Part shown: piece by piece, positions 1-37,071 of the stretch
Numbering within the stretch: position 1 is the stretch's first letter
Layout: each line of letters opens with the position of its first letter
Source of the DNA: Bacillota bacterium
GTDB lineage: Bacteria > Bacillota > Clostridia > UBA1381 > UMGS1253
Assembly: GCA_022706785.1 (NCBI GenBank)
Contig: JAKJBW010000019.1
Span: 1 to 37,071, forward strand
Direction: 5' to 3'
Length of the DNA stretch: 37,071 nucleotides
Program-made: the position numbers and the translations under genes
The notes under the pieces: model-generated
Seen by the model: only the letters and a program-made list of their open reading frames with translations
Databases searched by the model: none
What the model was told of the DNA's origin: nothing

Positions 1-1535
1 CCCCCAACAGCGGCTTTACCGGCACAGATACCTTCACCTATACCATTTCGGACGGTAATAGCGGCACAGACACCGCTACCGTAACCGTAACGGTTGCAGA
101 CAACAATCACCCGCCTGTTGCAAACAATGACAGTTCAACTACGTCGGTAAACACCCCTGTTAATATTGACATTTTAGACAATGACAGCGATCAGGACGGC
201 GATACCTTGACCGTGACAAGCGTTACGCAAGGATCAAACGGTACTGTGACCATCAATTCGGACGGTACAGTCACCTATACCCCCAACAGCGGCTTTACCG
301 GCACTGACACCTTCACCTACACCATTTCGGACGGCAACGGCGGTACCGACACTGCAACCGTTACGGTAACCATACCTTCCAGCGAAGACGATTATACCTG
401 CGACGAAGGTTTAGGCGATCCTTCGGATCCGAAATTTGCAGCATACACCTACCGCATTGCAGGCTTTGCCGGCACCGGAACCGGTGGATTCAACGGCGAA
501 AGAGGCACTTCCTCCCCCAGAAGCTACACTCCCGCAACCGGCGGTGAGGTTTACGGCCCAAGAGGTCTGGCTGTTGATTTGAACGGAAACGTATATATTG
601 CCGACGAGATGAACGGCAGCGTGCGCAAGGTAAGCGGCGGCACCATGACCACCATTGCCGGAAACGGTATCGAAAACGGCTACACCCCGTCCGATTACAC
701 AGGCGCGGCATACGGCAAAGGCATGTATGAGCCGATGGATGTTATCATTGCACCGTGCGGCAAATATGTATTCTTCCTTGACACAGACCATCACATCATC
801 CGTATGATTGACCAGAACGGCAACCTTAAAACCGTGGCGGGCGTACTTGAGATCGGCTCCGCCGGCGGCTATGCTTCGGGCAACGGGGATCCGCTCAAAG
901 CCAAGTTCAAGACACCTCAGGGAATCGCGATTGATAAGAGCGGCAATCTCTATGTTGCCGACACCGGCAATCACATTATCCGAAAGATATCGCTTAAGAA
1001 CCACACCATAACCACCATCGCAGGCCAGCCCGGCATAGGCGGTTACTCCGGAGACGGCGGCCAGGCAAAAGACGCTACCTTAAGACAGCCCATGGGTCTT
1101 GCTTTTGACAGTAAGGGCGACTTGTATTTCGCAGATGTGTTTAACCATGTCGTTCGCAAGATAGATATGTCAACAGGCAAGATCAGTACAGTGGCGGGCA
1201 GCGGCAAGCTCCCCACAAACAGTGCGACGGCAGAGGGCGTCGGAGATAATGGCGACGCGTTGGATGCAAGGCTTTTGTATCCGCATGATATCGCAATAGA
1301 CGCAGCCGACAATCTGTATATTGCCGATTCCGGTAATCACAGGATCCGCAAGGTATTTGCAGACACCAACGAAATCATTACCATAGCCGGCGACGGCATT
1401 CTGGGTGCAAGCACAGCAAGCAGTGACGCAACATCGGTGCACTTAAACTGGCCCAAAGGCGTTGTGGTTGACGCAAAAGGCGTCGTGTATATATCCGATA
1501 CCTTAAACCATGTGGTAAGGAAATTGATACCGTAA
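1..1535 (+). CDS. Surface/secreted tandem-95 (bacterial Ig-like) and NHL beta-propeller protein, 5' partial
   Basis: The reading frame is open from base 3, so the gene begins before the window. The N-terminal visible part is a cadherin/Ig-like array of the tandem-95 type: PNSGFTGTDTFTYTISDGN occurs at bases 3-59 and again at 282-338, a period of 279 bp (93 residues). After a short linker, six NHL-type repeats run from about base 556 to 1532, each with a core like GIAIDKSGNLYVADTGNHIIRKI (for example at 921-989), enough for one six-bladed propeller. The protein stops right after the last blade, with no C-terminal anchor, so anchoring or a signal peptide must lie upstream. Such proteins are usually extracellular and bind protein or carbohydrate; the ligand cannot be told. 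A TTG at 207 has no Shine-Dalgarno site and is not a credible start. Confidence 0.85.
   Translation, partial: PNSGFTGTDTFTYTISDGNSGTDTATVTVTVADNNHPPVANNDSSTTSVNTPVNIDILDNDSDQDGDTLTVTSVTQGSNGTVTINSDGTVTYTPNSGFTGTDTFTYTISDGNGGTDTATVTVTIPSSEDDYTCDEGLGDPSDPKFAAYTYRIAGFAGTGTGGFNGERGTSSPRSYTPATGGEVYGPRGLAVDLNGNVYIADEMNGSVRKVSGGTMTTIAGNGIENGYTPSDYTGAAYGKGMYEPMDVIIAPCGKYVFFLDTDHHIIRMIDQNGNLKTVAGVLEIGSAGGYASGNGDPLKAKFKTPQGIAIDKSGNLYVADTGNHIIRKISLKNHTITTIAGQPGIGGYSGDGGQAKDATLRQPMGLAFDSKGDLYFADVFNHVVRKIDMSTGKISTVAGSGKLPTNSATAEGVGDNGDALDARLLYPHDIAIDAADNLYIADSGNHRIRKVFADTNEIITIAGDGILGASTASSDATSVHLNWPKGVVVDAKGVVYISDTLNHVVRKLIP
3..374 (+). repeat. Tandem 279-bp coding repeat (Ig-like module), two visible copies of the conserved end
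   Basis: Bases 1-95 and 280-374 are nearly identical at DNA level, differing mostly at third codon positions. The offset is 279 bp, or 93 codons. Further copies probably lie upstream of the window. Confidence 0.8.
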
Positions 1536-1564
1536 TCTTATAGCACAGCATAAAAGCATATAAT

Positions 1565-1593
1565 AAATACCCCTGGCGTAGCCGGGGGTATTT
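1565..1593 (+). terminator. Intrinsic terminator of the NHL protein gene
   Basis: A 13-bp stem with one G-T wobble (AAATACCCCTGGC / GCCGGGGGTATTT) and a GTA loop lies 30 bp past the stop codon. The U tract is short (TTT). Confidence 0.7.
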
Positions 1594-1705
1594 CATGTGC
1601 GGGCGAAGCCCTATACTACTAGCCGCACCTCAAGGCGCATTTATGATATTTGCATTTCCATTTTGTATGTGTAAAACTATTAGCGTCATTTGACATTTCA
1701 ATAAC

Positions 1706-1763
1706 CTCCTTTTGATTTTCCTTGCAGTTGGCAGACCGCAAGTTTATTCTACATCAAAAGGAG
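1706..1763. repeat. Nested inverted repeat
   Basis: Outer arms CTCCTTTTGAT (1706-1716) and ATCAAAAGGAG (1753-1763) are perfect over 11 bp. Inner arms CTTGC (1721-1725) and GCAAG (1738-1742) nest inside. It could fold as one long hairpin on either strand. No gene is adjacent, so no function is assigned. Confidence 0.5.
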
Positions 1764-1822
1764 TTTTTTGTCTTTATAACTCTAAAGCTGTCATCCCTGC
1801 ACTGCCGGGGGAGTTCATTCAC

Positions 1823-1927
1823 AATAAAAAGGATCAGCGCCCGCTGGCACCACGCAGGCAGTCTGTTGTCAGACAACAATCGTTGCCCGGTAGCCTATTT
1901 TAGTGTCATTTTCTATCATATGAAAAA
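1823..1927 (-). repeat. Dispersed repeat family 1, copy B
   Basis: Read on the minus strand, the first 44 bases match 37 of 44 bases of copy A (31561-31663), from the T tract through TGATAGAAAAT to ACCGGGCA. A block beginning GACTGCCTGCG and ending GCCAGCGGGCGCTG is also nearly identical. The 20 bases between them differ. The copy starts in the T tract of the terminator at 1927-1946. Confidence 0.75.
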
Positions 1928-1946
1928 TCCCCCGCAAGCGGGGGAT
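1923..1946 (-). terminator. Intrinsic terminator of the methyltransferase gene
   Basis: Perfect stem ATCCCCCGC / GCGGGGGAT at 1927-1946, followed on the minus strand by a TTTTT run at 1927-1923. It sits 40 bp past the methyltransferase stop. Confidence 0.8.
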
Positions 1947-1986
1947 AAATCCGTAAAACTATGCAAATACCGATATTTGTATCAAA

Positions 1987-2526
1987 TCAGCCTTCTCGCT
2001 TAAAAATCAGGCAATAAAAGTTTTCACCGAGATCAAACCGCTCCGTCAAAGCCATGCCGCAGTCTGTCAGCATTCCTGCCACATGCGCGGCATCCAGCCT
2101 GCGCACCAGCGGCGGGCCAAGCGGTGTCTGCTTTTTATGAAATTCAATAACTGCCAAAAGCCCGTCCGGCTTCAATATCCGCTTAACTTCGTCTATCATC
2201 GCATCCGCATCGGAAAGCTCATGCAAAACCGTACAAAGCAGTGCAATACGGCAGGACGCGCAAGGCACATTTGAGGTGCCTTTTGCAATAATAACATTAT
2301 CAAGCCCCCGTTTTGCACGCTCCGACTGCAATCGTTCAAGCATGTCGTCGAATATTTCCACGGCATAAACTGTATTGCTTGTCATCTCAGCAGCGACAAA
2401 CGCAAAGATTCCGGTACCCGCTCCGATATCGCAAAAGCCGTCGCCGCCTCCTAGGCCAATACGCCTGAGCGTGTCCGGCGGATTTAGCCGGGCGACCCTT
2501 TCCGGATTTTCGAGCTTGTGTTTCAT
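1987..2526 (-). CDS. Class I SAM-dependent methyltransferase, substrate unknown
   Basis: This is a short (179 aa) Rossmann-fold methyltransferase of the UbiE/Methyltransf_11 type. The SAM-binding motif I reads DIGAGTGIF near residues 36-44, followed by an acidic motif II (YAVEIFDDML), the motif-IV-like LLCTVLHEL, and the post-motif helix VKRILKPDGLLAVIEF. The substrate cannot be deduced. The start is either ATG at 2526 or the GTG directly before it at 2529; the only Shine-Dalgarno-like sequence, GGGGT, is about 14 bases upstream, so ATG is preferred. The gene is followed by a strong terminator. It lies 40 bp downstream of the acetyltransferase on the same strand and may be co-transcribed with it. 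It is not obviously an arsenite methyltransferase: it is too short and lacks that family's conserved cysteine pattern. Confidence 0.8.
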   Translation of the reverse strand: MKHKLENPERVARLNPPDTLRRIGLGGGDGFCDIGAGTGIFAFVAAEMTSNTVYAVEIFDDMLERLQSERAKRGLDNVIIAKGTSNVPCASCRIALLCTVLHELSDADAMIDEVKRILKPDGLLAVIEFHKKQTPLGPPLVRRLDAAHVAGMLTDCGMALTERFDLGENFYCLIFKREG

Positions 2527-2566
2527 CACTTTCTACATACCCCATTCATATAAAGTCCTATGCATT

Positions 2567-3091
2567 TTAAACGATTGATAAATCTTTACGCATAATAAGG
2601 TCTGTCTGTTCTTCCGTACCCATAAAAAAGGGGTGCTTGCCTATGACATAGAAACCGTTCTTTTGGTAAAACGCAATCGCCCTGTCGTTCTTTTCCCATA
2701 CGCCAAGCCACAAATATGTCTTTTTCTTTGCGGCCGCTACCTCTTTTGCCTTGCCCAGAAGCAGCTTTCCCAACCCCGCGCTTTGGAAGCTCTTTTTGAC
2801 ATATACCCTTTCAATCTCAATGGACTGCGGGTCGTTGATATCGGTTTGCGCCGCCGATTCGTTTAGTTTTAGGTAACCTGCCAATTCACCATCCGCATGC
2901 AGCAAATAAAACAGAGAGCTTGCATCTGACAGCTCATCACGCAGTTTGTCGGCATCAAAAGCCCTGTCCAGATAAGCTTTCATATTGGATAGTATATTCA
3001 TATGCCCAAACGCGTCGTTAAACGTTCTATACGAAATTTTACGAAGCGCATCAAGGTCGTCTAGTGTACATGCTTTGATCACAGGCTGCAT
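2567..3091 (-). CDS. paiA: PaiA-like GNAT N-acetyltransferase (spermidine/spermine type)
   Basis: A single GNAT domain fills the 174 aa. The acetyl-CoA loop QSAGLG is at residues 103-108 behind strand IEIERVYVKKSF, and the C-terminal half carries LWLGVWEKNDRAIAFYQKNGF (127-147) and the tail MGTEEQTDLIMRKDL. This end-to-end pattern, including NMKAYLDRAF near residue 36, is recognisably that of Bacillus subtilis PaiA, which acetylates polyamines and other alkylamines. The enzyme is predicted to be cytosolic. The neighbouring paiB is absent. The ATG at 3091 has a GGGAGGG site 12 bases upstream. The substrate assignment rests on family similarity only; the wider GNAT assignment is secure. Confidence 0.82.
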   Translation of the reverse strand: MQPVIKACTLDDLDALRKISYRTFNDAFGHMNILSNMKAYLDRAFDADKLRDELSDASSLFYLLHADGELAGYLKLNESAAQTDINDPQSIEIERVYVKKSFQSAGLGKLLLGKAKEVAAAKKKTYLWLGVWEKNDRAIAFYQKNGFYVIGKHPFFMGTEEQTDLIMRKDLSIV

Positions 3092-3209
3092 CTGCTCTTG
3101 ATTCCCTCCCGAACGGCGCTAACCGCTTTTGCCGTATAGCAATCAGCGTCCGCCGACATCCCATATGGCCATGCATCCCCCTGAGCCATAAAGGCTTTAT
3201 GCTTTTAGC

Positions 3210-4166
3210 TTAGTTAACCGCGTTGACCGCGGCGCCAGCCAAAAACGCTTTCAAATTATCCACAGTAATGTTCATCAGGCGCTCCCTCGATTCCTTTGGC
3301 GCCCACGCGATATGCGGGGTGATGATGCAATTCTTTGCCTTCATCAAAGGATTGTCCATGCTCGCAGGCTCAACAGACAGCACGTCTACAGCCGCGCCAA
3401 AAACCTTGCCGCTGCCCAGCTCTTCTGCCAGTGCGTTTTCGTCAATCAACGGGCCTCTGGAGGTATTGATAATAATCACGCCGTCCTTCATTTTGGCGAT
3501 ACTGCTCTTATTGATCATGCCCTTGTTGCTGTCAAACAAGGGGCAGTGTAAGCTGATCACGTCAGCTTCACACAGCACCGTATCCAGCGGCGCGTACTGC
3601 ATTGTATCGCTTTCTAAGGCTTTATCCTGGTACTCATCGTATGCCAGCACTTTCATGCCCAGCGCCTGAGCGATTTTACCGGTGGCGCGGCCGATTCTGC
3701 CGTAGCCGATAATGCCCATGGTCTTGCCGGCCAGCTCGATTAAAGGATAGTTCCAGAAGCAAAAGTCGGTGCAGCTGCTCCAGGCGCCTTTTTTCACCTC
3801 TGCGCTGTGTTCGCCCACATGATGGCATATTTCAAGCAGCAGCGCAAATACAAACTGCGCTACCGCGGTGGTGCCATAGGTAGGGATATTGGTGACCGTG
3901 ATGCCGAATTCCCTTGCCGCCTGCACATCCACCACATTATAGCCGGTAGCCAGAACGCCCACATACTTCAAATTTGGCACTTTCTCAAAGGTTTCCTTTG
4001 TCAGCGGCGTTTTGTTGGTGAAGATGATTTGCGCATCGCCTATCCTGTCTAATATCAGGTCTTTTGGGGTGCGGTCATAAACGGTGACCTCTCCAATGGC
4101 CTCAAGCCCAGCCCAGCTTAGATCCCCCGGATTGAGCGTATAGCCGTCCAATACTACGATTTTCAT
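3210..4166 (-). CDS. D-2-hydroxyacid dehydrogenase, likely glycerate dehydrogenase/hydroxypyruvate reductase
   Basis: This NAD(P)-dependent D-isomer-specific 2-hydroxyacid dehydrogenase has 318 aa, the normal family length. The nucleotide-binding motif GYGRIG is at 154-159 with an acidic residue at the end of the second strand (LAYDEY), favouring NAD(H). The catalytic triad is visible as Arg237 (NTSRGPLIDE), Glu266 and His285 (TPHIAWAPKES). It is the last gene of the catabolic operon, which also encodes glycerate kinase. The most economical role is therefore reduction of hydroxypyruvate or glyoxylate, with D-glycerate passed to the kinase. The ATG at 4166 has AGGAGG 10 bases upstream. Phosphoglycerate dehydrogenase is less likely because there is no ACT domain and a complete serA exists at 21410. 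Confidence 0.85.
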   Translation of the reverse strand: MKIVVLDGYTLNPGDLSWAGLEAIGEVTVYDRTPKDLILDRIGDAQIIFTNKTPLTKETFEKVPNLKYVGVLATGYNVVDVQAAREFGITVTNIPTYGTTAVAQFVFALLLEICHHVGEHSAEVKKGAWSSCTDFCFWNYPLIELAGKTMGIIGYGRIGRATGKIAQALGMKVLAYDEYQDKALESDTMQYAPLDTVLCEADVISLHCPLFDSNKGMINKSSIAKMKDGVIIINTSRGPLIDENALAEELGSGKVFGAAVDVLSVEPASMDNPLMKAKNCIITPHIAWAPKESRERLMNITVDNLKAFLAGAAVNAVN

Positions 4167-4215
4167 ATCCCATATTCCTCCTGTTTTCTATTCGTTTATC
4201 TCGCCAGACCAGCCC

Positions 4216-5127
4216 TTAGAGCTGCGCCCACGCTTTGTTAAGCGCTCTTTTTGCGTTAGCAACCACCAGATCGCTGTCCTCGTCTCCCCACGGCTTGACC
4301 TCAAAGCTGACGATAGGCGGGTTTTCTGTATTCAAGAAGCCTATCTCCATCAGCACCTTCAAATAATCGAGCAGCTGCGGCACATCATTGGCACTGTTGG
4401 GGAAGCCGAATCTTGGGTGCGCATCGCCGTATGCGTCAAAGGACGGATTGGACGCCACCGCATTTCCCATATGCGCGTGCACCAGATAATCCTTGATTGG
4501 CAATATTGCCTCTCTGGCGGTTTCTCTGGTTAGCGGCAGATGGCTTAAATCTATCATCAAGCCAAAATTGTCGCATTCCCTGCGCATATCCTCGGCATAG
4601 CGCTTTGCCAGCGCGGCGGGGCCAATCAGGCTTTTCTTGTCCACATCATAGTCAAAGATTTCGTGCACGATTCTCAAATTGCCTTTGGATTTTGCATACG
4701 CACACAGCTCTTTAGTCGATTTAAGCAACGCCGCGTAAGCCTCTTCTTTTTTGTCCTCCTCATATTTGCCACTGAGGAAAGCAAACCCTACGGCGCCCAT
4801 TTCATACGCCTCGTCAATGCTTTCCTTAAGAAGATTGACTGCGTCTTTTCTCTTTGCCTCATCCAAATCATTAATATTTGATCCTGTGGTCAAAAGCCTT
4901 GGCTGGCCGCCATACGCAACCGTCATACCGGCAGTGTCCAGCATTTTTTTGACCTGCTGCCTTACCTGCGCATCCTTGATCCAGGTGATTTCGACAGCAT
5001 CAAAATAGTCGTCCTTTGCGATCTTGCCGATTGTTTCGGCAATAGGGCCGTCACCCTTCATGGTGGACGGATAGGCCATGAAATGGATAAGTCCCACCTT
5101 CATATACTTGTGCATTGATTCATTCAT
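4216..5127 (-). CDS. Sugar phosphate isomerase/epimerase (AP-endonuclease-2 TIM barrel)
   Basis: The 303-aa protein has the alternating strand/helix pattern of the xylose-isomerase-like TIM-barrel family. Metal-ligand-type positions are visible: Glu in DAVEITWIKD, Glu in LRIVHEIFDYD, Asp/His in LMIDLSHLPL and YLVHAHMGNA, and Glu in VSFEVKPWG. Family members epimerise or isomerise ketoses, keto-acids or inositol derivatives. It starts 119 bp after the transketolase stop, with GGAGG 7 bases before the ATG, and is followed after 49 bp by the hydroxyacid dehydrogenase. A hydroxypyruvate/tartronate-semialdehyde isomerase-like role would fit the neighbours, but the sequence does not establish the substrate. 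Confidence 0.8.
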   Translation of the reverse strand: MNESMHKYMKVGLIHFMAYPSTMKGDGPIAETIGKIAKDDYFDAVEITWIKDAQVRQQVKKMLDTAGMTVAYGGQPRLLTTGSNINDLDEAKRKDAVNLLKESIDEAYEMGAVGFAFLSGKYEEDKKEEAYAALLKSTKELCAYAKSKGNLRIVHEIFDYDVDKKSLIGPAALAKRYAEDMRRECDNFGLMIDLSHLPLTRETAREAILPIKDYLVHAHMGNAVASNPSFDAYGDAHPRFGFPNSANDVPQLLDYLKVLMEIGFLNTENPPIVSFEVKPWGDEDSDLVVANAKRALNKAWAQL

Positions 5128-5180
5128 CTGTATGCCTCCATTCTATTTTTATTTCTGAGTTTTAAGAAGTTTACCTTAGC

Positions 5181-5255
5181 AGGTTACCGGGCATAAGCTA
5201 CAGGCTGACAGCAGACTGCCTGCGCAAGGCCAGCGGGGGCGGCCCGCTATTTTTT
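5181..5255 (+). repeat. Dispersed repeat family 1, copy C, with terminator-like hairpin
   Basis: On the plus strand AGGTTACCGGGCA (5181-5193), then after a variable 19 bases GACTGCCTGCG and GCCAGCGGG, match the same blocks in copies A and B. It ends in an AGCGGG/CCCGCT hairpin and a T run at 5250-5255. It lies inverted inside the minus-strand operon, between the transketolase subunit and TIM-barrel genes, and covers the transketolase stop codon. The 5' third seen in copies A and B is not clearly present. Confidence 0.65.
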
Positions 5256-6188
5256 ATGATTCAGCACTTCGCGTGCCGCCTGAACAATGTATGAGGTTGT
5301 GAGACCGTAGTCGTCAAGCAGCTTTTTATACTCCCCGCTCCTGCCAAACATATCGGCTATCCCAACGCGTTTGAGCCTTACAGGGCACTGCTCGGACAGG
5401 CATTCGGCCACCGCACTGCCAAGGCCGCCGTAAATGGTATGCTCCTCTATACTCACCACCGCCCCTGTCTTGGCCGCGTATTTTGTCATCAGCTCAGAAT
5501 CAAACGGCTTTATGGTGGGAAACTCTGCCACAGCCGCGTTTATCCCCAGGGCCGCAAGCTCATCGGCGGCGGCAAGCGCATACGGCAGAAGCGTGCCGCA
5601 TACCGCAAGCGTAATATCGCTGCCATCGCGCAAAATCCTCCCGCGTCCTATCTCAAAGGTTTCATCCCCGCCGTGATACGAGCCGACCGCATCCCTTGAC
5701 AAACGGATATAAACAGGACCCTTATGCTCAAGCATGGCGCGCACAGCGCCGCGCGTGCTTTCAATATCCGACGGAACCAGAACGGTCATATTGGGCATGG
5801 AACGCATAACGGCGATATCCATCACCGACTGGTGGCTTGCGCCGTCTGCGAAATCCGAAAGCCCTGCATAGCCTCCCGCCAGCTTGACATTCAGATTATT
5901 GTACGCGATAAGGCTTCTGACAGGGTCGCCGGCGCGCAGCGTGACCAAAAACGCAAAGGTCGACGCCACAGGGATAAGCCCGCATGTGGACATGCCCGCC
6001 GCCGCACTTACCATATTGGCCTCGGCAATACCGAAATTGTAAAAACGTTCGGGATATTTTTCATTAAACAGCTTGGTCTGGGTGCTGCTGGATGCGTCAC
6101 AGTCCAATACGACCATCTGCGCAAATTCTTCGCCGAGCTGACACAGCATCTCTCCGAACACCACTCTCATAGGCTTTAAAACGCTCAT
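5247..6188 (-). CDS. Transketolase, C-terminal (pyrimidine-binding and C-terminal domain) subunit
   Basis: The 313-aa protein corresponds to the second half of transketolase, as in the split transketolases of many Clostridia and archaea. The pyrimidine-binding domain is visible in LNVKLAGGYAGLSDFADGASHQSVMDIAVMR, with Glu in NFGIAEANMVSAAAG as the expected cofactor-activating glutamate and HQS as the expected ring-contact region. The C-terminal domain follows (EEHTIYGGLGSAVAE). Start: ATG at 6188 overlaps the TGA of the N-terminal subunit and is preceded by GGAGGGG, showing translational coupling; an in-frame upstream GTG/ATG would overlap the partner by 70 bp. Together the two subunits transfer two-carbon ketol units using thiamine diphosphate. 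Confidence 0.88.
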   Translation of the reverse strand: MSVLKPMRVVFGEMLCQLGEEFAQMVVLDCDASSSTQTKLFNEKYPERFYNFGIAEANMVSAAAGMSTCGLIPVASTFAFLVTLRAGDPVRSLIAYNNLNVKLAGGYAGLSDFADGASHQSVMDIAVMRSMPNMTVLVPSDIESTRGAVRAMLEHKGPVYIRLSRDAVGSYHGGDETFEIGRGRILRDGSDITLAVCGTLLPYALAAADELAALGINAAVAEFPTIKPFDSELMTKYAAKTGAVVSIEEHTIYGGLGSAVAECLSEQCPVRLKRVGIADMFGRSGEYKKLLDDYGLTTSYIVQAAREVLNHKK

Positions 6189-7009
6189 GCCAACCCCTCC
6201 TCTATCTCTTTTATGGCAGCCGTATAGTCTTCGTCGCTGATCGGCTTGCCGTGCCATGCCGACTGCCCTTCCATGAATGAAACACCCTTTCCCTTAACCG
6301 TATGCGCAATCACTGCAGTAGGTCTGCCATCTCCCACTGCCTGCTTCAGCGCCTGTAAAAGCGCTTCTGCATCATGTCCGTCACATTCGATAGTCTGCAT
6401 GCCGAACGCTTTCATCTTATCGGCCAGACTGCCGACCGGCATAACCTCATCCACAGTGCCGTCAAGCTGCACGCGGTTGTGGTCCACAATAACGGTAAGA
6501 TTATCAAGGTTCCACTTGCTGGCCGAGGCCATAGCCTCCCAGTTCTGTCCTTCCTGAAGCTCTCCGTCTCCGCACAGGACATATGTATGGTAGGACGCCC
6601 GGTTCTGCTTTGCCGCCAGCGCCATGCCGACGCCAACCGATATTCCCATACCCAGCGAGCCTGTAGACATTTCAACGCCAGGCTGCTTAAACATGCATGG
6701 GTGCCCCTCAAGGCAGCTTCCGAACCGGCGTAATGTGCCAAGGCACGCTTCATCTAAAAAGCCCTTGCGCACAAGCGTGGCATAAAGCGCCGGAGCCGCA
6801 TGCCCTTTGCTTAAAACAAACCTGTCCCTGCCGGGCCAGTCGGGCTGATCGGCCCGCATATTCATCATTTCGTCGTAGAGTACAGTCAGTATTTCAGCGC
6901 ATGAAAGACTGCCGCCGCTGTGACCGCTGCCCGCACAGTGGATCATGTTTATGACCGTCCTGCGCAGCTCCTGAGCGGTCCTTTTTAAAGTCTCAATGTT
7001 ACTGCTCAT
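6185..7009 (-). CDS. Transketolase, N-terminal (thiamine-diphosphate-binding) subunit
   Basis: The 274 aa form the first half of transketolase. The start has the family signature HCAGSGHSGGSLS (24-36), and the TPP/Mg motif begins GDGELQEGQNWEA and ends some 25 residues later at VDHNRVQ. KGHAAPALYATL and the GSLGMGISVGVGMALA helix are typical. It overlaps the glycerate kinase gene upstream by 11 bp and its partner downstream by 4 bp, so all three are co-translated. The dedicated copy inside a catabolic operon suggests a specialised ketol donor or acceptor, not the general pentose phosphate enzyme. That is an inference from context. Confidence 0.88.
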   Translation of the reverse strand: MSSNIETLKRTAQELRRTVINMIHCAGSGHSGGSLSCAEILTVLYDEMMNMRADQPDWPGRDRFVLSKGHAAPALYATLVRKGFLDEACLGTLRRFGSCLEGHPCMFKQPGVEMSTGSLGMGISVGVGMALAAKQNRASYHTYVLCGDGELQEGQNWEAMASASKWNLDNLTVIVDHNRVQLDGTVDEVMPVGSLADKMKAFGMQTIECDGHDAEALLQALKQAVGDGRPTAVIAHTVKGKGVSFMEGQSAWHGKPISDEDYTAAIKEIEEGLA

Positions 7010-8159
7010 TGTCTTTTCCCCTTTCCATTGCCGTTCCGATACGAATTAGCCGCATGGCTCTCTGCGCCGCGGCCTGGAGCAAGTCGGCTGCTTTATCCAT
7101 TGCCTCATGAAGCGGCATAGGCCCGTCCGCTATGCTCATAACCGCATCTATGCCACAGTCGTAGACTGCAGAGGCGCCGTCGCCTATGCTTCCCGCAATC
7201 ACCACAACCGGTACACCGTATTTTTTTGCCCGCAGGCCTACGCCTACGGGCACCTTGCCGTAAGCCGACTGTCCGTCGATTCTGCCCTCACCGGTAATGA
7301 CCAGATCGGCAGAGGCCATGTGTGTATCAATATCGACTAAGTCCAAAACAATCTGGATCCCGGATTTTAGCTGTGCTTTGCAAAAAACCATCAGCGCAGC
7401 GCCCATACCACCTGCGGCGCCGGCCCCGGCAACACAGGCGATGTCATCCCCAAGCTGCTCTTTTATCACGCCTGCATAGTGTTTCAGGTTATCGTCAAGC
7501 CGGCATACCATATCGGGCGTTGCACCCTTCTGCGGCCCATAAACGACAGACGAGCCCGTCTCGCCGCACAGCGGATTGGTCACATCACACGCCGTAATAA
7601 TCTCACAGTCTTTGAGCAGTGGATTGACATGGCTCATATCAATCGTTTTAAGCAAGCCGAGACAGCCGCCGCCAAAGCCCAGTTCGTTGCCGGCTTCATC
7701 CTTAAAAGAAACGCCAAGCGCCTGCGCCATACCGATTCCGCCGTCGTTGGTCGCACTGCCGCCTATTCCTATCACAATCTTCCTGCAGCCCATTTCCAAA
7801 GCGTCTTTTATCAGCTCGCCCGTGCCAAACGAGGTTGTTACCAAAGGATTCCGGCTTTCGGGCGCAACCAGCGTAAGACCTGAGGCCGCCGCCATTTCAA
7901 TGATAGCGGCATCATCACCCACCAGCCCGTATGAGGCATCGATTTTATTGCCCAAGGGATCTGTCACGCAGACCCGGCGCATAACGCCGCCCATACCCGA
8001 CACAAGCGCATCTACCGTGCCTTCTCCCCCGTCAGCGACAGGCAGCTTGACAACCTCGGCATCCGGATACACCTTAAGAATTCCCTTTTCCATCGCATCG
8101 GCGGCCTGCGCCGCGCTGATACTGCCTTTAAACGAATCGGGCGCAACAATAATTTTCAT
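6999..8159 (-). CDS. Glycerate kinase (GarK/GlxK family)
   Basis: The 386-aa protein matches the glycerate kinase type I family over its whole length. The diagnostic start is MKIIVAPDSFKGSISAAQAA, followed by the ATP/substrate regions PVADGGEGTVDAL, IGIGGSATNDGGIGMAQALG, CDVTNPLCG, AGAAGGMGAAL and TGEGRIDGQSAYGK. Members phosphorylate D-glycerate, generally to 2-phosphoglycerate, feeding lower glycolysis. A GGGGGTG site lies just upstream of the ATG at 8159. It sits between the TIM-barrel isomerase (18-bp gap) and split transketolase (11-bp overlap). With the hydroxyacid dehydrogenase in the same operon it forms the predicted exit of the pathway. Confidence 0.9.
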   Translation of the reverse strand: MKIIVAPDSFKGSISAAQAADAMEKGILKVYPDAEVVKLPVADGGEGTVDALVSGMGGVMRRVCVTDPLGNKIDASYGLVGDDAAIIEMAAASGLTLVAPESRNPLVTTSFGTGELIKDALEMGCRKIVIGIGGSATNDGGIGMAQALGVSFKDEAGNELGFGGGCLGLLKTIDMSHVNPLLKDCEIITACDVTNPLCGETGSSVVYGPQKGATPDMVCRLDDNLKHYAGVIKEQLGDDIACVAGAGAAGGMGAALMVFCKAQLKSGIQIVLDLVDIDTHMASADLVITGEGRIDGQSAYGKVPVGVGLRAKKYGVPVVVIAGSIGDGASAVYDCGIDAVMSIADGPMPLHEAMDKAADLLQAAAQRAMRLIRIGTAMERGKDNEQ

Positions 8160-8177
8160 AATTCACCCCCGCTTATC

Positions 8178-9002
8178 TTATGCCTTGTTATACTGTTTTA
8201 TCAATGGCAGGATATATTCCGCCGCCTGACGTGCCGCGGTGTCGGGGTCGGGCTTGGCCAGTATTTCTATTGAGGCCCAGCCGTCAAAGCCTGCTGCCTT
8301 TAAGCCGCCGAATATGTCGTCAAAATCAATATGCCCCTGGCCGGGCGCCATCCTGTTGGAATCGGCAAGGTGGATGTATCTTAGCAGCTCCCCGTTGCGG
8401 GCAAGGCTGGCGCCGATTTTATCGTCCTCAATGTTCATATGAAACACATCCGGCATAATTCCCAGATTGCCGCAGCCAATCCTTTTGACCATGGAGGCAG
8501 CCTCATCCAGATTGTTAATAAAATTGGTTTCATAGCGGTTTACAGGCTCCACGATAATGGTGACGCCCGCTTTGTCGGCAATCCCGCATATTTGTCTTGC
8601 CGCGTCTATGAACAGTGCCTCGGCCTGCTCTCTTGTTTGGCCCTGTGCAACAAATCCTCTGGCCCTGCCTATGCTCACGATTTTTCCAAAATCCTTTGCC
8701 ATGTGGATAAGCTCTGTAAAAACAACGATTGCTTTTTCCCTGATTTCATCGCTTTCATGTGTAAAATACAGTCCCAAATCCGCAAATACCTGCCCGGTGC
8801 TGATACAGCTCACTTCAAGGTGATACTGTTTAAGCCATTTATGCAGCTTATCCGGGTCTATTTCATCCGCACATTTAAGGGCAAGCTCCACACCGTGGTA
8901 GCCCAATTCCGCCGCCTTTCTGATAGAAGCCTCAAACCCCCGCCACACAACAAAGGCGGAAGGCAGCGCCTGTTCCCCTGCAATTGCAACCGATAATTTC
9001 AA
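8178..9002 (-). CDS. Sugar phosphate isomerase/epimerase, hydroxypyruvate-isomerase-like TIM barrel
   Basis: A 274-aa AP-endonuclease-2-type TIM barrel. Expected metal/acid residues are seen in HGVELALK, ITIIVEPVNRYE (Glu), LGIMPDVFHMNIE (Asp/His), IHLADSNRMAPGQGHIDF (His/Asp) and WASIEILAK (Glu). The HLADSNRxxPGxGHxDF stretch is typical of hydroxypyruvate isomerase and D-tagatose/psicose 3-epimerase relatives. Start: TTG at 9002, because the strong GGAGGGGG site lies 7 bases before it; the in-frame GTG at 9035 is upstream of that site. It is the second of two such barrels in the operon, so the pathway probably has two separate isomerisation or epimerisation steps. Confidence 0.82.
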   Translation of the reverse strand: MKLSVAIAGEQALPSAFVVWRGFEASIRKAAELGYHGVELALKCADEIDPDKLHKWLKQYHLEVSCISTGQVFADLGLYFTHESDEIREKAIVVFTELIHMAKDFGKIVSIGRARGFVAQGQTREQAEALFIDAARQICGIADKAGVTIIVEPVNRYETNFINNLDEAASMVKRIGCGNLGIMPDVFHMNIEDDKIGASLARNGELLRYIHLADSNRMAPGQGHIDFDDIFGGLKAAGFDGWASIEILAKPDPDTAARQAAEYILPLIKQYNKA

Positions 9003-9043
9003 AATTCGTCCCCCTCCTCTATCGCTGTGAGGCACTTAAGCCG

Positions 9044-9688
9044 TCACACAATAGTTTTATTTGACAAAAAGCCGCAGACGTGCTCGCCCATATAGGCAAC
9101 GGCTTGTTCTGTCCTTGCGCCGCATATCGCTTCAACAATAGCCTTATGTTGACAGATATCGTGCTCGATCTTTTTGTAATTAATGCACTTGGATATGCGA
9201 TACAGCTGCACCTTAGCGTCCAGCCGCTCAATCATTTCGTACAGATACCGGTTCTGCGTCCGTTTAGCTATCTCAAGATGCAGCAAGCTGTCTTTTTCAA
9301 ATACATCCGCGACATTCCCCGCATGAAAAGCCGCCATACACGCCGCTTCCATGTCGCTCAGCACCCTGCAGTCCTCATCGCTGATCTGCCCGGTGAGCAC
9401 CTCGACGGCAAAGCATTCAAGCTTTGCCCTAACGGCCGCGACTTTCTCAATTTCCTTATCATCAAGCATTATAACCTCTGCAAAGCTCCTGGGCTTTACA
9501 TATACCAGGCCATAAGCCTCAAGACGCCTTAACGCTTCGCGGATAGGCGTTCTGCTCACATTAAAAAGCTGGCTTATCCGCTCCTCCGGAACCCTTTGGC
9601 CGCTGCTGATCTCACCGGCTAATATCATTTTCTTGATATGTTCGTATACCTCACTTGCAATATTGCTTCGTTCTTTCGTTTCATTCAT
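9044..9688 (-). CDS. GntR-family transcriptional regulator with FCD ligand-binding domain
   Basis: The 214-aa protein has the N-terminal winged helix (IASEVYEHIKKMILAGEI, RVPEERISQLFNVSRTPIREALRRLEAYGLV) and an all-helical FCD domain, whose metal/ligand positions include EKDSLLHLEIAKRTQNR and HKAIVEAI. Family members sense sugar acids or other carboxylates and repress the adjacent catabolic genes. The ATG at 9688 is preceded by GGAGG 13 bases upstream, which is long; no better start is visible, and a longer frame to 9811 would overlap rpiB by 74 bp. The TTGTATACAA centre of the palindrome at 10282-10329 is of the type bound by FCD regulators and is the obvious operator. Confidence 0.87.
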   Translation of the reverse strand: MNETKERSNIASEVYEHIKKMILAGEISSGQRVPEERISQLFNVSRTPIREALRRLEAYGLVYVKPRSFAEVIMLDDKEIEKVAAVRAKLECFAVEVLTGQISDEDCRVLSDMEAACMAAFHAGNVADVFEKDSLLHLEIAKRTQNRYLYEMIERLDAKVQLYRISKCINYKKIEHDICQHKAIVEAICGARTEQAVAYMGEHVCGFLSNKTIV

Positions 9689-9737
9689 CTGTTTGACAGC
9701 GCCTCCTTGCGCGCACACCGCAGCGCCGGAAAATATT

Positions 9738-10238
9738 TTACTGCTTTTCGGCAGGCAGGCTGAGCAGCTTTGCGCCGTCCTTGCCACATAACGTTTTTTC
9801 GGCCTCCCCAATCAGCCCAAGCGAAATATCATGCCTTCCACCTTCGTATTCCCCCGCAAGCCAAGCTTCCAATATGTCAAGCGCCTCAAACACGCCTGTG
9901 ATTTTTCCGCCAAGGCATAGGACATTGGAATCGTTGTGCGCCCTGGTCATTTTTCCCATATAAGTGCTTGTGCACAACGCCGCCCTTACTCCTTTAAACT
10001 TGTTAGCAATGATACTCATGCCGATTCCTGTCGAGCAGATCAGAATCCCCCTCTTAGCCTCCCCTGTCGAAACGGCGCCCGCCACCTTGCAGGCGTAGTA
10101 GGGATAGCGGACGATCTGTGTGGAATCCGTTCCCACATCGTTAACATCAAGCCCTTTATTTTTCAAGTACTCAACAACCTGCACCTTGAGATCATAACCC
10201 CCATGATCGTTGCCGATCCAAATGGTATTCTTATCCAT
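9738..10238 (-). CDS. RpiB/LacAB-family sugar-phosphate isomerase
   Basis: The 166-aa protein carries the RpiB signature: GNDHGGYDLK (9-18), the catalytic-cysteine loop CSTGIGMSIIANK starting at Cys68, and the TRAHNDSNVLCLGGK strand with His101/Asn102. RpiB proteins interconvert ribose-5-P and ribulose-5-P; close relatives act on allose-6-P, galactose-6-P or erythrulose-4-P. The N-terminal tyrosine region and C-terminal extension do not decide between these. Start: ATG at 10238 with GGAGG 9 bases upstream; an in-frame codon at 10268 lies upstream of that site. It is the first gene of the operon. The downstream split transketolase makes a pentulose- or tetrulose-phosphate product plausible. 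Confidence 0.85.
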   Translation of the reverse strand: MDKNTIWIGNDHGGYDLKVQVVEYLKNKGLDVNDVGTDSTQIVRYPYYACKVAGAVSTGEAKRGILICSTGIGMSIIANKFKGVRAALCTSTYMGKMTRAHNDSNVLCLGGKITGVFEALDILEAWLAGEYEGGRHDISLGLIGEAEKTLCGKDGAKLLSLPAEKQ

Positions 10239-10281
10239 TCTTATCATCCTCCAAATTGCAATCTGCAAATATCTGCTTTCT

Positions 10282-10329
10282 TAAAAATAGGATACCATAA
10301 TTGTATACAATTATGGTATCCTATTTTTA
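10282..10329. promoter_or_regulatory. 48-bp perfect palindrome, predicted operator of the GntR/FCD regulator
   Basis: Both 24-base arms are exact complements with no spacer: TAAAAATAGGATACC, then ATAATTGTA, mirrored about the centre of TTGTATACAA at 10305/10306. It lies 44 bp upstream of the first operon gene and contains the -10 box. A single regulator dimer needs far less, so it may hold nested sites or also act as an RNA hairpin. Confidence 0.75.
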
Positions 10330-10341
10330 GCTGTCTGTCAA
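10313..10341 (-). promoter_or_regulatory. Promoter of the sugar/hydroxyacid operon
   Basis: Perfect -35 TTGACA (10341-10336), 17-bp spacer, -10 TACCAT (10318-10313, 4 of 6). The -10 lies inside the palindrome, so bound regulator would block it. Confidence 0.7.
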
Positions 10342-10357
10342 TATATTTTACGGAAAC

Positions 10358-10561
10358 TTACCGCTGCGTTTTGTGTGTATTCGCCTTTCCCGCTTCACCA
10401 GACATAATATCGTCTATTTTTATTTCATAATAATTCACGTCCGGATGCCGCAAACATTTCTCGCAGTTATCACATATTTTGCCCGGGTCCAAATCACATC
10501 TCTCGCACTCACCGCAGCCGATACAAGCCCGGTCCTCCAGAACACATAATTTAACGCCCAT
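10358..10561 (-). CDS. Small cysteine-rich protein, probable metal or Fe-S binder
   Basis: A 67-aa protein with eight cysteines: Cys6, 13, 16, 19, 22, 30, 33 and 36, arranged as CIGCGECERC followed by CDNCEKC. The spacing resembles compact zinc-ribbon or ferredoxin-like mini-proteins but does not match the classic CX2CX2CX3CP ferredoxin motif. Family not recognised. There is no signal peptide or membrane segment. The ATG at 10561 has GGTGATG 6 bases upstream. The gene lies directly upstream of the operon promoter and reads in the same direction; the -35 box starts 17 bp past its stop, so some read-through into the operon is possible. It is facing away from lexA. Confidence 0.6.
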   Translation of the reverse strand: MGVKLCVLEDRACIGCGECERCDLDPGKICDNCEKCLRHPDVNYYEIKIDDIMSGEAGKANTHKTQR

Positions 10562-10673
10562 TTTGACATCACCAGCTTTCCTGCCGACAACACTATAAAT
10601 TTATTATCACATATCCGCCGGAATAAAAAAATCAATGCCGGTTATGTTGAATTTTAAATAGTGCCTCTGTTTT

Positions 10674-10782
10674 TATTATAACATAAGTGCAAGCCGCAGT
10701 CGGCCCCGCTCACATTGTTTCAATAAATGCATGAAGCAAAGCCGAAAGGCTTTGTACTATGATTGCATTTATTATAACATAT
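10674..10782 (+). repeat. Dispersed repeat family 2, copy 1 (structured element upstream of lexA)
   Basis: Shares CATAAGTGCAAGCCGCAGT + CGGC, CAATAAATGCATG, GATTGCAT and the end blocks with the copy at 19956-20064. It can form a GCCG/CGGC hairpin, then an outer stem AATAAATGCA/TGCATTTATT enclosing CAAAGCC-GAAA-GGCTTTG. It ends 26 bp before the lexA operator. Confidence 0.75.
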
Positions 10783-10808
10783 ACGATAGATAAATCAATA
10801 TAATATGC

Positions 10809-10822
10809 AAAACATTTGTTTG
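10809..10822. promoter_or_regulatory. Candidate LexA operator (SOS box)
   Basis: AAAACATTTGTTTG resembles the Gram-positive GAAC-N4-GTTC LexA box and overlaps the lexA -35. Two half-site positions deviate (AAAC/GTTT), so this is a candidate by position and form. Confidence 0.5.
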
Positions 10823-10848
10823 CTTTTTTTCAAAGCATATGTTATACT
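10820..10848 (+). promoter_or_regulatory. lexA promoter
   Basis: -35 TTGCTT (10820-10825), 17-bp spacer, -10 TATACT (10843-10848), 31 bp before the ATG. Confidence 0.75.
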
Positions 10849-10878
10849 GTAAAAAAGTATATTGCCGGAGGTGCTTTG

Positions 10879-11508
10879 ATGGCCAGAACATCAAATAAAG
10901 GGGACGAAATTCTGAAATTTATACGAGAGCAGGTAAGCAAGAACGGGTACCCTCCCTCGGTTCGCGAAATATGTACCGCGGTCGGACTCAAATCCACTTC
11001 AACCGTGCATGCCCAGCTTAAGAATCTGGAGAAGAAGGGGCTGCTGATCAAGGCCAACGCAAAAACCAGAGCAATAACCCTGACCAAACCCTCCACTGCT
11101 GTCGGCGAACAGCCCAACGATGCATGCGCTCCGGAGTATTTACATGTACCTGTCCTAGGGCGCGTTGCTGCAGGTAACCCTATCCTGGCCGTCGAAGAAA
11201 CCACCGATTTTTTTCCGCTGCCTATGGATTTTGCAAAGAACAAGGATCTGTTTATCCTTACCGTTTCAGGCGATTCCATGATCAATGCCGCCATATTGGA
11301 CGGTGATTATGTTATCGTTCGCAAACAACCCACGGCGTATAATGGCGACATCGTTGTGGCGCTTATTGATGATTCGGCTACAGTAAAAACCTTTTATAAA
11401 GAAAACGGTCATTTCCGACTTCAGCCGGAAAACGATGCGATGGAACCTATTATCACGGATGAACTGACGATTTTGGGCAAGGTGGTAGGGGTATTCCGCA
11501 GAATGTAG
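10879..11508 (+). CDS. lexA: SOS repressor LexA
   Basis: The 209-aa protein has the N-terminal LexA winged helix (residues 1-68, with [24 protein letters not shown]) and the S24 self-cleavage domain. Cleavage site Ala98-Gly99 lies in [10 protein letters not shown]; the catalytic dyad is Ser133 (SGDSM) and Lys170 (ATVKTFY). It represses DNA-damage genes and is inactivated by RecA-stimulated autoproteolysis. Start: ATG at 10879 with GGAGG 7 bases upstream; a TTG at 10816 in frame lies within the promoter. The candidate operator over the -35 fits autoregulation. The gene is monocistronic, ending at a strong terminator shared with the convergent neighbour. Confidence 0.96.
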
Positions 11509-11591
11509 CGTTCTTCGGATTGACCCGCAAACGTTTGATTGTACCGCTGCATAAAACAGTATCCGGCCTGCAATCCGGATCTTTCTTACAC

Positions 11592-11629
11592 AAAAATGGC
11601 GTTTCAGGTTTACCTGAAACGCCATTTTC
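11592..11629. terminator. Bidirectional terminator between lexA and the stalk-domain protein gene
   Basis: Perfect 17-bp stem AAAATGGCGTTTCAGGT / ACCTGAAACGCCATTTT (11593-11609 and 11612-11628), with A/T runs on both sides so it can serve both convergent genes. Confidence 0.9.
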
Positions 11630-11655
11630 TATTAATGGAATTTAAATGATTACTG

Positions 11656-12870
11656 TTATTTGAACTCAATCTCAAGATATGAATTCCAAACACCGGAGTT
11701 AGGATCCTCTGCGTCATTGCCATGACCCAAAATCTTAACAGATTTTAATTTCATAGTTTCAGGCAATGGGAAATCTTCAAGCTCATCCACGTTTAATGTA
11801 GATTTGCCGTCGAATACCTCCTCATAGTTTATACCGTCTTCAGAAACTAAGATAGTAAGTTTGGCCTTTCTTTTGTCAGATTTCCAAAAAGCAATAGATA
11901 CGGCTGAAATTTCTTTGGGCTCCATAAAATCAAACTGGATCCAGGCTTCCCCGTCCATTGCCCAACGTGTGGTCAAATTGCCATCCATAACATTTTCCGG
12001 CACGTTACCGTCATGACCGCTTGCCGTAATTTCAATTTCCTTAGCCTCCCTGACAGTCAGTCTGTATCTGTTAAACAGGTCTGAAATCCACGGAATACCA
12101 ACCTTGATGTCAGCATTGATGGGCAGAGACTTAATCTCTGACATCTGAAGCGTGCATCCTGTTGCCGGGATAGCCTCTACCGTAGGAACCTTTGTGGTAC
12201 CCATAGGCAATTTTACGGTATACTCAAAAACATTGGGATCAAAGCCCGGAACCGTGACACCGTCAACCTTCAGATCGGCCAGGCCAATGGTCACCATGCT
12301 CTCTATTACTTCATAGATCGCATCTTGATCGGCTTTGCTGTTATAAATGTCCTTGGTATCGGAGATTATAATCAGCCTTGTAGCGTCATCCCAGAAAACT
12401 TCCTTACCAAATGCCTGTGCGGATGCTCGGAGCGGCACAAACGTTCTGTCATCCTTGATTATTGCGGGCGCATCAATCGTCTGCTCTGAACCGTCCACAA
12501 TCATTTTGTCCGAACCGATTGTAAGTTCTATGGTTTTGCTGCCTAAAGTAAGAACTACTTTTTCTACTTCACCCGGAACATACTGTACGTCTGCTCCAAA
12601 CGCCTCCCCAATGAAACGAAACGGAACCATGGTTCTGTCGTTTACGGTAAACGGGACAACGTCAAGTATCTTTTTTTCGCCGTTAACAAGCGCATTGGGA
12701 ATGTCAAGCATCAGACAAACCGCACTAGCCACTTTTTCAGGCACTGCAGACGCCGCTGTCTCATCAGCAGCCGCGGTATCTGTCGCAGTCTCATCTGCCG
12801 CCAAAACAAGCCCCGACATGCAACTAAGCATAAGCGCTGCTGCTAACAACACCGATAAAAATTTTTTCAT
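11656..12870 (-). CDS. Exported protein: copper-amine-oxidase-like stalk domain, cadherin-like and discoidin-like domains
   Basis: A 404-aa exported protein. Residues 1-25 are a signal peptide (MKKFLSVLLAAALMLSCMS, then an Ala-X-Ala-like site); there is no clear lipobox. A short low-complexity Ala/Thr linker leads into a copper amine oxidase N-terminal-type stalk domain: VPFTVNDRTMVPFRFIGEAFGADV and IIKDDRTFVPLRASAQAFGKEVFWD are its two signature halves. Next comes a cadherin-like beta-sandwich (GFDPNVFEYTVKLP), then a C-terminal F5/8-type-C-like sandwich (NVMDGNLTTRWA, WIQFDFMEPKEISAVSIAFW). Such domains bind cell-wall glycans or carbohydrates; no catalytic residues are seen. Start: ATG at 12870 with GAGGAGG 9 bases upstream; the ATG at 12888 would translate the Shine-Dalgarno site. 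Own promoter at 12910-12938. Confidence 0.82.
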   Translation of the reverse strand: MKKFLSVLLAAALMLSCMSGLVLAADETATDTAAADETAASAVPEKVASAVCLMLDIPNALVNGEKKILDVVPFTVNDRTMVPFRFIGEAFGADVQYVPGEVEKVVLTLGSKTIELTIGSDKMIVDGSEQTIDAPAIIKDDRTFVPLRASAQAFGKEVFWDDATRLIIISDTKDIYNSKADQDAIYEVIESMVTIGLADLKVDGVTVPGFDPNVFEYTVKLPMGTTKVPTVEAIPATGCTLQMSEIKSLPINADIKVGIPWISDLFNRYRLTVREAKEIEITASGHDGNVPENVMDGNLTTRWAMDGEAWIQFDFMEPKEISAVSIAFWKSDKRKAKLTILVSEDGINYEEVFDGKSTLNVDELEDFPLPETMKLKSVKILGHGNDAEDPNSGVWNSYLEIEFK

Positions 12871-12909
12871 ACTTTCTTTCCTCCTCATTATGTAATATTA
12901 CTCACATTT

Positions 12910-12938
12910 ATTATAGCATTTTTCAATATCTTTATCAA
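12910..12938 (-). promoter_or_regulatory. Promoter of the stalk-domain protein gene
   Basis: -35 TTGATA (12938-12933), 17-bp spacer, -10 TATAAT (12915-12910), 40 bp before the ATG. Confidence 0.75.
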
Positions 12939-13094
12939 GACAGCACATTGCACATATTTGCCCTGTTTACTTTGTTGGTTTTTCCTTTTTAGCCTGAAAA
13001 TACAGCCTTTTCAACAAAAAACGCCTTATTGTTAAAGCATAAAGAACCCGCGTTAAGGTACGGATTTTTTATGTGAAATAGCTATATCGGTTTA

Positions 13095-15170
13095 CTATTC
13101 CCCATCGCTTTGGTTTTCCTCGGTATCACCGACACCATCATTTCCCTGCGGTGTCTGCTCCGACGGCTGTTCATCGGCAGCCGGCTCGGTCTCCGCTGCC
13201 GGTTGCTCCCCTTGCGCCTCAGCCGAAATCTCTTCCATAATCTGCTGGGATTCCGCCTGATTTTCCTCAACAGGCAAAAGCGCCCGTTTGCTTAAACTGA
13301 TACGCTTGTTTTCCCAATTAATCTCTGTTATCTTTGCCTCAATTTCCTCTCCGATAGAAAGCTCATCCGAGGGCTTGCCAACACGCTTATTGGCGATCTG
13401 AGAAATATGGATAAGCCCGTCCACTCCCGGCATCAGCTCAACAAACGCGCCAAAAGGCATGAAGCGAACCACCTTACACTTGACAATATCCCCCACGTTA
13501 AACTTTTCCTGCGCCATTGCCCAAGGGTTGTCCTCTGCCTTTTTATAGCCAAGGGATATTTTCTTGGTTTCGGCATCAATATCTTTAATATAAACTTCCA
13601 CAGTATCGCCTACGCTCAGCACTTCCGAAGGATGTTTTATCCGGCTCCATGACAGCTCACTGATATGGACAAGCCCGTCAACGCCGCCAATATCCACAAA
13701 CGTGCCAAACGGCATAATGGATTTCACCGTGCCGGTATACTTCCTGCCGACCTCGGCCTCTGCCCAAAACTTTTCGCTTATCGCCTTCTTCTGATCGGAA
13801 AGCACCGACTTTACCGAACCCGTCACTCTTTTGCGGCGGGGGTTAATCTCCGTGATCCTGAGCTCTACGGTATTGTTCAAAAATACCGTCAGGTCTTCAG
13901 TATAACGGTCGGAGGCTTGCGACGCGGGCACAAATACGCGTGTGCCTTCCACCAGCACAATCATTCCGCCTCCCACAACCTGTATGACCTTGCCCGACAG
14001 AACCGCCTTGTTCTCAACGGCTTCCTCTATCTTTTTCCAGCCCGCGATGTAGTCGAGCTTTTTCTTGGAAAGCAGCGTTTTGCCTTCCGCATCGTTGACG
14101 CCCACAACAAAGACCTGAATTTCGTCACCGGGCTTTACAATATTAGAAGGCTTCACTTCCGGATCATCCGACAGCTCACTGGCCGGAATGATACCGTCCG
14201 ACTTGAAGCCCAGATCAACAATGACTTCGGTAGGCCTGACTTCTACAACGATACCGTTGACCACGTCTCCTGTATTTAAAGTTTTAAAAGACTGCTCCAT
14301 AGCCTCCTCAAAACTCATCTCCTGCACACCATGGCTATTGATATTTTCTTCCATAGTCCTGACAACCTCCTTGATACTACCTGACGGCGTGGATGCTCCC
14401 GCAGTAATACCTATTTTTTTATTTTTGTAATTTATATTTTGAGGGATATCCTCAAAATTTTCGATGTGAAAGGTTTGCGGGCAGTTTTTTGCACATATAT
14501 CAAACAGCTTTTTGGTATTTGAGCTTCCCTTCCCGCCAACTACAAACATAACGTCGACCTTTTTGGATATGTCTTCCGCCTCGGCCTGTCTGATTTTGGT
14601 CGACTTACATATTGTATCAAAAACTATGACCTCTTGGCAATTGTTTTTTACAATTTTAACAAGATTGTCAAAATTATTTTTGTTCGCCGTTGTCTGCGCA
14701 ACCATGCAGACCTTATCCAGCACAAGGCTTTGAGCCTCCTGCGGCGCAGAAATCACATGAGCGCCAGCCTGGCACCACCCTTCAATTCCGATCACTTCAG
14801 GATGGGTTTTGTCGCCTACAATGACGATATCGTAGTCGCAGGCGCTGTGTTGCGCAACAATATTATGTATTTTTGCAACGTAAGGACAGGTAAGATCGAC
14901 AACCTCCCCCGCCCGCTTCTGCGCCCTGCTCAGCACCTCTCTGCCCACACCGTGGGCACGGATCACCAAAACGGTGCCGGAAGCGCAGTCACAAACATCC
15001 TCCACAGTGTCAACTCCGCGCTTTTTTAAGTCGTCCGTCACATAGCGGTTATGGATGAGTTCCCCTAAGATCACTATCCCGTCCCTGCTGTCCGACAGCG
15101 CATAGACGCTGTCAACAGCTCTTTTTACGCCAAAACAGAAGCCCGCGCTTTGTACCACAGTTATTTCCAT
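13095..15170 (-). CDS. ispH: IspH (HMBPP reductase) fused to four S1 RNA-binding domains
   Basis: Residues 1-280 are 4-hydroxy-3-methylbut-2-enyl diphosphate reductase, the last step of the MEP isoprenoid pathway. The [4Fe-4S] cysteines are Cys12 (GFCFGVKRA), Cys95 (LTCPYVAK) and Cys188 (DTICKSTKIRQ); substrate residues His41, His73, His123 and Glu125 are present. Residues 300-370, 386-455, 474-543 and 557-628 are four S1/OB RNA-binding repeats of ribosomal protein S1 type; the third and fourth carry the clear FGTFVDIGGVDGLVHISELS pattern. An acidic Gln/Glu tail follows. This fusion is known in Clostridia. It is the third gene of cmk-plsC-ispH, 66 bp after plsC. The two halves may act separately after translation or couple isoprenoid synthesis to translation; that is not decided here. 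Confidence 0.93.
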   Translation of the reverse strand: MEITVVQSAGFCFGVKRAVDSVYALSDSRDGIVILGELIHNRYVTDDLKKRGVDTVEDVCDCASGTVLVIRAHGVGREVLSRAQKRAGEVVDLTCPYVAKIHNIVAQHSACDYDIVIVGDKTHPEVIGIEGWCQAGAHVISAPQEAQSLVLDKVCMVAQTTANKNNFDNLVKIVKNNCQEVIVFDTICKSTKIRQAEAEDISKKVDVMFVVGGKGSSNTKKLFDICAKNCPQTFHIENFEDIPQNINYKNKKIGITAGASTPSGSIKEVVRTMEENINSHGVQEMSFEEAMEQSFKTLNTGDVVNGIVVEVRPTEVIVDLGFKSDGIIPASELSDDPEVKPSNIVKPGDEIQVFVVGVNDAEGKTLLSKKKLDYIAGWKKIEEAVENKAVLSGKVIQVVGGGMIVLVEGTRVFVPASQASDRYTEDLTVFLNNTVELRITEINPRRKRVTGSVKSVLSDQKKAISEKFWAEAEVGRKYTGTVKSIMPFGTFVDIGGVDGLVHISELSWSRIKHPSEVLSVGDTVEVYIKDIDAETKKISLGYKKAEDNPWAMAQEKFNVGDIVKCKVVRFMPFGAFVELMPGVDGLIHISQIANKRVGKPSDELSIGEEIEAKITEINWENKRISLSKRALLPVEENQAESQQIMEEISAEAQGEQPAAETEPAADEQPSEQTPQGNDGVGDTEENQSDGE

Positions 15171-15236
15171 AAGCCTACCACTTGTCCTTTTTATTCGTAA
15201 GGTCCTAAAACGTATTGTGCCACAGGCAAAGCCTGA

Positions 15237-15875
15237 TTATTCCTGCACAAGAGCCGCAATGCCGGCCTGATTTTTTTCACTGATACATTGCTTCACAGCC
15301 GCGTCCATCGTCCTGACATGCTGCATAATTTTTTCGCTGATTTTCTGCAGCTGCTCTGTATCAGGTTTTTGCCCATAATATGAATCTAAGCTGACGGGTT
15401 TGCCGAACACCACATGCAGTTTACAAAACGGCTTGTATTCTCCCACAATGACCCCCGGCACCACCGGCACCTGCCCACGGATAGCCAGCATGGCCACCCC
15501 CGCCTTTGCGTCGACGTCCTCATTTCCCTTCACCCGTGTCCCTTCGGGAAAAAGCTGAAGCACCTTACCGTCCTTTAAGCGGCCTATGGCGGTCTTGACG
15601 GCCTTTATGTCCCCCGTCCCCCTTGAGAGCGGAAACGCACCCAGGTGGGAAATCAGCCAGCCAAAAAGTTTATTATGAAACAATTCTTTCTTCGCCATGA
15701 AATTAAGCATGCGCGGGCACGACAACGCCGCCATGACCACATCCCAGTTGCTCCTGTGATTAAGCGCAATGATCAGTCCGCCGGACCTGGGTATATTCTG
15801 CGCGCCCACTACCTTTCTGTAGAAAAACGGCGCGCAAAATATTCTGATAATATTAAGCACAATTTTATAAAACAT
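15237..15875 (-). CDS. plsC: 1-acyl-sn-glycerol-3-phosphate acyltransferase PlsC
   Basis: A 212-aa membrane-associated acyltransferase that adds the second acyl chain to lysophosphatidic acid, giving phosphatidic acid. The catalytic HX4D motif is NHRSNWD (His40, Asp45) and the glycerophosphate-binding motif is FPEGTRVKG near residue 115. VPVVPGVIVGEY is the usual motif IV region. The N-terminus (KIVLNIIRIFCAPFF) is hydrophobic and likely dips into the membrane. The ATG at 15875 is 4 bp after the cmk stop, so the two genes are translationally close. Length is typical of the short bacterial PlsC subgroup. Confidence 0.92.
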   Translation of the reverse strand: MFYKIVLNIIRIFCAPFFYRKVVGAQNIPRSGGLIIALNHRSNWDVVMAALSCPRMLNFMAKKELFHNKLFGWLISHLGAFPLSRGTGDIKAVKTAIGRLKDGKVLQLFPEGTRVKGNEDVDAKAGVAMLAIRGQVPVVPGVIVGEYKPFCKLHVVFGKPVSLDSYYGQKPDTEQLQKISEKIMQHVRTMDAAVKQCISEKNQAGIAALVQE

Positions 15876-15879
15876 GCCC

Positions 15880-16551
15880 CTACAGCCTTTCCTTAATAAA
15901 GTTCAGGATCATTTCTATGGATTGGTCAAGCGTATTGCCGCTGGTATCTATCAGCATGGCATCCTCCGCCTGGCGCAGGGGCGCAAACTCACGCGACGAG
16001 TCGTTTTTGTCACGGTAGCAAATATCCTCTTTCACCACCTCAAAATCGCAAGGCATACCTTTTTGCACCATCTCATCATATCTGCGCTTTGCCCTGTCCT
16101 CCACAGCCGCCGTCAGAAATATTTTCACGTCCGCACCGGGCAGCACATATGTGCCGATATCCCGTCCGTCCATAATAACGCTGGCTTTAGACGCCAGCTT
16201 GCGCTGAAGCTCCACCAGTTTTATGCGCACCTCAGGCACCACCGCAACATTGGATGAACCGATGCTGACATCGGGCTTTCTTATTTCCTCGGAAACATCC
16301 CGCCCGTTTAAAAAGATGTGCTGCGTGCCGTCACGAAACGCAATGTCAATTTCAATATCATCCAAAAGCTCAACCAACCTGCCATCGGAATTTTTGGTGT
16401 CCACCCCGCGCTGGATCGCATACAGCGCAACTGCCCGATACATCGCGCCGGTGTCCACATACACAAAGCCCAATTCCTTTGCCACCGCCTTTGATATGGT
16501 GCTTTTTCCCGCTCCGGCAGGGCCGTCGATGGCAACGCTTACATGCTTCAT
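15880..16551 (-). CDS. cmk: Cytidylate kinase Cmk
   Basis: The 223-aa protein phosphorylates CMP/dCMP with ATP for nucleic acid and phospholipid precursor synthesis. The P-loop is GPAGAGKST (residues 9-17), followed by YVDTGAMYRAVALYA, the CMP-binding DGRDIGTYVLPGADVKIFLTA region and the lid RAKRRYDEM. The length is standard. Start: ATG at 16551 with AAGGGG 9 bases upstream. It heads the cmk-plsC-ispH operon. The 302 bp upstream is strongly structured (see 16609-16719) and may carry its promoter, though no good -35/-10 pair was found. Confidence 0.95.
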   Translation of the reverse strand: MKHVSVAIDGPAGAGKSTISKAVAKELGFVYVDTGAMYRAVALYAIQRGVDTKNSDGRLVELLDDIEIDIAFRDGTQHIFLNGRDVSEEIRKPDVSIGSSNVAVVPEVRIKLVELQRKLASKASVIMDGRDIGTYVLPGADVKIFLTAAVEDRAKRRYDEMVQKGMPCDFEVVKEDICYRDKNDSSREFAPLRQAEDAMLIDTSGNTLDQSIEMILNFIKERL

Positions 16552-16853
16552 CCGCTTATTCCCCTTTTATTCTGTATGCTGTAAATCGTAGTTAATCAAG
16601 CCTGTGACGCGTAAAATGCGGCTTGCCGATTCAGAGCGTATTCACACTAAGCCACATGCACGTCTTTTGGGTACATTTTACGCTATATGGCGTTAAATTC
16701 TCTCGCCAAATAATATAGCCTTACAAAATTGCCTTGTCCGGCGCAAAACATTTCAAAAAACCACACATCCATTGAGTATGAAGACGCTTTAGTTATATTC
16801 GACACGACTTGGCAAAATCCTTTTGAAAAAACAAATTTTTTAACATCCGGCAC
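16552..16853. other. Gene-free stretch upstream of cmk, strongly structured
   Basis: No gene is seen. It contains two adjoining inverted-repeat structures at 16609-16683 and 16682-16719; the rest (16720-16853) shows nothing recognisable. Confidence 0.6.
16609..16719. repeat. Adjoining inverted repeats, candidate structured RNA
   Basis: Structure 1: arms GCGTAAAATG (16609-16618) and CATTTTACGC (16674-16683), with an inner pair GGCTT (16620-16624) and AAGCC (16649-16653). Structure 2: GCTATAT+GGCG (16682-16692) pairs with CGCC (16704-16707) and ATATAGC (16713-16719) across a 5-base bulge. The two share their boundary bases. Confidence 0.5.
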
Positions 16854-17273
16854 TTATATCACCCTATGCCCAAGCCCCATTGCCACCTCGTTCAAATTCA
16901 GCAGCCCAATAGCAAAAAATACAGAAACACTGACGTGGTCACCATGCCTGGCGATCCCTATTTTTCCGCCTACGCTGAGGCCCATAGCCTTTGCCGCGAT
17001 CTGTGAAAGCGCCTCGTGGGCAGCCCCGGCCACAGCACCCTGTTCCACATGTGACTCACCGATCACGCCCTCACGCTTTGCCGCCACCACAGCCCGCTCC
17101 ACGATTTTGGTCACGGCGCTTAAAAAATCTCCGCCATAATCCGCCGCGGCGGTAAAGATACCGATACGCCTATACGTCTCCTGCAAATCCTTCTCGGATT
17201 GCCGGTCCGGTGTCAGCGCCATTTTTATTGCCGCTTCGGCAATCTCTTTACTGCCGTAATGATATTCACCCAA
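16854..17273 (-). CDS. HutP-like RNA-binding family protein
   Basis: A 139-aa protein resembling the HutP family, the L-histidine-dependent RNA antiterminator of Bacillus. Visible family features are the C-terminal block VGGKIGIARHGDHVSVSVFFAIGLLNLNEVAMGLGHRVI and the glycine-rich EGVIGESHVEQGAVAGAAHEAL. No hut genes are nearby, so the regulatory target is unknown; related proteins are widespread in Clostridia beside cmk. Start: TTG at 17273 because AGGAG lies 8 bases before it; the frame to an upstream ATG at 17378 would overlap the neighbouring gene by 76 bp. Annotation at family level only. Confidence 0.65.
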   Translation of the reverse strand: MGEYHYGSKEIAEAAIKMALTPDRQSEKDLQETYRRIGIFTAAADYGGDFLSAVTKIVERAVVAAKREGVIGESHVEQGAVAGAAHEALSQIAAKAMGLSVGGKIGIARHGDHVSVSVFFAIGLLNLNEVAMGLGHRVI

Positions 17274-17302
17274 TAGTCTCACTCCTGAATTTCTTGTGTT
17301 TT

Positions 17303-17737
17303 TTAGTTGGCTGACCGTACCAGAAACATGCCCAGATTCGCTATGTTGCCAGCCGCCGTAACACTTCTGCCCTCGCAATCCGAAATAACGCCCGCCGATT
17401 TGCCGACGATTCTGACCGTAATGGGTGTCCTAAGCCCTCTTGCGTCAATCTCCACAACGCAGCCATCGGGCACGTCAACGGTTTTTTGTGCACTGTTCAG
17501 GTCTGCGGCATAATATCCGTTTAGCAGGATTTTAGCCGGTTGGCTTTGCGAAACGCCCTGCGCCTCAAGGTACAGCTGCCCGACAGGCACATTGGCGTTT
17601 ATTTCATCGGCAATGCTTGTCACATCCGCACCCGTGGTCACAGCCCTGTCAATCATCGCAGACAAAAAGCCTACAGTGATTAATATAAGAAAAACCGCCG
17701 TCAAAATCAAAATTGTTTTTGCACGTATTTTTGCCAT
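17303..17737 (-). CDS. Membrane-anchored hypothetical protein
   Basis: Family not recognised. The 144 aa start with a basic residue cluster and one transmembrane segment (TILILTAVFLILITVGFLSA, about residues 8-27), without a clear signal peptidase site, then a ~115-residue soluble part predicted outside the membrane. That part is rich in beta-type strands (VVEIDARGLRTPITVRIVGKSAGVI), suggesting a small beta-sandwich. There are no catalytic motifs. A strong GGAGGGGG site precedes the ATG, and a perfect 12-bp inverted repeat abuts it. The gene is 29 bp upstream of the HutP-like gene, so the two are likely co-transcribed. Confidence 0.65.
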   Translation of the reverse strand: MAKIRAKTILILTAVFLILITVGFLSAMIDRAVTTGADVTSIADEINANVPVGQLYLEAQGVSQSQPAKILLNGYYAADLNSAQKTVDVPDGCVVEIDARGLRTPITVRIVGKSAGVISDCEGRSVTAAGNIANLGMFLVRSAN

Positions 17738-17749
17738 AAAACCCCCTCC

Positions 17750-17779
17750 TTTATCTACATAAATTTATATGTAGATAAA
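17750..17779. promoter_or_regulatory. Perfect 12-bp inverted repeat beside a ribosome binding site
   Basis: TTTATCTACATA (17750-17761) and TATGTAGATAAA (17768-17779), 6-base spacer. The Shine-Dalgarno site of the 17303-17737 gene (17742-17749) directly abuts it. No T run follows, so it is a regulatory hairpin or operator candidate, not a terminator. Confidence 0.5.
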
Positions 17780-17796
17780 TGGCAAATAAGACGTGC

Positions 17797-19056
17797 CTAT
17801 GCGTTGCTGCCGGCCAGGTATCCTGTGGAGAAAGCAATCTGAAGATTAAACCCGCCCGTATAGGCGTCTACATCAATCACCTCGCCTGCAAAGTATAACC
17901 CCTTTACAAGCCTGGACTGCATGGTAGACGGATCAAGCTCGCGTACATCCACGCCGCCGGATGTGATGATCGCCTCAGATATGGGGCGCATGCCCTTGAT
18001 GCGAAGCGGAAGTGCCTTTAAAAGAGAATGAACGGTCCGGCGCTCAGCCCTCGATATCTGGTTTACGGGCTTATGCGGGTCAATTCCGGTCAGTTCAATA
18101 AAAATCGGAATCATTTTTCGGGGCAGTAATTCATCAAAAGCGTTTAGCACGCGTTTGCGCGAAAACTTTTCAAAATCACGCAAAAGGCGTTCGTCAAGCT
18201 GCTGGTCATCCAACGCAGGCTTTAAGTCAATTAAAAGTGTATACGCGCTTTTTTCTATATCCCGCAAATGCGCGCTGGCCGACAGAATAACAGGGCCGCT
18301 GACGCCAAAATGCGTAAACAGCATTTCACCAAAGTCGCGGTATACGCTCCTGCCGTTTCGGTCCGCCACATTGATCGCCACATTTTTAAGTGACAGTCCC
18401 ATCAGCCGGCAAACCCAGCGTTCCTCGGTTTCAAGCGGTACCAACGATGGCTTTGGCGTGATGACTTCATGACCCGCCTGTTTCGCAAATCGGTATCCGG
18501 CGCCCGTAGAGCCTGTAATAGGGTATGACTTGCCCCCGGTGGCAACAATGACCGAATCACCGTAGATGTTATTGCCCGATTTCAGCGTCACACCACGTAT
18601 GGTACTGTTATCAATGATCAACCCCGTGGCTTCATCGCACAGCAACCTGACATTTTTTTGGAGCGCATATTTTTTTAGCGCATTCACCACATCAGCTGCC
18701 TTGTCCGAAGCCGGAAAAACCCGGCCGCCGCGCTCTGTCTTTGTCGGCACGCCCCATGCGTCAAACAGCTTTAAAAGATCGGTATTTGAAAAGGTATAGA
18801 GTGCGCTGTACATGAAGCTGGCATTTACAGGAATATTGTTAATGATATCTTCTATATCGCAGACGTTTGTTATGTTGCAGCGGCCTTTGCCGGTTATCCT
18901 TAGCTTTTTGCCAAGCACGCCCATCTTCTCAACCAAAACGACCTGCCTGCCTCTTTCAGCCAGACGGCCTGTCGCCATCAGCCCTGCCGCGCCGCCGCCG
19001 ATCACAATCACCTTGCCTGAACTATCCACGCTCATATCTGCCCTTTCCGCACTCAT
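17797..19056 (-). CDS. HI0933/BaiN-family NAD(P)/FAD-dependent oxidoreductase
   Basis: The 419-aa flavoprotein begins with the dinucleotide-binding motif VIVIGGGAAGLMATGRLAERG and continues with GKKLRITGKGRCNITN, the family hallmark. DSVIVATGGKSYPITGSTGAGY and the C-terminal GLYFAGEVIDVDAYTGGFNLQIAFSTGYLAG give the second FAD contact. Most members have no proven substrate; one (BaiN) is linked to bile-acid dehydrogenation. The ATG at 19056 overlaps the upstream regulator's stop by 4 bp; an alternative ATG at 19035 has the better Shine-Dalgarno site (AAAGGG, 5 bases). It lies in a conserved clostridial neighbourhood with cmk-plsC-ispH. Confidence 0.87.
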   Translation of the reverse strand: MSAERADMSVDSSGKVIVIGGGAAGLMATGRLAERGRQVVLVEKMGVLGKKLRITGKGRCNITNVCDIEDIINNIPVNASFMYSALYTFSNTDLLKLFDAWGVPTKTERGGRVFPASDKAADVVNALKKYALQKNVRLLCDEATGLIIDNSTIRGVTLKSGNNIYGDSVIVATGGKSYPITGSTGAGYRFAKQAGHEVITPKPSLVPLETEERWVCRLMGLSLKNVAINVADRNGRSVYRDFGEMLFTHFGVSGPVILSASAHLRDIEKSAYTLLIDLKPALDDQQLDERLLRDFEKFSRKRVLNAFDELLPRKMIPIFIELTGIDPHKPVNQISRAERRTVHSLLKALPLRIKGMRPISEAIITSGGVDVRELDPSTMQSRLVKGLYFAGEVIDVDAYTGGFNLQIAFSTGYLAGSNA

Positions 19057-19913
19057 TTTTCATATACCTGATACTCGTCCCACACGCGCTCAAGCTGTTC
19101 AAAGGTGCCGAATATCTCCTGCCTTTTGCGCATGCTTATCGCCACAATCAGTGCGTTAATGACGCTGAGCGGCGCCACCAGAGAATCCGCAAACGACGCC
19201 ATGTCACTGCGGGCAATCAGAGACATATCGGCCGCCAGCGCAAGCGGAGAATCGGCGCTGTCTGTAAGTCCCACCACTGTCGCCCCGCTGTCCTTTGCAT
19301 AGCAGACCGCCTTTAGTGTGCGGCGTGAATATCTCGGAAAGCTGATAGCGATCATGACATCGTCTTCGGCTATGCGGAAAACCTGTTCAAAAACTTCGCT
19401 TGCGGTGCTTGTCTGCACAATACGTATACTGTCCAGCATAAGATTGAAATAAAAGCCCAAAAAGCCCGCCAGTGCCGCAGACGAGCGAACGCCTATAATA
19501 TAAATATTTTTGGCGCCAAGTATCGTTTCAATGATCTTTTCAAACTCACTTCGGTCTATTTCGCAAAGCGTTGTCCGGATATTGTCGATATCCCATTCCA
19601 GCACCGACTTTAGGATATCGCCGCTGCCCATACGGTCGGATGCCACACCTATGCGCTGGGCGGCGGTAAGCTGTGTGCGAATCATGGACTGCAGCGCACG
19701 CTGCATGGCCGGATAGCCTTCAAACCCCAGCTCAACCGCAAAACGCACCACTGTCGACTCGCTCACCCCAACGGTTTCGCCCAGCTTCGCCGCCGTGATA
19801 AACGCCGCTTTATCGTATTGGTTCATGATAAACTCGGCAATGCGCTTTTGCCCTTTACTGAACTGCGGCATCTTACCGTTTATTCTTGATAAAAGATTTG
19901 CATAACTTTCCAA
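19053..19913 (-). CDS. MurR/RpiR-family transcriptional regulator
   Basis: The 286 aa contain the N-terminal HTH_6 domain (QFSKGQKRIAEFIMNQYDKAAF, LGETVGVSESTVVRFAVELGFEGYPAMQ) and a C-terminal SIS sugar-phosphate isomerase-like sensing domain (NIYIIGVRSSAALAGFLGFYF, VMIAISFPRYSRRTLKAVCYAKDSGATVVGLTDSADSPLA). Family members sense phosphosugars such as N-acetylmuramate-6-P. Start: TTG at 19913 with GGAGG 8 bases upstream. It is coupled to the flavoprotein gene by a 4-bp overlap, unusual for this regulator family, and no sugar catabolic gene follows. The effector cannot be inferred. Confidence 0.88.
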   Translation of the reverse strand: MESYANLLSRINGKMPQFSKGQKRIAEFIMNQYDKAAFITAAKLGETVGVSESTVVRFAVELGFEGYPAMQRALQSMIRTQLTAAQRIGVASDRMGSGDILKSVLEWDIDNIRTTLCEIDRSEFEKIIETILGAKNIYIIGVRSSAALAGFLGFYFNLMLDSIRIVQTSTASEVFEQVFRIAEDDVMIAISFPRYSRRTLKAVCYAKDSGATVVGLTDSADSPLALAADMSLIARSDMASFADSLVAPLSVINALIVAISMRKRQEIFGTFEQLERVWDEYQVYEK

Positions 19914-19955
19914 ACGATTAACCTCCCGGTTTTGCTGCTCTGACGCATATATTGT

Positions 19956-20064
19956 CTATATCATAAGTGCAAGCCGCAGTCGGCTTGCTACACACCGATA
20001 CAATAAATGCATGTTAAATAAACCCAAAAGGGTTTATTCCCTTGATTGCATCTATTATATCATA
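19956..20064 (+). repeat. Dispersed repeat family 2, copy 2
   Basis: Matches copy 1 (10674-10782) in its outer blocks but has a different inner hairpin, AATAAACCC-AAAA-GGGTTTATT. The first hairpin here is a perfect GCAAGCCG-CAGT-CGGCTTGC. Outer stem AATAAATGCA pairs with TGCATCTATT, one G-U-type change. Confidence 0.75.
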
Positions 20065-20212
20065 ATACATCTTGTTAATTTTTGCAAGACACAAACAAAA
20101 ATCCTGCAAAATTTAGCCTTTCTTCACAGACTGACAGATGCTTTTTATTGCAAACTGCCCGAAAAATGATATTTTTATTGGCAAAAGGGTATAAATAAAC
20201 TGAATCTGCACA

Positions 20213-20241
20213 TTGACTGTATGCCGTGATACCGATATAAT
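20213..20241 (+). promoter_or_regulatory. Promoter of the D-lactate dehydrogenase gene
   Basis: -35 TTGACT (20213-20218), 17-bp spacer, -10 TATAAT (20236-20241), 47 bp before the ATG. Confidence 0.8.
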
Positions 20242-20288
20242 ATAGTGCAGTTGTCAGAACACATTGCAAAAAGATTCGGGGGACGGTT

Positions 20289-21323
20289 ATGAAAAAAATC
20301 AGTTTCTATGACGCAAAGCCCTATGACAGGCTGTATTTTGACAAGCTAAAGGATAAATACGCTTTTGAAATCAATTATTTTGAGCCCAAGCTGAGCAGCC
20401 ACACGGTATTCATGGCCAACGGCAGCGACGCGGCAGTGGCCTTTGTTAACGATGCTATAGACAGCGCCGTTATCGACGCCTTGTACCAGCAGAAAATTAA
20501 TGTGATCGCCATGCGCTGCGCAGGCTACAATAACATTGACTTTAAGGCCGCTTATGAAAAGGTCCATGTCCTGCATGTACCCGCATACTCACCCTATGCG
20601 GTGGCGGAGCACGCCATGGCGCTGCTGCTGACGCTCAACCGTAAAACCCACCGCTCCTACAACCGTACACGTGAACACAATTTCAGCTTAAGCGGTCTTA
20701 TCGGCTTTGATTTGCACGGCAAAACCGCAGGTGTCGTCGGCACCGGAAAGATAGGCCGTTGTTTTATCGATATCTGCCGCGGCTTTGGCATGAAGGTCAT
20801 TGCCTACGATCCGTTTCCTGTCCCCGACTCCGGTATTGACTATGTATCTTTTGAGGAACTTTGCAAAAATGCCAATGTGATCAGCTTGCACTGCCCGCTG
20901 ACAAAAGATACGCACCATATCGTCAATAAAGACACGCTGGCGCTGATGAAGGACAGTGTATATATCATCAATACATCACGCGGCGCGCTCATCGACAGTG
21001 AAGCGCTCCTGCAGGCCATCAAGGATGAAAAGATCGAGGCGGCAGGCCTTGACGTGTATGAAGAGGAAACCGAATTCTTCTATGAGGATTTGTCCGACAC
21101 CATTATCCATGACGATGTGCTGATACGCCTTATTTCCATGCCGAATGTGATCGTCACATCCCATCAGGCGTTTCTGACACATGAGGCGCTTTCCAAAATT
21201 GCCGAAACAACGCTTGAAAACTTGAAGGCTTATTTCGACGGAGCACAGCTTGAAAACGAAATATGCTACCAGTGCCAGAAAAACGGCACCTGTGACAAAA
21301 GCCACAAAAGCCGTTGTTTTTGA
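20289..21323 (+). CDS. ldhA: D-2-hydroxyacid dehydrogenase, fermentative D-lactate dehydrogenase type
   Basis: The 344-aa enzyme matches the LdhA subgroup: NAD motif GTGKIG (151-156), the acidic YDPFP after the second strand, Arg231 (NTSRGALID), Glu260 and His292. The LdhA-type end LISMPNVIVTSHQAFLTHEALSKIAETTLENL surrounds His292. It reduces pyruvate to D-lactate, regenerating NAD+ in fermentation. Unusually it ends in a cysteine-rich tail with Cys326, Cys329, Cys335 and Cys343 (CYQCQKNGTC), beyond the usual family end. Expressed from its own strong promoter as a single gene with a bidirectional terminator. Activity on other 2-ketoacids is possible. Confidence 0.87.
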   Translation: MKKISFYDAKPYDRLYFDKLKDKYAFEINYFEPKLSSHTVFMANGSDAAVAFVNDAIDSAVIDALYQQKINVIAMRCAGYNNIDFKAAYEKVHVLHVPAYSPYAVAEHAMALLLTLNRKTHRSYNRTREHNFSLSGLIGFDLHGKTAGVVGTGKIGRCFIDICRGFGMKVIAYDPFPVPDSGIDYVSFEELCKNANVISLHCPLTKDTHHIVNKDTLALMKDSVYIINTSRGALIDSEALLQAIKDEKIEAAGLDVYEEETEFFYEDLSDTIIHDDVLIRLISMPNVIVTSHQAFLTHEALSKIAETTLENLKAYFDGAQLENEICYQCQKNGTCDKSHKSRCF

Positions 21324-21351
21324 AGCAGCTCAGTAAAAAAGATAATGCTAA

Positions 21352-21385
21352 AACAGCTATCCCCCGAAACAGGAGGATAGCTGTT
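21352..21385. terminator. Terminator between convergent ldhA and serA
   Basis: 11-bp perfect stem AACAGCTATCC (21352-21362) / GGATAGCTGTT (21375-21385), placed between the two convergent stop codons. T tracts are poor. Confidence 0.65.
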
Positions 21386-21409
21386 CTGATTTCATACGTT
21401 TTACAAAAA

Positions 21410-22579
21410 TTACTTTATCACACGCACCTTTAATACGCCGTCAACCGCCTGTATCTTGCTGATCACCTCATCGGGCACATCGCTGTCGGCATCCATAATG
21501 GTATAGGCGTATTCCTTCTTGCTCTTATTGAGCATATGGGGAATGTTGATATTACACTCCGCCAGCGCCGCAGAAAAGCGGGTGAGCATATTGGGAATGT
21601 TTTTATGGATAATGGTTACCCTGCAGTAGGAATCCCGCTCAATATAGCAATTGGGCAGATTGACCGAGTTGGTGATGTTGCCGTTTTCCAGATAATCGGC
21701 AAGCTGCTTTGCCGCCATCACCGCACAGTTGTCCTCCGACTCAGGCGTAGAGGCGCCAAGGTGAGGAACGGCAATCACCTTATCCATGCTGAGCAGCTCT
21801 TCTGTCGGGAAATCCACTACATAACGCGCAACAACCTCCTTGGCTATCGCTTCCTTCAATGCCGCATTGTCCACCAGTTCACCGCGTGAAAAATTCAAAA
21901 TACGCACATTGTTTTTCATCATGGCAAACTGCTCCTGGCCAAGCATCCCGCGCGTATCGTTATTTAAAGGCAGGTGAAGCGTGATATAGTCGCAGCTGGT
22001 ATAGATTTCCTTAAGATCGGCAGCCTTTTTAATACCGCGCGACAGGTTCCACGCCGCTTCAACCGATAAAAACGGGTCATAGCCTATCACTTCCATGCCA
22101 AGGCATTGGGCTGTGTTGGCAACATTTACGCCGATTGCGCCAAGTCCCACAACGCCTATGGTCTTGCCTTCAAGCTCCGGGCCCGCGAAAGCGGACTTGC
22201 CCTTCTCCACCATCTTGGGGATAGCGTCGCCGTTGCCCGCCAGGGATTTTGCCCACTGTATGCCGCCTACGATATCGCGCGAGGCCAAAAGCAGCGCTGC
22301 AATAGTCATTTCCTTAACGGCGTTGGCGTTGGCGCCGGGCGTATTAAATACAACGATTCCCGCCTCGGAGCATTTATCGACAGGAATATTGTTTACTCCT
22401 GCACCGGCCCTTGCAACCGCCTTCAAGGATGGCGGAAACGCCATTTCATACATGGAGAAGCTGCGCAGGATGATGCCGTCGGCATCATCGCTTGCATCGT
22501 CGGTAACGGTATAATTCGTGCTGCTCAGGTTGGCCAATCCAACAGGCGCAATTTTATTTAATGTCAGAACTTTATACAT
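21410..22579 (-). CDS. serA: D-3-phosphoglycerate dehydrogenase SerA
   Basis: The 389-aa protein catalyses the first step of serine synthesis, oxidising 3-phosphoglycerate to 3-phosphohydroxypyruvate with NAD. The catalytic part has GLGAIG in the NAD motif (KTIGVVGLGAIGVNVA), the FSRGELVD arginine, the acidic residue of VVDFPTEELL and the PHLGAST histidine. The C-terminal ~70 residues are an ACT domain (CRVTIIHKNIPNMLTRFSAAL), a common serine-feedback site. Start: ATG at 22579, with GAAGAAGGG 6 bases upstream; the ATG at 22597 precedes that site. It is the second gene of serCA, 41 bp after serC, and lacks the extra ASB domain of the long form. Confidence 0.94.
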   Translation of the reverse strand: MYKVLTLNKIAPVGLANLSSTNYTVTDDASDDADGIILRSFSMYEMAFPPSLKAVARAGAGVNNIPVDKCSEAGIVVFNTPGANANAVKEMTIAALLLASRDIVGGIQWAKSLAGNGDAIPKMVEKGKSAFAGPELEGKTIGVVGLGAIGVNVANTAQCLGMEVIGYDPFLSVEAAWNLSRGIKKAADLKEIYTSCDYITLHLPLNNDTRGMLGQEQFAMMKNNVRILNFSRGELVDNAALKEAIAKEVVARYVVDFPTEELLSMDKVIAVPHLGASTPESEDNCAVMAAKQLADYLENGNITNSVNLPNCYIERDSYCRVTIIHKNIPNMLTRFSAALAECNINIPHMLNKSKKEYAYTIMDADSDVPDEVISKIQAVDGVLKVRVIK

Positions 22580-22620
22580 CAAAAACCCTTCTTCCATTCA
22601 GAATGATCATACCGTCTTAA

Positions 22621-23700
22621 CTATTTATTCTCTTTTTCAAATTTCTTCATAAAGTCAACCAATGCGGCCACGCCCTCGACCGGCATAGCGTTGTAGATGC
22701 TTGCGCGCAAGCCTCCCATAATCCTGTGACCGCCAAGGTTTACAAGCCCTGCCGCTTTGGCTTCGGCCACAAAGCGTTTCTCCAGCTCCTCATTACCCAT
22801 AACAAACGTCACGTTCATCATAGAACGGGAATCCTTTGCTACCCTTCCCTTAAACAGGTTGGACTGATCCAGATAATCGTAGAGCATAGCTGCTTTCTTT
22901 TCATTAATCTTTTGTATCTGCGCCACGCCGCCCATCCTGGCTACCCAGTCGGTAACCAGCTTGAGGATATAGATGGTATAGGTCGGCGGAGTGTTAAGCA
23001 TGGAGCCGCTTTCGTAGTTGATTTTGTAGTTGTACAGCTCCGGCGTGACAGGCATGCACTCGCCCATCAAATCCTCACGGATAATGACAACCGCTACGCC
23101 TGCCGGCCCCATATTCTTCTGCGCGCCGGCATAGATAAGGCCAAAATCGTTTACGTCAAACACCTCGGATAATATGTAAGACGACATATCCACCACAATG
23201 GGAACGCCTTTGGTATCGGGAAGCTTGTAAAACCGTGTTCCCGCAACAGTATTGTTCATAGTTATGTGGAAATAGTCCGCCTCGGGGTCGAATTTGGAAG
23301 GATCCAGCTCCGGGATACGGTCATATGCGGTGTCCTTTGAGGAGGCCAGCACATTTGTCTGCCCATACTTTTTTGCAAGCTTGATAGCCTTGGCGGCCCA
23401 TATACCGCTGTCTACGAAGTCCGCCTTTTTATTTTTCATCAGATTAAGCGGGACCGCGTCAAACTGCGCAGTCGCTCCACCCTGCATGAACAGAATTTTG
23501 TAATTATCAGGAACATTTAGCAAAGTGCGCAAGTTAGCCGCCGCCGCGCCGATTATTTCCTCATAAGCCTTTGAACGGTGGCTCATCTCCATTACCGACA
23601 TGCCCGAATCCTGATAGCAAAGCATTTCATCAGCCGCGATTTTAAGTACTTCTTCAGGCAGAACAGACGGACCGGCAGAAAAGTTATATACTCTTTTCAT
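22621..23700 (-). CDS. serC: Phosphoserine aminotransferase SerC
   Basis: The 359-aa PLP enzyme converts 3-phosphohydroxypyruvate and glutamate to phosphoserine, the step after SerA. The family start RVYNFSAGPSVLP is present, as are SHRSKAYEEI, MQGGATAQFDAVPLN, and the PLP-lysine region LIYAGAQKNMGPAGV. The end GGLRASIYNAMPVEGV is diagnostic. The start is ATG at 23700 or GTG two codons earlier at 23706, both read from the GGGGGG site. No serB is nearby. The gene has its own strong promoter at 23742-23770. Confidence 0.95.
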   Translation of the reverse strand: MKRVYNFSAGPSVLPEEVLKIAADEMLCYQDSGMSVMEMSHRSKAYEEIIGAAAANLRTLLNVPDNYKILFMQGGATAQFDAVPLNLMKNKKADFVDSGIWAAKAIKLAKKYGQTNVLASSKDTAYDRIPELDPSKFDPEADYFHITMNNTVAGTRFYKLPDTKGVPIVVDMSSYILSEVFDVNDFGLIYAGAQKNMGPAGVAVVIIREDLMGECMPVTPELYNYKINYESGSMLNTPPTYTIYILKLVTDWVARMGGVAQIQKINEKKAAMLYDYLDQSNLFKGRVAKDSRSMMNVTFVMGNEELEKRFVAEAKAAGLVNLGGHRIMGGLRASIYNAMPVEGVAALVDFMKKFEKENK

Positions 23701-23741
23701 AACCACAATAACCCCCCTATAGATTTTGATTTATGCATGTT

Positions 23742-23770
23742 ATTATACGCCAGCGCCGGGCATTCGTCAA
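23742..23770 (-). promoter_or_regulatory. serCA promoter
   Basis: -35 TTGACG (23770-23765), 17-bp spacer, -10 TATAAT (23747-23742), 42 bp before the start codon. Confidence 0.8.
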
Positions 23771-23824
23771 GGTTTTAACAAGAAAAGCACCGGCACAAAT
23801 AACCGTCACAAAGAAAGCGCAGTT

Positions 23825-25591
23825 TTATTTAGGTATAGCCATACTGTAATATTTAAATTGCCTGATATGAAACTCAGCTGAATCAAACAGGCTAAGCTCT
23901 TTGTTATTTACAACATACGCTGTGTTTTTCACGGAAGGGTTGGGCGGACTGCCGGCAAAAGAAACATACGAGAACCTTTGACGGTAGGCGCTCAGCGCAC
24001 CGCCGCTTTTGTCCGTCATCCCCTTTTCCCCCCTAATATATTTTGCGTCCAGCGCCAGATAAAACTGCGTTAAAATCTCGCTGATATAGTATGAATTTTG
24101 GCCTTGTGTATATGCCGTAATGTTAATTTTATCATACCCTGTATCCTCCGCCGCGCAGACTGCATCCCCGAAGCCTTCGTAAAATGCCTCGCTTAGCTTT
24201 TCATTGTGCGTGCCGAAATATGTGTTGCAAAACATGAGGAAATAGCACGCATACAAAGCTGCCAGCGCCGCAGCTATTACGCGCTTGTTTTTGAAAATCC
24301 TGAGGCTGCATAAATAATAAATGCCTATGCCCGTGAATATGATCATCGGGTAAAATATGATATTTATCCGGTTCACATTGACCTGTCTGACAACAAATCC
24401 CGAAAAAATACTTACACAAATCCACAATAAAACAAGCCAGAACGCAGGTCTCTGAGCAACGGCTTTGTCTTTAGAATCCTTTACCAGCTTATAGAATCCA
24501 AGGAGAGTAAATGGCATACTAAAAAGGTAGATCGAGCCGAACGCTTCAATTGAATTCCAGAGCAGATCCGGCTTTTGCAGAAAAACAACGTCCATCAATG
24601 ACTTGGCATTTACCAGGAGCTGCTTCATGGGCTCCTTCGAGAAGAACAGCAAATCATTACTGCGCATACTGTCTTTAAAATATTGGATCGTAACAAATGG
24701 CAAGGATATCGTATTCAGCTTCAAGGTATTGACAAGGATAACCCCAAATATCGGCCATGCAATCAGAAAATAAACAGCCGTCATGACCACTGCCTGCTTC
24801 AAACTAAACACTTTCTTTTTTAAAAAAATCACGCAAGCGATAATCAGAAAAATCGGAACCAGATAAAATGCGATGCCATACGTATACATAGTAAGCCCGA
24901 AGAAAATCATTGAAACATAAGCATACGCAATTTTTTTCGTTCCTTTTTGGAGAAAATAAATGGAAAATAACATGAAATGCGGCAATAAATTGGCATCCAG
25001 TGCCCATCTGCTCTGCATAAAATGCCATGGATTAATAGCGGCAAACGCCAAAACAACTAAAGCGCTCTTGTGTCCATACATATCTTTTATCAGCAAATAC
25101 AGTACCCATAGCGCCAACATGCTGCAGACCAAAAGCGGTAATCTTGCGGTAACCGCATTCAGTCCAAACAATTTAATAAACGGAACCATCATATAAGACA
25201 GCAGCGAACTCATCTGACCAAAACCCCACGCATACAGATGCGCCGGCATATGTGTTCCGAATCTGTCTGTTGCGTAGTCCGCAAGCGCGTGAGCATCCAC
25301 CGCCGCCATTGCGCCATCCTGGTTGAACCCTCCCGGCACCAACCCGAATTTCCACAAACGCACAGCCAGCGCCAGCGCCATAAGAACGGCAAATAAAACC
25401 CAGCCAAGCTTTGATGGGAAGACACCGGAAGAAGACGCCGCCGCCTGTACAGCCTTTTTCCCCTTCCCCTTTAGTGCGGCTGTAGCCAAAATCTTATCAG
25501 GCGCAGGCGAGCTCTGTTTCATGTAAGCCGCGATCGCAACAGCGACAGCAGCCATCAATATAATATTAAGATAATAGAGATTGTTCGTCAT
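23825..25591 (-). CDS. GT39-like (PMT/ArnT family) integral membrane glycosyltransferase
   Basis: The 588-aa protein has an N-terminal membrane anchor and roughly ten further hydrophobic segments between residues 60 and 460, then a ~110-residue hydrophilic C-terminal domain. The first outside loop has the acidic GT-C-type motif region (GGFNQDGAMAAVDAHALADYA), and FAAINPWHFMQSRWALDANLLPHFM is typical of the family. Such enzymes move a sugar from a polyprenyl-phosphate carrier to a cell-surface acceptor. It overlaps the GT2 gene by 1 bp (TAATG), so the two form a unit: GT2 loads the lipid carrier inside and the GT39 enzyme uses it outside. No GtrA-type flippase is present. Confidence 0.82.
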   Translation of the reverse strand: MTNNLYYLNIILMAAVAVAIAAYMKQSSPAPDKILATAALKGKGKKAVQAAASSSGVFPSKLGWVLFAVLMALALAVRLWKFGLVPGGFNQDGAMAAVDAHALADYATDRFGTHMPAHLYAWGFGQMSSLLSYMMVPFIKLFGLNAVTARLPLLVCSMLALWVLYLLIKDMYGHKSALVVLAFAAINPWHFMQSRWALDANLLPHFMLFSIYFLQKGTKKIAYAYVSMIFFGLTMYTYGIAFYLVPIFLIIACVIFLKKKVFSLKQAVVMTAVYFLIAWPIFGVILVNTLKLNTISLPFVTIQYFKDSMRSNDLLFFSKEPMKQLLVNAKSLMDVVFLQKPDLLWNSIEAFGSIYLFSMPFTLLGFYKLVKDSKDKAVAQRPAFWLVLLWICVSIFSGFVVRQVNVNRINIIFYPMIIFTGIGIYYLCSLRIFKNKRVIAAALAALYACYFLMFCNTYFGTHNEKLSEAFYEGFGDAVCAAEDTGYDKINITAYTQGQNSYYISEILTQFYLALDAKYIRGEKGMTDKSGGALSAYRQRFSYVSFAGSPPNPSVKNTAYVVNNKELSLFDSAEFHIRQFKYYSMAIPK

Positions 25592-26538
25592 TAAATCTTC
25601 TCCTTATTACCTTCATAATTTGCTGTCTCACAGACGATATAGCGTGGCCTTTGCTTTACCTCTTCATATATCTTAGCAATATACATGCCAATAATACCCA
25701 AACCAAGCATTAATACACTGCCAACAATAAGTAAGAGTAAGATAACAGTAGTGAAGCCTGTGGTAGCTATTCCCGAAAATTTCATGTAAAGGGTTTGCAC
25801 AGCTAAACCAAGCCCGAAAATCAAAAAAATAATCCCTATCAGCGTAACCAATTGTAACGGTATGGAGGAGAAAGATGTGATAGATGAAAACGCAAATTTA
25901 CATAGTTTCAGCTTTGACCACTTTGTTGTCCCTGCTTCTCTGGATACAACATCAAACAGGACTCTGGTACGCTTATAGCCCACCCATGACGACATCCCTC
26001 GAAAGAAGGTTTGCCGCTCTGGCATCAAACGCACTACATCCACAACTTTTTGATCCATCAGCCTGAAGTCTGAAGAGTTTTTCAAATCAATACCTGATAA
26101 AAGCCGTAATATATAATAAAAGAGATTGGCATAAACACGACTGAGAAAAGATTCCTTGCCCCTGCTTGATTTTACCGCTTCGACAATGTAATAACCGCAT
26201 TTTTCCCATAGCCGGTACATCTCTACGAGAATCTCTGCCGGATGCTGCATATCGCAATCCATTACCGCAGCACACGCTCCCTCGCAGGCGCCCAGCCCCG
26301 CAAAAATAGCGCTTTCCTTGCCAAAATTACGGCTAAGCCTAAGTGCCGTGGTATCTTCTCGTATAGATGCGATCTTTGAAAGCTGCTCCCATGTGCCATC
26401 CTTTGATCCATCGTCTACCAATACCAAATGAAATGGTATGTCCGCCTCATTTAGTACGCTTACAATCCTCTGAATACTGCTGTCTATAATCGCCTCTTCG
26501 TTATATATTGGTATTACAACATAAAGTGTTTTGTACAC
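25591..26538 (-). CDS. GT2 polyprenyl-phosphate glycosyltransferase (GtrB/DPM1 type)
   Basis: The 315-aa protein has a GT2 domain (YVVIPIYNEEAII near the start, LVDDGSKDGTWEQL, AAVMDCDMQHPAEIL and the SSDFRLMDQKVVD acceptor region) and two C-terminal membrane helices (LVTLIGIIFLIFGLGLAVQTLY and a second around GFTTVILLLLIVGSVLMLGLGIIGMYI). This build is that of enzymes transferring glucose or another hexose to undecaprenyl phosphate. Start: GTG at 26538, with GGGAGG 6 bases upstream. It is the first gene of the two-gene glycosylation unit. The target (teichoic acid, wall polymer or protein) is unknown. Confidence 0.88.
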   Translation of the reverse strand: MYKTLYVVIPIYNEEAIIDSSIQRIVSVLNEADIPFHLVLVDDGSKDGTWEQLSKIASIREDTTALRLSRNFGKESAIFAGLGACEGACAAVMDCDMQHPAEILVEMYRLWEKCGYYIVEAVKSSRGKESFLSRVYANLFYYILRLLSGIDLKNSSDFRLMDQKVVDVVRLMPERQTFFRGMSSWVGYKRTRVLFDVVSREAGTTKWSKLKLCKFAFSSITSFSSIPLQLVTLIGIIFLIFGLGLAVQTLYMKFSGIATTGFTTVILLLLIVGSVLMLGLGIIGMYIAKIYEEVKQRPRYIVCETANYEGNKEKI

Positions 26539-26592
26539 AAGCCGCCTCCCAAAATCTACGATTCGACAAACCGCATGTTATACTGAGCCGTA

Positions 26593-27480
26593 TTATTTTT
26601 GCGTAGTCATATTCTCCATAGCCTCATAAAACAGCCGCCATGAGCTTTGCACATCAACATCGTATACGCGAAGCATGATGCCATACTGATTGTTATGTAT
26701 AAAATACATATCCCGCCTCATCCCCGGCGCGGACACCACCTCGGATTTACAAACGGACGGATCAAGCAGGAATACAATGTCCGCCATATCGAAAAATCCC
26801 TTATATTCATTCTTGAAGTTTTCTTTTAAGTCCCGGACATTATGCAGAAATTCTCCCAGCTCTCCCATTGGCGCCAGTTTTTCTTTCGTTGTTTCATAGG
26901 TTGCGCAGATATGCGTACCCGTGTCGAGCCAAACAAGCGGAACATTGCTTTCAAGCAAAGTCTTGGCGGCAATGATATCACCCATGACGTTAAACTGGCA
27001 GCTCCGCTCCGGCCAGGTTTGCTCACTGCGCGAATGGAACACATAGCGCACCTTGTCGGTGATATCGGGCGCTTTTAAAATAGCGCAAGCAAGGTTGGTC
27101 GCCGCACCCAAGCCCACGACCCACAGCGGATCCTGCGCACTGCACGCACGGGCACAGCTGATGATAAAATCCACGCCTTCGCTCTGCGTGGGCGTGCCCG
27201 GATACTGCATGGGGTGTGAGCCTTTTGTCGCCTTAAATTTACCTTCTATCCCCATCTTACTAAACAGCTTCATCAGCAAATCATATGACTTCTGCGTGCT
27301 GTCAGGGCCGCCCGCAGTCGCAAAATGCGTGGTGACAAAGCCCTTGATATCAAACCGCTCCGGAAATCCGACCGCCATAGTAATCGCATATAAATCGTCA
27401 ATCTCGTTTGCCACGTCGGAGTCAATAAGCAGCTTTATCCGCTTATCTGCCGCCGGCACCTCAGGAATAATACGTTCCAT
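26593..27480 (-). CDS. Nucleoside hydrolase (IUNH)-like protein
   Basis: The 295-aa protein has an IUNH fold signature at the N-terminus in the variant form LIDSDVANEIDDLYAI (residues 18-33), seen in a nucleoside hydrolase-like subgroup in place of canonical DTDPGxDD. LWVVGLGAATNLACAIL is the usual second motif, and NVMGDIIAAKTLLESNVPLVWLDTGTHI the third. It probably cleaves an N-ribosyl bond, but the changed metal loop leaves the substrate open. Located 22 bp after ireB, with GGGGG 9 bases before the ATG, so it is likely co-transcribed with it. Confidence 0.78.
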   Translation of the reverse strand: MERIIPEVPAADKRIKLLIDSDVANEIDDLYAITMAVGFPERFDIKGFVTTHFATAGGPDSTQKSYDLLMKLFSKMGIEGKFKATKGSHPMQYPGTPTQSEGVDFIISCARACSAQDPLWVVGLGAATNLACAILKAPDITDKVRYVFHSRSEQTWPERSCQFNVMGDIIAAKTLLESNVPLVWLDTGTHICATYETTKEKLAPMGELGEFLHNVRDLKENFKNEYKGFFDMADIVFLLDPSVCKSEVVSAPGMRRDMYFIHNNQYGIMLRVYDVDVQSSWRLFYEAMENMTTQK

Positions 27481-27502
27481 CTAAAAGTTCCCCCTATGAT
27501 CC

Positions 27503-27757
27503 TTATAAATTTTTCAAATACTGTTTAACAATTTCTTCTAATATCTCATCACGCTCTACCCTGCTGATAATGCTTCTCGCATTATTATAATTGGTGATAT
27601 ACGTCGGGTCGCCTGAAAGGATGTAGCCAACCATCTGGCTGACAGGGTTATAGCCCTTCACCTTCAAGGCGTCAAAAACCGTGTGGATAATCTGCGTTAC
27701 CTCTTTGGTTCTTTCGTTATCCGCATTTTTAAATTGCATCGTTTCATTACAAGCCAT
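27503..27757 (-). CDS. ireB: IreB family regulatory phosphoprotein (UPF0297)
   Basis: The 84-aa protein is a full-length IreB: NETMQFK at the N-terminus, [38 protein letters not shown] in the middle and [13 protein letters not shown] at the end. In Enterococcus, IreB is phosphorylated by the PASTA kinase IreK and influences envelope-stress resistance. Its usual neighbours, alaS and ruvX, are missing here; the next gene is the nucleoside hydrolase. A good promoter is at 27852-27880. The N-terminal threonine (NETM) corresponds to the usual phosphorylation region. Confidence 0.92.
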
Positions 27758-28089
27758 ATCCTTTTCGCCCCTTTCGTATCGGCCATGCTACTATTATGCT
27801 GCCACGATGTCATGACGCTTGTTCTTTGTGTTATTTTCTATTAATGCTGATATTATACTACTCCGACAGTCTTTTTTCAAGGTTTGATTAAAACTTTATG
27901 CAAAGATTTGCTAAATTCGCAGGCAGTCTTTGCCACAAAAGGCGTGTGTTCCCCGTTTTATGCCTCTGCACCGCGCTTTCAAGTATATAGTATGCCACCA
28001 TGTTTGCAAGTCATACGAAGGTTTTCACAATACAGCGCAAAATGCGCAGTCTTTTTCCTCTGCGTTATAGCGGATATGATAAGCCCGTT
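27758..28089. other. Intergenic region between pheT and ireB
   Basis: It holds the ireB promoter (27852-27880). The remainder (27881-28089) shows only a short GCGC/GCGC hairpin around 28034-28046; no gene or convincing terminator is seen. Confidence 0.55.
27852..27880 (-). promoter_or_regulatory. ireB promoter
   Basis: -35 TTGAAA (27880-27875), 17-bp spacer, -10 TATAAT (27857-27852). Confidence 0.75.
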
Positions 28090-30471
28090 TTACCTTAGCT
28101 TAACACCTGCGCTGCACTCAAGGCTTTCGAGGATTTTGTCCATCACCTTGCCGATCTCCTGATCGGTCAGCGTGCGGTCAGCGGCACGCAAAGTCACCGA
28201 ATACGCCATACTCTTTTTGCCCTGCGGAATCTGCGGTCCTTTATATACATCAAACAGCTTTATACTGTCTAAGATTTTACCTGCCGCCTTCTCAATGATC
28301 TGCGCAATATCCCCCGCCAATACGGCATCGTCTGCCAGTAGGGCAAGGTCACGCGAAACAGCCGGATATTTCGGCAGCTTTTTGTAGGTTTTTGCGTTAT
28401 CGGCGGCCCCGCTTAGCGCATCAAACGAAAGCTCGGCCAGATAGCACGCCTCTGATATGCCGTAGGCATCACACACATCCGGATGCGCCTGCCCGACATA
28501 TCCTGCGCGATCTGAACCTATCGTTATCATAGCGCAGCGTCCCGGATGGTATGCGCTCTGATCTGCGGCAGGCGTAAATGAATATACCTTTACACCAATG
28601 CTGTCAAACAGCTCTTCAACCATACCCTTGATATCATAGAAGTCAACCCCGCCATACATACCGAGCGTAACAATGTTTTTTTCGTCGGGCAAGGTCTGCT
28701 CTGGCTGCGGCAAATACACCCTGCCTATTTCAAACAGCTTCACCGCCTCATTGCGCTGACTGTAGTTTCGCTCAAGCGCCTCCATCATGGATGCCAGTGT
28801 GGTTGTGCGCATAATGGAATTTTCTTCGCCAAGCGGATTTTGAATGCTTACCACATTACGCTTCGGCGAATCGGCAGGAAAACGCAGTTTGTCAAAAACG
28901 GCAGGGCTGGTAAACGTATAGGTCAGGATTTCATAAAGCCCCTGTGCGGCCATGGCGGCCTTCACTTTGTCTTCCAGCTTCTGTCCGGCGTTTTTGCCGC
29001 CCTTGGTGATTTCTCCGGCCATAAGGGTGGATTTGATATTGTTGTACCCATAGATACGTACGATCTCCTCAGCAAGGTCTGCCTCGCTTTCCACATCTGC
29101 ACGATATGACGGCACGCTCACCGTCATGGCGGCCTCATCTACGCCAAAGCCCAAAGCATTAAGCGTTTTTATCATAAACGCCGTATCAATCTGCGCGCCC
29201 AGAAAAGCGTTGATCTTTTCCGGGCGAAGCGTCAGACTGCGCGCAGGCGGCAGCTTGCCACACACATCAATCATACCGCCCACCACTTCGCCTATCCCTA
29301 ATTCCTCAACAAGCTGGCATGCCCGGTTGACGGCTGCCTCTGTCAGAGAAGGGTCGATGCCCTTTTCATATTTTGATGACGCTTCGGTACGAAGCCCCAG
29401 CTTTTTGGCAGTTATCCTGACCGACGCCCCATCGAAGTTGGCGCTCTCAAACAGTATTACAGCCGTGTCCGGCTTTACCTCGGAATTCTGCGCCCCCATC
29501 ACGCCTGCTACTGCCACGGCCTTTTCCCCGTCCGCAATAACAAGCATAGAGGCATCCAGCTTTCTTTGCTGGTCGTCTAAGGTGGTGATCATCTCCCCGT
29601 CCCGCGCCCGGCGCACGATAATATGCGCCCCCGCTACATCACGCATATCAAACGCGTGCATGGGCTGGCCGTACTCCAGCAGGACATAATTGGTGATATC
29701 CACAATATTGTTGATGGCGCGGATCCCGCTTGCCTGCAGTCTGCGCACAAGCCACGCGGGCGACGGCGCAATCTTTACATTTTTGATCATTCTGGCACAG
29801 TAACGCGGACAATATGCCTGATCTAGCACATCCACCCTTGCCAGATCAGCTACGTTTTCTTTATTTCCCTGCGCCGCAGGCACAGGCAGCGAAAACGGAC
29901 GTCCAAAGGTCACCGCCGCCTCCCGCGCAAGCCCGATAACGCTCTGGCAATCGGGCCGGTTTGACGTGATTTCAAACTCCGCAACATTGTCGTTAAGCCC
30001 AAATACCTCTTTGATGTCAACACCCACAGGCGTGCCACCGTCTAAAATCAGAATACCATATTCAGGCTCATAGCCAAGCTCCGCCGCGGTTATGCCAAGC
30101 TCCTCATGGGAGCATAGCATGCCCTCTGACACAACGCCGCGCAGCTTGCCCTTTTTAATGGACATGCCGCCTGCCAGCTTTGCACCGTGCGTTGCCACAG
30201 GTACGATCTGCCCTTCCCCCACATTAGTAGCCCCTGTGACGATCTGGAGCATTTGGCCGCCGATATCCAGCATACACACCTGGAGCGAATCGGCATTCTC
30301 GTGCTTCTCAACAGACAGAATCTTTCCTGTAACCACATTTTCTATTTCAGCGCCCAGGCTCTCCACTCCCTCAACCATAGAGCCCGACATGGTCATTGCG
30401 TCGGCAAATTCCTTTGGCGGTATATCAGATAGATCAACATAATCGTTAAACCAGCTCATTGCTATTTTCAC
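28090..30471 (-). CDS. pheT: Phenylalanyl-tRNA synthetase beta subunit
   Basis: The 793-aa protein is the usual length for bacterial PheT. N-terminal tRNA-binding OB domain (residues ~40-150: GKILSVEKHENADSLQVCMLDIG), B3/B4 editing domain, B5 domain with NRPDC-type region, and a C-terminal ferredoxin-fold anticodon-binding domain (KLPKYPAVSRDLALLADD to GKVMDKILESLECSAGVKLR) are all present. It forms the alpha2-beta2 enzyme with PheS, 31 bp upstream. Start: GTG at 30471, 7 bases after GGGAGGG. Confidence 0.97.
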   Translation of the reverse strand: MKIAMSWFNDYVDLSDIPPKEFADAMTMSGSMVEGVESLGAEIENVVTGKILSVEKHENADSLQVCMLDIGGQMLQIVTGATNVGEGQIVPVATHGAKLAGGMSIKKGKLRGVVSEGMLCSHEELGITAAELGYEPEYGILILDGGTPVGVDIKEVFGLNDNVAEFEITSNRPDCQSVIGLAREAAVTFGRPFSLPVPAAQGNKENVADLARVDVLDQAYCPRYCARMIKNVKIAPSPAWLVRRLQASGIRAINNIVDITNYVLLEYGQPMHAFDMRDVAGAHIIVRRARDGEMITTLDDQQRKLDASMLVIADGEKAVAVAGVMGAQNSEVKPDTAVILFESANFDGASVRITAKKLGLRTEASSKYEKGIDPSLTEAAVNRACQLVEELGIGEVVGGMIDVCGKLPPARSLTLRPEKINAFLGAQIDTAFMIKTLNALGFGVDEAAMTVSVPSYRADVESEADLAEEIVRIYGYNNIKSTLMAGEITKGGKNAGQKLEDKVKAAMAAQGLYEILTYTFTSPAVFDKLRFPADSPKRNVVSIQNPLGEENSIMRTTTLASMMEALERNYSQRNEAVKLFEIGRVYLPQPEQTLPDEKNIVTLGMYGGVDFYDIKGMVEELFDSIGVKVYSFTPAADQSAYHPGRCAMITIGSDRAGYVGQAHPDVCDAYGISEACYLAELSFDALSGAADNAKTYKKLPKYPAVSRDLALLADDAVLAGDIAQIIEKAAGKILDSIKLFDVYKGPQIPQGKKSMAYSVTLRAADRTLTDQEIGKVMDKILESLECSAGVKLR

Positions 30472-30502
30472 AGCTATTCCCTCCCATCCATTTTCATTAT
30501 AA

Positions 30503-31522
30503 TCAGAACTGTTTTAAGAATCTAACGTCGTTTTCAAAGAACAGACGCAAATCATCAATATCGTAGCGGCGCATAGTAACACGCTCAAGCCCCAGCCCGA
30601 ACGCAAAACCACTGTACACCTCCGGATCAATGCCGCAGCCGGCAAGCACCTTTGGATGTACCATGCCCGCACCCAAAATTTCGATCCAGCCCTCGCCTTT
30701 ACACACGCGGCAGCCTTCTCCGCCGCACACAAAGCAGGACACATCCATCTCCGCGCTTGGCTCGGTGAACGGGAAGTGGTGCGGGCGAAACCTTACCTTC
30801 ACATCGGCGCCATACAAGGCATGCGCAAACACCTCAAGCGTTCCCTTCAGGTCGCCCATGGTAATGCCTTTGTCCACCACAAGCCCCTCAATCTGATGGA
30901 ACACCGGCGAATGCGTTGCGTCAACGGCATCGCTGCGGTAAACCATGCCGGGGGCGATAATGCGGATCGGCGGCTTTTGCTTTTCCATAACGCGCACCTG
31001 AACAGGCGACGTCTGGGTGCGCAGCACAACGTTTTCATCAATATAGAAGGTGTCCTGCGTATCGCGCGCGGGATGATTCTTAGGAATATTTAACGCCTCA
31101 AAATTGTAGTAGTCGAGCTCCACATCAGGCCCCTGCGCAATGCTAAAGCCCATGCCGATAAAAATATCCTTTACGTCATCGAGCACCTGTGTGAGCGGAT
31201 GCAGTTTGCCCGCTTTGTGCCGCCTGCCCGGCATGGTCACGTCAAGCGTTTCGCCGGCCAGCTGCGCCTTGCGCGCCTGTCCGGACAGCTGCGCGTCCTT
31301 TTGTTCAATGGCAGCTTCAATAGCCGCTCTGGCCTGATTGGCAAGTGCGCCCGCCTGCGGCCTCTCCTCCGGCGGCAAAGCGCCCATACCCCGCAAAACC
31401 GAAGTGAGCGCACCCTTTTTACCTAAATATTTAATCCTGATTTCATCAAGCCCTTGTAAATCTGTAGCACTTTCCAACTCCTGCATTGACTGCGCTTTAA
31501 TCTGTTCCAACTGCTCCTTCAT
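30503..31522 (-). CDS. pheS: Phenylalanyl-tRNA synthetase alpha subunit
   Basis: The 339-aa protein contains the N-terminal coiled coil (residues 1-90) and the class II catalytic core: [19 protein letters not shown], motif 2 [29 protein letters not shown], and motif 3 [21 protein letters not shown] zinc-type [12 protein letters not shown] insertion lies near residue 245; such an insertion occurs in many PheS proteins. The gene is controlled by the T-box leader upstream, and a second terminator-like hairpin from repeat copy A lies between them. Start: ATG at 31522, with AGGAG 8 bases upstream. Confidence 0.97.
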
Positions 31523-31560
31523 TTCTCTAGCTCCTTTATAGCAAATTTGCTTGTTAAACT

Positions 31561-31582
31561 AAAAAAGCGGGCAGCGCCCGCT
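31561..31582 (-). terminator. Terminator-like hairpin between the T-box and pheS
   Basis: AGCGGGC-GCT-GCCCGCT with a T6 run on the minus strand (31566-31561), just 39 bp before the pheS ATG. The upstream GCCCGC at 31596-31591 can pair with the same GCGGGC arm, a possible alternative fold. It belongs to dispersed repeat copy A. Confidence 0.65.
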
Positions 31583-31663
31583 GGCACTACGCGGGCAGTC
31601 AGCGGTAATTCTGATCCTGTGCCCGGCAACCTATTTTGGCGTAATTTTCTATCACATAAAAAA
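31561..31663 (-). repeat. Dispersed repeat family 1, copy A
   Basis: Matches copy B at 1823-1927 (37 of 44 in the first block, about 28 of 30 in the last) and the core of copy C at 5181-5255. A CGGGCA/TGCCCG pairing spans the variable centre and is kept in copy B through a G-U pair. It starts in the T tract of the T-box terminator. Confidence 0.75.
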
Positions 31664-31945
31664 GTGCCGCGTCCGCCATGGGACGAAGCACAAACACTCC
31701 GCGTTACCACCCAAATTCCCGCATAAAATCCATGCGGGCACTTGTTTGCAAATGACGGCTGCAACCGTCACGACCTACTGAAACTTGAGCGCACCCAAGC
31801 ACATGTTCAGCCGTGCAACTCCAAAGCGAAATTTCAGCGGCAGCCGTTTCTAAGGGGCTTTCAGCCAATGGCGCCCTCTCTCTGAAAGGCGTATCTGCAG
31901 CCTACTAAACTTTTTCATCGTCTTTTTTCCTTCATTTTTTATTTT
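31658..31945 (-). promoter_or_regulatory. T-box riboswitch (tRNA-Phe), pheST leader
   Basis: The T-box sequence GGGTGGTAACGCG lies at 31712-31700 (minus). Stem I features are present: AGTAGG near the start, the AGAGAGAGGGCG and TTGGCTGAAAGCC region, and the specifier loop AAATTTCGCTTTGGAGT with Phe codon TTC at 31830-31828. The terminator CGTCC/GGACG within GTGC/GCAC, followed by T6, is at 31691-31658. Uncharged tRNA-Phe would favour the antiterminator and raise pheST transcription. Confidence 0.9.
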
Positions 31946-31950
31946 GCTTT

Positions 31951-31979
31951 AGTATAACACGCTTTCATATATTTTACAA
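31951..31979 (-). promoter_or_regulatory. pheST/T-box promoter
   Basis: -35 TTGTAA (31979-31974), 17-bp spacer, -10 TATACT (31956-31951), just before the T-box stem I. Confidence 0.75.
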
Positions 31980-32018
31980 GCATTTTTAATCCAATATTTT
32001 CTGGCTTACACATTTCGC

Positions 32019-32438
32019 CTATTTGAAGACACCCTCTAAGCTGTTTACTCTTTTTTTCAAATCCTCTACCTTTTCCTCAATAGCCCTAGCCGTTTTAACA
32101 AACGCGCTTTTATCTTTCCCCGACGGGTCTTCAAGACCCCAATCCTCTCTATGCTTGCAAGGAATAAAAGGGCAATTCACACTGCACCCCATAGTTACAA
32201 CAATATCCACAGCAGGGATATCTGAAATCAATTTCGATTTTTGCAAAGCGTTCATATCTACACCATAAAGCGCCTTAATAACTGAAACAGCATCCTGATT
32301 TATCTGCGGCCTGGTTTCAGTCCCGGCTGAATATGCTTCAAAGCTATCTGATGCGATTAGCTTTGAAATGGCCTCTGCCATTTGAGATCTGCATGAATTA
32401 TGAACACAAACAAATACTACTTTTATTTTCTCTGCCAT
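32019..32438 (-). CDS. arsC: Thioredoxin-dependent arsenate reductase ArsC (LMW phosphatase fold)
   Basis: The 139-aa protein has the CX5R phosphatase loop CVHNSCRS (Cys11, Arg17) plus the ArsC-specific redox cysteines in TMGCSVNCPFIPCKHREDWGLEDP (Cys85 and Cys89; Cys94 is extra), and the Asp104-Pro acid. It reduces As(V) to As(III) with thioredoxin. It is the fourth gene of the arsR-hgcA-hgcB-arsC run, 61 bp after hgcB, with AGAGG 7 bases before the ATG. No arsenite efflux gene (arsB, acr3 or arsP) is in the window, so detoxification here is incomplete unless one lies elsewhere. Confidence 0.88.
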   Translation of the reverse strand: MAEKIKVVFVCVHNSCRSQMAEAISKLIASDSFEAYSAGTETRPQINQDAVSVIKALYGVDMNALQKSKLISDIPAVDIVVTMGCSVNCPFIPCKHREDWGLEDPSGKDKSAFVKTARAIEEKVEDLKKRVNSLEGVFK

Positions 32439-32499
32439 ATTTGAACCTCTTTCTAAAAAAACAATGTTATCTGATTACCATTTTAGCGGGAGAATAGTA

Positions 32500-32802
32500 T
32501 TAGCAGCATCCTTTGCTATTACTTCCGTCTGAGCAATCACAGCTTGGTTCACTCCCTGTGAGCCAACCCTTGATTATCGCATATGCGCAGCCCACGCCCG
32601 GCTTTACTTCTAACGCGTTAAACGGACAGTTCTTTGCGCAAGCACCACACTCCATGCAGCCATCCTTATCAATTATTTCCGCTTTTTTATTTTGCATATC
32701 AAATACATTATGCGGACAAACTTCCATGCACTTTCCGCAGCCGGTGCATTTATCTGAATCCAGCTTGAGTGTTGCAACATTTTTCAAATAACGATTCTTC
32801 AT
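32500..32802 (-). CDS. hgcB: HgcB, 4Fe-4S ferredoxin of the mercury methylation pair
   Basis: The 100-aa protein carries two CX2CX2CX3C clusters (Cys19/22/25/29 and Cys49/52/55/59), the latter in the HgcB-typical CMECGACAKNCP. It then has the GVGCAYAI motif (Cys72) and a C-terminal Cys pair (Cys99, Cys100); Cys88 and Cys90 add a second pair. The cluster-plus-Cys plus terminal-Cys-Cys build distinguishes HgcB from ordinary ferredoxins. HgcB is thought to reduce the HgcA cobalamin and to pass Hg(II) to it. The ATG at 32802 has GGGAGGG 6 bases upstream; the ATG at 32808 abuts that site. It follows hgcA by 12 bp. Confidence 0.92.
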   Translation of the reverse strand: MKNRYLKNVATLKLDSDKCTGCGKCMEVCPHNVFDMQNKKAEIIDKDGCMECGACAKNCPFNALEVKPGVGCAYAIIKGWLTGSEPSCDCSDGSNSKGCC

Positions 32803-32814
32803 AAACATCCCTCC

Positions 32815-33987
32815 CTAAACCCTGAAAAGGCTGGTCACCAAAAGCAGGATAGAGCCTAACCCTATAAATATTGCAATTAAAGGCACTGCCACTTTTATTT
32901 CCTTTAAAACACCTGACAGCGATGTATAAGTTGATGAACCGGTAAAATTCATTGCATAGAATGCAGATATTGAAGGTAAAACCAGTAAATAGCCCAAGCC
33001 TCTGATTAAACTGAAAGGAGATAATATTGTCCATCCATTTAATACATTTACACAGACCGCCCATATCAAACCCAAAAGACATCCTTTCCAAGAAAACGCC
33101 CGGCCCGGAATCCAAGGAAGCAATACCGGAGTTAATACGCAGCCTGTTATTAATGCCCCTAGATAAGCATACAAGTCGGTTGCTCCAAAAGGCCTGGCAG
33201 CAATAAGGTTTAACAAAAAGAGCACGCTAAAAACAATTAAAGACACCTTGAATGTGCCTACTAATTCTATCGGCGTCAGCACTAAACGATCATATACATT
33301 AAATTTTACAATTCGCATTTCATCTGTTGCCTGCATTCCACGATTCATAAATTCTTTTATATCTTTAGCCCTAACCGTCCCGTAAATCACCTTGAAACCA
33401 GTCTGCTTTGTTACCTCATGAGCACTCACTCCCGGCGCCCCTAATTGCGGCAATATCAACGTCTTGTGTGTCACAATCTCATTAAGTCTTGTTTTGCCGA
33501 TACGATTTATAAGCTCTTTTGTTCCAAATGTGCCTTTTCCGGCTGCGCACCATACATTTATTCCTTTTGTATCAAGCACTAAAATCCATGCATTTAGACC
33601 TGATAGTTCTTTTCTCAATGCATCAAAAGTCAATTTATAGTTAGCCGTCACAAGTATGTGCGATTCTTTGTCGGGATTCCCAACGGCATATACGCCGGGG
33701 TTAATTTTATAGTCCATCCTGTTAATGCCCCATCTTGCTTTCCATGCCCCCAGTGTATCTGAAAAAACCAATTGCGTTGCAATCCGCGGAACTAATCCTG
33801 CATCTGTTTTTATATCCCCAATTATCCAGCGGTCTTTTTTATCATATTGAGTAATGGGAACCGGCGAACATTTTTGAGTACCGCTACAGCAGCACTTTTC
33901 TTCTTGAACAGATGATAAAAATTCCGGCTGTTTGGATGCTTTCGTTTTAGGCCTGATTTTCACAGCCTTAACCTTGGAATCAGCCAT
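32815..33987 (-). CDS. hgcA: HgcA, corrinoid-dependent mercury methyltransferase
   Basis: A 390-aa protein with the HgcA build. The cytosolic corrinoid domain has the cap-helix motif NVWCAAGKG (residues 144-152; 33558-33532), in which Cys147 is the expected lower cobalt ligand. The C-terminal third has five membrane segments, about residues 249-267, 273-292, 300-317, 329-346 and 366-385. This combination is specific to HgcA and separates it from the acetyl-CoA-pathway corrinoid protein CdhD/AcsC. It methylates Hg(II) to methylmercury. The N-terminus has an uncommon cysteine patch (KCCCSGTQKC). Start: ATG at 33987 is used here; a GTG at 34017 with GGGGG 8 bases upstream is a real alternative. 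It overlaps or closely follows arsR. Confidence 0.94.
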   Translation of the reverse strand: MADSKVKAVKIRPKTKASKQPEFLSSVQEEKCCCSGTQKCSPVPITQYDKKDRWIIGDIKTDAGLVPRIATQLVFSDTLGAWKARWGINRMDYKINPGVYAVGNPDKESHILVTANYKLTFDALRKELSGLNAWILVLDTKGINVWCAAGKGTFGTKELINRIGKTRLNEIVTHKTLILPQLGAPGVSAHEVTKQTGFKVIYGTVRAKDIKEFMNRGMQATDEMRIVKFNVYDRLVLTPIELVGTFKVSLIVFSVLFLLNLIAARPFGATDLYAYLGALITGCVLTPVLLPWIPGRAFSWKGCLLGLIWAVCVNVLNGWTILSPFSLIRGLGYLLVLPSISAFYAMNFTGSSTYTSLSGVLKEIKVAVPLIAIFIGLGSILLLVTSLFRV

Positions 33988-34006
33988 ATCAGAGCCGCAA
34001 TGCCCC

Positions 34007-34393
34007 TTATTCCTCACACTTTTCACCCCCAGCCAGTAGATATCCACAGCTTGAAATTTCATTCTTCATGGAAGAAATTTTCTGTAGCATTGATTTATCA
34101 TTGTTAAATACTTCATCGCCGTCCAGCCAATCTGACAGAAGAAAAAGAATGCTCAACAAATGCTTTGTATATTCATTTTCATCTATCTTATAGTGAATCC
34201 ATTTTCCTTCCCTTCTGGCTTTTATTATTCTTGATTGCTTAAGAATAGCCAGCTGACGTGATACCCTCGGCTGCGACATATCAAGCGCGGCATAGATCTG
34301 ACATACACAAAGCTCGTTGTTCAACAGCAGCAATAAAATACGCAAGCGTGTTTTATCTGAAAGAATGCCAAATAAATTTAATACCTCGACCAA
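34007..34393 (-). CDS. arsR: ArsR-family metalloid-sensing repressor
   Basis: The 128-aa winged-helix protein has the ArsR signature ELCVCQI (Cys29, Cys31), the As(III)-binding site of classic ArsR, followed by the recognition helix SQPRVSRQLAILKQSRII and wing RREGKWIHYKI. Cys116 and Cys126 in the C-terminal tail (SSCGYLLAGGEKC) may add ligands. It is the first gene of the hgcAB operon; the inverted repeat over the -10 is its likely operator. Start: TTG at 34393, with AGGGGG 8 bases upstream. It likely releases DNA on binding As(III) or possibly another soft metal; mercury sensing has not been shown. Confidence 0.9.
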   Translation of the reverse strand: MVEVLNLFGILSDKTRLRILLLLLNNELCVCQIYAALDMSQPRVSRQLAILKQSRIIKARREGKWIHYKIDENEYTKHLLSILFLLSDWLDGDEVFNNDKSMLQKISSMKNEISSCGYLLAGGEKCEE

Positions 34394-34424
34394 TTGTAAT
34401 ACCCCCTCTTTGCATTAACATATG

Positions 34425-34440
34425 CATATATAATTATATG
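34425..34440. promoter_or_regulatory. Candidate ArsR operator
   Basis: Inverted repeat CATATA-TAAT-TATATG covering the arsR -10. An AT-rich dyad at this position is typical of ArsR/SmtB operators. Confidence 0.6.
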
Positions 34441-34461
34441 ATTATTTAATTCAAATGTAAA
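34433..34461 (-). promoter_or_regulatory. Promoter of arsR-hgcA-hgcB-arsC
   Basis: -35 TTTACA (34461-34456), 17-bp spacer, -10 TATAAT (34438-34433), 40 bp before the TTG start. Confidence 0.75.
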
Positions 34462-34493
34462 CAGTTTTTTCTTGATTTTTTTTGCTTTTCCAC

Positions 34494-34522
34494 TTTAAAC
34501 AAGCGCAAATACATGCTATACT
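34494..34522 (+). promoter_or_regulatory. Candidate promoter of the UroD-family gene
   Basis: -35 TTTAAA (34494-34499), 17-bp spacer, -10 TATACT (34517-34522), 42 bp before the ATG. It is divergent from the arsR promoter, with 32 bp between the two -35 boxes. Confidence 0.6.
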
Positions 34523-34564
34523 ATTTACGCCAGTATAATTTAAATGAACTAAGGGGCGTATAAC

Positions 34565-35722
34565 ATGAGCGATCACCGTAAAACAGAAACCATGACCTCA
34601 AGGGAAAGGGTCCTGCGCAGCATCAACCATCTCCCTGTGGACCGTATGCCGATTGATCTGGGATGCCATTACTCTACCGGCATATCGGCATTCGCCTATC
34701 ATAACCTGCGCAAATATCTGGGACTGTCTACAGACAATATCCAAATTCCCGATATGGTTCAGTTTTTGGCCCGTGTGGATGAGGATATATTAAAACGCTT
34801 TCACTGCGACTGTATCCTGTTGAATCCCGGCTGGAAAAAAACTTCCCGCTGGAATCCCCGGGGTGAATATACGTTTTCGATTCCGTTCAATGCCAATCCT
34901 TCCCTGCGTGACGACGGAAGCTGGCTGATCCAAAAGGACGATGCGGTTATGAGGATGCCAAATAACGGATTTTTCTTTGACGGCGGCTGGCTCTCCTTTA
35001 GTGATGAAACCGCCGAAGAATCGCTTGCCAGATACGCGAAAGAGGCTGAGCGGATATATAAGGATACGGACTATTTTACCATGTACATAGGCTATCACGC
35101 TTATTTCTGCTGTGACGACATAGACTGGCAGTGCAGGATGCTGACCGATCCGGATGAGATTATAGCAGGAAACGAACGCATCCATGACAGGCAGATGAAC
35201 GCTGTCGGCAAGGTGATAGACACCATGGGCAATCACATACAGGCCATTGCCATTAATTCCGATCTGGGTTCTCAAGCCGGGCCGCTTTGCAGACCTGCGG
35301 TATGGGAAAAATTGTGTGCGCCGTATGTGAAAAAATTCTGTGATTTTGTGCATAGCAACAGTGATCTAAAGATTTTCCTGCACTCCTGCGGGGCAATACA
35401 TGACTTTATTCCTTTGCTGATTGAATGCGGGGTCGATATCCTTAATCCGGTGCAAATTACAGCCGATAACATGAATCCTACGGAATTGAAAAATAAGTTT
35501 GGCGATAAAATCACCTTTTGGGGAGGCGGCTGTAATACACAAAGTATCCTTGGCGTGGGAACACCGGACGATGTGTCCGCAAATGTACGCGAACTCGTCA
35601 GCATTTTCAAGCCAGGCGGCGGATTTGTGTTTAATCCGGTGCATAATATTATGGGGGATGTCAAACCCGAAAATATTGTAGCCATGTTTGACACAGCCTA
35701 TGAAGAAAGCTGGTCGCTATAA
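34565..35722 (+). CDS. Uroporphyrinogen decarboxylase (UroD)-family protein, possible methyltransferase
   Basis: The 385-aa protein is a UroD-fold TIM barrel. Family features are the N-terminal TSRERVLRSINHLPVDRMPIDLG, the FLHSCGAIHDFIPLLIECGVDILNPVQ strand with a His-X-Cys pair, and FVFNPVHNIMGDVKPENIVAMFDTAYE at the end. This is the arrangement of MtaA/MtbA/CmuA-like proteins, which move methyl groups between corrinoids and thiols, more than of true UroD; the heme-specific residues are not evident. It starts 9 bases after AAGGGG and is divergent from arsR-hgcAB. Substrate and role are unknown, and the corrinoid link to HgcA is only contextual. Confidence 0.8.
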   Translation: MSDHRKTETMTSRERVLRSINHLPVDRMPIDLGCHYSTGISAFAYHNLRKYLGLSTDNIQIPDMVQFLARVDEDILKRFHCDCILLNPGWKKTSRWNPRGEYTFSIPFNANPSLRDDGSWLIQKDDAVMRMPNNGFFFDGGWLSFSDETAEESLARYAKEAERIYKDTDYFTMYIGYHAYFCCDDIDWQCRMLTDPDEIIAGNERIHDRQMNAVGKVIDTMGNHIQAIAINSDLGSQAGPLCRPAVWEKLCAPYVKKFCDFVHSNSDLKIFLHSCGAIHDFIPLLIECGVDILNPVQITADNMNPTELKNKFGDKITFWGGGCNTQSILGVGTPDDVSANVRELVSIFKPGGGFVFNPVHNIMGDVKPENIVAMFDTAYEESWSL

Positions 35723-35753
35723 GGTTATGTGTATTGCAGAACAATAATAATTA

Positions 35754-35791
35754 ACGGCTCGCCGCGTTATGCGCCCGAGCCGTCTTTTTTT
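35754..35791 (+). terminator. Terminator of the UroD-family gene, overlapping the tyrA 3' end
   Basis: Stem ACGGCTCG (35754-35761) / CGAGCCGT (35776-35783) with T7 at 35785-35791. The loop holds the tyrA stop and the 3' arm is tyrA coding sequence. Confidence 0.85.
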
Positions 35792-36618
35792 GCGCTCTCT
35801 TCTTTTAGGAGCCTGCCCTGTCTGAGCAACTTTTTAAGCTCCGCTTCATTGCCCGACGCTAGCGCCTCGTTGTATTCGCATAAATGCGCGATGATGGTTT
35901 TTATCTCACTTTGCAAAGCACGCCGGTTAAGCATAAACAGGTCGCTCCACATATCTTCATTCAGTCTTGCAACGCGCGTCATATCTAAAAAGCTGCCTGC
36001 CGAAAAGCCTGTGTGCTTCTGCAGGGACGGACTTTTGATATAAGCGCTTGACACCACATGCGCAAGCTGGGAAGTATAGGCGATGATTTGGTCATGTTCA
36101 CGCGGTGTGGTGACAACAATCCTGTTAAACTTTAGTGACCGCGCAAGGTCTTTGACGCATTCTGTTTTTTCGGCCGGTGTGTCTGGCAATGGCGTGATAA
36201 TAAAGCTTGCGCCGTCAAACAAAGTGTCGGAAGCATAGTCAAAGCCCGAGAATTCACGTCCCGCCATAGGATGCGTGCCGATAAACGTAACCTCTGTCTG
36301 GGCAAGGACACCTGTAACGCTGTCCACAATAGCTTCTTTTACACCGCAAACATCAACAACCGTACTGCCGCGCCTGAAGTTTTCAGCGTTTTTGACAATA
36401 AAATCAATCGTCTGCCTCGGGTGCAAACACACAGCCGTAAGATCAGCCCGGCTTAATTCCCGTTCTTCTATCGCCGCATCAATTGCTCCGCTGTCAAGCG
36501 CGCGACGGATAACGCCTTTGTCAATGTCAAATCCCAGGCAGGTATGCCGCGTATGTTTTTTGATTGCTTTACACAGAGAGCCGCCAATCAAACCCAAACC
36601 GACAACCGCTATCTTCAT
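35767..36618 (-). CDS. tyrA: Prephenate dehydrogenase
   Basis: The 283-aa protein oxidatively decarboxylates prephenate to 4-hydroxyphenylpyruvate in tyrosine synthesis. It begins with the NAD motif MKIAVVGLGLIGGSL and the second-strand acidic FDID, giving NAD(H) preference. GTHPMAGREFSGFDYAS is the TyrA substrate motif and TSQLAHVVSSAYI the helical dimer domain signature. No chorismate mutase or ACT domain is attached, so it is the monofunctional form. Start: ATG at 36618 with GGAGT 9 bases upstream. No other aromatic pathway gene adjoins in the window. Confidence 0.92.
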   Translation of the reverse strand: MKIAVVGLGLIGGSLCKAIKKHTRHTCLGFDIDKGVIRRALDSGAIDAAIEERELSRADLTAVCLHPRQTIDFIVKNAENFRRGSTVVDVCGVKEAIVDSVTGVLAQTEVTFIGTHPMAGREFSGFDYASDTLFDGASFIITPLPDTPAEKTECVKDLARSLKFNRIVVTTPREHDQIIAYTSQLAHVVSSAYIKSPSLQKHTGFSAGSFLDMTRVARLNEDMWSDLFMLNRRALQSEIKTIIAHLCEYNEALASGNEAELKKLLRQGRLLKEESAKKDGSGA

Positions 36619-36777
36619 GACCTGTCAACTCCAATGCCTTAAGTTTTTTGTATACCAAAATAATCTGCCGATAAAATTTTATAATATTAAAAATCTATCA
36701 TAAGGCGAAACAAAACACAAGACTTTTTTCAAAAAACCGCAGCAGCTTTTGCTTGTCTCTGCACAGGCCCATTTTTA

Positions 36778-36809
36778 AAATAACCGCCCGTTAATACGGG
36801 CGGTTATTT
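36778..36809 (-). terminator. Terminator of the SLH-protein gene
   Basis: Stem AAATAACCGCCCGT / ACGGGCGGTTATTT with a TAAT loop, 40 bp past the SLH gene stop on the minus strand. Confidence 0.85.
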
Positions 36810-36848
36810 GTATACCTATAGAATTAACAAATCATTCGCACCGGTCTT

Positions 36849-37071
36849 TTACACGCCGGCAGAGGACAGTCTGGACAGAACTGCCGCTATCTCGCCTCTG
36901 GTCGCAGTGTCGCCCGGCCTGAAGCCTGCCTCGTCTCCCGTCATCCAGCCCATCGCACGGGCAATATAGACCGCTTCCTTCGCCCAGTCGGATATGCTGC
37001 TGTCGTCCGCAAACACAAAGTCATCCACAACCACATCCGGTGCAAACGCACGTACCAATATTACCGCTATC
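36849..37071 (-). CDS. S-layer homology (SLH) domain protein, C-terminal part
   Basis: The frame is open to the window end, so only the last 73 residues are seen. They contain the end of one SLH repeat (IAVILVRAFAP) and a full one: FADDSSISDWAKEAVYIARAMGWMTGDEAGFRPGDTATRGEIAAVLSRL. SLH domains bind pyruvylated wall polysaccharide and hold exported proteins on the cell surface. The domain lies at the extreme C-terminus, so the functional part is off the window. The TTG at 37058 is an internal codon and not a start. Confidence 0.87.
   Translation of the reverse strand, partial: IAVILVRAFAPDVVVDDFVFADDSSISDWAKEAVYIARAMGWMTGDEAGFRPGDTATRGEIAAVLSRLSSAGV

Follow-up and report, generated by a model that had tools for sequence, protein, structure and literature searches.

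The 37,071-bp stretch of DNA analysed here (the window) carries an intact hgcA-hgcB mercury-methylation gene pair in an arsR-hgcA-hgcB-arsC-like run. We consider very probable an overall reading in which this run is one operon predicted to be derepressed by arsenite, HgcA likely receives its methyl group from SAM and would pass it to Hg(II), and the pair was likely acquired horizontally. With such a pair, toxic methylmercury would be a likely product of the bacterium. The genes and their order, the families to which they belong, a promoter-operator core shared with other loci and a sporadic distribution of the pair are observed directly, and are described below. The window is the entire contig of a draft genome (G000) of 2.03 Mb in 52 contigs, which is 90.68% complete and 1.7% contaminated.

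Gene order and boundaries of the locus

The genes of the run are transcribed from the minus strand, which for hgcA and hgcB corrects the initial annotation, in the order arsR (34007..34393; an ArsR/SmtB-family regulator with a TTG start), hgcA (32815..34017; a membrane corrinoid protein whose probable GTG start overlaps the end of arsR), hgcB (32500..32802; a dicluster ferredoxin) and an arsC-like gene (32019..32438; low-molecular-weight phosphatase family, PF01451 63.7 bits). The run stops short of a T-box leader (31676..31927, minus strand; RF00230, 121.1 bits against a gathering threshold of 93) that precedes pheS (30503..31522) and pheT (28090..30471), both also on the minus strand, and this leader sets the downstream limit of the hgcAB run. 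Next to the four genes, no gene for an efflux pump was seen. The divergent URO-D family gene (34565-35722, plus strand) is weakly similar to MtaA/CmuA methyltransferases (TIGR01463, 33.7 against 235.4 bits; PF01208, 63.1 bits); it was considered as a dedicated hgcAB partner and rejected because a phmmer search (E 1e-3) of the 80 other hgcA loci yielded no homologue. Farther along the window (13095-15170, minus strand), LytB (IspH) is fused to four S1 domains in a single protein of 691 residues.

Identity of HgcA and HgcB

The window HgcA scores 495.1 bits (E 8.5e-149) with the NCBIfam equivalog HgcA_corrinoid (NF040863, cut-off 275) and HgcB 142.5 bits with HgcB_ferredoxin (NF040864, cut-off 99), E-values that exclude a chance match; both proteins thus exceed the cut-offs of the profile HMMs by which the initial annotation had proposed to check its identification of a hgcAB pair. 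Curated profiles, sequence motifs, tree and predicted fold all bear out that identification, to which arsR, the arsC-like gene, the upstream start of hgcA and the sporadic distribution are additions. The cap-helix motif reads INVWCAAGKG, containing the NVWCAAGKG first noted, and its cysteine (C147 in the 390-residue form) is invariant across 36 aligned sequences. An AlphaFold model built from 36 sequences and of moderate quality (mean pLDDT 65) has five long C-terminal helices (residues 246-262, 269-288, 298-316, 324-353 and 357-389), in agreement with the five C-terminal membrane segments first described, whereas hydropathy alone delimits four hydrophobic regions (235-264, 272-293, 298-322 and 357-384). 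Cap-helix variants occur at other loci, with NVWCAAGAG in L041, NVWCAASKG in L043 and NVWCAAGEG in L057 instead of NVWCAAGK.

When the predicted HgcA fold is compared with the PDB by Foldseek, the HgcAB integrative model 9a0b ranks first (40% identity, E 3.7e-19) and CFeSP next, and by sequence alone the PDB matches comprise four CFeSP large-subunit sequences only. The CFeSP large subunit (AcsC/CdhE) shares the corrinoid-binding domain fold with HgcA (2h9a, 27% identity), but the fold match covers the corrinoid domain only and not the membrane helices. A CFeSP identity (CODH/ACS gamma-subunit, 77.2 bits against a cut-off of 306) was rejected, as was an HgcAB-like fusion (198.4 bits against 285), and these scores speak against the placement with CdhD-type proteins outside the HgcA clade that had been named in advance as the outcome contradicting the assignment. 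In a quick tree, built without a CdhD-type outgroup, the window HgcA falls within a Firmicutes HgcA clade that includes Pelotomaculum, Pseudobacteroides and Clostridium kluyveri; the row closest to it is P0004 (84%), the fork uniting it with P0004, P0006 and P0009 receives 85% SH-aLRT, and the smallest starred set that holds it numbers 19 rows. The wider clade contains metagenomic relatives, including two rows named as Deltaproteobacteria and Ignavibacteriales MAGs.

HgcB begins 12 bp after the hgcA stop, at ATG 32802, and contains two CxxCxxCxxxCP motifs (CTGCGKCMEVCP and CMECGACAKNCP), GVGCAYAI and a terminal GCC, so that the dicluster ferredoxin with a terminal Cys-Cys directly after hgcA, as originally read, holds by motifs, score and spacing. 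The importance of these HgcB cysteines has been reported (PMC7305189). Of the 75 named loci for which 400 bp of downstream sequence are available, 69 have a HgcB match directly after hgcA. HgcAB of Pseudodesulfovibrio mercurii ND132, which according to PMC7305189 is the protein of the 9a0b model, resembles the window pair in having a cap-helix cysteine in the corrinoid domain, a five-helix membrane domain and a dicluster ferredoxin with an extra cysteine and a terminal Cys-Cys (PMC7305189), and likewise has an ArsR-type regulator of hgcAB (PMC10349881); the window differs from ND132 in its arsC-like gene after hgcB and in its host lineage.

The start of hgcA had been placed at ATG 33987, but GTG 34017, ten codons upstream and within the end of arsR, is the most likely start, because the ten residues that it adds match, by eye, the N-terminus of P0004 (MESKSCCGSN against VRNKGHCGSD in the window) and because GGGGGTG, also noted by eye, precedes the GTG. 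P0004, the closest homologue among the matches listed, has 401 residues and starts MESKSCCGSNTEDSK, and the window protein read from the GTG begins VRNKGHCGSDMADSK. A hgcA start inside the last arsR codons suggests translational coupling of the two genes.

Read from this start, HgcA has a cysteine-rich N-terminal tail of about 63 residues (33829..34017, minus strand; VRNKGHCGSD...EEKCCCSGTQKCSP...), in which the first motif is His-Cys and not Cys-Cys. The tail is unstructured in the model (pLDDT <50 over residues 1-43 of the 390-residue form) and makes up most of the surplus of the window HgcA (400 residues) over the 9a0b chain (329 residues, possibly trimmed). Among 119 homologues drawn from the best 120 of 8000 scored, and hence describing close relatives only, CC occurs within the N-terminal extension in 104, CCC in 67, and CC beyond residue 80 in none; at the named loci, 55 of the 78 with an extension of at least 10 residues have a vicinal cysteine pair in the tail. 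The structural and enzymological papers discuss the cysteines of the cap helix and of HgcB, and no discussion of a cysteine-rich HgcA tail was seen in the parts of them consulted (PMC7305189, PMC11588087). We predict a metal-thiol role for this tail.

ArsR, its predicted operator and the arsC-like gene

The ArsR protein matches PF01022 (60.6 bits) and NCBIfam HTH_metalloreg (90.4 bits against a cut-off of 55) and has both the winged helix and the metal-site cysteines, in the form of an ELCVC motif, which in this family corresponds to an As(III) site. With the window ArsR as phmmer query, such a regulator was found directly upstream of hgcA (<200 bp, same strand) at 34 of the 73 named loci with 400 bp upstream (80 named hgcA loci in all) and within 800 bp at 38 of 73, both counts being lower bounds. 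Among the 37 adjacent ArsR proteins, the window's included, 35 carry a CxC where the metal site lies, and in 24 the sequence is ELCxC.

A sigma-70 type promoter of the arsR-hgcAB run is predicted at 34433..34461 (minus strand; TTTACA-17-TATAAT, 11 of 12 consensus positions) and is the best of 11 in 31500-36700; as shuffled sequences give a mean of 10.9, only its score and place speak for it. Overlapping its -10 box is a palindrome, CATATAATTATATATGCATATGTTAATGC (34412..34440, minus strand), which is predicted to be the ArsR operator. The 13-bp core of this element, CATATAATYATAT, spans the TATAAT in the window and is present at a single place in the window and in each of L003, L004 and L005, with no further occurrence in the 81 loci (828 kb), the simulated chance per 400-bp region of like composition being 0.00015-0.0008; the ArsR proteins of these four loci score 158-274 bits with the window ArsR as query. 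Other ArsR types carry other upstream motifs. Words of the form TCRATNTGA occur 47 times in 4,689 bp of sequence preceding arsR and 35 times in 395,615 bp outside these regions, and are found at 23 of 37 loci; around the promoters of other ArsR types (for example L011, L017 and L026) they are about a hundredfold denser than elsewhere in the loci. Both motifs were picked by eye after the sequences had been seen, so their figures describe and do not prove.

Two groups of loci each resemble the window in part. Bacillota bin149 (L003), Clostridiaceae BRH_c20a (L004) and Pseudobacteroides cellulosolvens (L005), with HgcA 65-68% identical to the window's, share its ArsR type (158-195 bits) and operator core, but phmmer found no arsC-like gene at these loci. 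Acetivibrio mesophilus (L011, L017), L015, L019 and L042 do have, like the window, an arsR ahead of the pair and an arsC-like gene immediately behind hgcB (in L019, whose hgcA ORF is truncated, 461 bp lie between this ORF and the end of arsR); however, L011, L015, L017 and L042 have another ArsR type, with CGELCACMILEKF or CGEQCACMILEKF, and L011, L017 and L042 the other promoter motif, TCRATNTGA. The two hgcA copies of A. mesophilus share a contig, at a distance of about 107 kb, and each is preceded by arsR and followed by an arsC-like gene. An arsC-like gene directly follows hgcB at 5 of 68 other loci with enough sequence, in addition to the window. Its product in the window is possibly a thioredoxin-type arsenate reductase, and the curated arsenate-reductase models that match it all score below their cut-offs (82.2 against 215, 71.4 against 157.6 and 70.2 against 174.3 bits).

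The neighbourhood of ars genes and hgcAB is already known. McDaniel and co-workers (2020; PMC7438021) describe ars genes near hgcAB, including arsR, arsC, acr3 and arsM, and Zhang and co-workers (2023; PMC10349881) find that 14 of 31 confirmed methylators have arsR upstream of hgcA, cite experimental proof that ArsR controls hgcAB in ND132, and report an arsenic response of hgcAB in that strain. Against a general linkage, blue-hole MAGs studied in 2025 had arsR genes that were not close to hgcAB (PMC12953829). The window locus is a further member of this set, to which it adds an operator candidate and lineage detail.

Host lineage and origin of hgcAB

PheT from the window is 71% identical to its counterpart in G001, 70% in G002 and 69 and 75% (two pieces) in G003, the other genomes of the family, against at most 63% elsewhere in the order in matches of at least 200 residues (a 34-residue piece in G069 reaches 68%); pheS is 77-79% identical to the same three genomes. 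A PheT match is present in 86 of 95 genomes of the order, and G000 has a single copy. These matches assign the contig to a poorly sampled clostridial family, with pheS and pheT as its native anchor genes. Of 47 hgcA-carrying genomes of the named loci, 44 have a PheT match, the highest being in Acetivibrio mesophilus (55%), and a MAG protein named 'Ruminococcaceae bacterium' is 70% identical, both consistent with the clostridial host originally proposed; the further description of this host as fermentative is addressed in part, by a CFeSP gene that was not found and an FTHFS that is present. Beside pheS, G002 and G003 have instead a gene of the methionine gamma-lyase family, the piece in G003 sharing 80% identity with its G002 counterpart, and in G001 the contig ends beside pheS. 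Elsewhere in the order, L140 and L141 (G010 and G012) have a gene of 173 residues with a MDKIMIVGFSGAGKST-like start between pheS and pheT.

HgcA exceeds the profile cut-off in one of the four genomes of the family and one of the 95 of the order, in both cases the window's own, and none of the other 94 order genomes has a hgcA over the cut-off; eight of them have frames of 512-547 residues that reach only 17.8-21.3 bits. Because only one genome of the order has hgcAB while the contig is native, and because two relatives in the family have another gene beside pheS, the pair likely arrived by horizontal transfer, probably together with its arsR as one unit, and this is the simplest reading of the distribution. 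Wide horizontal transfer of hgcAB has been inferred before (PMC7438021).

Vertical inheritance, with loss of hgcAB in the other sampled members of the order, would also leave a single carrier, and the generally patchy distribution of hgcAB (PMC7438021) and a family sample of four genomes, the other three 81-88% complete, lend it some room. We nevertheless regard it as unlikely, given that 0 of 94 other order genomes are over the HgcA cut-off, that the operator core of arsR is common to three loci of other lineages, and that HgcA is closer than PheT to the same organisms: 65% against 54% for Pseudobacteroides, 62-71% against 40% for Desulfosporosinus, and 72% for Pelotomaculum, whose genome has no PheT match. 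A mis-binned contig carrying the hgcAB of another organism is conceivable for a draft of 52 contigs with 1.7% contamination, but it is very improbable and was rejected on the native pheT and pheS, since both genes point to the same family (for PheT, identities of 71, 70 and 69-75% within it and of no more than 63% elsewhere in the order over 200 residues or more) and no second pheT copy exists in G000.

Methyl supply

The draft genome encodes FTHFS, S-adenosylmethionine synthetase, a cobalamin riboswitch and one B12-binding corrinoid protein beside a RACo-type activator. Within this 90.68%-complete draft we detected no second PF03599 protein (CFeSP), no MTHFR and no PF00809 protein (MetH, AcsE and FolP families); PF00809 is present in 82 of the 95 order genomes. 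In G001, G002 and G003, metF (PF02219), an activation-domain-like gene (PF02965, which exceeds its cut-off in two of these genomes) and metH (PF02574, PF00809 and B12-binding) form one run, so one assembly gap could explain their absence from the draft. The absent methyl-THF genes fit SAM as the methyl donor, but may reflect such a gap. If the absence is real, SAM would be the known methyl donor left, as in the enzymology of purified ND132 HgcAB, whose corrinoid is methylated by SAM and not by methyl-THF (PMC11588087). Methylator lineages without the CODH catalytic subunit have been described (PMC7438021).

A supply from 5-methyl-THF would require a MetH- or AcsE-like enzyme encoded in the missing 9% of the genome. 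The metF beside metH in each of the three relatives, the FTHFS of the window's own genome and older labelling work, as cited in PMC11588087, argue for it; the MetH/AcsE-type and MTHFR genes not found in the draft and the use of SAM, and not of methyl-THF, by purified ND132 HgcAB (PMC11588087) argue against, and on balance we think it improbable.

Two other regions of the draft are related to corrinoids. Contig 16 (L144, 1026-5926) encodes a DUF1638 protein, a RACo-type activator, a PocR-AraC regulator and a small B12-binding protein, a separate corrinoid system, and contig 43 (L147, 2590-10766) has a cobalamin riboswitch before genes for SLH and DUF4430 proteins, perhaps for surface corrinoid capture.

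Proposed mechanism and native role

We infer the methylation chemistry from published work on the HgcAB family. The arsR-hgcA-hgcB-arsC-like run is predicted to be one operon derepressed by arsenite, with ArsR repressing at the palindrome over the -10 box. HgcA likely moves the methyl group of SAM onto its Cys-ligated corrinoid and would hand it on to Hg(II), and HgcB likely provides electrons and carrier thiols. Some observations weigh against this reading, in that an ArsR adjoins hgcA at only about half of the loci, and the arsC-like protein is under every matched arsenate-reductase cut-off and follows hgcB in only 5 of 68 other loci.

The native job of the arsR-hgcAB module might instead be an arsenic response, with mercury as an accidental substrate. 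The ELCVC-type ArsR upstream and the arsC-like gene downstream favour this, as do the regulation of hgcAB by ArsR and its response to arsenic in ND132 (PMC10349881), but only about half of the loci have arsR directly upstream, and the literature consulted, in part, contained no arsenic chemistry by HgcAB; we consider such a role doubtful. Equally tentative is a broader proposal, in which the locus would be a mobile, arsenic-switched and SAM-fed methyltransferase module in a cell without a methyl-THF branch, the vicinal-cysteine tail of HgcA would act as a soft-metal docking arm working with the terminal Cys-Cys of HgcB, and the module may natively act on a thiolate of arsenic or of some other soft element and not on mercury.

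Significance

The hgcAB pair marks organisms able to make methylmercury, and a lone carrier among 95 genomes of its order would be missed by surveys based on taxonomy only. If a closed genome proves truly to be without metF and metH, this organism would put to a natural test the 2024 finding that HgcAB is fed by SAM. The operator core and the cysteine-rich tail of HgcA offer two cheap tests of why hgcAB so often adjoins arsenic genes, a question that bears on the native function of the family.
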